DNA of 64,000 nucleotides from Brachycybe producta (taxonomy: Eukaryota; Arthropoda; Diplopoda; Playtdesmida; Andrognathidae): positions 2,636,058 through 2,700,057 of the forward strand of contig JAUPFP010000026.1 in assembly GCA_036925085.1 (NCBI GenBank), written 5' to 3'. A program made the position numbers and the translations under genes. Positions 1 to 64,000 of the stretch are shown here, piece after piece (position 1 is the first letter of the stretch; each line of letters opens with the position of its first letter). Under the pieces are notes generated by a model. That model ran no database searches. It saw only the letters and a program-made list of their open reading frames with translations, and was not told where the DNA came from.

Positions 1-184
1 ATAAGCTGACCATGGTAGCTATAAATCAACTCTGACTACTTTTCTGCCATTACTACTAAAGAAAAATAACAAAAAAGGAGAAGAAAATTGTCATTTTGTA
101 TAACAAACAGTATTTTTTTGTTGTTGTTGTTTTTCTAAGGATGAAAAATAAAATCAGCGTCGATTTTTGTTTTTCTTTTTGGGG

Positions 185-705
185 GGTTTGGAACATTTGC
201 CCTAAAGACACTTGCCCTGAAGCCATTTGCTCTAAAGGGACATTTACCCAAAAACCACTTGCCCTAGAAGGACATTTGCCCTAATCAGTAGTGTAGATTT
301 ATGTCATTTCGCATTTTTTTTTCGCGCTTGCGGGTGCGCAGAACCTACTGTATTAAACATACTCTACCGAAATACACTAAACCGTATGAAAAGATAGAAG
401 AAGAAGAAATGGTTTCAGGGCAAATGGTTTTATGGAAATGTCCCTTTAAGGCAAGTGGTTTTAAGGCCAATGTCCCTTTAGGATAAATGATTTTAGAGAA
501 AATGTCTGTTTAGAGTAAATGATTTTAGAGAAAATGTCTGTTTAGAGTAAATGGTTTTAGGGCAAATGTCTCCTTAGGGCAAGTGGTTTTAGGACAAACA
601 TCCATTTAGGCAAGTGATTTAACTTTTAGGCAAACGGTTTTATGGCAAATGTCCCTAAAGGACAATGGTTTTGGAGCAATTGTCCTTTTAGGGCATATGC
701 CATAC
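185..705. mobile_element. Family A fold-back element, copy 1
   Basis: The left arm (190-285) has repeated CATTTGCCCTAAA-type units. The right arm (408-700) has the reverse complement, TTTAGGGCAAATG. Between them is a unique core of about 120 bp (286-405) that recurs at 13255-13375 and 17995-18105, including the string GACACTAAACCRTATGAAAA in the other copies. Opposed repeat arms around a shared core define a fold-back type non-autonomous transposon. No transposase is encoded. Ends are approximate because the terminal GGGATATA seen in the copy at 17858 is degraded here. Confidence 0.7.
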
Positions 706-2043
706 ACCCCTCTTAAGTTGATTGGAAGAATGTATTGAGAGTTGAATATGAATAAAGAATACATGTATTTAATTATGGAATGTGATTTGCCACTTAATTG
801 AGGGGTTCACTTTTATTTTTTATAAATTTAAAATGGCGTTGTTTGGTGACTTATGAAAAGTCACTTCATTTTTAGGTGATGAATTATTTTTAATTTTAAA
901 AATTATTTTGGCAATCATTGGGTAAATCTTGACTATTTTGACAGGAAATTTCTGGAGGTAATGATTAGTGATTACCGTCCTAGGAGCTTTAAAGCTTTAA
1001 ATGATGTATAACAGCAGCTCCTCTGACGTCACAAGCATCATCTTATGTACGACAAGACAACTTGACACATAATTTGTTTTCTAAATTACATTTGAACGGT
1101 TTATCATTTATTAAAAATGGATTATATTTTTCTGTATTTTTTTACTTTAATTTTTTTCCACCTGCAGAATGAAAGAAACATTTAAAAAAAAGGCAATTAA
1201 TGCACTTTGTTGCACATTAAACATAAAACAAACAAAAAAAAAACTAACTAATAGCATATATCGATCTTACATTAAAATATATCTTTTCACATAAAAATTT
1301 TGAGAATCTATTCCTATGAATGGCCTTCCCCCATTCTTCCTCCATTCTTGATGATCCTTTTTTTAAATGTGATTTTTTTTTTCTTTCTTCCCGCGAATTG
1401 AGAAAACAATTATAAAGAATGTCGAGAGTTTTCGCTTCTCTCTCTATATATAAATAATGAAAAAAGAAGAAAAGAAATTGTTAGAAGTCATAAAGCGTAT
1501 ATGAACACACAGAGTAATAGTTATACACTATAAGACGGGGCTGTGATTTACTGGTTTTAGAATTTAGTGTGTCTGTGGCATACTCTTACAAACGGGGTGG
1601 TTGTTGTCGCAGCTGTGTGCAAATTCTCTATAGGAATGTTGTGCAAATTTCAACTCGACTCCTTTTAATTACAACCTTTCTTTGGGTTTTGTTAATGGGC
1701 AAACGCCTTCGACGTTGCAGTTGCGACAAAGCCATTTGTGTAAATTTTGTCGGGAGGGCGCAAACTACAGAGCTATATGATTAAGACACACTAATTGCCC
1801 TCATTGCGAAATTTATATCATCCAATATAAACATGATGCTATTGCTAGTAGTTGTTGTGAGAGAAAACCAGAAGAAGAAGAAGAGAGAAGAAAAAAATTG
1901 CATTCGAAGCTATGCCCATATTTTTCTCACAGTTTCTTAGTAGATTTCACTAAATATACAAGGATCACATAAATAGGCTTTTCTAAGCACAAAAATGCAT
2001 CAACGCATCTCATTTGTAGGCCTTTTTGATGTCTATATATATA
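706..2043. other. Intergenic, no gene recognised
   Basis: AT-rich sequence without a convincing ORF. One small palindromic candidate lies at about 1564-1794, starting TTAGTGTGTCT and ending AGACACACTAA, with inner partly complementary segments around TTGTCGCAGCTG and CAGTTGCGACAA. It could be a short MITE. The 71-codon ORF running through it is probably incidental. Confidence 0.5.
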
Positions 2044-2727
2044 CATGTACACACTTGATAATTTAAATGCATTTAAATAATAAACGTGTTCTACAGAGCC
2101 CCCTGTGAAGGGCAAACAAACAATATGTCGAATTCAATTTATTGAGTTAATACTTAAATATAATATATAAGCTATTGACAAATTATTGATTTAGTATTTC
2201 CAATTTAAAATATTAATAATAAAAGTCAATTTTTATTTGGTTCATGTCCTTAACCGGCTTCCGTATAATTCACCTAAACACATTTAATTTGAATTCATTT
2301 AACTCCTGTGTGTACAAAGTATAAGCATAGAGACATACAGATTGTATTAAATACATGTATTTCGGTTTTCACACAGAAAACAGGTCTAATTGTATTTAAA
2401 CTTAATTATGCCTTGTACAGTTTACACACATGAGTTAAATGAATTCAAATTAAATGTGTTTATACCTAGTACCAACCTGATCATTTAAATGCATTTAAAT
2501 AATAAACGTGTTCTACAGAACCCCTGTGAAGCGCAAACAAACAATATATCGAATTCAATTTATTCAGTTAATAATCTGAAAATATTGAGTTAATACTTAA
2601 ATATAATATATAAACTATTGACAAAATATTGATTTAGTATTTCATTTTAAAATATTAATAATAAAGTCAATTTTTATTTGGTTCATGTACTTAACTGGAT
2701 ACCGTATAATTCACCTAAATACATCAA
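2044..2727. mobile_element. Family E MITE, two adjacent copies
   Basis: Two copies of a ~300-bp element follow each other, about 2044-2327 and 2411-2727. Diagnostic strings are ATTTAAATGCATTTAAAT, AACGTGTTCTACAGA, a GCAAACAAACAATAT stretch, and a terminal ATGAGTTAAATGAATTC-type motif. The same element recurs at 17027-17552, 39490-39800, 40323-40560, 46171-46460 and 59250-59559. It has no coding capacity. The second copy is chimeric: its left end is a fragment of the opposite terminus joined to a full copy. Confidence 0.75.
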
Positions 2728-2820
2728 GGGATTCAAGGAACCCTATAGACCACCATTGCTTTAATATATGCTTTCATTTATCAAATAACCAACTTTCTTT
2801 CATTGTTACATTTGTATGCA

Positions 2821-4790
2821 CATTTACATACATGCGCGCATGTGTACACACAAGTACACATGTGTGCGCATGCGTATGCACATGTACACGCTTGTGCGCA
2901 TGTATACACACATGTACACTTGTGCATGTGTATGCACATGTACACACGTGTGTGCATGTGTACGCACATGTACACACTTGTGCACATGTGTATGCACATG
3001 TACACACTTGTGTGCATGTGTGCGCACGTGTACACACTTGTGTGCATGTGTGCACACATGTACACACTTGTGTGCATGTGTGCGCACGTGTACACACTTG
3101 TGTGCATGTGTGTGCACGTGTACACACTTGTGTGCATGTGTGCGCACGTGTACACACTTGTGTGCATGTGTGTGCACGTGTACACACTTGTGTGCATGTG
3201 TGCGCACGTGTACACACTTGTGTGCATGTGTGTGCACGTGTACACACTTGTGTGCATGTGTGCGCACGTGTACACACTTGTGTGCATGTGTGCGCACGTG
3301 TACACACTTGTGTGCATGTGTGCGCACGTGTACACACTTGTGTGCATGTGTGCGCACGTGTACACACTTGTGTGCATGTGTGCGCACGTGTACACACTTG
3401 TGTGCATGTGTGCGCACGTGTACACACTTGTGTGCATGTGTGCGCACGTGTACACACTTGTGTGCATGTGTGCGCACGTGTACACACTTGTACACACTTG
3501 TGTGCATGTGTGCGCACGTGTACACACTTGTGTGCATGTGTGCGCACGTGTACACACTTGTGTGCATGTGTGCGCACGTGTACACACTTGTGTGCATGTG
3601 TGCGCACGTGTACACACTTGTGTGCATGTGTGCGCACGTGTACACACTTGTGTGCATGTGTGCGCACGTGTACACACTTGTGTGCATGTGTGCGCACGTG
3701 TACACACTTGTGTGCATGTGTGCGCACGTGTACACACTTGTGTGCATGTGTGCGCACGTGTACACACTTGTGTGCATGTGTGCGCACGTGTACACACTTG
3801 TGTGCATGTGTGCGCACGTGTACACACTTGTGTGCATGTGTGCGCACGTGTACACACTTGTGTGCATGTGTGCGCACGTGTACACACTTGTGTGCATGTG
3901 TGCGCACGTGTACACACTTGTGTGCATGTGTGCGCACGTGTACACACTTGTGTGCATGTGTGCGCACGTGTACACACTTGTGTGCATGTGTGCGCACGTG
4001 TACACACTTGTGTGCATGTGTGCGCACGTGTACACACTTGTGTGCACGTGTGCGCACGTGTACACACTTGTGTGCACGTGTGCACACGTGTACACACTTG
4101 TGTGCACGTGTGCACACTTGTGTGCACGTGTGCGCACGTGTGCACACTTGTGTGCACGTGTGCGCACGTGTACACACTTGTGTGCGCACGTGTACACACT
4201 TGTGTGCATGTGTGCGCACGTGTACACACTTGTGTGCATGTGTGCGCACGTGTACACACTTGTGTGCATGTGTGCGCACGTGTACACACTTGTGTGCATG
4301 TGTGCGCACGTGTACACACTTGTGTGCATGTGTGCGCACGTGTACACACTTGTGTGCATGTGTGCGCACGTGTACACACTTGTGTGCATGTGTGCGCACG
4401 TGTACACACTTGTGTGCATGTGTGCGCACGTGTACACACTTGTGTGCACGTGTGCGCACGTGTACACACTTGTGTGCACGTGTGCGCACGTGTACACACT
4501 TGTGTGCACGTGTGCGCACGTGTACACACTTGTGTGCACGTGCGCACACGTGTACACACTTGTGTGCACGTGTGCGCACGTGTACACACGTGTGCGCACG
4601 TGCGCGCACGTGTACACACGTGCGCGCACGTGCGTGCACGTGTACGCACGTGCGCGCACGTGTGTGCACGTGTACGCACGTGCGCGCACGTGTGTGCACG
4701 TGTACGCACGTGTGCGCACGTGTGTGCACGTGTACGCACGTGTGCGCACGTGTGTGCACGTGTACACACGTGAGCATGTGCATGTATTCA
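2821..4790. repeat. 30-bp satellite, alternating purine-pyrimidine
   Basis: About 66 tandem copies of a 30-bp unit made of TACACACTTGTGTGCATG followed by TGTGCGCACGTG. The centre is nearly perfect, while both edges are degenerate and shade into (CACGTGTG)-like units. Because 30 is a multiple of 3 and the unit contains no stop in any frame, all six frames are open for about 2 kb. These are repeat artefacts (Cys, His, Thr and Val only), not genes. The unit holds a CACGTG palindrome and long alternating purine-pyrimidine runs. Confidence 0.95.
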
Positions 4791-5969
4791 CTTATTTGAC
4801 ATTGTTACATGTGATACGCATGCATTATTCATGTATAATAATATAATGAGAATACATCACATGTATTTTAATAAACAAAAATAATAACAGTCCTAATATA
4901 ATACAGTGTAATAGAAACAGTCCCCCTTTCAAATGCTACAACTAGAAAGAGGAAGAATCTCGATTTTTTTTAAAAAAAAATACGTTTTTAAAAAATCGAA
5001 ATTTCATGCATCCAATCACTCTAAAATTTCAATTTTTTCCAGTTTTCATCGCCAGAATGTGTACATCATTTTAGGTCTGATGACATTTTGTTGTACGGTG
5101 GTCCCGTTTTCGAGTTGTTCGACCCACAAAATTGGGGTTCCGGACATATGGACTTAAAGACATACAGGCCCCTTTTCTTGCATGATGCTAGCGCTCTTTG
5201 CGGCGATTTGTCGAAGTAATATTGTGACGTAGCCACTTAAAAGAAAGACTTCCATGTACAATGTTATCATTGTTACCAATGTTGCATCATTAAAGATGGC
5301 GACTTCCTATCATAGCAACATCAAAGGTTTCAACAGAGAGTTTTTTTTCTCCCAATCATTGTATAACTTTTTATTCTGTGCTAATGTAATGTCGTTTATT
5401 CAAGACCATTGACTGCGTTTTGATGTTACTAAGTCTTATTAACGAAAGTCGAATGTTTGGTATACGGTCCACGTTATAGACAATGAGGTACGCGAATTTG
5501 CTTCCAAATTCCAATTCAACGTATGTTATCATTCCAAAAGGCTTCTCGTCCCATATGGCCCCCCGCCGAGTCAGCTTAAGTGTGGCTAGATCTAATAGAT
5601 GGCGGAGGTTGGAACCAAAAGCTTACAATAAAGTTACAAGAATGCATTGTTAAGGTACGTTTCTGTTTAAATCCAATTCGTTTTACCTTTTTTTTTTTTC
5701 TTGCAAAATTTTTTTAATTTTTAGTATTATCGCCCTCGATCCACAATTGAAATGGTTGGTACCATATAAACATGCTAGACCACAAATATTAGGCTTATAC
5801 TAGTCTGTAGTTCGGTTTTTTTTTACCTATTTTGCGTGCAAGTAAAGGGGGGGGGGAAGGACTGACGACACGTATGTATTGATGAGCTATTAGTGGCAAG
5901 ATACATACGTATAAGGTAAGACATGGATAAAGAAAAGTGTAGAAAATCGCCTGCTTTTTTTATACTAAA
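4791..5969. other. Intergenic with Family F end fragment
   Basis: No gene is visible. Positions 5182-5242 (GATGCTAGCGCTCTTTGCGG and onward to a CACTTAAAAG end) match the termini of the Family F elements near 22358, 23570 and 60640, so this is a solo or broken terminus. The rest is unremarkable AT-rich sequence with short homopolymers. Confidence 0.5.
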
Positions 5970-6324
5970 GCCTCGTTTTCACAGCGATAGTTCTATTGTG
6001 AGAGTAGCTGTCATGTAAGTTGCGATAGTTCACTCTCACGATAGCAACTGCCTATATGTCTTGAAGTAACGTGATAGTCCTGTCATGACAGTGTGACGTC
6101 TACTTCACTGATATCATACAGGCATTTAGAAATCGGGAAGAACTTCCGTTGGCTCCGCCCTTGTTATGATGACCGGCAACTTCTAATTGGTTTGCTGTGT
6201 GGTTCGACGTTGAAAAGGGCAGAGCATGTGACGTCAGACTACATAACCAACAAACCATAGTTCTCGCGATAGTTGCTCTCATGACAGCAACTATCGTGAC
6301 AACTATCATCGTGAAAACGGGGCT
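5970..6324. mobile_element. Family D piggyBac-like MITE, copy 1
   Basis: The left end GCCTCGTTTTCACAGCGATA and right end ATCATCGTGAAAACGGGGCT are inverted repeats. The right flank is TTAA (6325-6328) and the left flank TAAA, consistent with a degraded TTAA target site. Inner sequence has inverted copies of CGATAG/CTATCG and CATGACAG/CTGTCATG. A Family C element (6118-6258) interrupts it. No transposase is present. TTAA target use suggests piggyBac, but the superfamily is inferred only from this. Confidence 0.7.
6118..6258. mobile_element. Family C MITE, truncated, nested
   Basis: Starts ACAGGCATTTAGAAATCGGG and continues through GGCTCCGCCC, CAACTTCTAATTGG, the GTTCGACGTTG core and TGACGTCAGACTACATAACC, then stops at AACAAACCATAG, about 60 bp before the expected right end. 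It lies inside the Family D copy 5970-6324. The copy at 9163-9285 breaks at the same internal string. Confidence 0.75.
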
Positions 6325-6328
6325 TTAA

Positions 6329-6450
6329 GCCTCGTTTTCCACGAGAACTATCATCGTGCAGACCACATGATAGTCACTATCGCACTGTTGCGGATATAGC
6401 ACTATCACACTACTTCATTTGACTAGACATAGCCACCTTATATAACAGGC
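6329..6450. mobile_element. Family D MITE, copy 2, partial
   Basis: Begins GCCTCGTTTTCCACGAGAAC directly after the TTAA that ends copy 1, so the two copies share one target site. It continues with ATGATAGTCACTATCGCACT and fades near ACATAGCCACCTTATATAAC, a string also seen reversed near 9010. No opposite end was found. Confidence 0.5.
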
Positions 6451-6599
6451 CTGCCATTTCGTCCATAGGCTAATGTTAAAAATTTATGTCATAAATGGCC
6501 GCCGTTTTGCATCTCTTACTCGCTTGGTGGTGCTAGTCACAAATTAAGAAAGATAGAAACATAACATAAATAGAGGACAATTTATAGGTGTCACCTCAA

Positions 6600-6780
6600 A
6601 CATTAATTTTACTACACCTTTAATTAATTTAATAATACATATGTAATCTAAATAATTTAATAATGCATATTTAATATACAGAAATAAATCAACATAACAA
6701 TTTATTAATAATAATTTAATAATAATAATTTAATTATAATAATTTAAAAATAATAATTTAAAAATAATTATATATATAAT
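6600..6780. repeat. AT-rich low-complexity (TTTAATAATAA)n
   Basis: Degenerate tandem AATAATTTAATAATAA-like units, the same type as at 8253-8485. No coding content. Confidence 0.7.
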
Positions 6781-6781
6781 A

Positions 6782-7190
6782 TCCCAGGTCTGTGTATCTG
6801 TCTTTCTGTCTGAAATAACGCTGTACAACCATTGAAGCACATCGGAATTTATATAAATTTAAATAAATGAAGAAATGAACAGCCTTTTTTTTTTCTCAAG
6901 GTCAACTATATGTTGCACGCTTCCCATCCAAGAACCCCATGATATTAAATTGGAGAGGGGGAAAGGTTGGATGGAAAGTGTAGAAGGGGGGGGGGGCGAG
7001 AGAGAAACGTGGAGGGAGGAAAAGTGGGAGGGGGTGACTGAAATTGAAATGAAATTAGTAAAAAAAAAAAAAAAAACGACGCGCATGCGCACACTAGAGA
7101 AAATGAAAAACACATTTTCTATTTCAAATATAAAAAGGGGAGGGGATAATAGTAGCAAAATTAAACTACAGTTTATCACAGGCAATTGTG
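6782..7190. mobile_element. Family B element, partial
   Basis: Homologous to 29735-29990 of the complete Family B copy. Shared strings include CCAGGTCTGTGT, AAGCACRTCGGAATTT, CTCAAGGTCAACTATATG, a purine-rich GGAGAGGGGGAAAGGTTGGA tract, and a GCGCATGCGCACA and CACAGGCAATTGTG terminal motif. It ends where the Family A array begins. The small ORFs here come from the purine-rich tract. Confidence 0.7.
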
Positions 7191-7795
7191 CCATAAAAAC
7201 AATTAACCCTAATGGAACATTTTCCTTAAAACCATTTACCCTAATAGAACATTTGCCCTAAAACCATTTGCCCTAAAACTATTTGCCCTCAAGGAACACT
7301 TGCCCTAAAACCATTTACCCTAAAACTATTTACCCTAATAGAACATTTGCTCTAAAACAACTTGCCCTAAAACCACTTGCCCTAAAACCACTTGCCCTTA
7401 AAAACATTTGCCCTAAAACTATTTGCCCTCAAAGAACATATGCCCTAAAACCAATTACTGTATATTTAGACTACTCATTAGGGGAACATCTCCTTAGGGC
7501 AAATGTTTTTTTAGGGCAAATGTCCCTTTAGGGCAAATGTCCCTTTAGGGCAAATGTCCCTTTAGGGCAAATGTCCCTTTAGGGCAAATGTCCCTTTAGG
7601 GCAAATGTCTTTTTAGGGCAAATGTCTTTTTAGGGCAAATGTCTTTTTAGGGCAAATGTCTTTTTAGGGCAAATGTCTTTTTAGGGCAAATGTCTTTTTA
7701 GGGCAAATGTCTTTTTAGGGCAAATGTCTTTTTAGGGCAATATCTCCCTTTAGGGCAAATGTTTCTTTAGGGTAAATTGTTTTAGGACAAAAACT
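7191..7795. mobile_element. Family A fold-back, two opposed arrays
   Basis: Positions 7200-7455 carry about 15 units of CATTTGCCCTAAAAC type. After a spacer of about 35 bp, 7490-7790 carries about 18 units of the reverse complement, TTTAGGGCAAATGTCYY. The arms could form a hairpin of nearly 300 bp. No core like that at 13255 is left. The right arm is very regular from 7505 to 7740 and has probably expanded recently. Confidence 0.8.
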
Positions 7796-7799
7796 TAAT

Positions 7800-8252
7800 C
7801 AGATTGAAATTTAAATGAACTGCTTTTTTCTCATGGTCAACTTTATGTTGCACTCTCCCGATCCAAGAATCCAAACAATAGTAAGGACAGGCAAGTAAAG
7901 ACAATAAAATACAGTCGTTTTCCCCGCCTTTTTATGAGGGCCAGCAACTTTTAATTATTTTGTTATGTCGTCTGATGTCACATGCCCCGTTCTTTTCAAT
8001 TTTGAATTGGTTATTTGGTCTGACGTCACATGCCCCGTTCTTTTCAATTTCCAATTGGTTGATATTTGGTCTGACAGTCATAAAGGGGCGGGGCACACGA
8101 CTGTATCTCCCTGTCTTCACATACCTATAACAATATTAAGGTGCTTATAAAAAACACAAGTGGTCAAGGCGAATTGCTTCATGACAACCGGACAGTCACA
8201 CAAAAAGAAACTAGATGCTCCCGTCATTTATGACGGGTTACCCCACTAGTTT
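7800..8252. mobile_element. Family B right end with nested MITE
   Basis: Positions 7800-7876 and 8128-8252 match 47940-48130: TCATGGTCAACTTTATGTTG, CAATATTAAGGTGCTTATAA, a GCGGTCAAGGC-like string and CATGACAACCGGACA. The end is CCCGTCATTTATGACGGGTT then ACCCCACTAG. An insertion of about 250 bp (7877-8127) is palindromic, bounded by TACAGTCGTTTTCCCCGCC and GGGGCACACGACTGTA, and carries TCTGACGTCACATGCCCCG twice. It is related to Family C. Confidence 0.65.
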
Positions 8253-8485
8253 ATTAATAATAATTTAAAAATAATTATTTAATAATAATTTATTAATAAT
8301 AATTTAATAAAAATAATTTAAGAATAATAATTTAATAAAAATAATTTAAGAATAATAATTTAAGAATAATAATTTAATAAAAATAATTTAAGAATAATAA
8401 TTTAATAAAAATAATTTAAGAATAATAATTTAATAATAGTTTATTAAAAATAATTTAATAATAATTTATTAATAATAATTAAAAA
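8253..8485. repeat. AT-rich tandem repeat
   Basis: Degenerate tandem units of AATAATAATTTAATAAAAAT and similar directly follow the Family B end. Low complexity, non-coding. Confidence 0.75.
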
Positions 8486-8995
8486 TGAAAAACTTTTAAA
8501 TGAGAATAACTAACTACAACTTAAGGAATTTGTGGCTAATTGGTTTTTTGTGAAATGTTGCCAGCTTACACATGTCATTGTCTTCAGTAATCTTTGCTGC
8601 ACAATTTTTTAAATATGCATTTACAAATTTATTTGCTAAAAGGGAGTGCAGTTGTTTAGTGTGTTCAACCTGTAAAAAACTCGAGCAAGATTTACATGAC
8701 AGCCAGGCATGATTGGAAAATGCATTAATTAGGAACTATTTTAATTTTGCTTTTACTCGCAGGATTCTTATAGTAAGATTTACAAACAGGCACACAGCAG
8801 TATGCCATACTGTATATTTGAGCAAAATTTTAAACAAAAACTGAAAAACTTGAACAAAAACTGTTTTTTTATAATTCAATGTGCCATAGAATAAAGCCAA
8901 GAAATAATTTTAATTTCTTAATTTGTGGTCAGTGCCATCTGGTGAAATATACATGCATTTGGCGGCCATTTATGACTTACAGTTCTTAAGCCAAA
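8486..8995. other. Intergenic, nothing recognised
   Basis: AT-rich unique-looking sequence with no ORF of note and no repeat shared with the rest of the window that I could find. Confidence 0.5.
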
Positions 8996-9375
8996 TGTCA
9001 GGCCTGGTATATAAGGTGGCTATGGACTAGATATAGTTGATAGAATGCTAGTACTGTCGCAATATTAATAGCTGTTGAGTGACCGCTTGTAGGGAAATAT
9101 CCACCTTGTAGGGAAATTTGGCTTCTGGAGTGAGGCAACACGTCTGATATCAATGGTATCTACAGGCATTTACAAGGGCTCCGCTATTTTTATGACGAAC
9201 GCAACTTCTAATTGGTTGGTTATGTAGTCTGACGTCACATGCTCCGGCCTTTTCAACGTCGAACCACACAACAAACCATAGTGTTTGTTTGCCCTTCACA
9301 AGGGGCTCTGTAGAACATATTTATTATTTAAATGCATTTAAATTATCAGATGTGTACTACTTATTAGTATAGTAG
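8996..9375. mobile_element. Chimera of Family D, C and E fragments
   Basis: 8996-9160 is the reverse complement of inner Family D sequence: TAGGGAAATATCCACCTTGT matches the inverse of 41655-41700. 9163-9285 is a Family C fragment (ACAGGCATTTACAAGGGCTC to AACAAACCATAG). 9286-9375 is the end of a Family E element (GTTTGTTTGCCCTTCACA, CATTTAAATTATCAG, GTGTACTACTTATTAG). The C fragment breaks at the same internal point as the nested copy at 6118-6258, which suggests a composite that was copied as a unit. Confidence 0.6.
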
Positions 9376-9647
9376 AAGGTTGGCTCGTAACTGCAAGGAA
9401 TTCAAGGAGTTTCCCCTCACTCTAGCCGTTGCTATGGAATAACGTAGGGACGCCATGTGGGACTATACGTCATATTACATCCCTATTTCTGGCAACGTTT
9501 TCGGTGGGAGGAAAACTCCTTAGTTACGAGCAAACCTTGTACTCTACTAGCCTTAGGGCAGCACGATTTAGCAATATTTACATATATAGGCCTACTATTA
9601 TACAGTATATACTTCCGTCATGAACAAATTCTAAGAAAAAGTAATTG

Positions 9648-9735
9648 TTGTTAAGGATGTAAAAAAAGCAACACAAAGAAGTAAAACATAAAATTGTTTT
9701 ACTTCTTGGTGTTGTTTTGCTTACATCCTTAACAA
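9648..9735. repeat. Long hairpin upstream of TLR-A
   Basis: Left arm TTGTTAAGGATGTAA...GAAGTAAAAC pairs with right arm GTTTTACTTC...TTACATCCTTAACAA. Each arm is about 40 nt with one or two small bulges, around a loop of about 10 nt. It ends about 110 bp before the TLR-A start codon. It could be a tiny MITE, a regulatory hairpin in the 5' region or a small-RNA precursor. Sequence alone does not decide. Confidence 0.75.
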
Positions 9736-9845
9736 TAATATTTTTGTTTTGTTCCAATCAATAATATTCAATCCTTTCTGTTTATGTTTTCATGATAATA
9801 TTGCTTTTTATTTGAAAATTATCCCCCCCCCCAAAAAAAAAAAAT

Positions 9846-12800
9846 ATGTTTGAAGTGCAATTTCTACTTCTATCATGTGGTGCTGTTTTTTCATATGGAC
9901 TTGGAATTCAGGAGGTTCCTAATTTGCCACACAGTTGCTCGGCATTGTTTAAAAGAAACAATTTTGTTGTTTGTGAAGGATATTTTCCGAGCTTTAAAAC
10001 TGTTTCCGAAGAAGGGAAATCTGTGATTGAAAAGCTTCGAATTCAACACTGTAGATATTCAAGTATAAAAAACGATAGTCTTGCAGGACTGACTAATTTG
10101 AACCAACTAGAAATAATGTGTGAATTTAACGGATTAAATGGCGGCGAACTGACGGTAGAAAATGGGTCTTTTCAAACACTGGTTAGTCTGTTTCAACTTA
10201 CGATCAACAACGGTGGCTTCACTTCGATTTCTGATGTTGCCTTTTGCAACATTTCAAATCTACACATTCTCAACTTGCAATATAACAATATTGAAAGTCT
10301 AAGGAATGTTGGTTTGCGGCATAACTGCAGCGGCGGCAGCAGCCATCTTGGAAAGGATCATCACAGTAGAAATAATTTCCATAAATTGGATTTATCCTAC
10401 AATTCAATAAGGATAATTCCAAACGAGACTTGGCTTTGTGACGTGCCAAATCTTCGGATTTTGAACTTTGCAAACAATAACATCGATGACATTCAACCGA
10501 GAGCTTTTTCTAGCCTCGGTCAGGTAACGATGTTGGATTTTCGTCACAATTTCCTCACCTACATTTCATCCGATGCCTTTGATGGATTATCAAGACTATC
10601 ATATCTGGATTTATCTCACAATCGTCTGACTTCTGGCAACATCGAGAAGGACGCCTTTCAACACCTGCGAGCACTGAGCGTTCTACGTTTTACGAACAAC
10701 TACCTTTCGAGTATCGACGGAATGTTCGACGGTCTCGAGGAATTGGAATCTATTAGTCTGAACAGTAATCGAATAAGAAATTTAAATGTAAATGTGTTTG
10801 CCAAGATGAAAAGTCTTTTTCAGCTAATTGTTCTGAACAACATGCTGGACGGTATTGCAGAAAATGCTTTGCCAATAGGAATGACGGATCTATCGCTTCA
10901 ATTAAACAATATATCGGATCTGAAATTTCTTCGTGGTTGCTCGTCTCTGGAATATTTGTTCTTGTCAGATAATCAGATTGAGGTATTGAATGATGGTGAG
11001 AGTCTGTCGGATTTGACGAAACTTCTCGAGTTACATCTGGATGGCAACCACATCGAAACATTCGAAAGTTTCGTATTTGTAAACTTGTCCAAACTGAAAA
11101 TATTGAATTTGTCTCGCAATCAAATTGTAGTTATTGCGGATGATGCATTTCGTTATTTAGTCGGTTTGGTGGAACTTCGATTGGACTGCAATAATGTCAC
11201 TTTATTAACCGACAAGCTTGAAACTCGAACCGACGTAGTAACTTTTAACCATCTTGACAAACTTGAATCGTTGAATTTATCCCATAATCACCTGTCGTTA
11301 TTCAGTATCAAGTGGTTGCCATATTCCTTGAGGAATTTGTATGCAAACAACAACGAAATTTTTCAAATTCAGGATGTTGGAGTCATTACTGCGGATAGTT
11401 ACGCGTCGCTACGTTACGTGGATTTATCGTTTAATAAGTTAACTCTGTTCAGTTTGACGTGCATTCCTGCGAAAATCGAAGAATTGCTATTAAACAACAA
11501 TGAATTAATGTTTCTACCGCCACTGACCTTTGTCAAGTTGTACAATCTGAAACAATTGTCTTTCAGTAACAATAGTCTGAGTCGAATAAGCAAACTGAGC
11601 TTTCCTGAACGAGATTCAAAACCAACTGTTAGTAGACTCGTTACGCTTGCAGGAAATCCGTTTCGTTGTGATTGTAACCTCCAGTGGCTGGTAGACATGG
11701 TGGCAGTTTCAGTAGAAAAAACTACGGGAATTGTTGTTCAAGATGCGGCCAACCTGATGTGCACTCAGCAGTTGTATTGGAATATTCGTAACACTTCTCG
11801 TGTGAAAATTTATGATTTAATATCGGATATTGAACAATTTTTATGCCGGTTTTATACGATATGTTCAGAAACACCAAATAATGTATGTACCACTATTTGT
11901 CCGCTCGAGTGTGCCTGCTACCGCAGTGAAAATTGGCTTTTGATCAGTGTTGTCTGTTCTTCGACGTTCTTGTCGGATGTTCCGAGAACATTTCCAGACA
12001 TCACTACCCATTTGTACCTCGACAATAACAACATCACTCGTGTCGGTCCGCAAGACTTCGAGAATGCCAATTACCTTGTAAAATTAAACATGGAGAGAAA
12101 TGGTTTGCAAGAAATTGCCGAGGGAACATTTGAGAAAATGGAAAAACTTCTTATTTTACAACTTGCGAATAATTCGCTGACAATGTTGTATTCGAATATA
12201 TTTGAACATTTAACGGAACTTCAAGAGTTGGATCTGTCTCATAATCAAATATCAAGTTTAGCAGAATCCATCTTTGATAAACTAAAACAGTTGAAGGTTT
12301 TATGTTTGCATCACAATCTGCTGAAAACATTTCCAGTCTGGAAACTGTCACAGAATTTGCCATTTTTGTTTAAACTTAGTTTGCATCAAAATCCTTGGAG
12401 TTGTGATTGTACTTATGCTGAAACATTTGCTGATTGGTTAGTTAACGTTGAACCTATTGTTAAGCAAACTCAAAATATATATTGTATTACCGAAAGTCAA
12501 CAAACTCAAAAAATATCTCTTCTAGCTTTTAATGCATCCCATTGTTATAATTCTTCTGTGACAATGAATATTATAAGTGAAATTTATGTTCCGTTTATAG
12601 GATATTCTGTGTGTGTCATTGTTATAGTTGTGGTTGTTGCAATTTTGACATTTGTCTATCGACATGAGATGCAAATTTTAATTTATTCGCGTTACGGAGT
12701 AAGGTTGTTTTACAAGAACAATGACAAGGACGATGAAGGAAAAATCTACGACGCCTTCATTTCGTACACGAGTCTGGATGACGAATTTCTTGTCCGCGAA

Positions 12801-13205
12801 CTTCTTCCAGGTTTGGAGAACATCGAGAACCCATATCGACTTTGTCTCTACCATCGAGATTTTATGCCGGGTTCGTACATTCAAGACAGCATCTTGGAAG
12901 CGGTGTCCAAAAGCCGTAGAACAGTCCTACTTCTCACGCAGAACTTTGTAGAGAGTGAATGGTGTCGATTTGAGTTTAAGGCGGCACACCTGCAAATGCT
13001 TAAAGATCGAAGGAACCGTGTCATTGTACTTCTTATTGGTGAAATTCCTAACAAGCTAGATGATGAAATGAAACTCTACCTAAAAACCAACATTTACCTT
13101 ACGTGGGGAGAAAAACTGTTCTGGAAAAAACTCTACTTTGCTCTTCCAGAAAAAAATATTCAAGTACAAGAAGACGGTGTATTGATGGAAGAACATGCCG
13201 TATAG
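9846..13205 (+). CDS. Toll-like receptor A (mccTLR type)
   Basis: Single-exon ORF of 1119 aa encoding a membrane pattern-recognition or Toll receptor. Residues 1-17 form a signal peptide (FLLLSCGAVFSYGLG). Leucine-rich repeats run from about 70 to 600 (for example LDLSYNSI, LDLSHNRL, LNLSRNQI). A first LRRCT starts at NPFRCDCNLQWL (604), followed by an LRRNT (CPLECACY, 685), more repeats (720-845) and a second LRRCT at NPWSCDCTYAETFADWL (849). The transmembrane helix is at 914-937. The TIR domain spans 966-1103, with box 1 YDAFISY, BB loop RDFMPGS with its proline, and box 3 FW at 1092. Two LRRCT modules with an internal LRRNT are the protostome or Drosophila-Toll arrangement. Signalling through a MyD88-like adaptor is inferred from the family. 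The ATG follows an A-run, and its context matches that of TLR-B. No intron is needed from signal peptide to stop, although a 5'UTR intron cannot be excluded. Confidence 0.95.
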   Translation: MFEVQFLLLSCGAVFSYGLGIQEVPNLPHSCSALFKRNNFVVCEGYFPSFKTVSEEGKSVIEKLRIQHCRYSSIKNDSLAGLTNLNQLEIMCEFNGLNGGELTVENGSFQTLVSLFQLTINNGGFTSISDVAFCNISNLHILNLQYNNIESLRNVGLRHNCSGGSSHLGKDHHSRNNFHKLDLSYNSIRIIPNETWLCDVPNLRILNFANNNIDDIQPRAFSSLGQVTMLDFRHNFLTYISSDAFDGLSRLSYLDLSHNRLTSGNIEKDAFQHLRALSVLRFTNNYLSSIDGMFDGLEELESISLNSNRIRNLNVNVFAKMKSLFQLIVLNNMLDGIAENALPIGMTDLSLQLNNISDLKFLRGCSSLEYLFLSDNQIEVLNDGESLSDLTKLLELHLDGNHIETFESFVFVNLSKLKILNLSRNQIVVIADDAFRYLVGLVELRLDCNNVTLLTDKLETRTDVVTFNHLDKLESLNLSHNHLSLFSIKWLPYSLRNLYANNNEIFQIQDVGVITADSYASLRYVDLSFNKLTLFSLTCIPAKIEELLLNNNELMFLPPLTFVKLYNLKQLSFSNNSLSRISKLSFPERDSKPTVSRLVTLAGNPFRCDCNLQWLVDMVAVSVEKTTGIVVQDAANLMCTQQLYWNIRNTSRVKIYDLISDIEQFLCRFYTICSETPNNVCTTICPLECACYRSENWLLISVVCSSTFLSDVPRTFPDITTHLYLDNNNITRVGPQDFENANYLVKLNMERNGLQEIAEGTFEKMEKLLILQLANNSLTMLYSNIFEHLTELQELDLSHNQISSLAESIFDKLKQLKVLCLHHNLLKTFPVWKLSQNLPFLFKLSLHQNPWSCDCTYAETFADWLVNVEPIVKQTQNIYCITESQQTQKISLLAFNASHCYNSSVTMNIISEIYVPFIGYSVCVIVIVVVVAILTFVYRHEMQILIYSRYGVRLFYKNNDKDDEGKIYDAFISYTSLDDEFLVRELLPGLENIENPYRLCLYHRDFMPGSYIQDSILEAVSKSRRTVLLLTQNFVESEWCRFEFKAAHLQMLKDRRNRVIVLLIGEIPNKLDDEMKLYLKTNIYLTWGEKLFWKKLYFALPEKNIQVQEDGVLMEEHAV

Positions 13206-13249
13206 GCAGGGCTGGCCGGTCTATTAGGCGAACTTAGGTGGTTTCTTTG

Positions 13250-13446
13250 GGTGCAGAATCAGTAGTGTCAATTTATGTCATATAGCGTTTTTCGCATGCC
13301 TGCGGCGCACAAAACGTATTTAACATACTGCACAGAAAGACACTAAACCGTATGAAAAGAGAGAACAAAAAAGTGGTTTTAGGGAAAACGTTCTTTATGG
13401 CAAATGGTTTTAGGGCAAATCGCTTTGGGGCAAATGTCTATATCCC
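13250..13446. mobile_element. Family A element, short copy
   Basis: The core CAGTAGTGTCAATTTATGTC to GACACTAAACCGTATGAAAA (13258-13350) is followed by three or four TTTTAGGGCAAAT-type units and ends TGTCTATATCCC at 13446, the terminal motif shared with 18196 and 24896. The left arm is missing. It begins about 45 bp after the TLR-A stop codon, so it may overlap the 3' UTR. Confidence 0.7.
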
Positions 13447-13505
13447 ATACAGAGTTGGGCAAAATGCTTAGTAGGATATAAATGAGGCAGCATGATGTAT
13501 GATAA

Positions 13506-13935
13506 GCGGCAGTCACACTAGGCTGGTTTACAAGCTGCTGGTTGCTGCTGGCTATTAGAAGCAACAGCAAGCAGCAGCTGCTTTGGGTTCACACTTGTCC
13601 AGTCACTGCTGGTATTAGCAGTGCAAGTCATCCAATCACCGTCTTGCAAAAACACAAACTCTAACAACAACCAACCCAAGCAGTGGAGTTTCAACTACCA
13701 CTAGTGCCACTACTAGCAATAAAAAGTTCACACTAGATGGCAGCAGCAGGAAGGGAGTCACATGACCAGCTGGTAGCTGCTAAAGTTGGACATGTCCAAC
13801 TTCACCAGCTGCTGTTAAAATCGCTAGCCTGCAAGGGAAAGCAGCTGCTAGTAGCAGTTCAGACTATGCTGCTAGAGCGGTACAACCAGCCAGCAGCAAC
13901 CAGCGGCTGGGAAACCAGCCTAGTGTGACTGCGGC
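13506..13935. mobile_element. Inverted-repeat MITE rich in CAGC
   Basis: The left end GCGGCAGTCACACTAGGCTG and right end CAGCCTAGTGTGACTGCGGC are near-perfect inverted repeats. ATAA on both sides (13502-13505, 13936-13939) may be the target duplication. The interior is full of CTGCTGG/CCAGCAG motifs that extend the foldback (AGCTGCTGGTTGCTGCTGGC versus CAGCCAGCAGCAACCAGCGG). It encodes no protein. Confidence 0.75.
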
Positions 13936-14359
13936 ATAATGGAGGAATATATTGGATAATAAGGACATTGCAAAGATAAAGATATGCCATGCGAAACCCC
14001 TCCATATAGTGAATGAGTGACAGTGTTGTGCGGCATTGCATCGTTTGTCATCGTAGACCCGTATTTCCTTGAGGATATCCATGTTCGTGCTTGCTAAATT
14101 ATGCTATCGAGAGACTTTTCTCCTTCCGGAGCTGGCCAACCAAAACCTACCCAGTTGCAGATCCAGGATTTTTTCATAGGGGGCACAGATTTCCAAGAAG
14201 CTGGTTATGTGCCCACATTGCGGCCGTGCACAGCACAGCAGTGCGACGCACCCTTGTAATCTAAAATATTCTATTGTAAGTGTATAGTTGTGGCTGTTCC
14301 AAAAATACTCCTTAGCCATCCATGTTTGTTTTATGATGACATATATCACATCAGGGTCA
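13936..14359. other. Intergenic, nothing recognised
   Basis: Mixed-composition sequence between the CAGC-rich MITE and the CT microsatellite. Short ORFs only. A GGCACAGATTTCCAAGAAGC stretch near 14180 resembles old transposon ends elsewhere, but no partner was found. Confidence 0.4.
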
Positions 14360-15262
14360 TTACTACTCTCTCTCCCTCTCTCTCTCTCAGTCTCTCTCAC
14401 TCTGTCTCTCTTGCCCTCTCTCTATCTCTCGCTTTCTCTATTTCACTCTCTATCTTTCTATTTTTCTCTCTATCTTTCTATTTTTCTCTCTCTATCTTTC
14501 TATTTTTCTCTCTCTATCTTTCTATTTTTCTCTCTATCTTTCTATTTTTCTCTCTCTATCTTTCTGTTTTTCTCTCTCTATCTTTCTATTTTTCTCTCTA
14601 TCTTTCTATTTTTCTCTCTATCTTTCTATTTTTCTCTCTATCTTTCTATTTCTCTCTCTATCTTTCTATTTCTCTCTCTCTATCTTTCTATTTCTCTCTC
14701 TCTATCTTTCTATTTCTCTCTCTCTATCTTTCTATTTCTCTCTATCTTTCTATTTCTCTCTCTATCTTTCTATTTCTCTCTCTATCTTTCTATTTCTCTC
14801 TCTATCTTTCTATTTCTCTCTCTCTATCTTTCTATTTCTCTCTCTATCTTTCTATTTCTCTCTCTCTATCTTTCTATTTCTCTCTCTCTATCTTTCTATT
14901 TCTCTATCTTTCTATTTCTCTATCTTTCTATTTCTCTCTCTCTCTATCTTTCTATTTCTCTCTCTCTCTATCTTTCTATTTCTCTCTCTCTATCTTTCTA
15001 TTTCTCTCTCTCTATCTTTCTATTTCTCTCTCTCTATCTTTCTATTTCTCTCTCTCTATCTTTCTATTTCTCTCTCTATCTTTCTATTTCTCTCTCTATC
15101 TTTCTATATCTCTCTCTCTATCTTTCTATTTCTCTCTCTATCTTTCTATTTCTCTCTCTCTCTCTCTCTATCTTTCTATTTTTCTCTCTATCTTTCTATT
15201 TTTCTCTCTATCTTTCTATTTCTCTCTCTCTCTATCTTTCTATTTCTCTCTCTCTCTATCTT
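14360..15262. repeat. (CTCTCTATCTTTCTATTT)n microsatellite
   Basis: About 900 bp of pure pyrimidine-rich tandem repeat with a unit near 16-20 bp that varies by CT dinucleotide number. The Phe-Leu-Ser-Ile-rich ORFs that run through it in two frames are artefacts of the repeat. Confidence 0.95.
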
Positions 15263-15289
15263 TATCTATCTACTGCCCACCAGTCCATG

Positions 15290-15480
15290 ACCGTCTTGCT
15301 ACCTGTTTCGCCAGACGTCTGTTGTCCAGATTTGGGGACATTCCTTGGCCAGTGCAGTCGCTGAATTTCTCCAGCATGGACTTCTTCTAGTTGGAATACC
15401 TGAAGAGTCTGGTGTTTGCCACACGTTTTCAGTCACTGGCTACCGACCTTAAAGAATCGGATATGAGAAGGCCATGTGGT
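15290..15480 (+). pseudogene. Mariner/IS630-like transposase relic
   Basis: Reading + strand from about 15305 gives LLSRFGDIPWPVQSLNF, then SSMDFF, a stop (TAG at 15388), then LEYLKSLVFATRFQSLATDL. This resembles the conserved C-terminal block of mariner/IS630-type transposases, where a WP-x-S-x-D-L-x-P-x-D-F-F-L-W-G-x-L-K pattern carries the last catalytic Asp. Here the D of MDFF is kept, the Trp before Gly is replaced by the stop, and no upstream catalytic domain is present. A fragment with no expected activity. Confidence 0.6.
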
Positions 15481-15644
15481 AGATTTCCTTGGACGTGTTA
15501 GATTGTTTGATGCTTGATTTCATCTGGTACTTAGAACAATGTTTTGCCCGTAATGATGTACATCTAACCGGCATTATATTCAAAAAGTGAGATATGATGA
15601 CCATGAAATATAAATGGCTTATCTTTGCCTGTATAATGTCTTTA

Positions 15645-15790
15645 TTTTCCAATATATTCTTCCAATGACTTTCCAATATATTCTTCCAATGACTTTCCAA
15701 TATATTCTTCCAATGACTTTCCAATATATTCTTCCAATGACTTTCCAATATATTCTTCCAATGACTTTCTAATATATTCTTCCAATGACT
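15645..15790. repeat. 24-bp minisatellite, six copies
   Basis: Six near-identical copies of CCAATATATTCTTCCAATGA plus CTTT. In the minus direction this reads as repeated HWKNILES peptides, an artefact of the 24-bp period. Confidence 0.9.
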
Positions 15791-16065
15791 TACGTCATGT
15801 TGCTTCGTTTGTATCCTATTATGCATTTTGCCCAACCCTTTACTTATATAAAATTATGGAATTAAATTTAAAGAAATAAACATGACAGTTATTAATTGGG
15901 CTCGGATTTTGAAGCAATATCAATCGGAATGTTTCGCACTTTGTGGCCCAAGAGACAATTGTGAAGTAATCATCACCATCATTAGAGCAACTGCAATTAT
16001 GTTTTTTCTAATAATAAAAAAGCTGGGTAGAGAGGCTAGATGTCTGGTTTACTATCAGTTGTCAA

Positions 16066-16671
16066 CAGGGTATTGGATTTGGTGAATTTAACTGGATTCA
16101 ATCAAATCCAAATCCCCATTGAACAAATCCAAATCAAATCCATATCCAACCTTCACACATTTTCTTCAATCCAAATCCAAACATAAAATTATCTTGTAAA
16201 TCCAAATCCAATATTTTTTATTTATTATTTTTTACTACACTTTTCCTATGTAACGATAATTACTTTTAATGAAAAGCAATTTTTCAAATATTTTTGGTTT
16301 TAAATTTGATCGTTGTTCACTAAGTATATTCCCAGCTGTTGAAAACGCCCTTTCCACAATTCCAGATGAGACAGGAATGCAAAATACTTTTTGTGCAATG
16401 TCTTGTTAGTACACTTAGTTTGTAGAAACTTTGTACACTGTACAATGTACAGGGTACAAGAAAATTTTTTTCTAACTTGTAAGTTGTAACTGTAAAGTGT
16501 ACAGCACAAAGCCACAAAATAATAAAACTAACAAATCCAAATTATTAAAACAGAATAAATCCAAATCAAATCCAAATCCTTTCATTTCCTTTTCATAAAA
16601 ATCCAAATCCGCTACATTTGTTCAAAATCCAAATCAAATCCAAATCCACAAATCCCAAATCCAATACTCTG
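16066..16671. mobile_element. hAT element with AAATCC repeats, nested
   Basis: Perfect 8-bp duplication GTTGTCAA at 16058-16065 and 16672-16679. Ends are CAGGGTATTGGATTTGG and the inverted CCAAATCCAATACTCTG. Both subterminal regions are filled with AAATCCAAATCA-type repeats. It keeps a remnant of the hAT transposase C-terminus on the minus strand, so it is an internally deleted derivative of an autonomous element. Confidence 0.9.
16241..16390 (-). pseudogene. hAT transposase C-terminal fragment
   Basis: On the minus strand from about 16390 down to 16241 the frame reads ...KVFCIPVSSGIVERAFSTAG followed by NILSEQRSNLKPKIFEKLLF and IKSNY. This is the hAT C-terminal dimerisation domain pattern (P-x-S-S-x-x-x-E-R-x-F-S-x-A-G-x-I). 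An in-frame stop lies about 20 codons upstream, and the catalytic core is absent. It lies inside the 16066-16671 element, so the fragment and the 8-bp duplication agree on the superfamily. Confidence 0.8.
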
Positions 16672-17026
16672 GTTGTCAACTAGAGTTCTAGCCTCTAACC
16701 ATTGTTTTTAATTAGAAAGAACAGTTGTTTTTTTCATTATCTAAACGAAGATTGCCTCTTCGCAGTTGACACTTGGGCCTCACATTGAGAAACGTTCTGG
16801 TTGATATTGCATCAAAATCCGAACCCTAGTTATTAACAACAAAAGTATGACTACGTTTTTGTGGGCCAATTTGTATGCATATAACTCTTATCGCCATCAC
16901 ATGCTATCTAGAGTACAAAGGTAAAATGTATAAAAATTCAACTGGCTAATGACAAATATTTACTGTATACCTAATATGTTACAGTCAAAAAACCAAATTT
17001 AAGTACAATTAGCAGGAGTTAACAGA

Positions 17027-17552
17027 TACCTTGTACACCCATGAGTTAAATGAATTCAAATTAAATGTGTTTAGGTGAATTATACGGATGCTAGTTAAGT
17101 ACATGAACCAAATAAAAATTGACTTTTATTATTAATATTTTAAAATTGAAATACTAAATCAATATTTTGTCAATAGTTTTTATAATTATATGTAAGTAAT
17201 AATCTCAATATTTTCAGATTATTAACTGAATAAATTGAATTCGACATATTGTTTGTTTGTCCTTCACATGGGGGCTCTGTAGAACACGTTTATAATTATT
17301 ATTTAAATGCATTTAAATAATAAACGTGTTCTACAGAGCCCTGTGAAGGACAAACAAACAATACGTCGAATTCAATTTATTCAGTTAATAATCTGAAAAT
17401 ATTGAGTTAATACTTAAATATAATATATAAACTCTTGACAAAATATTGATTTAGTATTTCAATTTAAAATATTAATAATAAAGTCAATTTTTATTTGGTG
17501 TTCTGGACACATTTAATTTGAATTCATTTAACTCATGTGTGTACATGGTATT
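17027..17552. mobile_element. Family E, two copies head to head
   Basis: A copy beginning TACCTTGTACACCCATGAGT runs to about 17310 and meets a second, inverted copy (about 17297-17552, ending CATGTGTGTACATGGTA). They share the central ATTTAAATGCATTTAAAT. The whole is an inverted repeat of about 525 bp. The right end abuts the palindromic MITE at 17553-17705 with the same junction as at 59249/59250. Confidence 0.8.
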
Positions 17553-17705
17553 AGAATGTTAGTGTAGTGCCATTTAGGCCAGTTATGGTTTCGTTAATTG
17601 AGGTTAGATTAAATTAGGTTATACCTTGTTAACACAACAAAAATTAACTGCAGTTAAAAAGCTGACCACAGTTAATTTGCTAGTGGAAACTATGGTGGTT
17701 ACATT
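17553..17705. mobile_element. Short dispersed repeat next to Family E
   Basis: TTAGAATGTTAGTGTAGTGC to AGTTAATTTGCTAGTGGAAA is the reverse complement of 59108-59249. Strings such as TTAACTGCAGTTAA and GGTTAGATTAAATTAGGTTA are shared. The TTAACTGCAGTTAA palindrome and TGGTTACATTAACC motifs suggest a MITE, but termini were not resolved. Confidence 0.55.
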
Positions 17706-17857
17706 AACCATGGTTACATTTCTGAACAAATAGGGTGAACTCAACTGCATTGATACTATGTGCTGGATAGCTCAATGGCTGGATGGCCTGGATTATATAA
17801 CTGCTGTTAATTTTTGTAGTGTAAAAGAGGTGTTAGGGTATTTTCTAATCAGGTGTG

Positions 17858-18196
17858 GGATATTTATTTCCTCATAAGACACTTACCCTAAAGGGTTAGT
17901 TGTCCTAAAACCATTTGCCCTTAATTGATGATTGCCCTAAATTGATGTTTGCCCTAAAATTACTTGCCCTAAAAGGACATTTGCCCTAATTAGTAGTGTA
18001 AGTTTACATCATTTGGCGTTTTTTTGCACACCTAGCTGCGGCACGCGGAACCTATTTAACATACTCCACCGAAAGACACTAAACCATATGAAAAGAGAGA
18101 AGAAAATGGTTTTATAGCAAATGTCCTTTAGAGCAAATGGTTTTAGGGCAAATGTCCCTTTAAGGCAAATGGCTTTAGGGCAAATGTCTATATCCC
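17858..18196. mobile_element. Family A element, most complete copy
   Basis: Begins GGGATATTTATTTCCTCATA and ends TCTATATCCC, which are inverted. The left arm (17885-17992) has CCCTAAAACCATTTGCCCTT-like units. The core (17993-18105) matches 286-405 and 13258-13350. The right arm (18108-18185) has TTTTAGGGCAAATGTCCC units. This copy shows the full plan: terminal GGGATATA, repeat arm, unique core, inverted repeat arm, terminal TATATCCC. Confidence 0.75.
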
Positions 18197-18273
18197 GTTC
18201 TAAACTAGTTATGGCACTATAAATTAACCAGTTTTTTCTTGTTTAAATCTCCAGTATTTTTTCCCAATTCAGG

Positions 18274-18977
18274 CAGGGGGCGTAGCTAGGGAACCACAAG
18301 ACCCACAACTGTGGGGGGGGGGGATGCAAGAGGTTTGGGGGAGTAAAAAACGAAATGAAAGTTTATGTATTTTCAAAAAAATTGAATAAATTAAGCGAGT
18401 GATACCGAATTACTCGCTTAATTTATTCAGTTAATTTCGAAAATAAATCGACTTTCATTTAATATTTACTTTTAAAAACTACATAGTTGCACCAGTAAAT
18501 CTTCATAGAGATCAATGAGCACGGCGACACGGACACATCACACATTGCCATCTAATGACACCTTAAGCAATTATTGTGCATAGAAATTTTTCTAGGTTGT
18601 GCTATTTTGATGAACGGCGGAACGGTCCGAACAGTCCGAATGATGTCCCCCGATTTTTCTTAAAGAAATATTCAATCAAATTAGTCCATTGTTCCGACTG
18701 TGCCCTAATTTGTTCAATGGGAGGAACGGTAAAAAAAAATAGACAAATTTGATTTAATAACTCTTAAAAAATGGGGGGCTGCGCCCCCCAGACCCCCTGC
18801 CACAAGCTTCATTTTACTAAAGCTAACCTTCCGACTGTTCCGCATTTCATCAAAATAGCACCCCCACCACTCCAGTATGAGGGCTAAGTGGAGAGGGAGG
18901 TAAAGGGAGCGCAAAGTTTTAAGCGGCGTGGGGTGGGGTGGGCGGGGGAGCGCAACCAAGTCATAGCTACGCCACTG
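18274..18977. mobile_element. hAT-type element, CAGxGGCGTAGC ends
   Basis: Perfect 8-bp duplication AATTCAGG (18266-18273 and 18978-18985). Ends are CAGGGGGCGTAGCTAGGG and the inverted CATAGCTACGCCACTG. Inside, 18352-18455 is a hairpin whose arms read AAATGAAAGTTTATG...TTAAGCGAGT and ACTCGCTTAATTTATTC...GACTTTCATTT; the same hairpin recurs at 23088-23190. A GGGGGGCTGCGCCCCCCAGA stretch is shared with 22770-22790. No transposase frame survives. Confidence 0.9.
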
Positions 18978-19293
18978 AATTCAGGTTTTGACTGTAACCC
19001 AATACCTGTATATGTAATAAAAGATATTCTTATCCAAATAAATATGAGCGTATTTACTTGTAAATATAAGAGATAAAAGTTCAGCACCGTGAGAAGGCGG
19101 CGAGTCTAATTCGATGCTTAAATATATGGATCATATTGTACTAATGATATTATGTAGAAATGTAAAAAATAAATGCCATTATCAAATACATGTATATTGG
19201 TGCATATCGAACATTTTGCACGTTTCTTTTTTTTTTAATGTAATTGTGGCGAATTTTGGGTTATATAGTTTTATTTTACGCGAAAAATAAAAT

Positions 19294-22200
19294 ATGTGGA
19301 AAGTGCAACTTTTATTTATTACATTATGTGTCGTTGTTTTACTCGGAGGAACTATTAATGTTGTCCAGTGTTTACCACCCGGTTGTTCTCCCCTTTCTGA
19401 TTCCGATCGGAATGTTAAATGTGTCGGATCAATTCCTAATTTCAATGAGTATCGAAACGAATCATTTCTGATGATAGAAGATCTCACCATTTTAGATTGT
19501 AAATATTCTTGCATCAAAAATGACAGTTTTATCGGATTAACCGAAGTAACGATTATTGATATAACGTGTCAATTTGACGGATTTAACAGTTCGAAACTTT
19601 TAGTTGAAAGAAATTCTTTCAATTCACCAAATTTTTTAAGTGTACTTAAAATTAATAACGGTGGTTTCACTTCTGTTTCACCGTTTGCTTTTTGCAATAT
19701 TTCTCAAATGTCTCTTCTCGACCTGAAACAAAACAATATCAGTAGCTTAACTGATATTGGATTGGCTCAAAACTGCAAGGAACAAAAACAGTACTGCCGA
19801 AATGTATTGTCTGAAATAAATCTTTCGTACAATTCTATAAGTATCATTCCTAATGACACTTGGTTATGTCACATGCCGAGACTGTTATATTTAGATTTGG
19901 CTTACAACAACATTGATGATATTCATCGAGGTGCTTTTTCTAATCTCAAAATTATCGATCTCGATTTGAGCCACAATCGTTTAAGTTCGATTTCGCCTGA
20001 TGTGCTTTGTGTATTATATAATTTAGAATCTTTGGATTTGTCTGGAAATGATTTGAAACGTTTCTTAAAGGAGGAAACAGCAACATCCAATCAAAGTTTA
20101 TTTCGCTGTTTTTCAAAGCTTGAAGTACTCATTTTGTCTGATAATAGAATAGAATTTCTGGATGATGATGATGATAGTTTTGCAAACTTGACTCAACTTG
20201 CCAAGTTACGTTTGGATGGCAATCGAATAAAATCCTTTGAAGGTTCTGTCTTTTCAGGATTAATTAATCTAATGAATTTAGATCTGTCTCGAAACGAAAT
20301 TTTCATCATCCATGACGATATGTTCAAATATTTGCCAAATGTCTTAGAAATCAGATTGGACTGCAATCAAATAACTGCGTTGACAAATAAATCGGAAATT
20401 TCTAAAAATGTTGTAGTGGCTTTTAAAATCCTTAAGTCCATGGAATCATTGAATTTGTCTTACAATCAAATAACACTGTTTAGCATTAGATGGTTACCTC
20501 GATCTTTGAGGTATTTGTACATAAGCAATAATTATATTCAGAAACTTGAGAACTTTGGATTTATTCCACTTACATGGTATTTTTTACTGAAACACATAGA
20601 TTTGTCATACAATAACTTGACATTGCTATTTCATTCTAATATGATTTCCGAACAAATCGAAGAGCTTCACTTAAACAACAATCAAATTAATTTAATTCCG
20701 TATCAACTTCTGTTTCTGCCTTCCTTAAAACGATTGTATTTACATAATAATAACATAAGCAATATAACAAGAGAGAATTTTCAGAAAAACATGACCTTAC
20801 CAAATGCCAGAGAGGTAACACTAGCTGACAATCCGTGGCATTGTGACTGTCATATCAGATGGTTTCTAGATGTCATCATCCTTAATGCCAAACCCGATTT
20901 TAGAGATGCTTCGAGACTTACTTGCACTCAAGAATTACGTCAAAATATTCACTCTAATTCTCCTGTTAACATGCTAGAAGAAGCAGATAGACCAGAAGGA
21001 TTTTTATGCCATTATAACTCTTCTCTTTGTCCATTTCGTTGTACTTGCTATCATAGTAAAATCTCGAGTTTGGTTAGTGTTAGTTGTACGTCAAAGGCGT
21101 TATTGGAAGCTCCTTCTGAGTATCCGAAAAATACTAAATATCTTCACCTCGATTACAATAATATTAGAATAATTCGATTACAGAATCTTGAAGAAGGTTT
21201 AGATTCTTTGGTGGAACTGAATTTGCAGGGAAATGGTTTAGAAGAAATCGAAAAAGGAACATTTGACAAAGTGACAAAACTGGTGACTTTACAACTGTCG
21301 GATAATTCACTGACAATGTTACATCCCAATTTATTCGAACCTCTAGCAATGCTTCAAACATTGGATCTGTCACGAAACCGAATATCGAGTTTGTCAGAAT
21401 CCATTTTTGATGGATTAAAACAATTAAAAACGTTACATTTGCATAACAATATGTTGGTAAAATTCAAAGTGTGGACATTGTCACAAAGTCTACCATCTTT
21501 GTCTAAACTCAGTTTGCATCAAAATCCATGGAGTTGTGATTGTGATTATGCGATGCAATTTGCTGAATGGTTATTGAATGTTAATTATCTTTTTGATGTT
21601 GTTGATATTGACTGTATTACTGATGAGAAATATTCTCAAAGAATTTCTCTTCTCGCTTTTAATGCTTCTCATTGTTATAATTCGACAATCACCATGAATG
21701 TTATGAAAGAAAAATATGTCACCATTTTAGTTTGTTCTCTTGTTATGCTTTCTGTTATTGTAATTGTGTCGGTTGTGATTTTTATTTATCGTCGCGAAAT
21801 GCAAGTTTTGATTTATTCACGTTACGGCGTAAGGATGTTTTACAAGAACAATGACAAGGACGACGAAGGAAAAATCTACGATGTCTTCGTCTCGTACACG
21901 AGTCTGGATGAAGAATTTCTTGTCCACGAACTTCTTCCGGGTTTGGAGGACATCGAGAACCCATATCGACTGTGTCTCTACCATCGGGATTTTATGCCGG
22001 GTTCCTACATTCAAGACAGCATCTTGGAAGCAGTTTCCAAAAGCCGAAGAACTATTCTACTTTTAACGGAAAACTTTGTCAAAAGTGAATGGTGTCGTTT
22101 CGAATTTAAGGCAGCACACATGCAAATGCTTAAAGATAAACGAAGTCGTGTTATAATCATTCTTATTGGTGAAATTCCTAAAGAAGTAGATGCCGAAATG

Positions 22201-22338
22201 AAGCTTTACCTTAAGACAAACGTTTACCTCTTATGGGGAGAAAAATTATTCTGGCAAAAACTTTACTTTGTTCTTCCCGAGAAAAACGTTGTTATACATG
22301 AAGAAAACATAGGATTGGTTCGAGAACATGCTATGTAA
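19294..22338 (+). CDS. Toll-like receptor B (mccTLR type)
   Basis: Single-exon ORF of 1014 aa, a paralogue of TLR-A in the same orientation 6 kb downstream. The signal peptide is about residues 1-26 (LLFITLCVVVLLGG). LRRs run from about 70 to 510, LRRCT1 starts at NPWHCDCHIRWFLD (513), LRRNT at CPFRCTCYHS (579), LRRs 615-740, and LRRCT2 at NPWSCDCDYAMQFAEWL (744). The transmembrane helix is 808-831. The TIR domain spans 860-997 with YDVFVSY, RDFMPGS and FW. It is 105 residues shorter than TLR-A because several LRRs corresponding to about 240-345 of TLR-A are absent. An Asp run (DDDDDS, 290) is a GAT microsatellite within an LRR. The start was chosen as the first Met before the hydrophobic stretch; its context aligns with TLR-A. 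ATTAAA three bases after the stop is a possible but very early poly(A) signal. Ligand unknown. Confidence 0.95.
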   Translation: MWKVQLLFITLCVVVLLGGTINVVQCLPPGCSPLSDSDRNVKCVGSIPNFNEYRNESFLMIEDLTILDCKYSCIKNDSFIGLTEVTIIDITCQFDGFNSSKLLVERNSFNSPNFLSVLKINNGGFTSVSPFAFCNISQMSLLDLKQNNISSLTDIGLAQNCKEQKQYCRNVLSEINLSYNSISIIPNDTWLCHMPRLLYLDLAYNNIDDIHRGAFSNLKIIDLDLSHNRLSSISPDVLCVLYNLESLDLSGNDLKRFLKEETATSNQSLFRCFSKLEVLILSDNRIEFLDDDDDSFANLTQLAKLRLDGNRIKSFEGSVFSGLINLMNLDLSRNEIFIIHDDMFKYLPNVLEIRLDCNQITALTNKSEISKNVVVAFKILKSMESLNLSYNQITLFSIRWLPRSLRYLYISNNYIQKLENFGFIPLTWYFLLKHIDLSYNNLTLLFHSNMISEQIEELHLNNNQINLIPYQLLFLPSLKRLYLHNNNISNITRENFQKNMTLPNAREVTLADNPWHCDCHIRWFLDVIILNAKPDFRDASRLTCTQELRQNIHSNSPVNMLEEADRPEGFLCHYNSSLCPFRCTCYHSKISSLVSVSCTSKALLEAPSEYPKNTKYLHLDYNNIRIIRLQNLEEGLDSLVELNLQGNGLEEIEKGTFDKVTKLVTLQLSDNSLTMLHPNLFEPLAMLQTLDLSRNRISSLSESIFDGLKQLKTLHLHNNMLVKFKVWTLSQSLPSLSKLSLHQNPWSCDCDYAMQFAEWLLNVNYLFDVVDIDCITDEKYSQRISLLAFNASHCYNSTITMNVMKEKYVTILVCSLVMLSVIVIVSVVIFIYRREMQVLIYSRYGVRMFYKNNDKDDEGKIYDVFVSYTSLDEEFLVHELLPGLEDIENPYRLCLYHRDFMPGSYIQDSILEAVSKSRRTILLLTENFVKSEWCRFEFKAAHMQMLKDKRSRVIIILIGEIPKEVDAEMKLYLKTNVYLLWGEKLFWQKLYFVLPEKNVVIHEENIGLVREHAM

Positions 22339-22354
22339 TTAAAATATTATACAT

Positions 22355-23630
22355 TATACCTTAAGAGGTTACATCGCAAAATTACTTCGAAAAATCTCCA
22401 CAATGAGCGCAAGCACCGTTTTTCTAATTGAGCCCATAGTCTCGATGTTAAAGAAAAAAATGTTAATTTTTAAAATACACAGTCAGTGGCGGCAGTATGT
22501 TTATTTTTCATATTTAAAGTTGTCCAATATTAAGTTTTCAAAGTGCAGTGTGCACCTTTAATATATGCTGAGGGCAGTTTCGTAGCTAAGCTTGGTTGCA
22601 TCCCCCCCCCGCCACATAAAACTTTGCGCCCCCTTACCTTCCTCTCCACATAGCCCTCATCCTGGGTGAGGGTACTATTTTGATGAACGGCGGAAGAGGT
22701 CTGAACAACAGTAGGAACAGTCGGAAGGTTAGGAAAGGTTAAGAAATGAAGCTTGTTGCACGGGGTCTGGGGGCGCAGCCCCCCATTTTTTAAAGAATTG
22801 TTAAAACAAATTTGTCCATTGTTCCGACCGTTCTTCCCGTTAATCAAATTAGGGAATAGTCAAACAATTGACTAATTTGATTTAATAAAATAATTCACTA
22901 ATCTGATTTAATAATTCTTTAAAAACGAGAGGCTGCGCCCCCAACCACCCTGCAACAAGCTTAATTTAACTAAACCTAACCTTCCGACTGTTCCTACTAT
23001 TTTTTTTTACTATCCCTACCGTTGTTCGGCCATGCCCATTGATCTCTATGAAGATTTACTGGTGCAAGTATGTAGTGTTTAAAAGTAAATATTAAATGAA
23101 AGTCGATTTATTCTCGAAATTAACTGAATAACTCAAGCGAGCGATTCGGAATCATTCGCTTAATTTATTCAATTATTTTTGAAAATACATAACAAAAAAT
23201 CAGCACGTGCGCCAATGTGTTGGCTTCACTGTGATTTGTGTTTTTTTAAAATTATTTTTAGGTATTTTTACGAGCATTTTAATGGATGTTTTTTTCTTAT
23301 TTGGGCGTACTCAATATGAGTTTAATCTATGAGTTAGAAATTCGCGATTTTGAAATAGTTTTTTTTTTAAATAGAACCACACTTCCCAATTTTTTGTCAT
23401 TCCATCACTCGATCAGCATATATTAAAGGTGCGCATTGCACTTTGAAAACTTGGACAACTTTAAATATGAAAAAATAAACATATTGCCGCCACTGACTGT
23501 GTATTTTAAAAATTAACATTTTTTCTTTAACATTGGGTCTATGCATGGAACAATAGAAAAACGATGCTAGCGCGCTCTTTGCGGAGATTTTTCAAAGTAA
23601 TTTTGCTATGCAGCCTCTTAATATGTTCAT
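22355..23630. mobile_element. Family F element with long inverted ends
   Basis: The left arm 22355-22575 (CTTAAGAGGTTACATCGCAA, then GATGTTAAAGAAAAAAATG, then TTCAAAGTGCAGTGTGCACC) is the inverse of the right arm 23425-23630 (AAGGTGCGCATTGCACTTTG to GCAGCCTCTTAATATG), each about 200 bp. Between them (22577-23190) is a degraded copy of the CAG-type hAT family of 18274-18977, in which the GGGGGCGCAGCCCCCC motif and hairpin are recognisable. It begins 17 bp after the TLR-B stop codon. Non-coding. Confidence 0.7.
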
Positions 23631-24505
23631 CATGTATTAAGGTAAATTCATGACGTTTTCAATTGCTGATTGGTTGCTAGAGCCATTTGAGCAATTTTGA
23701 AACCGCAAAATTGACCCGCGCGTTCATTCCTGACACTACAAAGTGTCTGGGCTCTTAAATGAATTATAATCACAAGTGTTTTCTGAATCTATTTTTGTGT
23801 ATTTGTCTATTTTTTGTAGCGCATAGTCATGTACCACTTATATTGTAGAATGTCTATTGCTGTGTTATTTTCTTATTAATAAATCATTTTTATGCAAAGT
23901 TATTCATAATATATATTTTTTTTTAATTTGATATTATTTGTATCATAGACATCATATTTGCTAAAAGTAATGAATTACTGTAATTAAATTACTTTTTTTT
24001 TTTCAGTAATTAGCAGTTCACCACATTACTTTTTGAAACATTTAATTTGTAATTTTGTAATTTATTTATTTTTAAAAAAAATCTAATTATAATTACTTTC
24101 TAATCACTTTTTTAATGCCTGCTGGGTTAATTATTATTTGACTGATCAGAGATTTGTTTTGGGCTCGTCTGAAGTTACTAAACTTTCCCTGCTTCTCACC
24201 AGCCTAGCCCAGGTAATGTTTAACAAAAAGACTCATCTTTTTGACTGAATGTCTTACTATCCTTGTGGCATTCTACTTTTTTAGCTTCAGAAATTCATTA
24301 CACATTGTTGGGTGCGGTGCATATGTGTTATCAACTTATCAGCAAAATCTGCAAGACAAAATTGTCTTCATATTCTTGGTTTTTGACCCATATTTTCGAA
24401 TTTTAAAAATTCTTGAATCCTTGTGCTTTTTCAAGCTTTTTGAAACTTCTGTGGCCAGTTGAGTGCTCCTGAGGTATTTTTAGAGCATTTAAATATTTTT
24501 CGGCT
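23631..24505. other. Intergenic, nothing recognised
   Basis: AT-rich, with T-runs and a degenerate GTAATTAAATTACTTTTT palindromic patch (23965-24110). The one ORF here (24241-24462) has no recognisable domain and lies in a low-complexity context. Confidence 0.5.
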
Positions 24506-24507
24506 AA

Positions 24508-24896
24508 GGCAAATGGTTTTAAGGCAAAATGTCCTTTTAGGACAAATGTTTTTAAGGCACAATGTCCCTTTAGGACAAATGGTTCTAGGGCAAATGTCCT
24601 TTTAGGGCAAATGTCGCTTTAGGGCAAATGGTTTTAAGGCAAATGTCCCTTTAGGACAAATGGTTCTAGGGCAAATGTTGCTTTAGGGCAAATGGTTTTA
24701 AGGCAAATGTCCCTTTAGGACAAATGGTTCTAGGGCAAATGTCCTTTTAGGGCAAATGTCGCTTTAGGGCAAATGGTTTTAAGGCAGATGTCCTTTTAGG
24801 GCAACTGTTGCTTTAGGGCAAATGGTTTTAAGGCAAATGGTTTTAGGGCAAATATTCTTTTAGGGCAAATGTCCATAGTGCACATATCTATATCCC
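24508..24896. mobile_element. Family A right arm, expanded array
   Basis: About 20 units of TTTTAGGGCAAATG with GTCCCTTTAGGACAAATGGT variants, including a higher-order block of about 105 bp repeated three times. It ends CATATCTATATCCC, the family terminus. The core and left arm are not present. Confidence 0.75.
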
Positions 24897-25719
24897 GGGT
24901 AGTATGCCCCCAGTGGCATTGCAAGGGGGGCGGACCGCCCGGGTGGATTCGAGAAAGTTTAGGATTCGTCCCACCTCTACTTTTTATAAATAAAATGAAA
25001 TATACTGCAGCTCATTATAAAATTATTTCATTACTTTCAGTATGTTTTTTTTATCGAGCAGAGAATTATATAAGATTTTTTTATAATCGAAACACAAAAT
25101 TAAACTTGACGTTATATTTGTTCCATGCATTTTTGCATTTTTGTTTTTATTTCACAAATCTCTTCTGTTTCACTCTCTACTAGTCTCTTGTCTGCTTTGA
25201 AATGCTACATGATCATAATTTGGAGAAAAAAAAGAAGTTGTTGTCTTGTTCATGGACTACGATGAATTTGAAAAGACATTATACCTGCTTGTTTATGGTC
25301 GTACTGATGAGTTGTAGTCAAGGAACATTAAACATAACTACCAATGTGCTGGTTCTGCGCTGTTAAGCAACACTGTATAACTCCATAGTGTTTCAGTGCC
25401 AAAAATATAATAACTATTATGAAGTTCCCATATTTTCCCCCCTCCCATGGCTGTCAGGATTTCTCCTGCATTATTAATAATAAATGTATTGTTTATTAAT
25501 TAATTGTATTTGAAAAATTGAAATACATGTACTTAGATTGAAAAAGGGAAATTTAAAGGTCGTAACAATAGACAATCTGGGGCCCATTTCACAAACGGTA
25601 ACACCCAGTGAGTCATGATCCTCCCGGAATGCTAGCCTGGAAGGGGGCGCGACTCATCCCTGTCCCTCCCCCTGTCTATATTTAAACTCAATCAGCGGAT
25701 TGATACCTTTAGGACCATG
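24897..25719. other. Intergenic with transposon end scraps
   Basis: 24910-24975 combines a CAGTGGCATTGCAAGGGGGG hAT-type end with GTTTAGGATTCGTCCCACCT, a terminus of the family at 46529-48406. The rest has no gene or repeat that I recognise. Confidence 0.4.
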
Positions 25720-26225
25720 GTCACTTGGACTTGGTTACACCTCGTAGGTGTACACAGGTCCAAGGTATAAAAGGACCATGTTCCTCTTTGTTTTTCGTCC
25801 ACTCTTTCGCTCAACGTGGACGCACCATTAATTACGAATATTCATTCTTGTATCTCTTGATGTTTCTGGACAAGGATGAATAAAAAGTGTTTATAATGAG
25901 AAACTGCATTGTCTTTATGTTTGGAAAGTGGAAACTAACCCTTCTCTGAACAGGCCGGAGACACCATAGGGCAAGAAGACATACGGATCCCTTACGGAGC
26001 GCGTCTTTAGATAGAAGAAGAAAGAAGAGCACACCGGCGATCAGAAGTGGATGGTAACCATCCTTCTGAGAGAATTCACCCCTACTCAGGAGGACGACTA
26101 CAATCCATTACCATCCGCCTACTTTGCTAACTCCAATCTTTCTCGTCTCTTCCCTTGATCGTGTGGTAGCCCCACACGATCAAGGGAAGAGACGAGCTAC
26201 TGATGGAAAGGTCAACATCGCCGGT
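25720..26225 (+). mobile_element. LTR-like dispersed repeat, copy 1
   Basis: Homologous over about 500 bp to 61365-61905. Shared features in order: ATGGTCACTTGGACTTGGTT, the imperfect palindrome ACACCTCGTAGGTGTACACA, a TATA box TATAAAAGGACCATG (25767), GGATGAATAAAA with a poly(A)-type AATAAA (25879) and GTGTTTATAAT. TATA box followed about 110 bp later by AATAAA is the layout of an LTR (U3-R-U5), and matches the LTRs at 50471 and 56532 in plan though not in sequence. Solo LTR or promoter fragment; ends unresolved. Confidence 0.55.
26142..26196. repeat. Perfect 25-bp hairpin
   Basis: The arm CTCGTCTCTTCCCTTGATCG then TGTGG (26142-26166) is repeated as an exact inverse at 26172-26196 around a 5-nt loop. 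The homologous site near 61830-61870 has a shorter imperfect version (CGTGTGGTCACCACGCG). It could be a terminator-like or packaging structure of the LTR-like element, or a local inverted duplication. Confidence 0.85.
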
Positions 26226-26229
26226 ATGC

Positions 26230-26815
26230 TCATAGTATAACAAATAAATTTTTTACAAGTTTGTAAAATATCTACTTATTAGCATTTGACAAAAGTACAA
26301 GTGTACACTTGTATTTAAAAGTGAATTTTTACATGTATACAAATGAATTACTTGTAAACCACAAGAGAGCAACAAGTGTAGTGGACAAACTTGTTAGTGA
26401 CACTTGTTACCAACCAAAGATTTTCTACCTAACTCAAAAGGAAGTTAGAATGTTTTGCAAGTGTTTTAGAATGTCCTTACTATCTCGTATTTCTTTTAAA
26501 ATAAATGGAACACTTTTAGACGTTTTTGTGCACTATGGAATTTACAAAGAAAGGAGAAAAAATGTATCTAATGAATACTGACACACCACTTGTTACAAAC
26601 AAGTCAAATTTCACTTGTTGCCAACAACTTGTTACCTACACTTGTAAGCTACAATTGTTACTCACAAGACTTCACAAGTTTTCTGTACAAATAGTTGTGA
26701 AACACCTGTAACCAACAAGTTGTGATTACAAGGACTTGTCACCTACAATTGTTATGGACAAGACTTGTAGGTTACAAGTTTTTGTAATCACAACTTGTTG
26801 GTTACGGGCCACTGG
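26230..26815. repeat. Fold-back region of AACAAGT/ACTTGTT motifs
   Basis: Dozens of interspersed ACTTGTTAC, GTAACAAGT, CACAAGT and ACTTGTA motifs in both orientations. The outer right part has inverted TAACCAACAAGTTGTGATTA (26708) and TAATCACAACTTGTTGGTTA (26786). The left part has AAGTACAAGTGTACACTTGT. This is probably a degenerate palindromic MITE with internally amplified short motifs. The 90-codon ORF here is built from these motifs and is unlikely to be real. Confidence 0.55.
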
Positions 26816-28270
26816 TTTCCAACGTGCATTAGCAAATTCGAACAGCAAATTATGGCACAGATCTGCGCAAATACTCGAAACTTCATTTTAAATACGATCA
26901 AGTTACTGAAAATGTTATGAAACCGATTGTCTGTTTTAGTTGTCCATGAAGAATTTAGCATATTTCTAAAAAAAAAAAAATAAGCACGGATGTGAACACA
27001 CTAAACAAACGAAAAGCTACAATCTGAAGCATGTTTTGTAGCGTAAGAGAGTAGCGACAGATAGTCAACCTTCTAAGGGGTAGTACACAACCAGGATTCT
27101 TCATTGCGATGCAATGTTGCAGGTCTGAATCGCATCAGTTGCGATTCAGACCCGCAACAATGTTGAAATGTTTCAGGAGTGAATCGCGTCAGCTCAGATT
27201 CATGTTTCTTGATTTCTATGGAAATGGGATACTTTGATACATTGTTGCAAAACATTTCATAGTGTGGACCGCTTTTTGAAACATGAACAAAGATTCAAAA
27301 GAGCTCAGTTTGCTATTAATTATTAAAGACTAGGCTTTTAAAATACTTTGTTAAACTACTTGAGAGGACCTGCTGTGTAAATTCACTGTACTAAATTGTG
27401 TTTTGGAGATTTCAAACTCCTGCCCCTATCTCCTAATTTCAGGGTGGACTGAATGTGTTCTCGGCTGAGAAAAGCTTATGTGTGCCCAGTGCCGACCACC
27501 ACCGCTTCTGTTTTATTCGCCCCTCTTGATCAATGACAGTGTAAGCACATATTGGAAAAGACCACTTCCGCAGGTGATAATAACATGGTGAATGCCAGAA
27601 GGATGGAGAAAAACTTGAGTATAGGTGTGGACACGGAAGAATGTTGCGGGTCTGAATCGAGTCAGTTGCGATTCTGCCCTGCATGGGATGGTTAATGGAG
27701 GTTAGTAAGGACGTTCTTTTATGACATAAAAAGCGGTGACGTTATGGCATCGGGTGTTGGCAAGCCCACGAGCCCAGTTCGGGGCCTCCGTGGTTTTTTA
27801 TAGGCGCCATCAGGGAGTAAACTTTTAGAGCAGTTATGATGCTTTTGCTCATGTACAATATTCAACTGCAATTACCAAAAGTTGCTGATTATAATCAAAA
27901 ATTAATTAATTGTATATTTTGCACATGCACAGTAGCGAGTGAGCATACCTTAGCCTACATTGACTTCATAGCAAGGACGTACTGGCCCGGGTGGCAAGGC
28001 GGCAAATGCCACTTGCGCAGGTCCTTTCAGGAATCAGGTACCGGTGCATCAAGCATTTACTTTTATACACTGTCAAGTGGTACATGTAATATGTGTTTAG
28101 ATACGTATTTCAAAAACTATGAAGCCTACATTTTTCTCATTTAAGCTAATTGTTAGCAGCACAATAAAATATACAATTCTAACTATACTGGTACTGTATT
28201 ACATGAAAATTAAAAAAAGTTATAGGCTAAAAAACCCAACAGGAGCCTAACAAAATTATGAAGGCGTCCT
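26816..28270. other. Intergenic with dispersed inverted motif
   Basis: 27110-27165 contains an inverted pair: GCAGGTCTGAATCGCATCAG and CTGATGCGATTCAGACC-type strings. A third copy lies at 27645-27675 (TGCGGGTCTGAATCGAGTCA). These look like ends of a small element spanning about 27080-27690. An hAT-like end GTACTGGCCCGGGTGGCAAG occurs at 27977. No convincing gene. Confidence 0.4.
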
Positions 28271-28320
28271 GATGTTCTTGAAACTGAGAGGTGTGGATGC
28301 CTCGCAGTTTCAAGAACATC
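28271..28320. repeat. Perfect 16-bp hairpin
   Basis: GATGTTCTTGAAACTG and CAGTTTCAAGAACATC are exact inverses separated by 18 nt. The downstream sequence to 28460 has further CCTCTCAAA and CTTCTCAAA motifs, suggesting a decayed repeat. Confidence 0.75.
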
Positions 28321-28459
28321 CCGACCTGACAAACCTCTCAAAACTAGAAGGCCGTTGGGAGCCTCTCAAAGCTTAAGAAATCACCTAAGCATATAGAAAT
28401 CGTGAAGCCCTCGGGGAACTTCTCAAAATTGGATGGACCTGGAGTCTCTTTCGTAACTG

Positions 28460-29149
28460 AGAAATGTAAATTTACTAGCGTTGTAAATTTAAAAAAAAAA
28501 CCGTGTGAAAAGAAAAACGCAAGAAAGAAAGAAAATTGATCAGTTTTAAGTACGTGTCCCCGAGATTACTGAATGATTCAGTTAGAAATGTACATTAAAA
28601 AGTGTTCGTTTTTTTTTATAAAATCATGTTTTATTTAGAAAAAAAAAAAGCTGGGGGAGAAAATGCAAAAAAAAAAGCGTTTCTTAAGGTATGTTGGTGG
28701 TGAATCCTGATTCCTGATTGGTTTCAGTTCTACGATAGGGAAAAATACTAAGTTTTACATTAGCAGTGGAATGCAAATTAATGAATTAAGAATAGAAATT
28801 ATGTCAGATTCGTGAATGAAGTTATTTTAATTACCTTCATTATATGATAGGAAATCTGAAAAACATTTTTTTTGTAAAATAAAAACTTTAAAAAAAAAAC
28901 ATAATATTAAAAAAACACGTTCATTTTCAACACTAGTAGGGTCGGGAAATGGAAAATAAGAAAAATAAAAAAAAACGTTTTTTTTTCTAAAAAAAACATC
29001 AAGAAAGAAAACACGTTTTTTTACAACACTAAAATTTATATTTACTAAAGTTTGAAAACTACTTCGATTTCATAAGTGTTTACATGTATGGTGCTGTATT
29101 GAAACAAAATGTTGCTCATTTTTTTTGGCTCGCTTTGCTCGCCACTAAA
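28460..29149. other. A/T homopolymer-rich intergenic
   Basis: Many poly-A and poly-T tracts of 7-10 nt with ACACGTTTTTTT-like strings. No ORF or transposon end recognised. Confidence 0.5.
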
Positions 29150-29325
29150 ACATGAAGTAATTTGCCTTGACCGCTTGCATTTTTTTTCATAAGGACCTTA
29201 ATGTTGTTTGAGTTGACCATGAGATAAAAACTGGTTCATTTAAATTTAAATAAATTCCGACGTGCTTAAACGTTTTTGTCCTTGTTTGTACGGCGTTATA
29301 CACAGACAGACAGACAAAGCTTACT
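29150..29325. mobile_element. Family B fragment, reverse orientation
   Basis: Inverse of 47880-48060: TTTGCCTTGACCGCTTGCAT, CATAAGGACCTTAATGTTGT, GTTGACCATGAG, AATTCCGACGTGCTTAAACG and CACAGACAGACAGACAAAGC. No terminal repeat on this piece. Confidence 0.65.
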
Positions 29326-29443
29326 CTATATAAAAATGGAAGGATGACGAAACGTTGATGCTGGATATTGTCGACTTCGAATTTTGTAACCAGTACGTGC
29401 CTGCTTCATAGTTTGAACCGGGCATTAACGTATTTTAATTAAT

Positions 29444-29681
29444 ACTAGTGGGGTAACCCGTCATAAATGACGGGAGCAAAATTCACAGGCAATTGTGCGC
29501 ATGCGCGTCGTTTTTTTTCCTTTTTTTACTCCTTTCATTTCAATTTCAGTCACCCCCTCCCACTTTTCTCTCTCCCCCTTCTACACTTTCCAACCTTTTC
29601 CCCTCACCCCCTCTCACTTTTCTCTCTCTCCCCTTCTACACTTTCCAACCTTTTCTCCTCACCCCCTCCCACTTTTCTCTT

Positions 29682-29736
<55 letters not shown>

Positions 29737-30014
29737 GCCAGGTCTGTGTGTGTCATAAAAAACCTTGAAGCACGTCGGAATTTCTATAAATTTAAATGAA
29801 TAAATGAACCACTTTTTTCTCAAGGTCAACTATATGACCATGATATTAAATAGGAGAGGGGGAAGGTTGGAAAGTGTAGAGGGGGAGAGAGAAACGTGGA
29901 GGGGGGAAACTGAAATTGAAATGAAAGGAGTAAAAAAAAGAAAAACGATGCGCATGCGCGCACAATTGCCTGTGAATTTTGCTCCCGTCATTTATGACGG
30001 GTTACCCCACTAGT
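29444..30014. mobile_element. Family B element, complete copy
   Basis: 571 bp with inverted ends of about 60 bp: ACTAGTGGGGTAACCCGTCA at left, continuing through AAATTCACAGGCAATTGTGC and GCATGCGC, mirrored exactly at 29945-30014. The ends are themselves palindromic (CCCGTCATAAATGACGGG). The interior has a pyrimidine-rich tract mirrored by a purine-rich tract (CACCCCCTCCCACTTTTCTC versus GGAGAGGGGGAAGGTTGGAA) and an (AT)n run at 29699-29733. The target duplication is not clear. Non-coding; three pyrimidine-tract ORFs are artefacts. Confidence 0.85.
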
Positions 30015-30216
30015 GCATTAGAATTTGACATGCAAGTTCACTTTTTGGTTTTTCCATTGGCTTACTAGTTTTAAAATTTATTTTTTACAAAAATAGCATA
30101 GTTAGAGTTTATACATTAGCTTCTGGCCCGTTTTATATTAATTTTTTAACAATGTGTTTTGTATTTTCTTAACAGGGGCACACTTACTTTTAGACATTCA
30201 TATTGTTACTCAAAAT

Positions 30217-30972
30217 CAGTGACGTAGCCAAAGGTGAGGTCCAGTGGGCCGGACCCGCCCCATCTGAGATTCTATATACATGCCAAAAAGAGCTGTGTTT
30301 ATATTTGATAGTTTTTTCTCGGTTCTTTTTTTCTCTCTCGCTTTCTCTTAACATGTACCTTCAGAACTCAATTTGGCCCACTACCATAATAGATGCTCAA
30401 CTAAGCTACTTTTCAGCTAGTCGCCAACTACAGCGCGCAGTGCCATTCCATCCCAAACCACTATGTGGAACATTCTATCCGAGAAACAGCCCATATACTG
30501 TATATGCACCACCACAACGCCACCACTTATTGAAGACAAGTTAAATGAATTGAACAATTGAACATGTGTTGTTGTTGTTTACAACAAAGAATGCTGGCAA
30601 ATGAAGACACCTGTGTAGTGTCTGAATGTCACGTGAGTGCCGTTATTCCCCTGGTTCTTTCCGTGTGCCGCATAGAAAGAAAAAGTTCTTCTCGGGTTTT
30701 CCTCTTGACTTCTGGCATGGAACTTATGGAAGTTCTACAAGCCAGTTTTGCATGTCGCAAGCATGCCACCTTATAGCGGACGTTGCTCAATTTGATTTTA
30801 TATGATGCATACATGAACCTTATTAACCCCCTCTCCCTCTTCACCGAAAGGTTTAAGGGCTAAATGTGATGCATACAATGGAAAGTTCTTTAGGCAGTAT
30901 GGCGTGGCACAGCATGCTGTAGTCTGTGATTAGCTTTATTCTGAAAAAAAAATAAGTTTGGCTACGCCACTG
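30217..30972. mobile_element. hAT-type element, CAGTGRCGTAGCC ends
   Basis: Perfect 8-bp duplication CTCAAAAT (30209-30216 and 30973-30980). Ends are CAGTGACGTAGCCAAAGGTG and the inverted AAGTTTGGCTACGCCACTG. Length 756 bp. Several short frames but no recognisable transposase motif. It shares end sequence with 18274-18977 and 41992-42320, but the interior differs. Confidence 0.9.
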
Positions 30973-30980
30973 CTCAAAAT

Positions 30981-33064
30981 CTAAATTTGGGAGCAACAAT
31001 ATGTTAATTTTTTCTCTCCCCAAGTAGTCTTTTTTATTACTAGAAAAAAATCCGTGTATCATATATAGTTCTTGTTGTATTTTTTTTGTTTTCAACATGG
31101 TCACCAGTCATTGAAACTATGCCAGTTGAAAGGTTGTTACATCAATTGAGGTGATTCCACTGTACAAAAAAAAATAAAGGTTTTTTTGGGGGCCAAACTA
31201 CACTGATGACTTAAGAAGACTGTGGGAGAAGGGGAGAGGCGTGGGGGTGGGAGAAGAGAATGGACTCAATATAGTCTCTATATGTAATACACATAGTATA
31301 TTTCGGAACAGAAAGCAACAGGGATTAACGTGAAGAATTGATGGCTATGGTGACCACGACGTGTATAACACAAAGTTGTCCTATATCGAGATCAAATACC
31401 ATTCTTCAGACCTGAGGAAGAAAGAGAAAGAGAGAGAGAGAGAAAAAAATAACATTTGCCCAATGTCTTTGCCAGCGGAAGCTTTTATTTCAAACAAGGT
31501 TTTCGCTCCGTATGTCTTTCAACTCAATCAGAGCAAGCCCAATTTTATGGACTGCAATGAATTTGAGGATAAACTGGGCACACATACATACACACACACA
31601 CACACACGCAAAAAAAAGAGAGACGAGTAGAAGAGGTATTTTAGGCGTTGTAAGGATGTGTTCTCATGAGAGAATAGGTGTTTTTCTATTTTTTTTTTGG
31701 GGGGGGGGGGGAGATGGAGAGATGGGGAGGGGGGGAGGTGGTGTGTTCTTTATATATTTTTTTTCATCGGCTAAAAAGCTCTCTTTTTATTCCACTCCCC
31801 CACCTCCTCCTCCACCTCCACCTCTCAGAGCTGACTAGCTAACTCTCCACCTTCTCAAGCACCCAAAACCTCCTACTTCTGGTAACTCTCACTCTTCTAA
31901 AAAAATACATTATATCTAATGACCACAAAAGACAAAAACCATAGGTAAAAAAGATAGAGAGAAATAGAGAGAGAGAGAGAGAGTGAGAGAGAGAGAGAGC
32001 ATTTGCAGCATCTCTATATCTATCTATTCAACACTCTCCATGCAAGTCAGTCAGTCTCTCTGAGATGAAACCAATCATCTTTTGATCCTTATGTAGCAGC
32101 AGCATCAGCATCATTGTCATTGTTGAAACTGAAGGTTTTTCTTCTTGCTTACAACCTAGGAGATTTGTTGATGTCATATACTATAGTACATGTAGTATGT
32201 GTGTGTGGTTGGTGTAAGAGAGAGAGAGAAAGGGATTGAATTCATGTCTTGAGAGCTTCTTGATGATGAAAGTAATCATTCTCGCATCTTAACTTGATAG
32301 TTAGACTCATGTGGTGGGAGAAAGGGTGAGGGGGAGAACTGCAAATGTCTAGTTTGACTTTTATGTGTGCCACAAGTAAAAAAAAATACAATTGTAATTG
32401 GTAAGAACTTTGGGGGAGGGGGAGGGGCACTGACTTTTTTTTCACTCTTTTCTTCATTTAATTTTAGACTCTCATCATCTTATAGGACTCATAGATCTAA
32501 ACATAATAATAATTAATTATAGGCCTATACACGTTGAAATTCGAATAAGAAATAAATGTGTCAAATAATAACAAATTGAGTTTTGAACAATTAAAATTTT
32601 GCAATTTACATGTATTTGGAAGTTTTTTTGCAATTGAACAGTTGCTACATGGTACATTATTAGTTGGCATTTCAATTTTTCCTACGAGATAAATTATAAA
32701 ATATTTCTAAAAAAAAAAATTAAATTAGCAGATTGCATAAAAAAATCTTAGGGTAACTTTTTGTTTCCACGGAAAACTTTTCTAAAACGAAATTGTTCAA
32801 AAGACGTTTGAAAATATCTGGATGTTTGTTTGAAAAACAAGTAAAATGCTAACCATTAACAAGGGTTTCTTGTGTTTCATGCATATTGTAGACAGCGCCT
32901 GTCAGAGGAGAGGAGGGGGGGGGGGGGGGGCAAGAGGCGCGGCTGTCCCGGGCCTCACAATTGTAGGGGTCTCAATTTATAACTCAATTATGTTAGGAAA
33001 AAAATATGATAATAGTTTAAGAGCTGCTGTTATTAGAAACTGATAGTAACTGCAATTTTATTGC
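30981..33064. other. Intergenic, microsatellites and homopolymers
   Basis: Contains short GA runs (31425-31445, 31965-32000, 32215-32230), a CA run (31588-31608), G-runs (31698-31735, 32916-32930) and CCACCTCC tracts. ORFs in this stretch overlap low-complexity tracts and show no domain. I see no gene. Confidence 0.5.
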
Positions 33065-33640
33065 AGCCGTTTTCAAAGTGCAAAATGTGCACCTTAAATA
33101 TATGTGTGATCGAGTGATAGAATGACAAAAAATTGGTAAGTGTGTTCCTGTTTTTAAAAACTATTTCAAAATAGTGAATTTCTAACTCTTAAGTTAAACT
33201 CCATTGTGTACGCGCGCTCTAAGCAAAAACAACCATTAAAATGCTTGTAAAATACCTAAAAATAATTTTAAAAAACCACAATTAAACCATAGTGAAGCCA
33301 ACACGTGCTCAGTTTTTTTTCTGGGTTTTAAAACTATTTTTACGTATTTTTATGAGCATTTTAATGGGTGTTTTTTTTTGCTTACGAGCGCGTACTCAAT
33401 GGAGTTTAAAATAAAAGTTAGAAATTCGCGATTTTTAAATAGTTTTTAAAAATAGAACCGCACTTACCAATTTTTTGTCATTCTATCACTCAATCAGCAT
33501 ATATTAAGGTGCGCATTTTGCACTTTGAAAAGTTAATAATGGACAATTTAAAGATTAATTGGACAATTTATAAATTAACATTTTTTCTTTAACATTGGGT
33601 CTATGGGCTCCTTAGAAATACGATCTATGCTAGCTTAAAA
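33065..33640. mobile_element. Family F palindromic relative
   Basis: The left half (TTTTCAAAGTGCAAAATGTG, then TCGAGTGATAGAATGACAAA, then TTAAAATGCTTGTAAAATAC) is mirrored by the right half (GTATTTTTATGAGCATTTTA, then TTGTCATTCTATCACTCAAT, then GTGCGCATTTTGCACTTTGA). Arms are about 220 bp around 33300. The right flank (TTTAACATTGGGTCTATGGG) is the Family F segment also at 23525 and 60605. Confidence 0.75.
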
Positions 33641-34090
33641 CAAGGACCACTCAAAAGTTAGAACACTGCAAAATGTTGTCGCAGGTGGCTGGGCTGTGGT
33701 TATAACGCCAATGCCGGCTTAAGGGTTTCATGCACCCTAGGCGAAGCTTAAAATTTGTTCCTCTGCGCCTTAGGCGAGACTTAAAGATTTGCGTCCCAGT
33801 TGTATTCTGCACCATACATCCCGTCTACCTATCCATCACCCTGCCTACCAACAAGCTTACCTATTTATCTGTCTATCCATTCTAAACCCCAACGCGACGT
33901 AAAGTAAAATTAATAAGAGCGCAAAAATGCTGGGGCAAAAAAAAAAAGAAAAATAGTACTTTAACGTAGTTTACTAATAGTTAAAATTAGTAATCGTTTA
34001 ATTTATAGGTTTCTGTTTAAATGAAACACTTAAAAAAAAAATTGTGTTAAAATGCGCTCTCTGAGGCCTTTGAGACCTAATGGACGTGGG
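33641..34090. other. Intergenic with one hAT-like end scrap
   Basis: 33705-33770 (GCCGGCTTAAGGGTTTCATG, CACCCTAGGCGAAG) resembles decayed hAT termini. No partner end was found and no gene is visible. Confidence 0.4.
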
Positions 34091-34523
34091 CAGTACCGTC
34101 TTTACTATAAGGGCACACGGTGCCTGTGCCCAGGGCCCCCGACTTCACAGGGCCCCCGAAAGGCCGATATATTCGCTTACACGAAAAAAAGGAGCTCAAA
34201 ATTTTTTCTATTTTTAGGTAGATTCCTACTAAGAATTACCGTCAACATTTCTAAATTGAAATGTTAATAGGACACCCGATCAGATTTTTAAATTTTTTCT
34301 AAACAGTGAACATTTTAATAATAAAAAATACTTATTACTTACCTATTAGTTCTATTTCTTAAATCAGTTAATAACATGTATTTGATTTGTACCAATTAAC
34401 CATAATAAATATAAAATCATAACAGAAAAATGTTTTTTCTTGTCATTCACTTTCTTTTACTATCCAACGGGGCCCCCAATTCTTGTGTGCCCAAGGGCCC
34501 CGACATGCCCTAAGACGGCCCTG
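34091..34523. mobile_element. hAT-type element, GGGCCCCC ends
   Basis: Perfect 8-bp duplication GACGTGGG (34083-34090 and 34524-34531). Ends are CAGTACCGTCTTTACTATAA and the inverted ATGCCCTAAGACGGCCCTG. Subterminal GTGCCCAGGGCCCCC and GTGTGCCCAAGGGCCCC are inverse. 433 bp, non-coding. Confidence 0.9.
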
Positions 34524-34717
34524 GACGTGGGCAGGCCCTGCAAAGACGCCATAATTTACACGCGAGTGGCTGGCTTCTGAAGTCGGAAATGACCACCGGT
34601 GGTGTAGGGGCTGCGGTTAAAATAATATATTGCAATAAAAAAAACGCCAAACCTTTGGCATGCACACGAGCTACACGCCAACTTGACAGTTTGCAGCCAA
34701 ACTCGAACACTGAAAAG

Positions 34718-35534
34718 TAGTGATGGTCAATTTCGTGAAATTTATTTTGTTGAAATATTTCATGAATTTTATGAAAAGTTGTGAAATTAATTGCATCGGT
34801 TTACATTAACTTTTATGTATTTTTGTAGAATAATTAGGTAGTGTTTGAATGAAATTACTAGAGTTGGGACGTACTGTATCCTAAAATTTTCACGAATCCG
34901 AATATGAATCCTAAAAGGTTCTCGAATCACTCGAATAATAAAAGGATCTGGAATCACACGAATCCTAAAAGGTTATCGAATTCCTCGAATTTCTCGAATC
35001 CTTCGTATAAGAACCCTATATTATTCATTAAGAAGATACAAATAAATGAAATAATATTAAATATTAAATTATTAATAATAAAAAAAACACGAGGTGATAT
35101 TGGTGATCTGGGGTACCACCGAAATTACAACAATCGCCGGTTTTTTAGTTAGTGAACGCTTGCTTCTATTGGACATCAATGGAGTTAAAACTAATTTTAC
35201 CAAAGTTTTTAACAGTTTTTTTAAGGTTAGGATTCGAAAGATTCAAAAGACAAAAAAGCGCCAAGATTCGAGTTTATCGAATCTCGAATATATTTCAAGA
35301 TTCGCGGGATTCGAGGATAAGAATGTCCCATCCCTTGAAAGTACACTTGTAATAAATAAATTTACAAAATTGAACATTAAAAAATTTTCCGTTTTGAAAC
35401 AGATTCCAAAAATTTTGAACGAAAAATTGACACAAACATTTTTTTTTTAAATATTTCTAACTCATGTGGGTGTGAAATAATATTTCAATGAAATGAAATA
35501 TTTCACGTGAAATTATTTGAATGGTACATCACTA
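34718..35534. mobile_element. hAT-type element, TAGTGATG ends
   Basis: Perfect 8-bp duplication CTGAAAAG (34710-34717 and 35535-35542). Ends are TAGTGATGGTCAATTTCGTG and the inverted GGTACATCACTA. Subterminal TTGAAATATTTCATGAA and AATATTTCACGTGAAAT motifs fold back. It contains a second element at 34859-35336. Confidence 0.85.
34859..35336. mobile_element. hAT-type element of the GAATCC family, nested
   Basis: Starts TAGAGTTGGGACGTACTGTA and ends AATGTCCCATCCCTT. The flanks GAAATTAC (34851-34858) and GAAAGTAC (35337-35344) agree at 7 of 8 bases. Inside are TCACGAATCC units at the left and ATTCGAGG-type units at the right. Its middle (AATCGCCGGTTTTTTAGTTA, GCTTCTATTGGACATCAATG) is shared with 48140-48290 and, inverted, with 49690-49830. 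Non-autonomous. Confidence 0.85.
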
Positions 35535-35542
35535 CTGAAAAG

Positions 35543-37099
35543 TGGTTCATGTGCCAAACAGACTTTCTCAATATTGTATTTCATCATCAATATTTTTTTC
35601 CATTTCTTAGATAACAGCAAAGAACCACCACCAACTGCAGTAAAATGTCAAATGTTTCAATTCAATTCAACTCAGTACACCTGCAATCAGCTTAAAAGCC
35701 ATTGTGGCGGGGGGGGGGGAGGGAGAGGATTGCTCCCGAACACAAATGATTGTCATTCAGGTAAAACAAGATATCATTGTTAAATTGAAATCATCCTAAC
35801 AAACGAACTATCACAACTGGAAGAGAATTCCATAGCATTCTTTTAAAGTCTTTGAATGGCCCCTGTCTTCTCTTACGAGGATGTATATTCAGTAAGGCAA
35901 TTTTAAGTAGGGCAATATTATCATCTGCCAGTAAACGTCCGAAAAAGGTGCAGCAAGGCTTTTGGATGATCAGAAGATGAAGAGAAGCTATAGACTCAAT
36001 ATACTAGTCAGACTATGTATTTTCTTCATTAGTTATGTTGTGTATGGTCAACTTCAGGTGACATATCATTGTAACTGACCAAAATGAAGTCTAAGCCATT
36101 TTGTGTAGTTGTCTCAAATAGGTTTTGGGCTGCTCAGAGAATAATTTTAAGTTGGGGAGTGGGGTTGTTGGAGGGCTATCCACCTGCAATGTATGTGCCT
36201 CTCTATCTTTATCTCATGTTGCAGACCAAATGAAATCACCTTAGAAGAAGAAGAAGAAGAAAACATTAAAAAAGAAGTAGTGTGAAATAGTGCAGTGGTT
36301 CCTATTGAAAGGAAAATAAAGGTGACAAGAGCAATGGGATTCACTTCTTTTTCAGTTGATGGAATTACCTTTTGCCTGGGCTATAGTGTTTATTGTTTTT
36401 CATTCTGTGTTGGTTTGTCGCTCTGGATGAAAAACCTTCATGCAGTAAGAAAGAAAAAAAAGACAAGTGAGGAACAAAATCAAATGGCCAACATCAAAAA
36501 CTATGGCAAAACAACTAGTTGAGATGTTGGAAGATGACCCAATGTTCTCTTAACTGTTGAAGATTGAGAAAGAGAAAAAGAGAGAGAGAGAGAAAAAAAC
36601 ACCTTTTTTGTTTCTGGAGACAGCAGTCTACTATATTCTTATTGCTTTTTGCTGATTTTGTGTATAAAAAAAACAAAAACAAAAGCGTAAATGTAAAGCT
36701 TAAAAAAAAGCAATGTTTAGGAATCAGAAAATGAAATGACACAAAACCTACATAAGAAGTTAGGGGGGAAATCTTGTATAGTCTCTTATGTAGAGGGTGG
36801 TTTTACCAATGTCTGAAAAAGATGTTTGCTTATATCACCAGTGTCTTGATCATAACTGGGTGTGTGATTATATAGAATTGTAGCTTATTGTATAAATCGA
36901 CGTTTGTATTTTGTCAGCAGCCTGCGGGGTGGGGGGTGGGCCCAAGGTGGTTGCCTCGCTCGCCTTGCTCTAAGGTCGGGCTTGTTGGTAATGCCCATGG
37001 GCCAAAATTGCAACGTCTTGATTTGGACCTGGGTTTGGAAACCAGCATGTTAATAATGTCACTAGCAAGGTGATGGAAATGCTTCATTTTTGTCAACGA
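35543..37099. other. Intergenic, no gene recognised
   Basis: Mostly unique sequence. Read in reverse, 35800-35930 (KRRQGPFKDFKRMLWNSLP) weakly recalls the last residues of LINE reverse transcriptases, but is too short to call. A (GAA)n run lies at 36243-36262. Confidence 0.4.
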
Positions 37100-37693
37100 T
37101 CATTGGGTACTTGCCCTTAGCAAGTTAAATTGCTGCTTATAATGCACTGATTCAACCTTATCTTGAGTGTTGCTGCAGTGGGTGGAATCTCCACTCTGTA
37201 GCGTTAATTCATGCAGTGGCAGGGCCGAACTGGCTAGTGGTTGGCCCCATTTTTTTAATTTATATATTTTTGGCCCCCATATTATTTTGGCCCCCAATTG
37301 ACCGGCGATCGCCGGTCAGCCGGTCAGCCGGCCAGGCCAGTCCGGGCCTGTGCAGTGGAAATGGTCCAGCGTAGGGCAGCGAGATTTGTCTGTGGCAGGC
37401 ATAAATTTACCGATAGTATTACTGAAATGCTGGGGGGGTCATTGGGATAGTTTAGCTCATCGTGTATCAGAAATTAGTTTATGCATGTTTAAGAAAATTG
37501 TAAGTGGTCAATGTCCCAAACCACAGTCTAGTGATATATGTAAAGCATTGTATGTGGGAAGGGGTGACCACTCCTAGAAAATTAGAAAGATTTTTGCCAA
37601 AACTTACTGGTATTTTTTCCGAGGGTTATACGACAATGGAATACTCTTCCTAAACAGGCTATTGATGATGTCATTAATGAATTGTTGGTTTAA
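37100..37693 (+). pseudogene. CR1/L2-like LINE reverse transcriptase, 3' piece
   Basis: From 37132 the frame reads AAYNALIQPYLECCCSGWN, is interrupted by an hAT insertion (37220-37350), then continues MVQRRAARFVCGRH, KFTDSITEML, a frameshift in a G-run (37430-37436), LAHRVSEISLCMFKKIVSGQ and finally WNTLPKQAIDDVINELLV before TAA at 37691. This is the C-terminal region of Jockey/CR1/L2-type non-LTR reverse transcriptases (the Q-R-R-A-A-R-F motif and the terminal W-N-x-L-P). The catalytic palm is absent. Positions 37694-37815 are its 3' untranslated tail, repeated at 63600-63733. Confidence 0.8.
37220..37350. mobile_element. Short hAT-type MITE inside the LINE
   Basis: Perfect 8-bp duplication TGCAGTGG (37212-37219 and 37351-37358). 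Ends are CAGGGCCGAACTGGCTAG and the inverted GGCCAGTCCGGGCCTG. 131 bp. Removing it with one duplication rejoins the LINE frame at residues ...HAV EMVQRRAARF. Confidence 0.9.
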
Positions 37694-37815
37694 ATTTTCA
37701 TAATTACATTTATATTTTATTTTATTTTTAAATGCAGGTGATTTTTCATGTAATATATTGACAATGCATGCTGCAGCATTTGGATCTTAGGATCCCTCTG
37801 TCATAGGCCAACCGG

Positions 37816-38278
37816 CTGCTTGCAGAGTTTTTTTTGTAATTGTACTTGTAACTGAACACTGGTCTGGGAGAGTTTGGCTTCCGAGCCCAAGAACAGGCGG
37901 AAGCTATGCCCAAATGTTCTCTGGTTGGGAAAGTCTCATTTCTCAGTGATTTTAAGGTAATCTTTATCTACAGCATATATGCTTTTTTATAATGAAAGCA
38001 GAGAGAATTGCGCTCTTTATTTTTGAGACAACCAACCCAGGGTCGGTTGAGCACCCACTGGTAGGAGAGGGGCCCTCAGTATCACCACAAGCACCCCAGG
38101 ACTTTGGTTCAATTGTGGGAGTACAATCTCAGGAAACGAGACACTATACCTGGCCACAATCTTCGGAGGACTCAGTCGGAGGTCTCTGAAGAGTACAACC
38201 AAAGTCGGTATCGCCTCGGAGTAGATGCTTCCATCCAAAGCATATTAAAGACCTAAGAGCTAGAACTGAATGATATTT
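37816..38278. other. Intergenic, unknown
   Basis: Moderately GC-rich stretch (CCCAGGGTCGGTTGAGCACC, AGGGGCCCTCAGTATCACC) with 65- and 73-codon ORFs on opposite strands. Neither has a recognisable domain. It could be transposon-derived. Confidence 0.4.
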
Positions 38279-38430
38279 GTGACTATGGAATTATCTTCCA
38301 GCAAATAAGTTCTGTTTGACAATGTTCTCTAAACATTTGTCAACGTAACAACCACTTTTGATTTGGAATTATCCCCGCTGCCACATGGCTCTCGGGCTGA
38401 TTGCAGGAGTTACTAAGTAGAATTAAATTG
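38279..38430. repeat. Dispersed repeat shared with 60735-60920
   Basis: Shared order of strings: CTATGGAATT, TTCCAGCAAATAAGTTCTGT versus TTCCAGCATATAGTTCTGTT, GGAATTATCCCCGCTGCCAC versus GGAATTGTCCCCCGCAGCCA, and CTCGGGCTGATTGCAGG versus CTCGAGCTGATTGCAGG. The type of element is unknown. Confidence 0.6.
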
Positions 38431-38553
38431 AAGTCGACGTCATCTATAACAAGATGTCAAATGGTTGATTGTACACATGTACACATTTAAATGTATTTAA
38501 CAATTAAACATAATAAGTTTATTTAATTGTAAATACATTTAAGTTCATTTAAT

Positions 38554-39399
38554 CAGGGTAGCAATGATTTAAATCACATTGATTTAAATCATGCTTTAAA
38601 TCAAGTGATTTTTTTAGAAAAAAATTACATTTATTTAAACATTAAAATTATGCAATAAAAATAAAACAGCTCCCAGCATTTTTCTCCATGTTTATAAAAT
38701 AAAGTCCAGTGGTAGTCCTTTCATTAATGCAGTATTTTTCGGAAGATATGCTTGAGGAACTATATCCCAATTGACTGGTGGAAATCAGGGACAAATAATG
38801 TAGATATAAATAGTAATAGTAATCTATTTAAGAACCTCAGAGGTAAACCGTTTTAAGTCACCAAACCTAAATTTTACAGTGGAGTAATTTGAAAGTTTTT
38901 CTCTTCATTGAAGGAATAGGACTTAACATGGTATACTACCATCTAGCAGCCAATGTGTAAAACTGTGGACTTACCACTGTTTACCACTGATAGAATTTGA
39001 CAAGCTATTTAAAAACACAAATTTTACATCAGATGTAAAATCGTTTTTTTTTTTTTAAAAAAAAGTGACTTAACACAATTTACCTTTGAGGTACTGATTT
39101 GCTTTGGGAACTGAAAAGGCTGCAGAGCTCGTGTTTATGTTTAGAATGTTAAATTAAAAGTGTTTGAAACTTATTATTTTCAAATTTGAATGTTTCTTAA
39201 CATTTTTTTTCTTCTTTTGCAATTATTTTACTAACTTAACAATTAACAATGTTATTATTACTCATTTTTGCAAACATCGTCATAAAAAAAATTTAATATT
39301 TCATATAAATGAAAAAAAAAATAAAAAAAATCTGATTTAAATAAAAAAATCGATTTATTTGATTTTTTTTAAAAAAAATCAAAAAAATCAGCCACCCTG
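38554..39399. mobile_element. hAT-type element, GATTTAAATCA ends
   Basis: Perfect 8-bp duplication CATTTAAT (38546-38553 and 39400-39407). Ends are CAGGGTAGCAATGATTTAAA and the inverted AAAAATCAGCCACCCTG, with repeated GATTTAAATCA motifs next to both. 846 bp, AT-rich, no transposase frame. The target lies inside a palindromic sequence (GTACACATGTACACATTTAA at 38472 versus TTAAACACATGTGTAC near 39427), probably a Family E relative. Confidence 0.9.
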
Positions 39400-39489
39400 C
39401 ATTTAATTGAATACATTTAAGTCGCTTAAACACATGTGTACTCATTTTGAAATGTTTATTGTAGTAATATATGTTGGATTTTAAAGTTA

Positions 39490-39800
39490 TATCTAACTAC
39501 ACACCTGATAATTTAAATGCATTTAAATAATAAACGTGTTCTATAGAAGAGCCCTCTGAGAAGGGCACACAAATAATATCTCGAATTCAATTTATTCAAT
39601 TAATAATCTCAATATATTGAGATTAATACTTAAATATAATATATAAACTATTGACAAAATATTGATTTAGTATTTCAATTTAAAATATTAACAAGAAAGT
39701 CAATTTTTATTCGGTTCATGTCCTTAACTGGATTTCGTATAATTCATTGTAAACACATTTAATTTGAATTCATTTAACTCATGTATGTGTGTACAAGGTA
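39490..39800. mobile_element. Family E MITE
   Basis: From TATCTAACTACACACCTGAT to CATGTATGTGTGTACAAGGTA, followed by TTA. It contains CATTTAAATAATAAACGTGT, ACAATATTGATTTAG-like motifs and TTTAATTTGAATTCATTTAA. Same length and order as at 46171-46460, opposite orientation. Confidence 0.8.
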
Positions 39801-40132
39801 TTAGACACATCCAGTAGTCACATAGAATTAGTTCAAACAGGATGTGAGAAATCTACAGTTTTCTTTCTTTTTTTCAAATAAAAAAAGGCGAGATAATTGA
39901 ATAATGATTAGCAATTATAATCTATTAATCATAAATTAATATTGGGCGGTGCACTTGGAAAAAAATGTCTTACAATAAGCCCTGCTTGAATAAGCCAACA
40001 AAATCGGATAAGCTACTAAAAATGTTTCAAATGACTATATATTGGCCAAAACGTTGATGTAATGAATTGTTTATTTTATTTTACATTGATCACCAACACG
40101 TCTTTATTGTTTACAATTGTTAAGCTTATGAC

Positions 40133-40625
40133 TAGGGTTCGGATTTTTATGCAATCTCAAAGCAAGCGTTTCTCAAACTGGCCAAAGTGCCATTTTTGAA
40201 GTAATCCTCATCATTAGAGCAACTGCATTTATGCTTTTTTTTTTCTAATCAAAAAGACTGGTTAGAGGCTATATGTCTGGTTAAGTACTATCAGTTATCA
40301 ACTAGGAAGTTCTAGCCTCTAATACCTAGTACACACACCTGATAATTTTTAAATGCATTTAAATAATAAACGTGGTTCTACAGAGCCCCCTGCGAAGGGC
40401 AAACAAACAATATATCGAATTCAATTTATTCAGTTAATAATCTCAAAATATTGAGTTAATACTTAAATCTAATATGTAAACTATTGACAAAATATTGATT
40501 TAGTATTTCAATTTAAAATATTAATAATAATGTCAATTTTTATTTGGTTCGTGTCCTTCACAATTAATTGGCACTTGGGTCACAGATTGAGAAACATTTG
40601 ATATTGCATAAAAATCCGAGCCCTA
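40133..40625. mobile_element. hAT-type MITE with nested Family E piece
   Basis: Ends are TAGGGTTCGGATTTTTATGC and the inverted CATAAAAATCCGAGCCCTA. The flanks CTTATGAC (40125-40132) and CTTGTGAC (40626-40633) match at 7 of 8. A truncated Family E element (about 40323-40560, starting TACCTAGTACACACACCTG) interrupts it. Same family as 15896-16828. Confidence 0.8.
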
Positions 40626-40807
40626 CTTGTGACTGTGACTCTCTTATTCGAGATTAGGGTTAGAAATAAATACTAATTTTCATGTTTTGTTGTTTTTTTT
40701 TTTTTGCCATGTAAGACCAACCAGATCCATCTATTGAGTAAATAGATAAGCTTTTAAGTAGCTTATTTTTTTACACTGATCAGTGATCACCGACAAGACT
40801 AATAAAG

Positions 40808-41135
40808 TAAGGCTCGGATTCTTATGCAATATCGAACAAATGGTTTCTCAGTTTGTGGCCCAAGAGCCAATTGTGTAGTACTTATAATAATCATCATCGT
40901 TAAATCAACTGCAATAAATGATTGCTTCTTCTAATAAAAAAGGCTGGTTATAGGCTAGATGTCTCGCTATAGGATCATCAGTCCTCTAACCAGTATTTTT
41001 GGATTGAAAAAAGACAAACCCCCATAGGCTTAATTGGTTGATCTAAACGAGGATTGTTGTTACTTCACAATTGGTCCTTGTGCGAGAGACTGAAAAACCA
41101 TTTGCTCGATATTGCATAAAAATCCGAACTCTACT
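40808..41135. mobile_element. hAT-type MITE, third copy
   Basis: TAAGGCTCGGATTCTTATGC at left and ATTGCATAAAAATCCGAACT CTA at right are inverted. The interior follows 40133-40625 (TGTGGCCCAAGAGCCAATTG, AGGCTAGATGTCTCGC). The target duplication is not recognisable. Confidence 0.7.
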
Positions 41136-41460
41136 TATATAAGGACAGTGCCATGGGTGCTCGCAGCTACTGCCGAGAAGGGCTTGCTCTCCGCCCTCTT
41201 TCGAAAGCGAATTTTTTCAAATACTTGTACATGTCATTTTTATAATTAACAAAACGTTTTGCGTGTTTTTGAGGCTATTTTTTTTGGCTAAATGTAGTTA
41301 TTTTCATATTTAGCCTCCATGACTTGCCCCCCACCCCCCTATGAAACAGTCCTGTGGGAAAAACAGTCAATTCAGTCCAGTACAGTCCCCTGGACAGTGC
41401 TATTTGTGAGTGATAAACTGATAAAAGAATTTTCGTTCCCTGGGGCTATGAAGGCTTTAA

Positions 41461-41863
41461 GCCTCGTTTTCACGGTGGCGATAGTTCCATCGTGAGAGTA
41501 GCTGTCATGAAAGTTGCGATGGTTCACTCACGATAGAAACTGTCTACACGTCTTGAAGTAACGTGATAGTTCTGTCATATGACAGTATGACGTCTTCTTC
41601 ACGGACATCATTGAGTCAACAACAGTGTTGCATCTCTCATTCCAGAAGCCAAATTTCCCTACAAAGGTGGATATTTCCCTACAAGCGGTCACACAACAAC
41701 TATTACTATCGCGACAGTACTATCAACTATATCTAGTCAAACCAGATAGTGCTATCTTGACAGTGTGATAGTGACTATCATGTGGTTTTCACGATGATAG
41801 TTCTCGCGATAGCTGCTCTCATGACAGCAACTACCGTGACAAATATCATCGTGAAAACGGGAC
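41461..41863. mobile_element. Family D piggyBac-like MITE, complete
   Basis: Flanked by TTAA on both sides (41457-41460, 41864-41867). Ends are GCCTCGTTTTCACGGTGGCG and the inverted ATATCATCGTGAAAACGGGAC. 403 bp, with inner inverted pairs (GATAGTTC/GAACTATC types, CTGTCATG/CATGACAG). It matches 5970-6450 and, in reverse, 9000-9130. Confidence 0.8.
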
Positions 41864-41991
41864 TTAAAGCACGTTTACTATAGTGAAGCTGAAATATCTA
41901 GCTATACATTAGATATAAGTTGAAATGCATTTTAAGCCTGAATTTGCTGCTTTGGCTTCAGCTACATGTATGTATTTTGTGGTCATTGTTG

Positions 41992-42320
41992 CAGTGGCGT
42001 CACTAGGGTTGGTGTCACCCAGTGCGGGTAACTTATGGTGTCACTCCCCTCCCGACTTCCTCCATGGACCTCTTCCGAGTCCTCCTGTACCAAGCCAAAC
42101 AGAATCCTTAGTAATGTGGGTAAATGGGTAAATTTAGGTCCTAAATTTTACAAAGGAATTAACATTAATTTACGTAAGAATTAAACAATAGAATCGCGAG
42201 GTAAAAGCGTTTTTTTAAGAACTACATCAAAATTATGTCAATTTTTTTAAAAAAAGTTTTAACCTGTGATTGGTGGCACCCGACGCGGTCCGCACCCCCC
42301 CCCCCCTAGTTACGCCACTG
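41992..42320. mobile_element. hAT-type element, CAGTGGCGT ends
   Basis: Ends are CAGTGGCGTCACTAGGGTTG and the inverted CCCCTAGTTACGCCACTG; subterminal GTGTCACCCAGTGCGGG is inverse to GGTGGCACCCGACGCGG in part. The left flank is CATTGTTG. The right flank is split by the Family C insertion and reads CATTGTTT (42514-42521) once that insertion is removed, so the 8-bp duplication holds at 7 of 8. Confidence 0.8.
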
Positions 42321-42325
42321 CATTG

Positions 42326-42510
42326 ACAGGCAATTAGAAATCGGGACAAACAGATGTGGGCTTCGCCCTTTTTATGACGACCGGCAACTTCTAATTGGTG
42401 GTTATGTAGTCAGACGTCACATGCTCCGCCCTTTTCAACGTCGAACCACACAACAAACCAATTAGAAGTTGAAGGTTGTCATAAAAAGGGTGGAGCCAAC
42501 TTCTTCCTGT
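42326..42510. mobile_element. Family C MITE
   Basis: Starts ACAGGCAATTAGAAATCGGG and ends GGAGCCAACTTCTTCCTGT, 185 bp, largely palindromic (CAACTTCTAATTGG mirrored). Direct repeat CTGCATTG at 42318-42325 and 42511-42518. It lies exactly at the right edge of the hAT element 41992-42320. Confidence 0.85.
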
Positions 42511-42645
42511 CTGCATTGTTTTGCTAATGTGCGAGCTATATGTACTGTAGTTGTAATTAGTTGGTAATTATGTTTGGATTTTTTTTGTCCAATTTCAATA
42601 ATTATTTAAACAATTTTGGCATTAACAGTGTTTCAAATATAATTC

Positions 42646-43149
42646 AGGCTGTACCGAGCCGATTTTGCCGAACCGATTTTTTTGCGGATTTACTGCTAAA
42701 TGGCAAAAATCGGATCAGCAAACAATTGTTAACCGATTTCTGATCATTAACGCACTCAACAATTAGATCTGCTCCCCGATAAAACGGCATAGGTGGAGGG
42801 TCAATCAATTTATTACCAACTTTATCACTAATTCATCTTTAAAAGGAAATTGTTGTCTTGCCATTTGCGTTTTAAACTCGAAAAATAATAATATAAAAAT
42901 ATAAATTATGTGCTTTCCCGTTTTGCTCAAATCTGACTTGGTCTGAGCAGCTTTGGAGATAGGAGTGGGAGGTGGGGCGATTCCCGTACAGTTTCTGTAC
43001 CAGAAATCGGCTGTGAAACAAACTCCAGCAACAAAAAATCGGTAGTGAAAATCGGCGTGATCGGCACGGTTAAATCGATCGGCATGCCAATTTTTTTGTG
43101 TGATCGGTTCGGTATTGGCTTGGTAAAAAAAAAGTGTGACCGGTACAGC
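42646..43149. mobile_element. Candidate element with GATCGGTTCGG ends
   Basis: AGGCTGTACCGAGCCGATTT and TGCCGAACCGATTTTTTTGC at left are answered by GTGTGATCGGTTCGGTATTG and GACCGGTACAGCT at right. Multiple AAAATCGG motifs lie inside. No target duplication identified, so boundaries are tentative. The 149-aa minus-strand ORF has no domain that I recognise. Confidence 0.5.
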
Positions 43150-43151
43150 TA

Positions 43152-43345
43152 AGCTTACCACCTTTCGTCCTTCGTGGAGGACAGTCCTCCATTCGGAAGA
43201 AATGGCCTCCGCGGCCAGGACCGTCCTCCACGAAGGCAAACATGTCCTCCACACAATAAATTGTATAAAAACTTAGGAGGACGGTCCTGGTCGAAGGACT
43301 GTTCTTCCGAATGGAGGACTGTCCTCCACAGGTGGCAAGCCTAGG
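43152..43345. mobile_element. Palindromic MITE, GGAGGAC repeats
   Basis: GCTTACCACCTTTCGTCCTT, GTGGAGGACAGTCCTCCATT and CGGAAGAA at left mirror TTCTTCCGAATGGAGGACTG and TCCTCCACAGGTGGCAAGC at right. Arms of about 90 bp around an ACACAATAAATTGTATAAAA centre. Within each arm AGGACAGTCCT is itself a palindrome. Confidence 0.75.
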
Positions 43346-43954
43346 TTTAAATATTATGTTCTGATAGTTCTGATCCAATGTAGGATAAGTCAGGCCAGAG
43401 CTATAGGATGGGACATAATTGAAATCACTAATGAACCCTTTCTACCTTCTGCGCATGTACTCCCAAGCATTGTGTGAACTGTTCCATGTATATTTTTATA
43501 TTTTTTTCTAAATAAAATTTAGCAAAAATGAAGTACTTTTTAAATTGGTTAGTCAGACATTTCCAACAAAAAAGGATAATATATTGGTATATTCACATAA
43601 ATAAATATGATTACTACTAAATTGATATTTTTTTTTTCTATTCAAATTGTCCTAAGACTGAAATCAACCGCCATTCAAATAGTAAAATTTAGAACCGCGT
43701 TTAGTTATCCCCCCCCCCAGTTCCTGGCAAAGTCAGTCAGTCATTCAGTCCTGCAACTGTTTCCAACTGTCTTTTCACATTGTTCAATTCAAGTGTTGAC
43801 TAAAGATTTACGATCAAATTCAAAAAGTTGACATGTCTGTCTCAAAAAAAAAAAAAAGAAATTGTTTCCCAACACCACCACCACCACCAACCCTAAAAAC
43901 TTTGGCATAGCCGCAAATATAGGCCTAAATATAAAGCCGCACACAGGCAAAATC
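43346..43954. other. Intergenic, nothing recognised
   Basis: Unique AT-rich sequence with poly-A, poly-C and CCACCACCACCAC runs near 43873. Confidence 0.5.
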
Positions 43955-44122
43955 ACACACACACACACACACACATAGAAGCAAACAAACAACGCTCATA
44001 GACATCATCATAATAAATACACGCTCACACACAAACAGATAAAAATAACACATAGGCGTAATGTACGAAAAAGTGCATAGAGGTCTACAAAAAAAACTAA
44101 CACACACACAGAAATAAGACTA

Positions 44123-44153
<31 letters not shown>

Positions 44154-44940
44154 TAAAAGTAACACACACACATAAAACACACAGAAATAAAACTAACACA
44201 CACACAGAAATAAAACTAACATACACACAGAAATAAGACTAACACACACAGAGAGAGAGAGAGAGAGAGAAATAAAACACACAGAAATAAAACTAACACA
44301 CACACAGAAATAAAACTAACATACACACAGAAATAAGACTAACACACACAGAGAGAGAGAGAAATAAAAGTAACACACACATATAAAACACACAGAAATA
44401 AGATTAACACACACAGAAATAAGATTAACACACACAGAAATAAGATTAACACACACAGAAATAAGATTAACACACACAGAAATAAGATTAACACACACAG
44501 AAATAAGATTAACACACACAGAAATAAGATTAACACACACAGAAATAAGATTAACACACACAGAAATAAGATTAACACACACAGAAATAAGATTAACACA
44601 CACAGAAATAAGATTAACACACACAGAAATAAGATTAACACACACAGAAATAAGATTAACACACACAGAAATAAGATTAATACACACAGAAATAAAACTA
44701 ACACAGAGATAAGACTAACACAGAGATAAGACTAACACACACACACACACACACACAGACAGAGAGAGAGAGAGAGAAATAAAAGTAACACACACAAATA
44801 AAACACAGAAATAAGATTAACACAGACAGAAATAAAACTAACACACACAGAGAAATAACACACACAGAAATAAGAGTAGCACACACGCACACCGAGAATA
44901 AGAATAACACACACAGAAATAAAACTAACACACATATACA
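43955..44940. repeat. CA/GA microsatellite and 21-bp minisatellite
   Basis: Starts with (CA)n at 43955-43975, then ACACACACAGAAATAARACT-type units mixed with (GA)n runs. 44390-44690 is a clean array of about 14 copies of a 21-bp unit, AACACACACAGAAATAAGAT plus T. The minus-strand VNLISVC repeat peptides are artefacts of the 21-bp period. Confidence 0.95.
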
Positions 44941-46170
44941 ATGTGTACAGTCTTTATGAAATTTGTAAGCAAAGTTGCATGCATTGCTTAAAGTCGCTTG
45001 CAGTGCCATGATGGGCTTGGTGTTTTTAGCAGCGAAGCGCCCTCACAATGTGATTAGTGTCATTCATTTGTTATATGCAGTGTTCGCATGATTTAAGAGT
45101 AAACCGTCTTTTCTGAAAACCCAAAATGCTCACTACACTCAGAATTATGATGGGTCTGGGCCGCTTACAATCATTTAATAGTAGACACTTACAGCTCAAA
45201 GGGTCATAATTCATGTAACCATAGTTACTGGGCCTGAGGGGTCATTTGCCTTATTCTATGTCTTTGACTGTTCATCACAAATCAAATCTGCAATTCCACC
45301 CCCCCCCCCCACCACCACCACCTCTTTCTTTCTATTCCAACCACCTCCTGCTTTGCTTTTGCTCTATGTTGGCTTATATACACCCCTAATCTAAACCTTT
45401 TTTCCTCCTTCTTCCCCCCCCCCCACTGTTGTAGTTCGCCTGGGAACCGATGATGATAACTCATCAGCTTTTTGACGTGAAACTGACAGATTTATGAGAT
45501 GCAAGTTTGGCCCTATCTGTCCCAGGGTCGTTTAAATTCTTCTTAACATTTCAAACATCAAACTAACCCCCCCTCCTCCCCCCTTTTTCTTCTTTCATCT
45601 CCTCTCCCCCCTCACTCTTATTATTCTTTTTTTTTTGGTCTTTGCTTTTAATTATTCATACTTTTACACCTTTTTTTTATTTGCTATAATGACCAGCCTA
45701 GCTCCAATGATAAATGGCATTTCATTCTATTCTTATAACAATTGTGTGTGTATTCTGAGTTCTATAACTGTAAATTTACTTTAGAGAGATAGAGAGAGAG
45801 AGAGTACATTGGAGGGCAGTGGGAGGATAGCAAAGTTGACCAGGTGGTAGTTTTTTTTTTAACAAATACAAAGTCTTGAAAATGATAGACGGTTTTTTTT
45901 TTCAGTTTGAATTATATTTCATTTGTATTTCAATAGATTCATAGAATTTCTACTTTTACAGCCATTTAAAAAGTAATAATGAATGTGATATTTATCAAGA
46001 TGGTTTAGGATAAAAATTGCCAATTTTTAACAAAATAAGAAACAATTCTTAATGAATGAGTATAGACGCAGGCCACTTTTGGGTGCCCTGTGTCAAGTAG
46101 AACCCTGGTGGCCCTTAGAAGGAGTGGCGGATATCGGGTACAATAAATGAACAGACAAAAGATTCGATTA
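44941..46170. other. Intergenic, low complexity patches
   Basis: No gene recognised. Poly-C (45300-45312, 45412-45424), CCACCACCACC, T-runs and a short (GA)n (45785-45805). Confidence 0.5.
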
Positions 46171-46460
46171 TACCTTGTACACACATGAGTTAAATGAATT
46201 CAAATTAAATGTGTTTAGGTGAATTATACGGAAGCCAGTTAAGGACATGAACCAAATAAAAATTGACTTTATTATTAATATTTTAAATTGAAATACTAAA
46301 TCAATATTTTGTCAATAGTTTATATAATTATATTTAAGATTTTTCCAGATTATTAACTGAATAAATTGAATTCGACGTATTGTTTGTTTGCCCTTCATAG
46401 GGCTCTGTAGAACACATTTATTATTTAAATGCATTTAAATTATCAGGTGTGTACTAGGTA
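46171..46460. mobile_element. Family E MITE, reference copy
   Basis: 290 bp. The left end TACCTTGTACACACATGAGT and right end CAGGTGTGTACTAGGTA are inverted repeats. TTA on both sides (46168-46170, 46461-46463) is the likely target duplication, as in PIF/Harbinger elements, though the end sequence is not typical for that group. Non-coding. Confidence 0.8.
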
Positions 46461-46539
46461 TTAGGGAATTTCTATAGTTTAGTTCACGATAAATTTTACA
46501 AAAAAAACCTAAAAATATTGAAATATATTAAAGGTGGGA

Positions 46540-47768
46540 CGAATCCTGAATTTTCTCGAATCCGAATCGTAAATTTTCTCGAATCCGAATCCTAAATTTT
46601 CTCGTATCCGAATCGTAAATTTTCTCGAATCCGAATCCTAAATTTTCTCGAATCCGAATCGTAAATTTTCTCGAATCCGAATCCTAAATTTTCTCGAATC
46701 CGAATCCTAAATTTTCTCGAATCCGAATCCTAAATTTTCTCGAATCCGAATCCTAAATTTTCTCGAATCCGAATCCTAAATTTTCTCGAATCCGAATCCT
46801 AAATTTTCTCGAATCCGAATCCTAAATATTTTCGAATCCGAATCCTAAATATTTTCGAATCCGAATCCTAAATTTTTTCGAATCCGAATCCTAAATTTTC
46901 TCGAATCCGAATCCTAAATTTTCTCGAATCCGAATCCTAAATTTTCTCGAATCCGAATCCTAAATTTTCTCGAATCCGAATCCTAAATTTTCTCGTATCC
47001 GAATCCTAAATTTTCTCGAATCCGAATCCTAAATTTTCTCGAATCCGAATCCTAAATTTTCTCGAATCCGAATCCTAAATTTTCTCGAATCCGAATCCTA
47101 AATTTTCTCGAATCCGAATCCTAAATTTTCTCGAATCCGAATCCTAAATTTTCTCGAATCCGAATCCTAAATTTTCTCGAATCCGAATCCTAAATTTTCT
47201 CGAATCCGAATCCTAAATTTTCTCGAATCCGAATCCTAAATTTTCTCGAATCCGAATCCTAAATTTTCTCGAATCCGAATCCTAAATTTTCTCGAATCCG
47301 AATCCTAAATTTTCTCGAATCCGAATCCTAAATTTTCTCGAATCCGAATCCTAAATTTTCTCGAATCCGAATCCTAAATTTTCTCGAATCCGAATCCTAA
47401 ATTTTCTCGAATCCGAATCCTAAATTTTCTCGAATCCGAATCCTAAATTTTCTCGAATCCGAATCCTAAATTTTCTCGAATCCGAATCCTAAATTTTCTC
47501 GAATCCGAATCCTAAATTTTCTCGAATCCGAATCCTAAATTTTCTCGAATCCGAATCCTAAATTTTCTCGAATCCGAATCCTAAATTTTCTCGAATCCGA
47601 ATCCTAAATTTTCTCGAATCCGAATCCTAAATTTTCTCGAATCCGAATCCTAAATTTTCTCGAATCCGAATCCTAAATTTTCTCGAATCCGAATCCTAAA
47701 TTTTCTCGAATCCGAATCCTAAATTTTCTCGAATCCGAATCCTAAATTTTCTCGAATCCGAATCCTAA
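46540..47768. repeat. 23-bp satellite, about 53 copies
   Basis: The unit is GAATCCGAATCCTAAATTTT plus CTC. The first few copies vary (GAATCGTAAATT), as do three in the middle (AATATTTTCG, 46823-46870); the rest are identical. It ends in CCTAAAAGGTTCTCGAATC, the same string that follows the few units in the copy at 34859. Confidence 0.95.
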
Positions 47769-47861
47769 AAGGTTCTCGAATCTCACGAATCTCGAATCCT
47801 TCATATAAGAATCCTATATTATTCATTAAGAAGATACAAATAAATGAATTAATATTAAATT

Positions 47862-48130
47862 ATTTTATCTTTGTCGGTCTGTCTGTCTGTGTATAACACT
47901 GTACAAACAAAGAGAAAAACGTTTAAGCACGTCGGAATTTATTTCAATTTAAATGAACCGGTTTTTTTTTTCTCATGGTCAACTTTATGTTGCACTCTCC
48001 CGGTCCAAGAACCAAAACAATATTAAGGTGCTTATAAAATAATGCAAGCGGTCAAGGCAAATTACCTCATGACAACCGGACATTCACACCAAATTAAACT
48101 AGATGCTCCCGTCATTTATGACGGCTTACT
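47862..48130. mobile_element. Family B element, partial, nested
   Basis: ATCTTTGTCGGTCTGTCTGT to GCTCCCGTCATTTATGACGG then CTTACTCCAC. Includes AAGCACGTCGGAATTTATTT, TCATGGTCAACTTTATGTTG and CATGACAACCGGACATTCAC. Inserted in the hAT-type element 46529-48406. Confidence 0.7.
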
Positions 48131-48606
48131 CCACAATGTGGCACTCAGGGTCGCCACAAGGTGATATTCGTGATCCGGATATCAACCGAAATTACGACAA
48201 TTATAGCCGGTTTTTTTTGTTAGAAAACGCTTGCTTCTATTGGACGTCAATGGAGTTAAAACTGATTTTACAAAAGTTTTTTTTTAGGTTAGGATTCAAA
48301 AGATTTGAAAGACGAAAAAAGTCCGACGATTCGAGTTTTCGAATCTCGAATATTTTTCAAGATTTGCAGGATTCGAGGGTTCGAGGATTCGAATGGCTCA
48401 TCTCTAAAATATATCATCACAAAAATAAATATGACAAGTGAAAGGAATTTATTTGTGGGGCGGATGGGGGGGCCCGTAAACCTCGTGACCTCTGTGCATG
48501 GTACGTTTGGCACATGCCTTAATGCAGGCCTGTAAAGAATAAGTACATGTATACACATCACTCATCAATATAATATTAATTTATAAAATATAAGGCACAA
48601 CTTGAA

Positions 48607-48834
48607 ACAGGCAATTAGAAATCGGGACGAGCAGAAGTTGGCTCCGCCTTTTTTATGACGACCGACAACTTCTAATTGGTTTGTTGTGTGGTTCGACGTT
48701 GAAAAGGGCGGAGCATGTGACGTCAAACCACATAACCAACCAATTAGAAGTTGTGTTCGTCATAAAAAGGGCGGAGCCAACTTCTGTTTGTCCTGATATC
48801 TAATGATATCTGATATCTGCCTGTCAACTTGAAT
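48607..48834. mobile_element. Family C MITE with 9-bp duplication
   Basis: Starts ACAGGCAATTAGAAATCGGG and ends GATATCTGCCTGT. Perfect 9-bp duplication CAACTTGAA (48598-48606 and 48835-48843). Arms carry GTTGGCTCCGCC and GGGCGGAGCCAAC; the centre holds GGTTCGACGTTGAAAAGGGC. The right end has a small TGATATCTAATGATATC expansion. A 9-bp duplication suggests a Mutator-like origin. Confidence 0.9.
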
Positions 48835-49425
48835 GAAATTTGAATGTTGAATTAAAATTTAGCTGACTCAAATCAATTTTTATCATTCACAGATAAATAT
48901 CAAAATTGTAATCATGAGACCCATATTCTAAACCCAGCAAAGGGTTCTGCAGAACCATGGGGTTTCTCGAGCCCGTGTCCGGCGTTCCGTGCGAATTTGC
49001 AAAAGCTTGCGAAAAATGGTAAATAGAAATTAGGCAATAAATACTCTTGTTATTTTATTCAAAAACGTTATTATTTAAAATCCTACTGCTTCTTCACGTC
49101 TATTTTATAATTTACCCCTAAACTTTATAGGGTAACAGGTGTGATGATAACTTTCAGCCAATAGGAAAGGCCCCCTGGACCCGCCCTGTGACGTCATAGT
49201 ACTTTCAGCTTGTAATACCAGAATCAAAATGAATGCTCAAGTTGCGAAAAATCATCAGATGTTTTCTATTGAATTTTTTTTATTACAGAATATTTATTAA
49301 ATGATTATACAGTAATGTATTATACCACTAATTTATTACAATATTTGTTATTTTTCATTCAAATATAACATAATTAACACATATTTTCTACTGACATTTT
49401 TATTATATGTTTGAATTTAATATTA

Positions 49426-49560
<135 letters not shown>

Positions 49561-49586
49561 CATACTACTAATAATAATAATTATAA

Positions 49587-50014
49587 TAGGGATGAGATGT
49601 TCGAATCCAATCGAATTTTGAAAAATATTCGAGAGTCGAAAACTCGAATCTTCGCGCTTTTTTCGTCTTTCGAATCTTAACCAAAAAAAAAAACTGTTAA
49701 AACTTTGGTAAAATTAGTTTAAACTCCATTGACGTCCAATAGAAGCGTTCACTAACAAAAAATGGCGATTGTTGCAATTTCGGTGGTACCCTTGATCTCC
49801 AATATCACCTTGTGGCGACTCTGAATGCAACACTGTTTTTTTTAATTATTAATAATTTAATATCTAATATTATTTCATTTATTTGTATCTTCTTAATGAA
49901 TAATATAAGATTTTTATAAGAAGGATTCGAAAGATTCGAGATTTTGGGAGATTCGAGAACATTTTATCATTCAGATTCGGATTCGAGAAAATTTAGGATT
50001 CGTCCCACCTCTTA
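49587..50014. mobile_element. GAATCC-family hAT-type element, inverted copy
   Basis: TAGGGATGAGATGTTCGAAT at left and GGATTCGTCCCACCTCTTA at right. The middle is the inverse of 34859-35336 (CATTGACGTCCAATAGAAGC, TTGCAATTTCGGTGGTACCC, TTGTGGCGACTC). Only one or two terminal GAATCC units are present, unlike the satellite-bearing copy. No clean target duplication. Confidence 0.75.
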
Positions 50015-50470
50015 TTAATATTCATATTTAATATAATATGTTCAATTTTATTATGTATTACATATTTTATTATATATAAAATATTTTAATATAACTATAA
50101 TATTAATTATTGTAATTTATTATTTAATAAATAATAATAAAATTAATTAATAAAATTTAATAATATTTTTATAACAATAATTAATTAATCAATAAGAAAT
50201 AATGATCTTCTTCTGGAAGATTAATTATTAATTAATTTAATTTAATTAATTAATTATAAAAATAATAATATAAATAAGTTAATATAATTAAATTTTTTGC
50301 ATTATATATTTTATTATAACAATATTTTATCATGACATTTTTTTATTCACATATCAAACAATAATCACATTAAAAATTACAAACATATTAAAAAACAAAA
50401 CAAATATCTATCAAAATAAAAATTAATACAAGTCAAACAGAAAAAAAAAATAGAAATATTAAAGTACTAT
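50015..50470. other. AT-rich, no gene
   Basis: Extremely AT-rich sequence (ATTAATTAATTTAATTT patches) directly before the LTR element. Confidence 0.6.
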
Positions 50471-51360
50471 TGAAACGATCAGTCCAGGAGCGCTCCTGGC
50501 TCACTTAGTTTTTTGTGGATCGTTTGTTTTTGTTTTTGAATTGGCCTGGAACTTTGTCAACCCTCTGTACTGATGTACAGAGGATTGACCTAGTTCTCTC
50601 AGCTGACAATGCCAATATCCTGTCTTGGGTCACCTCTTGGGTCTTGGGTCTTTTTCTCTCCCAGTCCCACCCCTTAATACAAAAAGATCATGCTGATAAG
50701 CAGTAGCATTAAGTCAATGGGGTTGTATTTTTCTTGGAAAATTATTGTTTTTAAAGGATGAATCATATTTCTATATTTTGGTGACCACTGGTCAATCAAA
50801 TTGATTGGCCAGTTTGGTTTTTCATTTCGATTTTGCCCAATCAGAGAATACTGAGAAATGGTTCTCAGTATCCTCTTTTTGGGTATAAAAGGCCGTGTAT
50901 TTTTGTGTAAATGAAGAATTCACTGAAGCACTCTTGAGACAACGAATCTATGCTCAAGTTTGTTCAGAGAGAACAGTCTTTTTAAAGACTAGAATGGAAT
51001 TGTAAATAAACAAATGGTATACTTTAAAAATTGCCAAGTCTTATTTCTTATATTTATGGAGAGAACGGAAGTTCTGAAATCATCTTCATCTCGAATTATC
51101 AATCCGGGTGAAAACCCGGATCAACACTTCTAGATGCAACTTCAAGGGACAGCACGATCAACTAGCTTTTAACGGGCGAAAGCCCGAGGGGTAGCAGACA
51201 GCTAAAAGATCCATTTTACTGTAAAAGTTCAACAAGGAAGAACTTGTGAGGAATAGGAAAAGGGATTAATTTGTTCCCTTCCTCCCGAACCAGGATAAAA
51301 TAAGCGGCTTAGCCAACCGCTTTTTGGTATATTTTATCCACCACAAGGTGGTTCGTTACA
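50471..51360 (+). repeat. 5' LTR
   Basis: 890 bp. A perfect 16-bp palindrome CCAGGAGCGCTCCTGG lies near the start (50483). TATA box TATAAAAGG at 50884 and AATAAA at 51005 define a short R region of roughly 50915-51025. U5 contains three short GC hairpins (CCGGGTGAAAACCCGG, GGGCGAAAGCCC, AAGCGGCTTAGCCAACCGCTT). It ends CCACCACAAGGTGG-TTCGTTACA. Confidence 0.95.
50884..50892 (+). promoter_or_regulatory. TATA box of the 5' LTR
   Basis: TATAAAAGG in a GGGTATAAAAGGCC context, about 120 bp before AATAAA. The same site is in the 3' LTR at 56945. Confidence 0.8.
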
Positions 51361-51361
51361 A

Positions 51362-51382
51362 ATTTGGTGGAGGAGCTGGGCA
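51362..51382 (+). promoter_or_regulatory. Probable primer binding site
   Basis: Directly after the 5' LTR comes a TTTGGTGGAGGAGCTGGGC segment. TGG a few bases after the LTR fits pairing with a tRNA 3' CCA end. Which tRNA is not determined. Confidence 0.55.
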
Positions 51383-51461
51383 GTTGAACAACTTGTTACT
51401 CCGTAAGCTACGAAAATCGTGTTGAAAAACACGCGGCAGAAAGAAAACATCGACGTCAGAA

Positions 51462-52886
51462 ATGACCAGTCTACAGAAACTACTCAAGGACTTGAGGGAT
51501 CTCGAGAGACTGAGGGAGGAACGACGTCGAAAGAAGAAAACTGCTGCGTTGAAAAGGATCGTGAAGAGGCAACGTACTCAACTGGAGGAGGCCAAGGAGG
51601 AAACCGAAGTACTTCCACCAACTCCTGTTGCTGTCAAGCCTGAGGTGCAGTCCAATGATGGAAGCAAGACGCCAGAACACGCCGCCATTGCTGACATCAT
51701 TGGGAAACTGTCTAAGGAAAAACAGGATGAATTGGTTCGTCAAATTCTGGGCGACGAACGAAGCGAGAAGAGAGCGGGCTCGACCAACACTGAATTGGAA
51801 TCGATCGAACCCGGGCGAAAGCCCGGTCCGGATGAAACTACCAAATGGACACCGGACCTGGGACCTACGCCATACTCTGAGAGGAATTCGTTACATCCTC
51901 TGCAGGGATTCCCGAAATACGAAGGCGACGAGAACATCCTTCTCTATGTGGAAGAATTCGAAGACATCGCTACCGCACATGACTGGAACTCCCTGCAGCG
52001 ATGCAGACACTTCACAGGGCTCTTACGGAAGCGTGCAATAAAATGGCTTGCACACTTCCGCTCTGCTTACGAGGGACAAGAGATCACCTGGTCGATTATG
52101 AAGGAGGGAATCATTGCCGAATTTCTCCTGCCGGACCAAAAAGTCCGCATGAATCGAGAGTTGATTGAGAGGCGCCAGCAAGACCACGAAACTTTCAGGG
52201 TCTATGCTGAAAAATATGCAGAGATGTATCGAAGGATTCACCCAAATGATGATGAATCTTTGCTGATAGCTACGCTCCGAAAGAGTCTGCTACCAGCACT
52301 TCGAAAACATCTGTATGGGGCGCCAAAGGATCGGTATCACGAGTTCATTCGCTTCACCACTCAAACTGAAGGTGAACTCGTTGATGAAAAGGAGTTGATT
52401 TACAAAAACTCGGCTGGAACTACAACCAAAGCGGGCGCAAGCCAGCCGAATCGAGCAAATCAACAAAGTCAACCAAAGGTATCAAGCGGACAAGACACGG
52501 TGTCGAATCCGCCTGAAAAGGCTGACAATCAAGGACCGAGACGGACAGACAAGGAACATCAAAACAGACAGAGAACTCCTTGGAACAAAAATCAGGGGCC
52601 GCTCATCTGCTACCGATGTTGGGAGGCGGGCCACATGGGTCGTGACTGCCCAAATCCTGCTAGAACAAAACCGGAACAAGGAAGGAGCGTTGCTGCGGCT
52701 ACACCGACACCTGTAAACAGAGTCGACGAACCGTTGGCAACGACGGCGACGCAAGTTTCAAATACTGTCGAAGTTTACGAAACTCACGTCCTGCCAAATG
52801 GTATGAGACTGGTGCCTGTCGACATCAATGGGGTGACGCACTATTTTCATGAGGAAAATCTGACCAAAGAGGCTTTAAACTTCTAA
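51462..52886 (+). CDS. gag: Gag-like protein with CCHC zinc knuckle
   Basis: 474 aa. A basic coiled-coil-like N-terminus (LERLREERRRKKK) precedes a linker. The retrotransposon Gag capsid-like region is at about residues 150-300 (LLRKRAIKWLAHFR, IIAEFLLPDQKVRMNRELIE, ETFRVYAEKYAEMYRR), matching the pattern of Ty3/Gypsy-type Gag. A CX2CX4HX4C knuckle, CYRCWEAGHMGRDC, lies at 383-396. It would form the RNA-packaging particle. The start is the first ATG after the primer site in this frame. The last codons overlap the -1 reading frame and contain the slippery heptamer, so most product would end at TAA 52884-52886 and a minority would extend into ORF2. Confidence 0.92.
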   Translation: MTSLQKLLKDLRDLERLREERRRKKKTAALKRIVKRQRTQLEEAKEETEVLPPTPVAVKPEVQSNDGSKTPEHAAIADIIGKLSKEKQDELVRQILGDERSEKRAGSTNTELESIEPGRKPGPDETTKWTPDLGPTPYSERNSLHPLQGFPKYEGDENILLYVEEFEDIATAHDWNSLQRCRHFTGLLRKRAIKWLAHFRSAYEGQEITWSIMKEGIIAEFLLPDQKVRMNRELIERRQQDHETFRVYAEKYAEMYRRIHPNDDESLLIATLRKSLLPALRKHLYGAPKDRYHEFIRFTTQTEGELVDEKELIYKNSAGTTTKAGASQPNRANQQSQPKVSSGQDTVSNPPEKADNQGPRRTDKEHQNRQRTPWNKNQGPLICYRCWEAGHMGRDCPNPARTKPEQGRSVAAATPTPVNRVDEPLATTATQVSNTVEVYETHVLPNGMRLVPVDINGVTHYFHEENLTKEALNF

Positions 52887-52918
52887 GGGCGCCACTCAGC
52901 CCCAAAGTAGTGACGCCC
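52874..52918 (+). promoter_or_regulatory. -1 ribosomal frameshift signal
   Basis: The slippery heptamer TTTAAAC (52874-52880) is in the right phase for Gag (codons TTA AAC). A 6-nt spacer contains the Gag stop. Then comes a stem of GGGCGCCACT (52887-52896) with AGTGACGCCC (52909-52918), ten pairs with one mismatch and a 12-nt loop. The -1 frame is open from 52853, so the overlap available for shifting is only 34 nt and holds this heptamer. The layout matches canonical retroviral and retrotransposon frameshift signals. Confidence 0.88.
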
Positions 52919-55840
52919 GAAACTGAAACGATTACGGAAAAGGATAATGGAAAAATCGAAGTCAACTTGGAGAGTCATCAGGGAGTCCAAGCTGCAACTC
53001 GGCAAAAAAGGGAAGTCTCCGAGCAACCATGCGTTATGTGCATCGAGGTTCGACAGGAGGGATCTATAGGGGAACCCACAGACCTGTGCCAAAATGACCG
53101 ACATACGGTGCCTGCAAAGAAACAAAAAGGAAGCCAAGCTGTAGCACGACAAATAGCCTCAACAAAACTGACATCGAAAAAGGAAATTGCAGTTGGAATC
53201 GAAAGTCGTATCATCCATGGGGGAGGTCAACTCAAGAAACCACTGCAAAATGGGGCCGTCAAGACATTAAAAGGAAACGTCGAAACTAAGCCCTTCAGGG
53301 AACAGGAGTCAGTGAAAAGGAAAGTAGCTGCTCCTGTAAAGGAACAGGAGTTAGTGAAAAAGGAAGTAACTGCTCCTGTAAAGGAACAAAATGGGAACTT
53401 TGCAACTGGCCTCAGAAGTTGTAGCGTCTATAGGGGATGCCAACCAACAGTGTCACTGCAAAGTGGGCTCATCGAGACATCTAAGGTGGATGTCATGGTG
53501 CGGTCCAATGGGAAACAGGTTGCAGTGAAGCTAGGAGTAGCTGCTCCTGAAAAAGGAGAGGAACATCTTCATAGGGAAGAAACGCCTCGAAACAAAAAGT
53601 TCCAGGGTGGAACTAAAAAGGAGCATCTTTATAGGGAAGATGCGAAAATGGAAAAGTGTCAGGGTGGCACTAAAGATGATCAGGGTGGTCATCAAAAACG
53701 AAAGGAAACCACGGACAGGATGTCCAAAAAGGAATTCTGGAAAAAGACACGCGGGCAGGCCGAAAATATCTCTATAGGAGAGACATCTACAGCCTCCCGT
53801 GTGCAAACACGGGTAGGAACAACGATTGAGAACGTTAAAACTCAATCGACTCCTAAAAAGGAACAATTTGGCGTTAAAAATCCATCAAACGATGAATTAA
53901 CGTCCAAATTGTGTAAAGGAGAGGCCAAAATTCAAATTTGCCGCTATATGGAGCGCCGCCTGGTGGGAGAAAAAGGAGGAAGAGACTTTTTGGGTAAAAG
54001 CTCCTCCCACTTCCGGCCGGAAATTGAATTTGTAAGCCCCACAGGATCACGTGAGAAGACAACCGCCATTTTGGACGCCACTTCGAATTGTGATTCTGCA
54101 AAGAATAGTCGCGTGTCGAGTTTTTTCAAAAAGAAAAAAGTGTCAGCGTCTAAAAAGGGAATAATCAGAAAGAGGATGGCTGGATTCATAGATAAGGGAG
54201 CATCTGGGACCGGAGAAGCATCGGAACTAGAAATATTAATGGACACCGGCGAAATGACGCCGGAATGGCTGAGACTTCTATTTGGAGAAGACGACGACGA
54301 CAACGCCATCGCTGCAGGAATCCCTTCCGGCAGCAATGCCGTGCCTTCGTCGCCTGCTAAGGAAAAAGCCAAGGAACCTTCCAAAACGAAGAAAAGGAAG
54401 CAGCCAGAGGGTGAGCTAGTCAATTTTGTGCCGTTAATACATTCTCCTCCCGGGCAGCGTAGAAGCGGCAACCCAGAGCCGGAGATCGTTTATGAAGGGC
54501 CCGCCAGGGACCCAACACTGCAATTTCCAAGGCCTCCAGAGGAAATGGATACTCCACCCGGGAGTCTACATGATGGATGTCTGCCAGCAGAGCTAGGGGG
54601 CTCTCGTAGGAGTGGCCGGACGAAAGGCGAAAGGAACGCCGACAAGAAGGCCATGCGTGATTGGATAGATGGACAGAACAAGGAACTTGCGGCTAGGGGT
54701 CGGTCCCCAATTAAGGTGCCAGCAATTGGAACAGCGCTACCGAAAAGGACAACGCCAAGAGACGTCTCCCCTTCCAACAGCTGGGTCACGGTGGACCAAC
54801 CAATCGTCAGAGGGTACGTTCATCAACCTAATCAACCTTTAAAATTGTCTGGGGCGATGGAGAGGGTCTCCATCGCTTCTAAAGTTGTAGAACCGAGGAG
54901 AGACGCTCATCCGCCAGCGGTGAGCAATCCCGCTCGGCTCAACAGGGAAAAATTCGTTGCTGAGAGGCCAAGGGACCCAAGACGCCAAGGAGACGTCACA
55001 AGAAGTCAGCCTCAAGAGGAACAAAGAACCAGACCAAGGGAGGAGTCAAGGGACCCACCAAGGAGATCCGAGACGGCCAGAATCCAGCCATTTCGCCATC
55101 CCCACATACCTGGACAGGCCAGGAAAGGACAAGGTGCAACAGAGAGGAGGAGGGAACGTCGTGACCAGATCTTCGCAGGGGAACGCGGGCATCCAAGCCG
55201 ACCAGCGCCTGGACCACCCACGGGAGCGATCCCGAAGGTCTCTCCACCACCACCTCCTCAACAATGGCCAAAGGACCGACTGGATATGTCGGATGGAAAG
55301 CTTTCCAACCGACAGCAATTTCGGCTCCTAAGGAACGGTTTGGTGTCTTTTGGGCGTCGCTGGGGAAGAAATGTATTCAGGTATTTAGGTTTCTTCCACA
55401 GTGACGATGGCATTAAGGAAGATCGACTCCGTCCGCGACTGGACCGGCCCTGGACTGCAGTAATCATTCAGGTTTTAGATCATTGGCCCGTCGTTGTCCT
55501 TCATGACAACGCCGAGCCAGGGACGCTTCAACTCATCTACCCGCAGCCTTGGGACAAGTCGACAAGTAACATCCTGGAAGTGGTCATCTCTTCGATGGTA
55601 GCGACCCTGATCCCCAGTAGCCGAGGACACCGCAACGTGGTTCATCATCGACTCAAGGAGCAGGATGGGAATGTGCATCTGGCCACTCAACAACTGGACT
55701 TCATGGAGTCCATCATATTGGGAGCAATCCCACGGTCACAAGTCGTTCCCCTTAGGATGTTGGAGGACCTTAACATCCTTTCAACGGAGGCGGAACCAGG
55801 AGCCAGAGATCAGCAGGGACATCTCGAGCCGGACCACTAG
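52880..55840 (+). CDS. ORF2, unknown protein in the Pol position
   Basis: Open in the -1 frame relative to gag. No ATG is near its beginning, so expression by frameshift is the natural reading, giving about 986 residues after the shift. The N-terminal third is Lys/Glu-rich with short internal repeats (APVKEQE twice near residues 150-170; a KxQGGTKKEHLYRED-like unit twice near 230-265). A CVMC...C...H cluster lies near residue 50. The middle is Pro/Arg-rich and probably disordered. The last 170 residues (from about DRLDMSDGKLSNRQQ) look globular, with YLGFFHSDD, WTAVIIQVLDHWPVVVLHD and IILGAIPRSQVVPLRML. I recognise no family. A lone DTG at about residue 453 lacks protease context. No YxDD box, no HHCC or DDE integrase motif. 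Confidence 0.82.
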   Translation, partial: LLRAPLSPKVVTPETETITEKDNGKIEVNLESHQGVQAATRQKREVSEQPCVMCIEVRQEGSIGEPTDLCQNDRHTVPAKKQKGSQAVARQIASTKLTSKKEIAVGIESRIIHGGGQLKKPLQNGAVKTLKGNVETKPFREQESVKRKVAAPVKEQELVKKEVTAPVKEQNGNFATGLRSCSVYRGCQPTVSLQSGLIETSKVDVMVRSNGKQVAVKLGVAAPEKGEEHLHREETPRNKKFQGGTKKEHLYREDAKMEKCQGGTKDDQGGHQKRKETTDRMSKKEFWKKTRGQAENISIGETSTASRVQTRVGTTIENVKTQSTPKKEQFGVKNPSNDELTSKLCKGEAKIQICRYMERRLVGEKGGRDFLGKSSSHFRPEIEFVSPTGSREKTTAILDATSNCDSAKNSRVSSFFKKKKVSASKKGIIRKRMAGFIDKGASGTGEASELEILMDTGEMTPEWLRLLFGEDDDDNAIAAGIPSGSNAVPSSPAKEKAKEPSKTKKRKQPEGELVNFVPLIHSPPGQRRSGNPEPEIVYEGPARDPTLQFPRPPEEMDTPPGSLHDGCLPAELGGSRRSGRTKGERNADKKAMRDWIDGQNKELAARGRSPIKVPAIGTALPKRTTPRDVSPSNSWVTVDQPIVRGYVHQPNQPLKLSGAMERVSIASKVVEPRRDAHPPAVSNPARLNREKFVAERPRDPRRQGDVTRSQPQEEQRTRPREESRDPPRRSETARIQPFRHPHIPGQARKGQGATERRRERRDQIFAGERGHPSRPAPGPPTGAIPKVSPPPPPQQWPKDRLDMSDGKLSNRQQFRLLRNGLVSFGRRWGRNVFRYLGFFHSDDGIKEDRLRPRLDRPWTAVIIQVLDHWPVVVLHDNAEPGTLQLIYPQPWDKSTSNILEVVISSMVATLIPSSRGHRNVVHHRLKEQDGNVHLATQQLDFMESIILGAIPRSQVVPLRMLEDLNILSTEAEPGARDQQGHLEPDH

Positions 55841-56523
55841 ACGGAGGACCAGGACCGAAAAAGGACCAGCATGGACCAGTTCCGATCCACGCTGAGGAAA
55901 CCAGAGGAACGAGTCAGCGAGGAAGCGTAATTTTTCAAATTGTTTTTATTTTTAATTTTTGGGGTTAAAAGAAAAATAAGGGGTTTCTTTTTAAAAGTTA
56001 AAATTTTGAATTTTCGTTTTCTTTTGGGGGTTTTAAAATCTGTTTTAATTTGTGGGTTAGAAATTTAATTTGGGGCCAAATTAATTTCTTTTAAAACATT
56101 TTTTTTAGGGGGAGGGTTAAAAAGGGTTTAACCTTCCGTTAACTTTGTTTTTAATTAGTCAGGGTTTTTGGGAGGGAGATGGAATTTAAATTAAAGTTCG
56201 TGGATACGTTTTTCTTTGTATATTTATCGATGAAAAAGATATAGGTTATTTTTAAATTTTTTCTGTATTTTGGGTATGTTCTAGTCGAACTTAAATACAA
56301 ATTTGATGGGGGTAAATTGATTTTCGGGGGTCTAAGGGATTTCAGGGTTACAAATCAACTGTGATGAGTCAAATTGAAACCTGTGATATTGTTTTTATTG
56401 GTACAAATTGTATATTTTTATTTTTGGTTATGCAAAGTGAAAATTTTTCAAAAAGGGATTTGTTTTTGACTTAATGTGGCTGCTTACCAGTGTGAAGTTC
56501 AGGGACGAACTTCATGCTTAGTT
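55841..56523 (+). other. 3' untranslated part of the LTR element
   Basis: T-rich and G-patchy sequence with no ORF above 60 codons. Such a long non-coding stretch between the last ORF and the polypurine tract may be a remnant of a deleted region or hold packaging signals. Confidence 0.6.
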
Positions 56524-56531
56524 GGGGGGGG
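56524..56531 (+). promoter_or_regulatory. Polypurine tract
   Basis: Eight G residues directly before the TGAAACG start of the 3' LTR. Position and composition fit the plus-strand primer. Confidence 0.75.
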
Positions 56532-57421
56532 TGAAACGATCAGTCCAGGAGCGCTCCTGGCTCACTTAGTTTTTTGTGGATCGTTTGTTTTTGTTTTTGA
56601 ATTGGCCTGGAACTTTGTCAACCCTCTGTACTGATGTACAGAGGATTGACCTAGTTCTCTCAGCTGACAATGCCAATATCCTGTCTTGGGTCACCTCTTG
56701 GGTCTTGGGTCTTTTTCTCTCCCAGTCCCACCCCTTAATACAAAAAGATCATGCTGATAAGCAGTAGCATTAAGTCAATGGGGTTGTATTTTTCTTGGAA
56801 AATTATTGTTTTTAAAGGATGAATCATATTTCTATATTTTGGTGACCACTGGTCAATCAAATTGATTGGCCAGTTTGGTTTTTCATTTCGATTTTGCCCA
56901 ATCAGAGAATACTGAGAAATGGTTCTCAGTATCCTCTTTTTGGGTATAAAAGGCCGTGTATTTTTGTGTAAATGAAGAATTCACTGAAGCACTCTTGAGA
57001 CAACGAATCTATGCTCAAGTTTGTTCAGAGAGAACAGTCTTTTTAAAGACTAGAATGGAATTGTAAATAAACAAATGGTATACTTTAAAAATTGCCAAGT
57101 CTTATTTCTTATATTTATGGAGAGAACGGAAGTTCTGAAATCATCTTCATCTCGAATTATCAATCCGGGTGAAAACCCGGATCAACACTTCTAGATGCAA
57201 CTTCAAGGGACAGCACGATCAACTAGCTTTTAACGGGCGAAAGCCCGAGGGGTAGCAGACAGCTAAAAGATCCATTTTACTGTAAAAGTTCAACAAGGAA
57301 GAACTTGTGAGGAATAGGAAAAGGGATTAATTTGTTCCCTTCCTCCCGAACCAGGATAAAATAAGCGGCTTAGCCAACCGCTTTTTGGTATATTTTATCC
57401 ACCACAAGGTGGTTCGTTACA
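56532..57421 (+). repeat. 3' LTR
   Basis: 890 bp, identical to the 5' LTR wherever I compared (offset 6061). TATA box at 56945 and AATAAA at 57066. The 63-codon ORF present in both LTRs (MDRLFLFLNW...) is identical but has no recognisable function. Confidence 0.95.
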
Positions 57422-57553
57422 CTATGACGTAGAAATATGGCGTCGCTCTCGTTTGGGGCGGGGGCGTCTTTGAGCTATCATCACACCTGTTTCTCTACAA
57501 ACCTTGATTTACCCCTTTTGATCCTAATTATAATATGTCAGCCAGGCATGGGA

Positions 57554-57758
57554 ACAGGCATTTAGAAATCGGGACGAACACAAGTTGGCTCCGCCCTTTT
57601 TATGACGAAATCAACTTCTATTTGGTTGGTTATGTAGTCTGACGTCACATGCTCCGCCGTTTTCAACGTCGAACCACACAACAAACCAATTAGAAGTTGC
57701 CGGTCGTCATAAAACGGGCGGAGCCAACTTGTGTTCGTCCCGATTTCTAAATGCCTAC
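57554..57758. mobile_element. Family C MITE, cleanest copy
   Basis: 205 bp. The arms ACAGGCATTTAGAAATCGGG, ACGAACACAAGTTGGCTCCG and CCC are mirrored to within a few bases. The flanks GGCATGGGA (57545-57553) and GGTATGGGA (57759-57767) agree at 8 of 9. The centre holds TAGTCTGACGTCACATGCTC and GTCGAACCACACAACAAACC. Confidence 0.9.
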
Positions 57759-57767
57759 GGTATGGGA

Positions 57768-58001
57768 TTCCTGGACATTGTACGAAATAGTTCAATTGTT
57801 CTTCCAAACAAAAACAAAAGGTGAGGAGGGGAATAACTGGTCTAAACAACACATTGAAATTAAAGTAGTCGCTTGTGAACAATGAAAAGTAATAAATTTG
57901 TTGCAACTTCAACTGTCAGTAATTTCAATTTCTGTTTATAAGTTTTATTTTATTAAATTATAATTATTTAAAAAAATATATAGCTAATGAGCCATATATA
58001 T
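57768..58001. other. Short intergenic spacer
   Basis: No feature recognised. A 116-codon minus-strand ORF spans this region and the Family C element, so it is unlikely to be real. Confidence 0.5.
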
Positions 58002-58904
58002 CTAGTGGCAGTAGGCGAAAGGATGGCCCTCTAAGAATTTAGCAGACGAAACTTTTAACATAGACGTCAATGGAAAAATCGCTGCAACGGTAAGTTTTTT
58101 TACTGTTTTCTCGCAAATTACGCGCCCTATTTTCGTGAATTTTTGAAAAAAATAAAGACAAAACTACGTAGTTTCACATCCATGCATTATTTTTTTTTTA
58201 AATATTTCACATTTTTTTGTTGTTTTCGAATGTTTTGTTCTGAACGTTGCAGTTAAACCAATGAAGATTTCGATAAGTCGGTAAGTTCTTTTGATTATTT
58301 CTTGCAAATTACTTGTACAAGTATCGTGAAATTTTAAAGAAATAAATATAATAATAGGTATTTTTATAATTAATCATTGTTTAATTAAATATTCTTTTTG
58401 TTTGTTTTTCATGAGTTATTCAAAAAATTCACTCCAACTATTCAATGTATAGTTCAGAATAAAACATTGAAAACAAACAATCAACGAGGGGACATTAAAC
58501 AAACAATGCCTCACTGTGGATTCTTTGTGGAACTATGTACTTTTATCTTTATTTCTTTAAAATGTCACGATAAAAATTGTGCAAGTAATTTGCAAGAAAT
58601 ATTCAAAAGAACTTACGGATATATCAAAATCTCCATTGGCTTCCATGTTAAAAGTTGCGGTTTAACAACAACGTTCAGAACAAAAAACATCAAAAACAAC
58701 AAAACAATGTGAAACATTAAAAAAAACTAATGCATGGATGTGAAACCACGTACTTTTGTCTTTTATTTTTTCAAAAATTGACGAAAATCGGGCGAGTAAT
58801 TTGCGAGAAAACGTCAAAAAAACTTATCGGTGCAGCGATTTTTCGATAGAGTTCTATGTTAAGGTAACTTCTTAGGGTGCCATCTTTTCGCCTACTGCCA
58901 CTAG
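58002..58904. mobile_element. Giant fold-back element, ~370-bp arms
   Basis: Ends are CTAGTGGCAGTAGGCGAAAG and CTTTTCGCCTACTGCCACTAG. Arm landmarks appear in mirrored order: AAAAATCGCTGCA/TGCAGCGATTTTT, CTCGCAAATTAC/GTAATTTGCGAG, ACATCCATGCATTA/TAATGCATGGATGT, TCTGAACGTTGCAG/ACGTTCAGA, CTTGCAAATTACTTG/CAAGTAATTTGCAAG. The spacer is about 130 bp near 58450. A second, outer inverted pair AGCCATATATAT/ATATATATGGCT flanks it. A 104-codon ORF inside has no recognisable domain. Confidence 0.85.
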
Positions 58905-59107
58905 AGGCGCTTATTGGACATATATATGGCTCCATTAATTGAAGAGATCCAAGGTCACAATTTGGAATTAAAAAAACAGCCAACTTGCTCTGGCACCTGC
59001 TGTAGTGGCAAACATCATGTTGTGTCAACTGGATCTTTGAGGGATTATGTCTATTGTTTGGTGTTAACTGTTTGTTTGAAATGTCCTTTGAAAATTATTG
59101 CAGTTAT

Positions 59108-59249
59108 ACCACCACCTTAGTTTCCACTAGCAAATGAACTGTGGTTAGCTTTTTAACTGCAGTTAAGGTAACAAGGTATAACCTAATTTAATCTAACCTT
59201 AATTAACGTAACCATAACTGGCCTAATTTGCACTACACTAACATTCTAA
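59108..59249. mobile_element. Short dispersed repeat next to Family E
   Basis: Inverse of 17553-17705: TTTCCACTAGCAAATGAACT, TTTTTAACTGCAGTTAAGGT and GCACTACACTAACATTCTAA. It abuts a Family E element with exactly the junction seen at 17552/17553. Confidence 0.6.
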
Positions 59250-59559
59250 TACCTTGTACATGCATGAGTTAAATGAATTCAAATTAAATGGGTTTAGGTG
59301 AATTGCACGGAATCCAGTTAAGGACATGAACACCAAATAAAAATTGACTCTTATTATTAATATTTTAAATTGAAAAACTAAATCAATATTTTGTCAATAG
59401 TTTCTATATTATATTTAAGTATTAATCTCAATATTTTCAGATTATTAACTGAATTAAATTGAATTCGACATATTGTTTGTTTGTCCTTCACAGGCCTCTG
59501 TAAAACACGTTTATTATTTAAATGCAATTAAATTAGTAGGTGTGTCAAAGTACTAGGTA
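59250..59559. mobile_element. Family E MITE
   Basis: TACCTTGTACATGCATGAGT to AGTAGGTGTGTCAAAGTACTAGGTA, same order and orientation as 46171-46460. The right end has a small insertion (CAAAG). Confidence 0.8.
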
Positions 59560-59584
59560 TCACGCTGAACAAACAAAAGTAAAA

Positions 59585-60690
59585 TGTAAAGCCTCGTTTT
59601 CACGATGATACATTGCACTTTGAAAACTTAATATTTGACAACTTTAAATATGAAACATATTGCCGCCGCAACGGTGTGTTTTAAAAATTAACATTTTTTC
59701 TTTAAGAGGCTAGATACATCGTTTAGTTCAAAATTTCTCCGAATGTAGGCGCTGCGATCGTTGTTGATTGAAAAACGGTTTTTTAACGTTTTTTCTCCCG
59801 GTTCGAAGTCACATAATAATTAATAGAAAAATAATTTCGCGTGCTAACCTTATAAAAAGAAAACATTGTGAAGCCAGTAGATTAATGCACGTAATAATTA
59901 TTTTGTTATTGTTCTGAGTTGTTTTTAACGGGCGTTCTTCAAATGTTTGGGAGACGGTTTTTTGCTCCTATGGGACTTAACATGGAGTTAAAAAAACGTA
60001 AGATTTTAAATGTTATTTAAAAATAGAAAGCCCTTTTAAAATTTAGAAAAAGGAATAATCCTGAAGGCAATAAACACATGTAAGTACATGCTAATTTTTC
60101 TGATTGCTCTAAATCATTTTTAATCAGAGTTCTCTTAACTTTTGTTGGACGGTGTTTTAGTCCTATGGGACTTAACATGGAGTTTAAAAACGTACGATTT
60201 TAAATGTTATTAAAAAATAGAAGGACCTTTTCAAAAATTTATAAAAAGGAAACATCGTGAAGCCAATACATGCATGTATGTGCTAATTATTTTGTTATTG
60301 TTCTAAATCGTTTTTAACGAGAGTTTTTCAAATGTTTGTGGGACGGTTTTGGGGCCAATGGGATTTAACATGGGGTTAAAAAACGAACGACTTTGAACCG
60401 TGTTTAAAAATAGAAGGACTTTTTCAAAAATTATATAAATCGAGCAGGTGAAGAACAATACTTTTTATTGCATTTTGCGCTTTACTATATTTTAATTGAG
60501 CGATTGTGAGGCGATTTCTTGCAGTTTTAGTAACACCATATAAGAACACTCATTTGTCTCGTTGTCGTCTGCTCAAAACAACAAGATGGACGTGGATCTA
60601 GGCTCTTAACATCGGGTCTATGGGCTCAATAGAAAAACGATGCTAGCGCTCTTGTGGAGATTTTAGTAGCCTCTTAATATTTTTGAACTT
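59585..60690. mobile_element. Family F element with three internal repeats
   Basis: Starts with a short Family D end (GCCTCGTTTTCACGATGATA), then Family F sequence (TTGCACTTTGAAAACTTAAT, CATATTGCCGCCGC, TTAACATTTTTTCTTTAAGA). The right end is GATGCTAGCGCTCTTGTGGA to GCCTCTTAATAT. Between 59880 and 60440 a unit of about 180 bp occurs three times with decay, marked by GGGACTTAACATGGAGTT (59969, 60168, 60361 as GGGATTTAACATGGGGTT). Non-coding. Confidence 0.7.
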
Positions 60691-60734
60691 TGCAAAGGCT
60701 TATGATACAGTTATATTATGGTGACGTGGTCTTC

Positions 60735-60920
60735 AGTTCCAAATATATTTAGAATATGGAATTCATTTCCAGCATATAGTTCTGTTTTGAGACGAATTCA
60801 ATTCCCTATGATGTCTAAATGTTGTCTATAAATGACAATCATTTATGATTGGGAATTGTCCCCCGCAGCCACATGGGTCTCGAGCTGATTGCAGGTGTAC
60901 TGAGTTCAGTTGAATTGTTT
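60735..60920. repeat. Dispersed repeat shared with 38279-38430
   Basis: Collinear blocks with 38279-38430 over about 150-180 bp. The 60735 copy is longer by an AAATGACAATCATTTATGAT segment. Nature unknown. Confidence 0.55.
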
Positions 60921-61364
60921 TGTTTATCGAAATTACGATGGTATTGTGACAACTAAATGTACGTTTCACCTCTGATTGAGTCTTGTTACGTACGTGACAC
61001 TACTTATCACAATCTCCTATAGTATGCAGGCTTCACAATCACACATATAATGCTTATGACCGGGTTCTCACATCAGAAGACAAATAAAGGGAGTATGAAG
61101 CCTAGGTAACTAGTGTCTGTCAACCAGGGAATAAAACGCAGTCCGGGAAACAGAATTTATTTTTATTTTTGTCAACTGTAATTCGTTGCAATAAATTACG
61201 AAGTCGTTGCAACAAATTACTTAATATATTGTTGTAACTTGTAACACCCTGTAACTTGCAATCCCGCCAAAACCATAGCCTGGGGGTAAACAACTCTTGC
61301 TCGCCCCTCTCCCCTCTCTGACCCACACTTCTGACGCACATCGAAGTGGCAGAGTGATACACTT
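60921..61364. other. Intergenic, nothing recognised
   Basis: Some ATTGTTGTAACTTGTAAC-like and GTTGCAACAAATTAC motifs (61185-61250) recur at 61935-62050, hinting at another decayed palindromic repeat bracketing the LTR-like element. Confidence 0.4.
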
Positions 61365-61905
61365 AGGATCATGGTCACTTGGACCTGGTTACACCTCGTA
61401 GGTGTACACAGGTCCAAGGTATAAAAGGACCATGTTCCTCTTTGTTCCTCATCCTTGTCTTTCCTCTCTTTTGTACTACGTAGATATTTATCCGTATCAC
61501 ATCATGGGCATGAGGACGCACCTTTGATATTCAACCTTCATCCTTGTAAACTAAGTGTTTCCGTATAAGGATGAATAAAAGTGTTTATAATGGAAAACAG
61601 TGTTGTCTCTATGTTCGGTAACTAATCACTTCTCTACGGAGGCCGTAGACACCATAAGGCAGGAGACATACGATCCTGAAGCAGCTACAACATCTTCTTC
61701 TATTGGTAAGCAGAACAGGAGAAGATGTATATCGAGGAAAGATGGCCACCATCCTTCTGCACAGATCTCACCCCCATGCAGGAGGATGATTGCAATCGAT
61801 CACCAACCAACCACTTCTGTAACTCGAATCTTCTTCGTGTGGTCACCACGCGATCAGGAGAAGAAACGAGTTGCAGAAAACACCATCTACAAGTGGGTAA
61901 AATTA
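61365..61905 (+). mobile_element. LTR-like dispersed repeat, copy 2
   Basis: Homologous to 25720-26225, with TATAAAAGGACCATG at 61422, GGATGAATAAAA at 61567, and GTGTTTATAATGGAAAACAG followed by GTAGACACCATAAGGCAGGA. The similarity continues through CACCATCCTTCTG and GCAGGAGGATGA. Reading as a solo LTR or as an RNA polymerase II promoter cassette is inferred from the TATA/AATAAA spacing of about 145 bp. Confidence 0.55.
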
Positions 61906-62440
61906 AAAGGTCGACGTCAAAAGCTCACAAACTATAATCTGTAAGTAATCGGTTGCAACGGTTTACTAACCTGTTGCAACGAATTAGTAACCTATTGCAA
62001 CAAATCAGAAAGTTTTTGTATGGAATTAAGTAATTCGTTACAACGAAGTACAGTAAATCCGGAGGTTTCTGCGTAAGTCGAAAAGTCGCATAAGTTGAAT
62101 CTCATTAAGTTGTTCTATGTATTTATTATTGCATTTACAGAGCCAATTGATACGTATCGACGTTGTTGTAAAGCTTTGTATCCACTTGTTGCAGTTTAGC
62201 GTATCGTATCACCGTAGCGTATCATACCCGTATCATTCACAGATACAGATATGGTGTACACGCAACTCGCTGTTTCTAGTATCATCAATGCATCGCGTTT
62301 CAAAAGACATGATTCGAGATGGCAGACTTCCCCGTTTCATCTAGTTTCATTTCAACTGCCGAAATGAGCACACTGCCGAATGAACAAATTTTATGCAATG
62401 GAGTGACCGAGCGCGCTGCCCCCGTCCCACCTTACTCAAC
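61906..62440. other. Intergenic, nothing recognised
   Basis: No gene. Repeated GTAACCTATTGCAACAAATC motifs (61945-62045), and GTATCGTATCACCGTAGCGT near 62200. Confidence 0.4.
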
Positions 62441-63271
62441 CAGGGGTGGATTTACCAATAGGCAGAGTAGGCAGCTGCCTAGGGCGGCAAATTTTTGGGG
62501 GCGGCAAATTGTAAAAATTTTTTTTTGGAAATTCGTTTTGGATAAAAAAAAGTATTGTAAAACAATAAACTGCCTAATATAACAAATTGGTTGGCAAGAG
62601 GAATTGATGCAACAAGAGCCAGAATGACCACTTCCGACAAAACAGTTGATACAAAGAAATGCAATGAACCCAATCGGTCATTTATCGGGTTTTCCCAGTT
62701 TCATCAGAAATGCAACAAGTGGATACCCGGCTTAAGGGGAAGTATACCGTGGAAGTCGAGAACTTACTGTAGTATCGAATTAACAATTCTTTATAAAGGG
62801 TTAGAATTGACAAAAATAAAATTGAATGACTTTTCCTGGGCTCCGTATTATTGACTATGAAAGGAGTGATTCTTCCGGCGCGTCTGTGGACGGCGTCTGC
62901 GTCTTGGCGGCCTGTGGCCGGATTGCTTTCAGTAGTTCTTTATCAGAGCAGTTCCTCTGATGCGAATGCGGCTGGCAACTGAAGTATGTGGCTGCAGTGC
63001 CGTACGAAGAAAAAAGTTCACCCGAGGCAAAGTCTAAATATGCCCCCCTTACTGCAAAAATCAATAACTTACAAAAATTAGAAATAAATAATTGAAATGT
63101 TTGCATTTACAAACCTTCAATTCAATTCCTCAAATATAGAAAGATGTAAATATTCTGAGGAAATTGACTCCAATTTTTTTCAAAATGTTTATATTTTAAT
63201 GAGGATAAGATGACGATTTTGACGCCCCCTAATCATGGCGCCTGATGCATGCGCCTCCTTCGGACGGCCCT
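62441..63271. mobile_element. Candidate hAT-type element
   Basis: CAGGGGTGGATTTACCAATA with AGGCAGCTGCCTAGGGCGGC at left and GCGCCTCCTTCGGACGGCCCTG at right resemble degraded hAT ends. The target duplication was not found. A direct repeat of about 33 bp (GATTCTTCCGGCGCGTCTGT and onward) at 62869 recurs at 63454, just outside. Confidence 0.4.
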
Positions 63272-63537
63272 GTGCGTCTGCTTTTGCAGATGCAGTGGTA
63301 AAAGGGTCTTTGGGCCGAGTTACCTTATGCTTGTTGTTGTTGTGTCTACGTTTTGGAAAATGCAAGTTGACCCATGACTGATGAATGATGATACTAGCAT
63401 CAGGAGACTCTTCCTTGTCTTGGCCGCGAGATGTTTTGGTTTTGCCATCCCTAGGATTCTTCCGGCACATCTGCGGATGGCGTCTGAAGTTTTTTTGCGT
63501 CCATAGCCGCGTTCGTATCCCAAAGTGATTCGAAATT

Positions 63538-63733
63538 GAATGCTCTTCCTAAACAGGCTATTGATGATGTCATTAATGAATTATGGGTTTAAATTTTCAT
63601 TTTTTTATATTTGCAATGCAGACCTGTTATTTTTTTTTGTAGTTATTATATATTGACAATGCATCTTGCAGCGCTTGGATCTTAAGGTCCCTCTGCCATA
63701 GGCCAACCAGCTGCTTGCAGGGTATTTTTTTGG
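63538..63733 (+). mobile_element. LINE 3' end, copy 2
   Basis: Matches 37640-37815: AATGCTCTTCCTAAACAGGC, TATTGATGATGTCATTAATG, the stop codon, then ATATTGACAATGCAT, GGATCTTAAGGTCCCTCTGC and CATAGGCCAACCAGCTGCTT. It holds the last 18 codons of the LINE frame (ends ...DDVINELWV) and the 3' untranslated tail. 5'-truncated, as is typical for LINE insertion. Confidence 0.8.
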
Positions 63734-63990
63734 GACTGGCTCACTACAGCTAACTGGGTCACTACAGCTACTAGGCTCACTACGGTTGGGGGTCACTACA
63801 GCTACCAAGGCTCACAAGCGCTACTAGGGGGAGAACAGCTACTTGGGTCACTACAGCTACCAAAAAAATTAATAGACCTTTTGTTCTTCAAAAGGGTCAC
63901 TACAGCTGTCTACCAAAAAATAGGGGGACAAAATATAGACCTTTTTTTATCACTTTTTCGTCACTACTACAGCTAAAAAAATAACCCTTT
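63734..63990. repeat. GGGTCACTACAGCTAC minisatellite
   Basis: About ten degenerate copies of GGGTCACTACAGCTACCAA, spacing 19-60 bp, continuing to the window edge. They directly follow the LINE tail. Confidence 0.75.
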
Positions 63991-64000
63991 CTCCCTAAAA

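What the first reader, a model, noticed from the sequence alone, without database searches (positions are those of the whole stretch)
50471..57421. Young LTR element with an unknown -1 frame ORF in place of Pol
The element has intact identical LTRs, a Gag with zinc knuckle and a 34-nt overlap carrying a canonical -1 frameshift signal, yet the frame reached by the shift encodes a ~986-residue protein without protease, reverse transcriptase, RNase H or integrase motifs. Known Pol-less LTR elements usually have lost the second frame or keep only Gag. Here a nearly 3-kb frame is intact, which implies that a Gag-ORF2 fusion is made and perhaps matters for particle assembly or for parasitising another element's enzymes.
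Basis: partly seen in the sequence, partly recalled or inferred. Interest (0 to 1): 0.9.

Follow-up and report, generated by a model that had tools for sequence, protein, structure and literature searches.

The report
LTR retrotransposon keeping enzyme-less Pol ends
This jumping gene has lost all the enzymes of its Pol protein but has kept the two non-enzymatic ends of Pol, still joined to Gag by a ribosomal frameshift signal, and it probably borrows its enzymes from a related complete family in the same animal genome.

Summary
In detail: identical 890-bp LTRs, a Gag with zinc knuckle, and a 995-codon -1 frame behind TTTAAAC plus a hairpin, with no Pfam domain. But ORF2 is not an unknown gene put in place of Pol; it is Pol without its enzymes. 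A second family in the same genome (D) has a related Gag end, the same slip site and hairpin stem, and the same primer-binding site. Its post-shift frame starts like ORF2 (34% identity, residues 7-177), carries an integrase, and ends like ORF2's last 680 residues (42%, E 3e-134); a protease was seen in another D-type copy. The element (family A) is thus a semi-autonomous derivative that lost the enzyme block in frame. It is young and multicopy, with a diverged sister family B of the same build. ORF2 is under purifying selection: dN/dS about 0.21 overall, about 0.02 in the C-terminal 184 residues between A and B; 18 of 21 near-full-length A matches have no stop. B derivatives lacking that domain exist, and one has identical LTRs, so it is not needed in cis. 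Enzyme supply in trans by D or another same-primer family is inferred. The tail's fold and function are unknown. Closest known: wheat RLG_Quinta (GAG plus DUF1).

The parts
50467..50470 (.). target-site duplication, left copy (CTAT)
   Evidence: same 4 bases at 57422-57425
50471..51360 (+). 5' LTR (TGAAAC..GTTACA, 890 bp); TATAAA about 50884 and AATAAA about 51005 by eye
51365..51382 (+). primer-binding site TGGTGGAGGAGCTGGGCA
   Evidence: the TGGTGGAGG core is in all 19 A copies with both LTRs, with at least three continuations; the window's own variant also occurs in D-type L083 and L088
51462..52886 (+). Gag (Retrotrans_gag, CCHC zinc knuckle); open frame from 51426
52874..52880 (+). -1 slippery heptamer TTTAAAC
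   Evidence: present in the window and in 25 of 25 loci L009-L033 and in D
52887..52918 (+). predicted frameshift-stimulating hairpin
   Evidence: stem identical in window (A), L029 (B) and L103 (D); one A copy, L025, has one stem change and folds at -12.3
52853..55840 (+). ORF2, 995 codons, -1 frame: Pol frame without enzymes
52871..53383 (+). ORF2 residues 7-177: pre-protease linker of Pol
   Evidence: 34% identical to the start of the D post-shift frame, E 4e-16
53795..55834 (+). ORF2 residues 315-994: post-integrase tail of Pol
   Evidence: 42% identical to the end of the D Pol frame, E 3e-134
55286..55837 (+). ORF2 residues 812-995: most conserved C-terminal domain
   Evidence: A-B dN/dS 0.023; 44-45% identity to D over residues 19-195 of the query window:55250-55837
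56524..56531 (+). polypurine tract GGGGGGGG
56532..57421 (+). 3' LTR (890 bp)
57422..57425 (.). target-site duplication, right copy (CTAT)

Best explanation
The element is a semi-autonomous Ty3/gypsy-type LTR retrotransposon that descends from a complete relative (the D family or its ancestor) by in-frame loss of the enzyme block of Pol (protease to integrase). What is left of Pol (ORF2) is the linker before the protease joined to the long tail after the integrase. The element makes Gag and, by -1 frameshifting at TTTAAAC, a minor Gag-linker-tail fusion. The fusion would enter the particle through Gag, while protease, reverse transcriptase and integrase come in trans from D-like elements that share the primer-binding site. 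Shown: homology at both ends of Pol, the conserved frameshift module, selection on ORF2, recent movement. Inferred: that the fusion is made, that it enters particles, and which family supplies the enzymes.
For: ORF2 315-994 matches the stretch after the integrase in D (42%, E 3e-134; integrase core rve E 4.8e-9 upstream in the same open frame). ORF2 7-177 matches the start of the post-shift frame of the same D copy (34%, E 4e-16). That copy's Gag end is 61.5% identical to Gag 427-478. Slip site and hairpin stem are identical in window, B and D. D shares the primer site. Of 29 listed D tail hits, 16 lie in open frames of 2052-2207 aa; 20 have one of the 40 D leader sites 6.5-9.5 kb upstream on the same strand, and one more has a site picked by eye. 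A protease domain is in L096, a copy with the same LTR end and leader as D. LTR pairs have no mismatch in 11 of 19 fetched A copies with both LTRs. dN/dS; neutral control about 1.
Against: D was read only in pieces from several copies; protease and tail were not seen in one and the same copy, RNase H and most of RT were not read, and the search meant to show this did not complete. D's LTR ends in TCACA, the element's in TTACA; D's 5' LTR end, TSD and PPT were not seen. Other families share the primer site, at least one with a protease domain (L080/L095), so the donor is not settled. ORF2 residues 178-314 have no counterpart in the pieces read, so the exact junction is unknown. Thirteen of 29 D tail hits lie in shorter frames. 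No expression data exist here. A B derivative without the C-terminal domain also moved recently, so the domain's benefit is not in cis.
Confidence: 0.86

Rival explanations
1. ORF2 is an unrelated gene (captured or new) that replaced Pol.
For: No Pfam match (only one hit at E 0.084, far under its cut-off) and no hit in the protein collection.
Against: Both of its ends match both ends of the D Pol frame, behind the same frameshift site.
Confidence: 0.03
2. The order is reversed: gag-ORF2 is ancestral and D gained its enzymes inside ORF2.
For: A and B are old separate lineages (LTRs differ at 206 of 852 aligned bases plus 86 gap positions), and many old broken ORF2 copies exist.
Against: Enzyme-bearing Pol is the general state of Ty3/gypsy elements (established knowledge), and loss of a block is simpler than gain of four enzymes in order. 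No tree was made here.
Confidence: 0.05
3. The enzyme donor is not D but another family with the same primer site, such as that of L080/L095, whose LTR ends in GTTACA like the element's. This is compatible with the origin given above.
For: 362 primer sites of the form with another base before them; L080, L082 and L084 have LTR end GTTACA, then AAA, then the primer site; L095, 2.5 kb beyond L080's site, has a protease domain.
Against: Only D was shown to share tail, Gag end and frameshift module; the L080 family was not tested for them.
Confidence: 0.3
4. ORF2 is preserved as nucleic acid (packaging signal or length), not as protein.
For: Its first half is under weak constraint (dN/dS 0.50-0.67 for residues 13-470 within A).
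Against: In residues 812-995 between A and B, synonymous sites differ at 0.72 and nonsynonymous at 0.05, the mark of selection on protein; the region after the stop is not frame-conserved.
Confidence: 0.03
5. The C-terminal domain is a degenerate Ulp1-type (C48) cysteine protease.
For: By eye only: order of strands and helices and an HWPVVV stretch.
Against: No Pfam C48 match; a genome-wide C48 search gave 30 places, none at a listed A, B or D tail; D has GYP, not HW, at that place; both models are of low confidence (pLDDT 42.5 and 35.5).
Confidence: 0.06

Closest known systems
RLG_Quinta (wheat, mobilised by RLG_Cereba), PMC11302176
   Same: LTR element without RT and integrase that keeps an intact GAG plus a domain of unknown function (DUF1), proposed to be mobilised by an autonomous partner with identical primer-binding site; it also split into lineages A and B (passages read).
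   Different: Animal host; the extra part lies in the -1 frame behind a frameshift signal and is homologous to both ends of a Pol-bearing family's Pol; selection on it is measured. In the passages read, DUF1 has no stated origin and may have been acquired later.
RLG_Sabrina_SA (wheat 'semi-autonomous' elements), PMC9744471
   Same: Encodes Gag and part of Pol (protease) but no RT or integrase (passages read).
   Different: Keeps an enzyme; here no enzyme is found and the non-enzymatic ends remain.
TelKA2n (bdelloid rotifer), PMC5408684
   Same: Non-autonomous LTR family that lost most of pol but kept a downstream ORF (env-like) (passages read).
   Different: [quoted passage not shown] here Gag is whole and the retained part is the Pol tail in the Pol frame.
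TR-GAG and LARD elements of plants (definitions recalled; search listing only)
   Same: LTR elements without Pol enzymes, TR-GAG with Gag.
   Different: No conserved second frame (recalled).

Membership tests
Ty3/gypsy-type LTR retrotransposon | paired LTRs with TG..CA, short TSD, primer site and polypurine tract | tested here: met
Ty3/gypsy-type LTR retrotransposon | Gag of the Retrotrans_gag kind | tested here: met
Ty3/gypsy-type LTR retrotransposon | own protease, RT, RNase H and integrase in gypsy order | tested here: not met
   no Pfam match in ORF2; protease and integrase seen in pieces of relative D. It is a derivative of this kind, not a complete member
Semi-autonomous LTR retrotransposon (RLG_Quinta type) | intact Gag, no RT or integrase, recent movement | tested here: met
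Semi-autonomous LTR retrotransposon (RLG_Quinta type) | Pol-bearing family with the same primer-binding site | tested here: met
Semi-autonomous LTR retrotransposon (RLG_Quinta type) | same LTR termini and polypurine tract as the partner | tested here: inconclusive
   3' LTR end TTACA against TCACA in D; D's 5' LTR end and PPT not read
Semi-autonomous LTR retrotransposon (RLG_Quinta type) | enzymes supplied in trans | not testable with these tools
   needs an experiment
-1 programmed frameshifting | X XXY YYZ heptamer in frame, short spacer, stable downstream structure, conserved | tested here: met
   (sequence and predicted fold)
-1 programmed frameshifting | measured frameshifting | not testable with these tools
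   needs a reporter assay
Peptidase C48 (Ulp1) | profile match | tested here: not met

The most novel reading that the evidence does not exclude
The non-enzymatic ends of Pol in this lineage form a functional protein of their own: a Gag-fused tail module that acts in particle assembly, nuclear entry or targeting, worth keeping even when every enzyme is gone. A and B elements then donate Gag and tail to a shared particle pool with D, and tail-less B derivatives exploit all of them: a layered community of one complete and two kinds of incomplete element.
Probability: 0.3. Interest if true: 0.8.

Novelty: new variant of a known kind. Interest (0 to 1): 0.62.

Why it matters
Pol is usually read as a chain of enzymes. 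Here evolution has made the natural deletion experiment: enzymes lost, frameshift signal and Pol ends kept, the C-terminal domain under strong selection. It suggests that the non-enzymatic part of a Pol polyprotein has a separable job, and the genome offers matched sets (Pol-bearing D, enzyme-less A and B, B derivatives without the C-terminal domain) with which to find it. It also warns that an unknown ORF in place of Pol can be Pol with its recognisable parts cut out.

Tried and rejected
Protein collection searches with ORF2 residues 780-995, with the C-terminal alignment and with the D tail gave no hit at E<=1; ORF2 patterns found nothing in viral contigs. Searches of solved structures by sequence gave one chance-level hit (E 1.7 and 0.2). 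Two AlphaFold2 jobs gave pLDDT 42.5 and 35.5; the fold search on the first had no match at E<=0.001. A Ulp1/C48 origin was considered and dropped. A family C has a long tail after the integrase ending in a look-alike domain, but profile comparison is not significant (P about 0.1) and its LTR start differs, so it was not used. Stop readthrough of ORF2 was rejected because the frame after the stop is not conserved between copies. Notebook entry 7 ascribes L095 to D; that is wrong, L095 belongs to the L080 family. Literature: six searches showed in their listings no report of an animal LTR element whose Pol frame keeps only its non-enzymatic ends; they cover open-licence papers only and list 12-15 papers each.

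Full report
Anatomy. The finding is correct at the stated coordinates. LTRs 50471-51360 and 56532-57421 are identical over 890 bp and flanked by CTAT. Gag has Retrotrans_gag and a zinc knuckle. Gag ends at 52886; the -1 frame is open from 52853 to 55840, with TTTAAAC at 52874-52880 and a predicted hairpin at 52887-52918. Pfam gives no match to ORF2 at E<=1 and for its C-terminal 184 residues only one hit at E 0.084, far under its cut-off.

Copies. The window lies in a 295-Mb assembly, an animal to judge by two single-frame LRR-TIR (Toll-like) genes in the window. ORF2 as query gave 73 matches from 46 scored of 2202 candidates, so counts are lower bounds. Twenty-one matches cover at least 970 of 995 residues at 85-98% identity or are the window copy (family A); 18 of 21 have no stop inside. 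Another 18 places (family B, 66-72%) lie in frames of 1021-1064 aa; 16 of 18 have no stop. Of 20 A copies fetched, 19 have both LTRs: 11 pairs have 0 mismatches, 4 have 1 (one of these with 66 gap positions), 2 have 2, one has 5, one has 9. In 13 of 19 the four bases on both sides match: ATAT in 8, CTAT in 3, TTAT and CTGT in one each; ATAT often lies inside AT repeats. A and B LTRs differ at 206 of 852 aligned positions, so the families are well separated, yet L029 (B) has the same gag, slip site and ORF2 order.

Selection. Over 19 sequences (window plus 18 of 20 fetched) and 171 pairs, dN/dS of ORF2 is 0.214; by region 0.67 (13-130), 0.50 (131-300), 0.63 (301-470), 0.11 (470-640), 0.26 (640-811), 0.13 (812-977), 0.10 (978-995). 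Gag is 0.14 over 153 pairs; two of 18 Gags (L014, L026) have stops after the ATG. Between window and L029 (B), residues 812-995 have pS 0.72, pN 0.05, dN/dS 0.023, and the whole ORF2 0.214. Pairs are not independent, and dS near saturation is rough. Random mutation of the same sequence gives dN/dS about 1 (minimum 0.50 in 500 runs for the C-terminal domain) and a mean of 26 stops at 0.30 changes per site. After the stop codon the frame is not kept between copies.

What ORF2 is. The C-terminal domain (window:55250-55837) as query found, besides A and B copies, 29 listed places of a second family D at 44-45% identity and E about 1e-40 (150 of 369 candidates scored, list cut). Sixteen of 29 lie in open frames of 2052-2207 aa, thirteen in shorter ones. 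Twenty of 29 have, 6.5-9.5 kb upstream on the same strand, one of the 40 D leader sites; one more has a site, of which I had picked six by eye. A 3.2-kb piece of one D copy (L101) is one open frame with an integrase core (rve, E 4.8e-9) followed by a tail that matches ORF2 315-994 at 42%, E 3e-134. The Gag-Pol junction of the same copy (L103) has the Gag end at 61.5% identity, the same slip site and hairpin stem, and after the shift a stretch matching ORF2 7-177 at 34%, E 4e-16. Of other copies with the same LTR end and leader (by eye), L096 has an aspartic protease domain, is 86.5% identical to L099 over 289 residues, and L099 ends in what I recognise from memory as the start of RT. ORF2 is thus, in the simplest reading, Pol with its enzyme block missing; the junction lies somewhere in residues 178-314.

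Partners. The pattern joining LTR end and primer core of A/B occurs 109 times (reversed-pattern control 0; 100 listed). About 27 of the 100 had no Gag hit beside them (by eye); of 20 of these probed, 11 carry ORF2-like sequence, mostly broken. The primer core with another base before it occurs 362 times (control 0; 100 listed), the listed ones including the three variants found in A copies. Of 15 such sites read at the LTR end, 7 have the D end, 3 the L080 end, 5 others; D-type L083 and L088 have the window's own primer variant. D copies scored with its LTR end and leader are 99-100% identical (40 of 40 scored of 1047 candidates), so D spread recently too. D's LTR end and leader resemble those of A and B weakly (88% over 42 bases with B, 76% over 89 with A).

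Derivatives. Of 88 Gag places (91 rows), 64 have the C-terminal domain 2.0-5.5 kb downstream and 24 do not (three of these 24 read N there). Of 20 probes 2.3 kb beyond Gag, 11 hold a B-type LTR by BLAST, 6 ORF2, one ORF2 then N, and two only N. L055 and L056 are B elements with an in-frame deletion of the C-terminal domain (547 aa left); L054 has a similar deletion out of frame (544 aa) and an identical LTR pair of about 900 bp. So the domain is dispensable in cis and could be supplied in trans.

Mechanism. Most likely the element makes its own Gag and, by frameshifting, a minor Gag-linker-tail fusion; particles containing D (or other) Gag-Pol copy and integrate its RNA. Shown: homology, selection, conserved frameshift module, recent movement. 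Inferred: fusion synthesis, co-packaging, donor. The tail has a KKRK stretch in both ORF2 (513) and D (557 of L101's frame), and D has GRPKK after the integrase (Pfam AT_hook E 0.52, under its cut-off), a weak hint at nuclear or DNA binding.

Known systems. RLG_Quinta of wheat (GAG plus DUF1, no RT or integrase, partner RLG_Cereba; passages of PMC11302176) is the closest, then RLG_Sabrina_SA (PMC9744471, passages) and TelKA2n (PMC5408684, passages). Of PMC12440569 I saw the abstract and outline; all other papers only as search listings. This is a new variant of that known kind.

Noticed in passing
L054 (G000:C1:10492300-10500300), L055, L056: B-type elements with internal deletions that remove the C-terminal domain of ORF2, two of three in frame; L054 has identical LTRs.
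   Followed up: partly
L079 (G000:C19:1317400-1322100) and L078: Abundant family C: integrase end followed by an open tail of at least 1400 residues with a domain that looks similar to but is not significantly related to the ORF2 C-terminus; 150 scored copies of 1675 candidates. The pieces of L078 scanned show protease, RT and RNase H but no integrase match.
   Followed up: partly
window 51365-51382 and L009-L028: The primer-binding site varies among near-identical copies in at least three forms after a constant TGGTGGAGG, suggesting several primer tRNAs.
   Followed up: partly
L011 and L022 (G000:C26:3023051-3036448): Two A elements in tandem with three LTRs, sharing the middle one.
   Followed up: no
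window 57556-57608 and 57704-57756: Inverted repeat with 53-nt arms, 98% complementary, 95 nt apart, about 130 bp outside the 3' end of the element.
   Followed up: no
window 9816-13205 and 19291-22338: Two long single-frame LRR-TIR (Toll-like receptor) genes.
   Followed up: partly
window 2838-4780 and 46540-47782: Large tandem arrays: 30-bp unit x 65 (open in all six frames) and 23-bp unit x 54 at 98% match.
   Followed up: no
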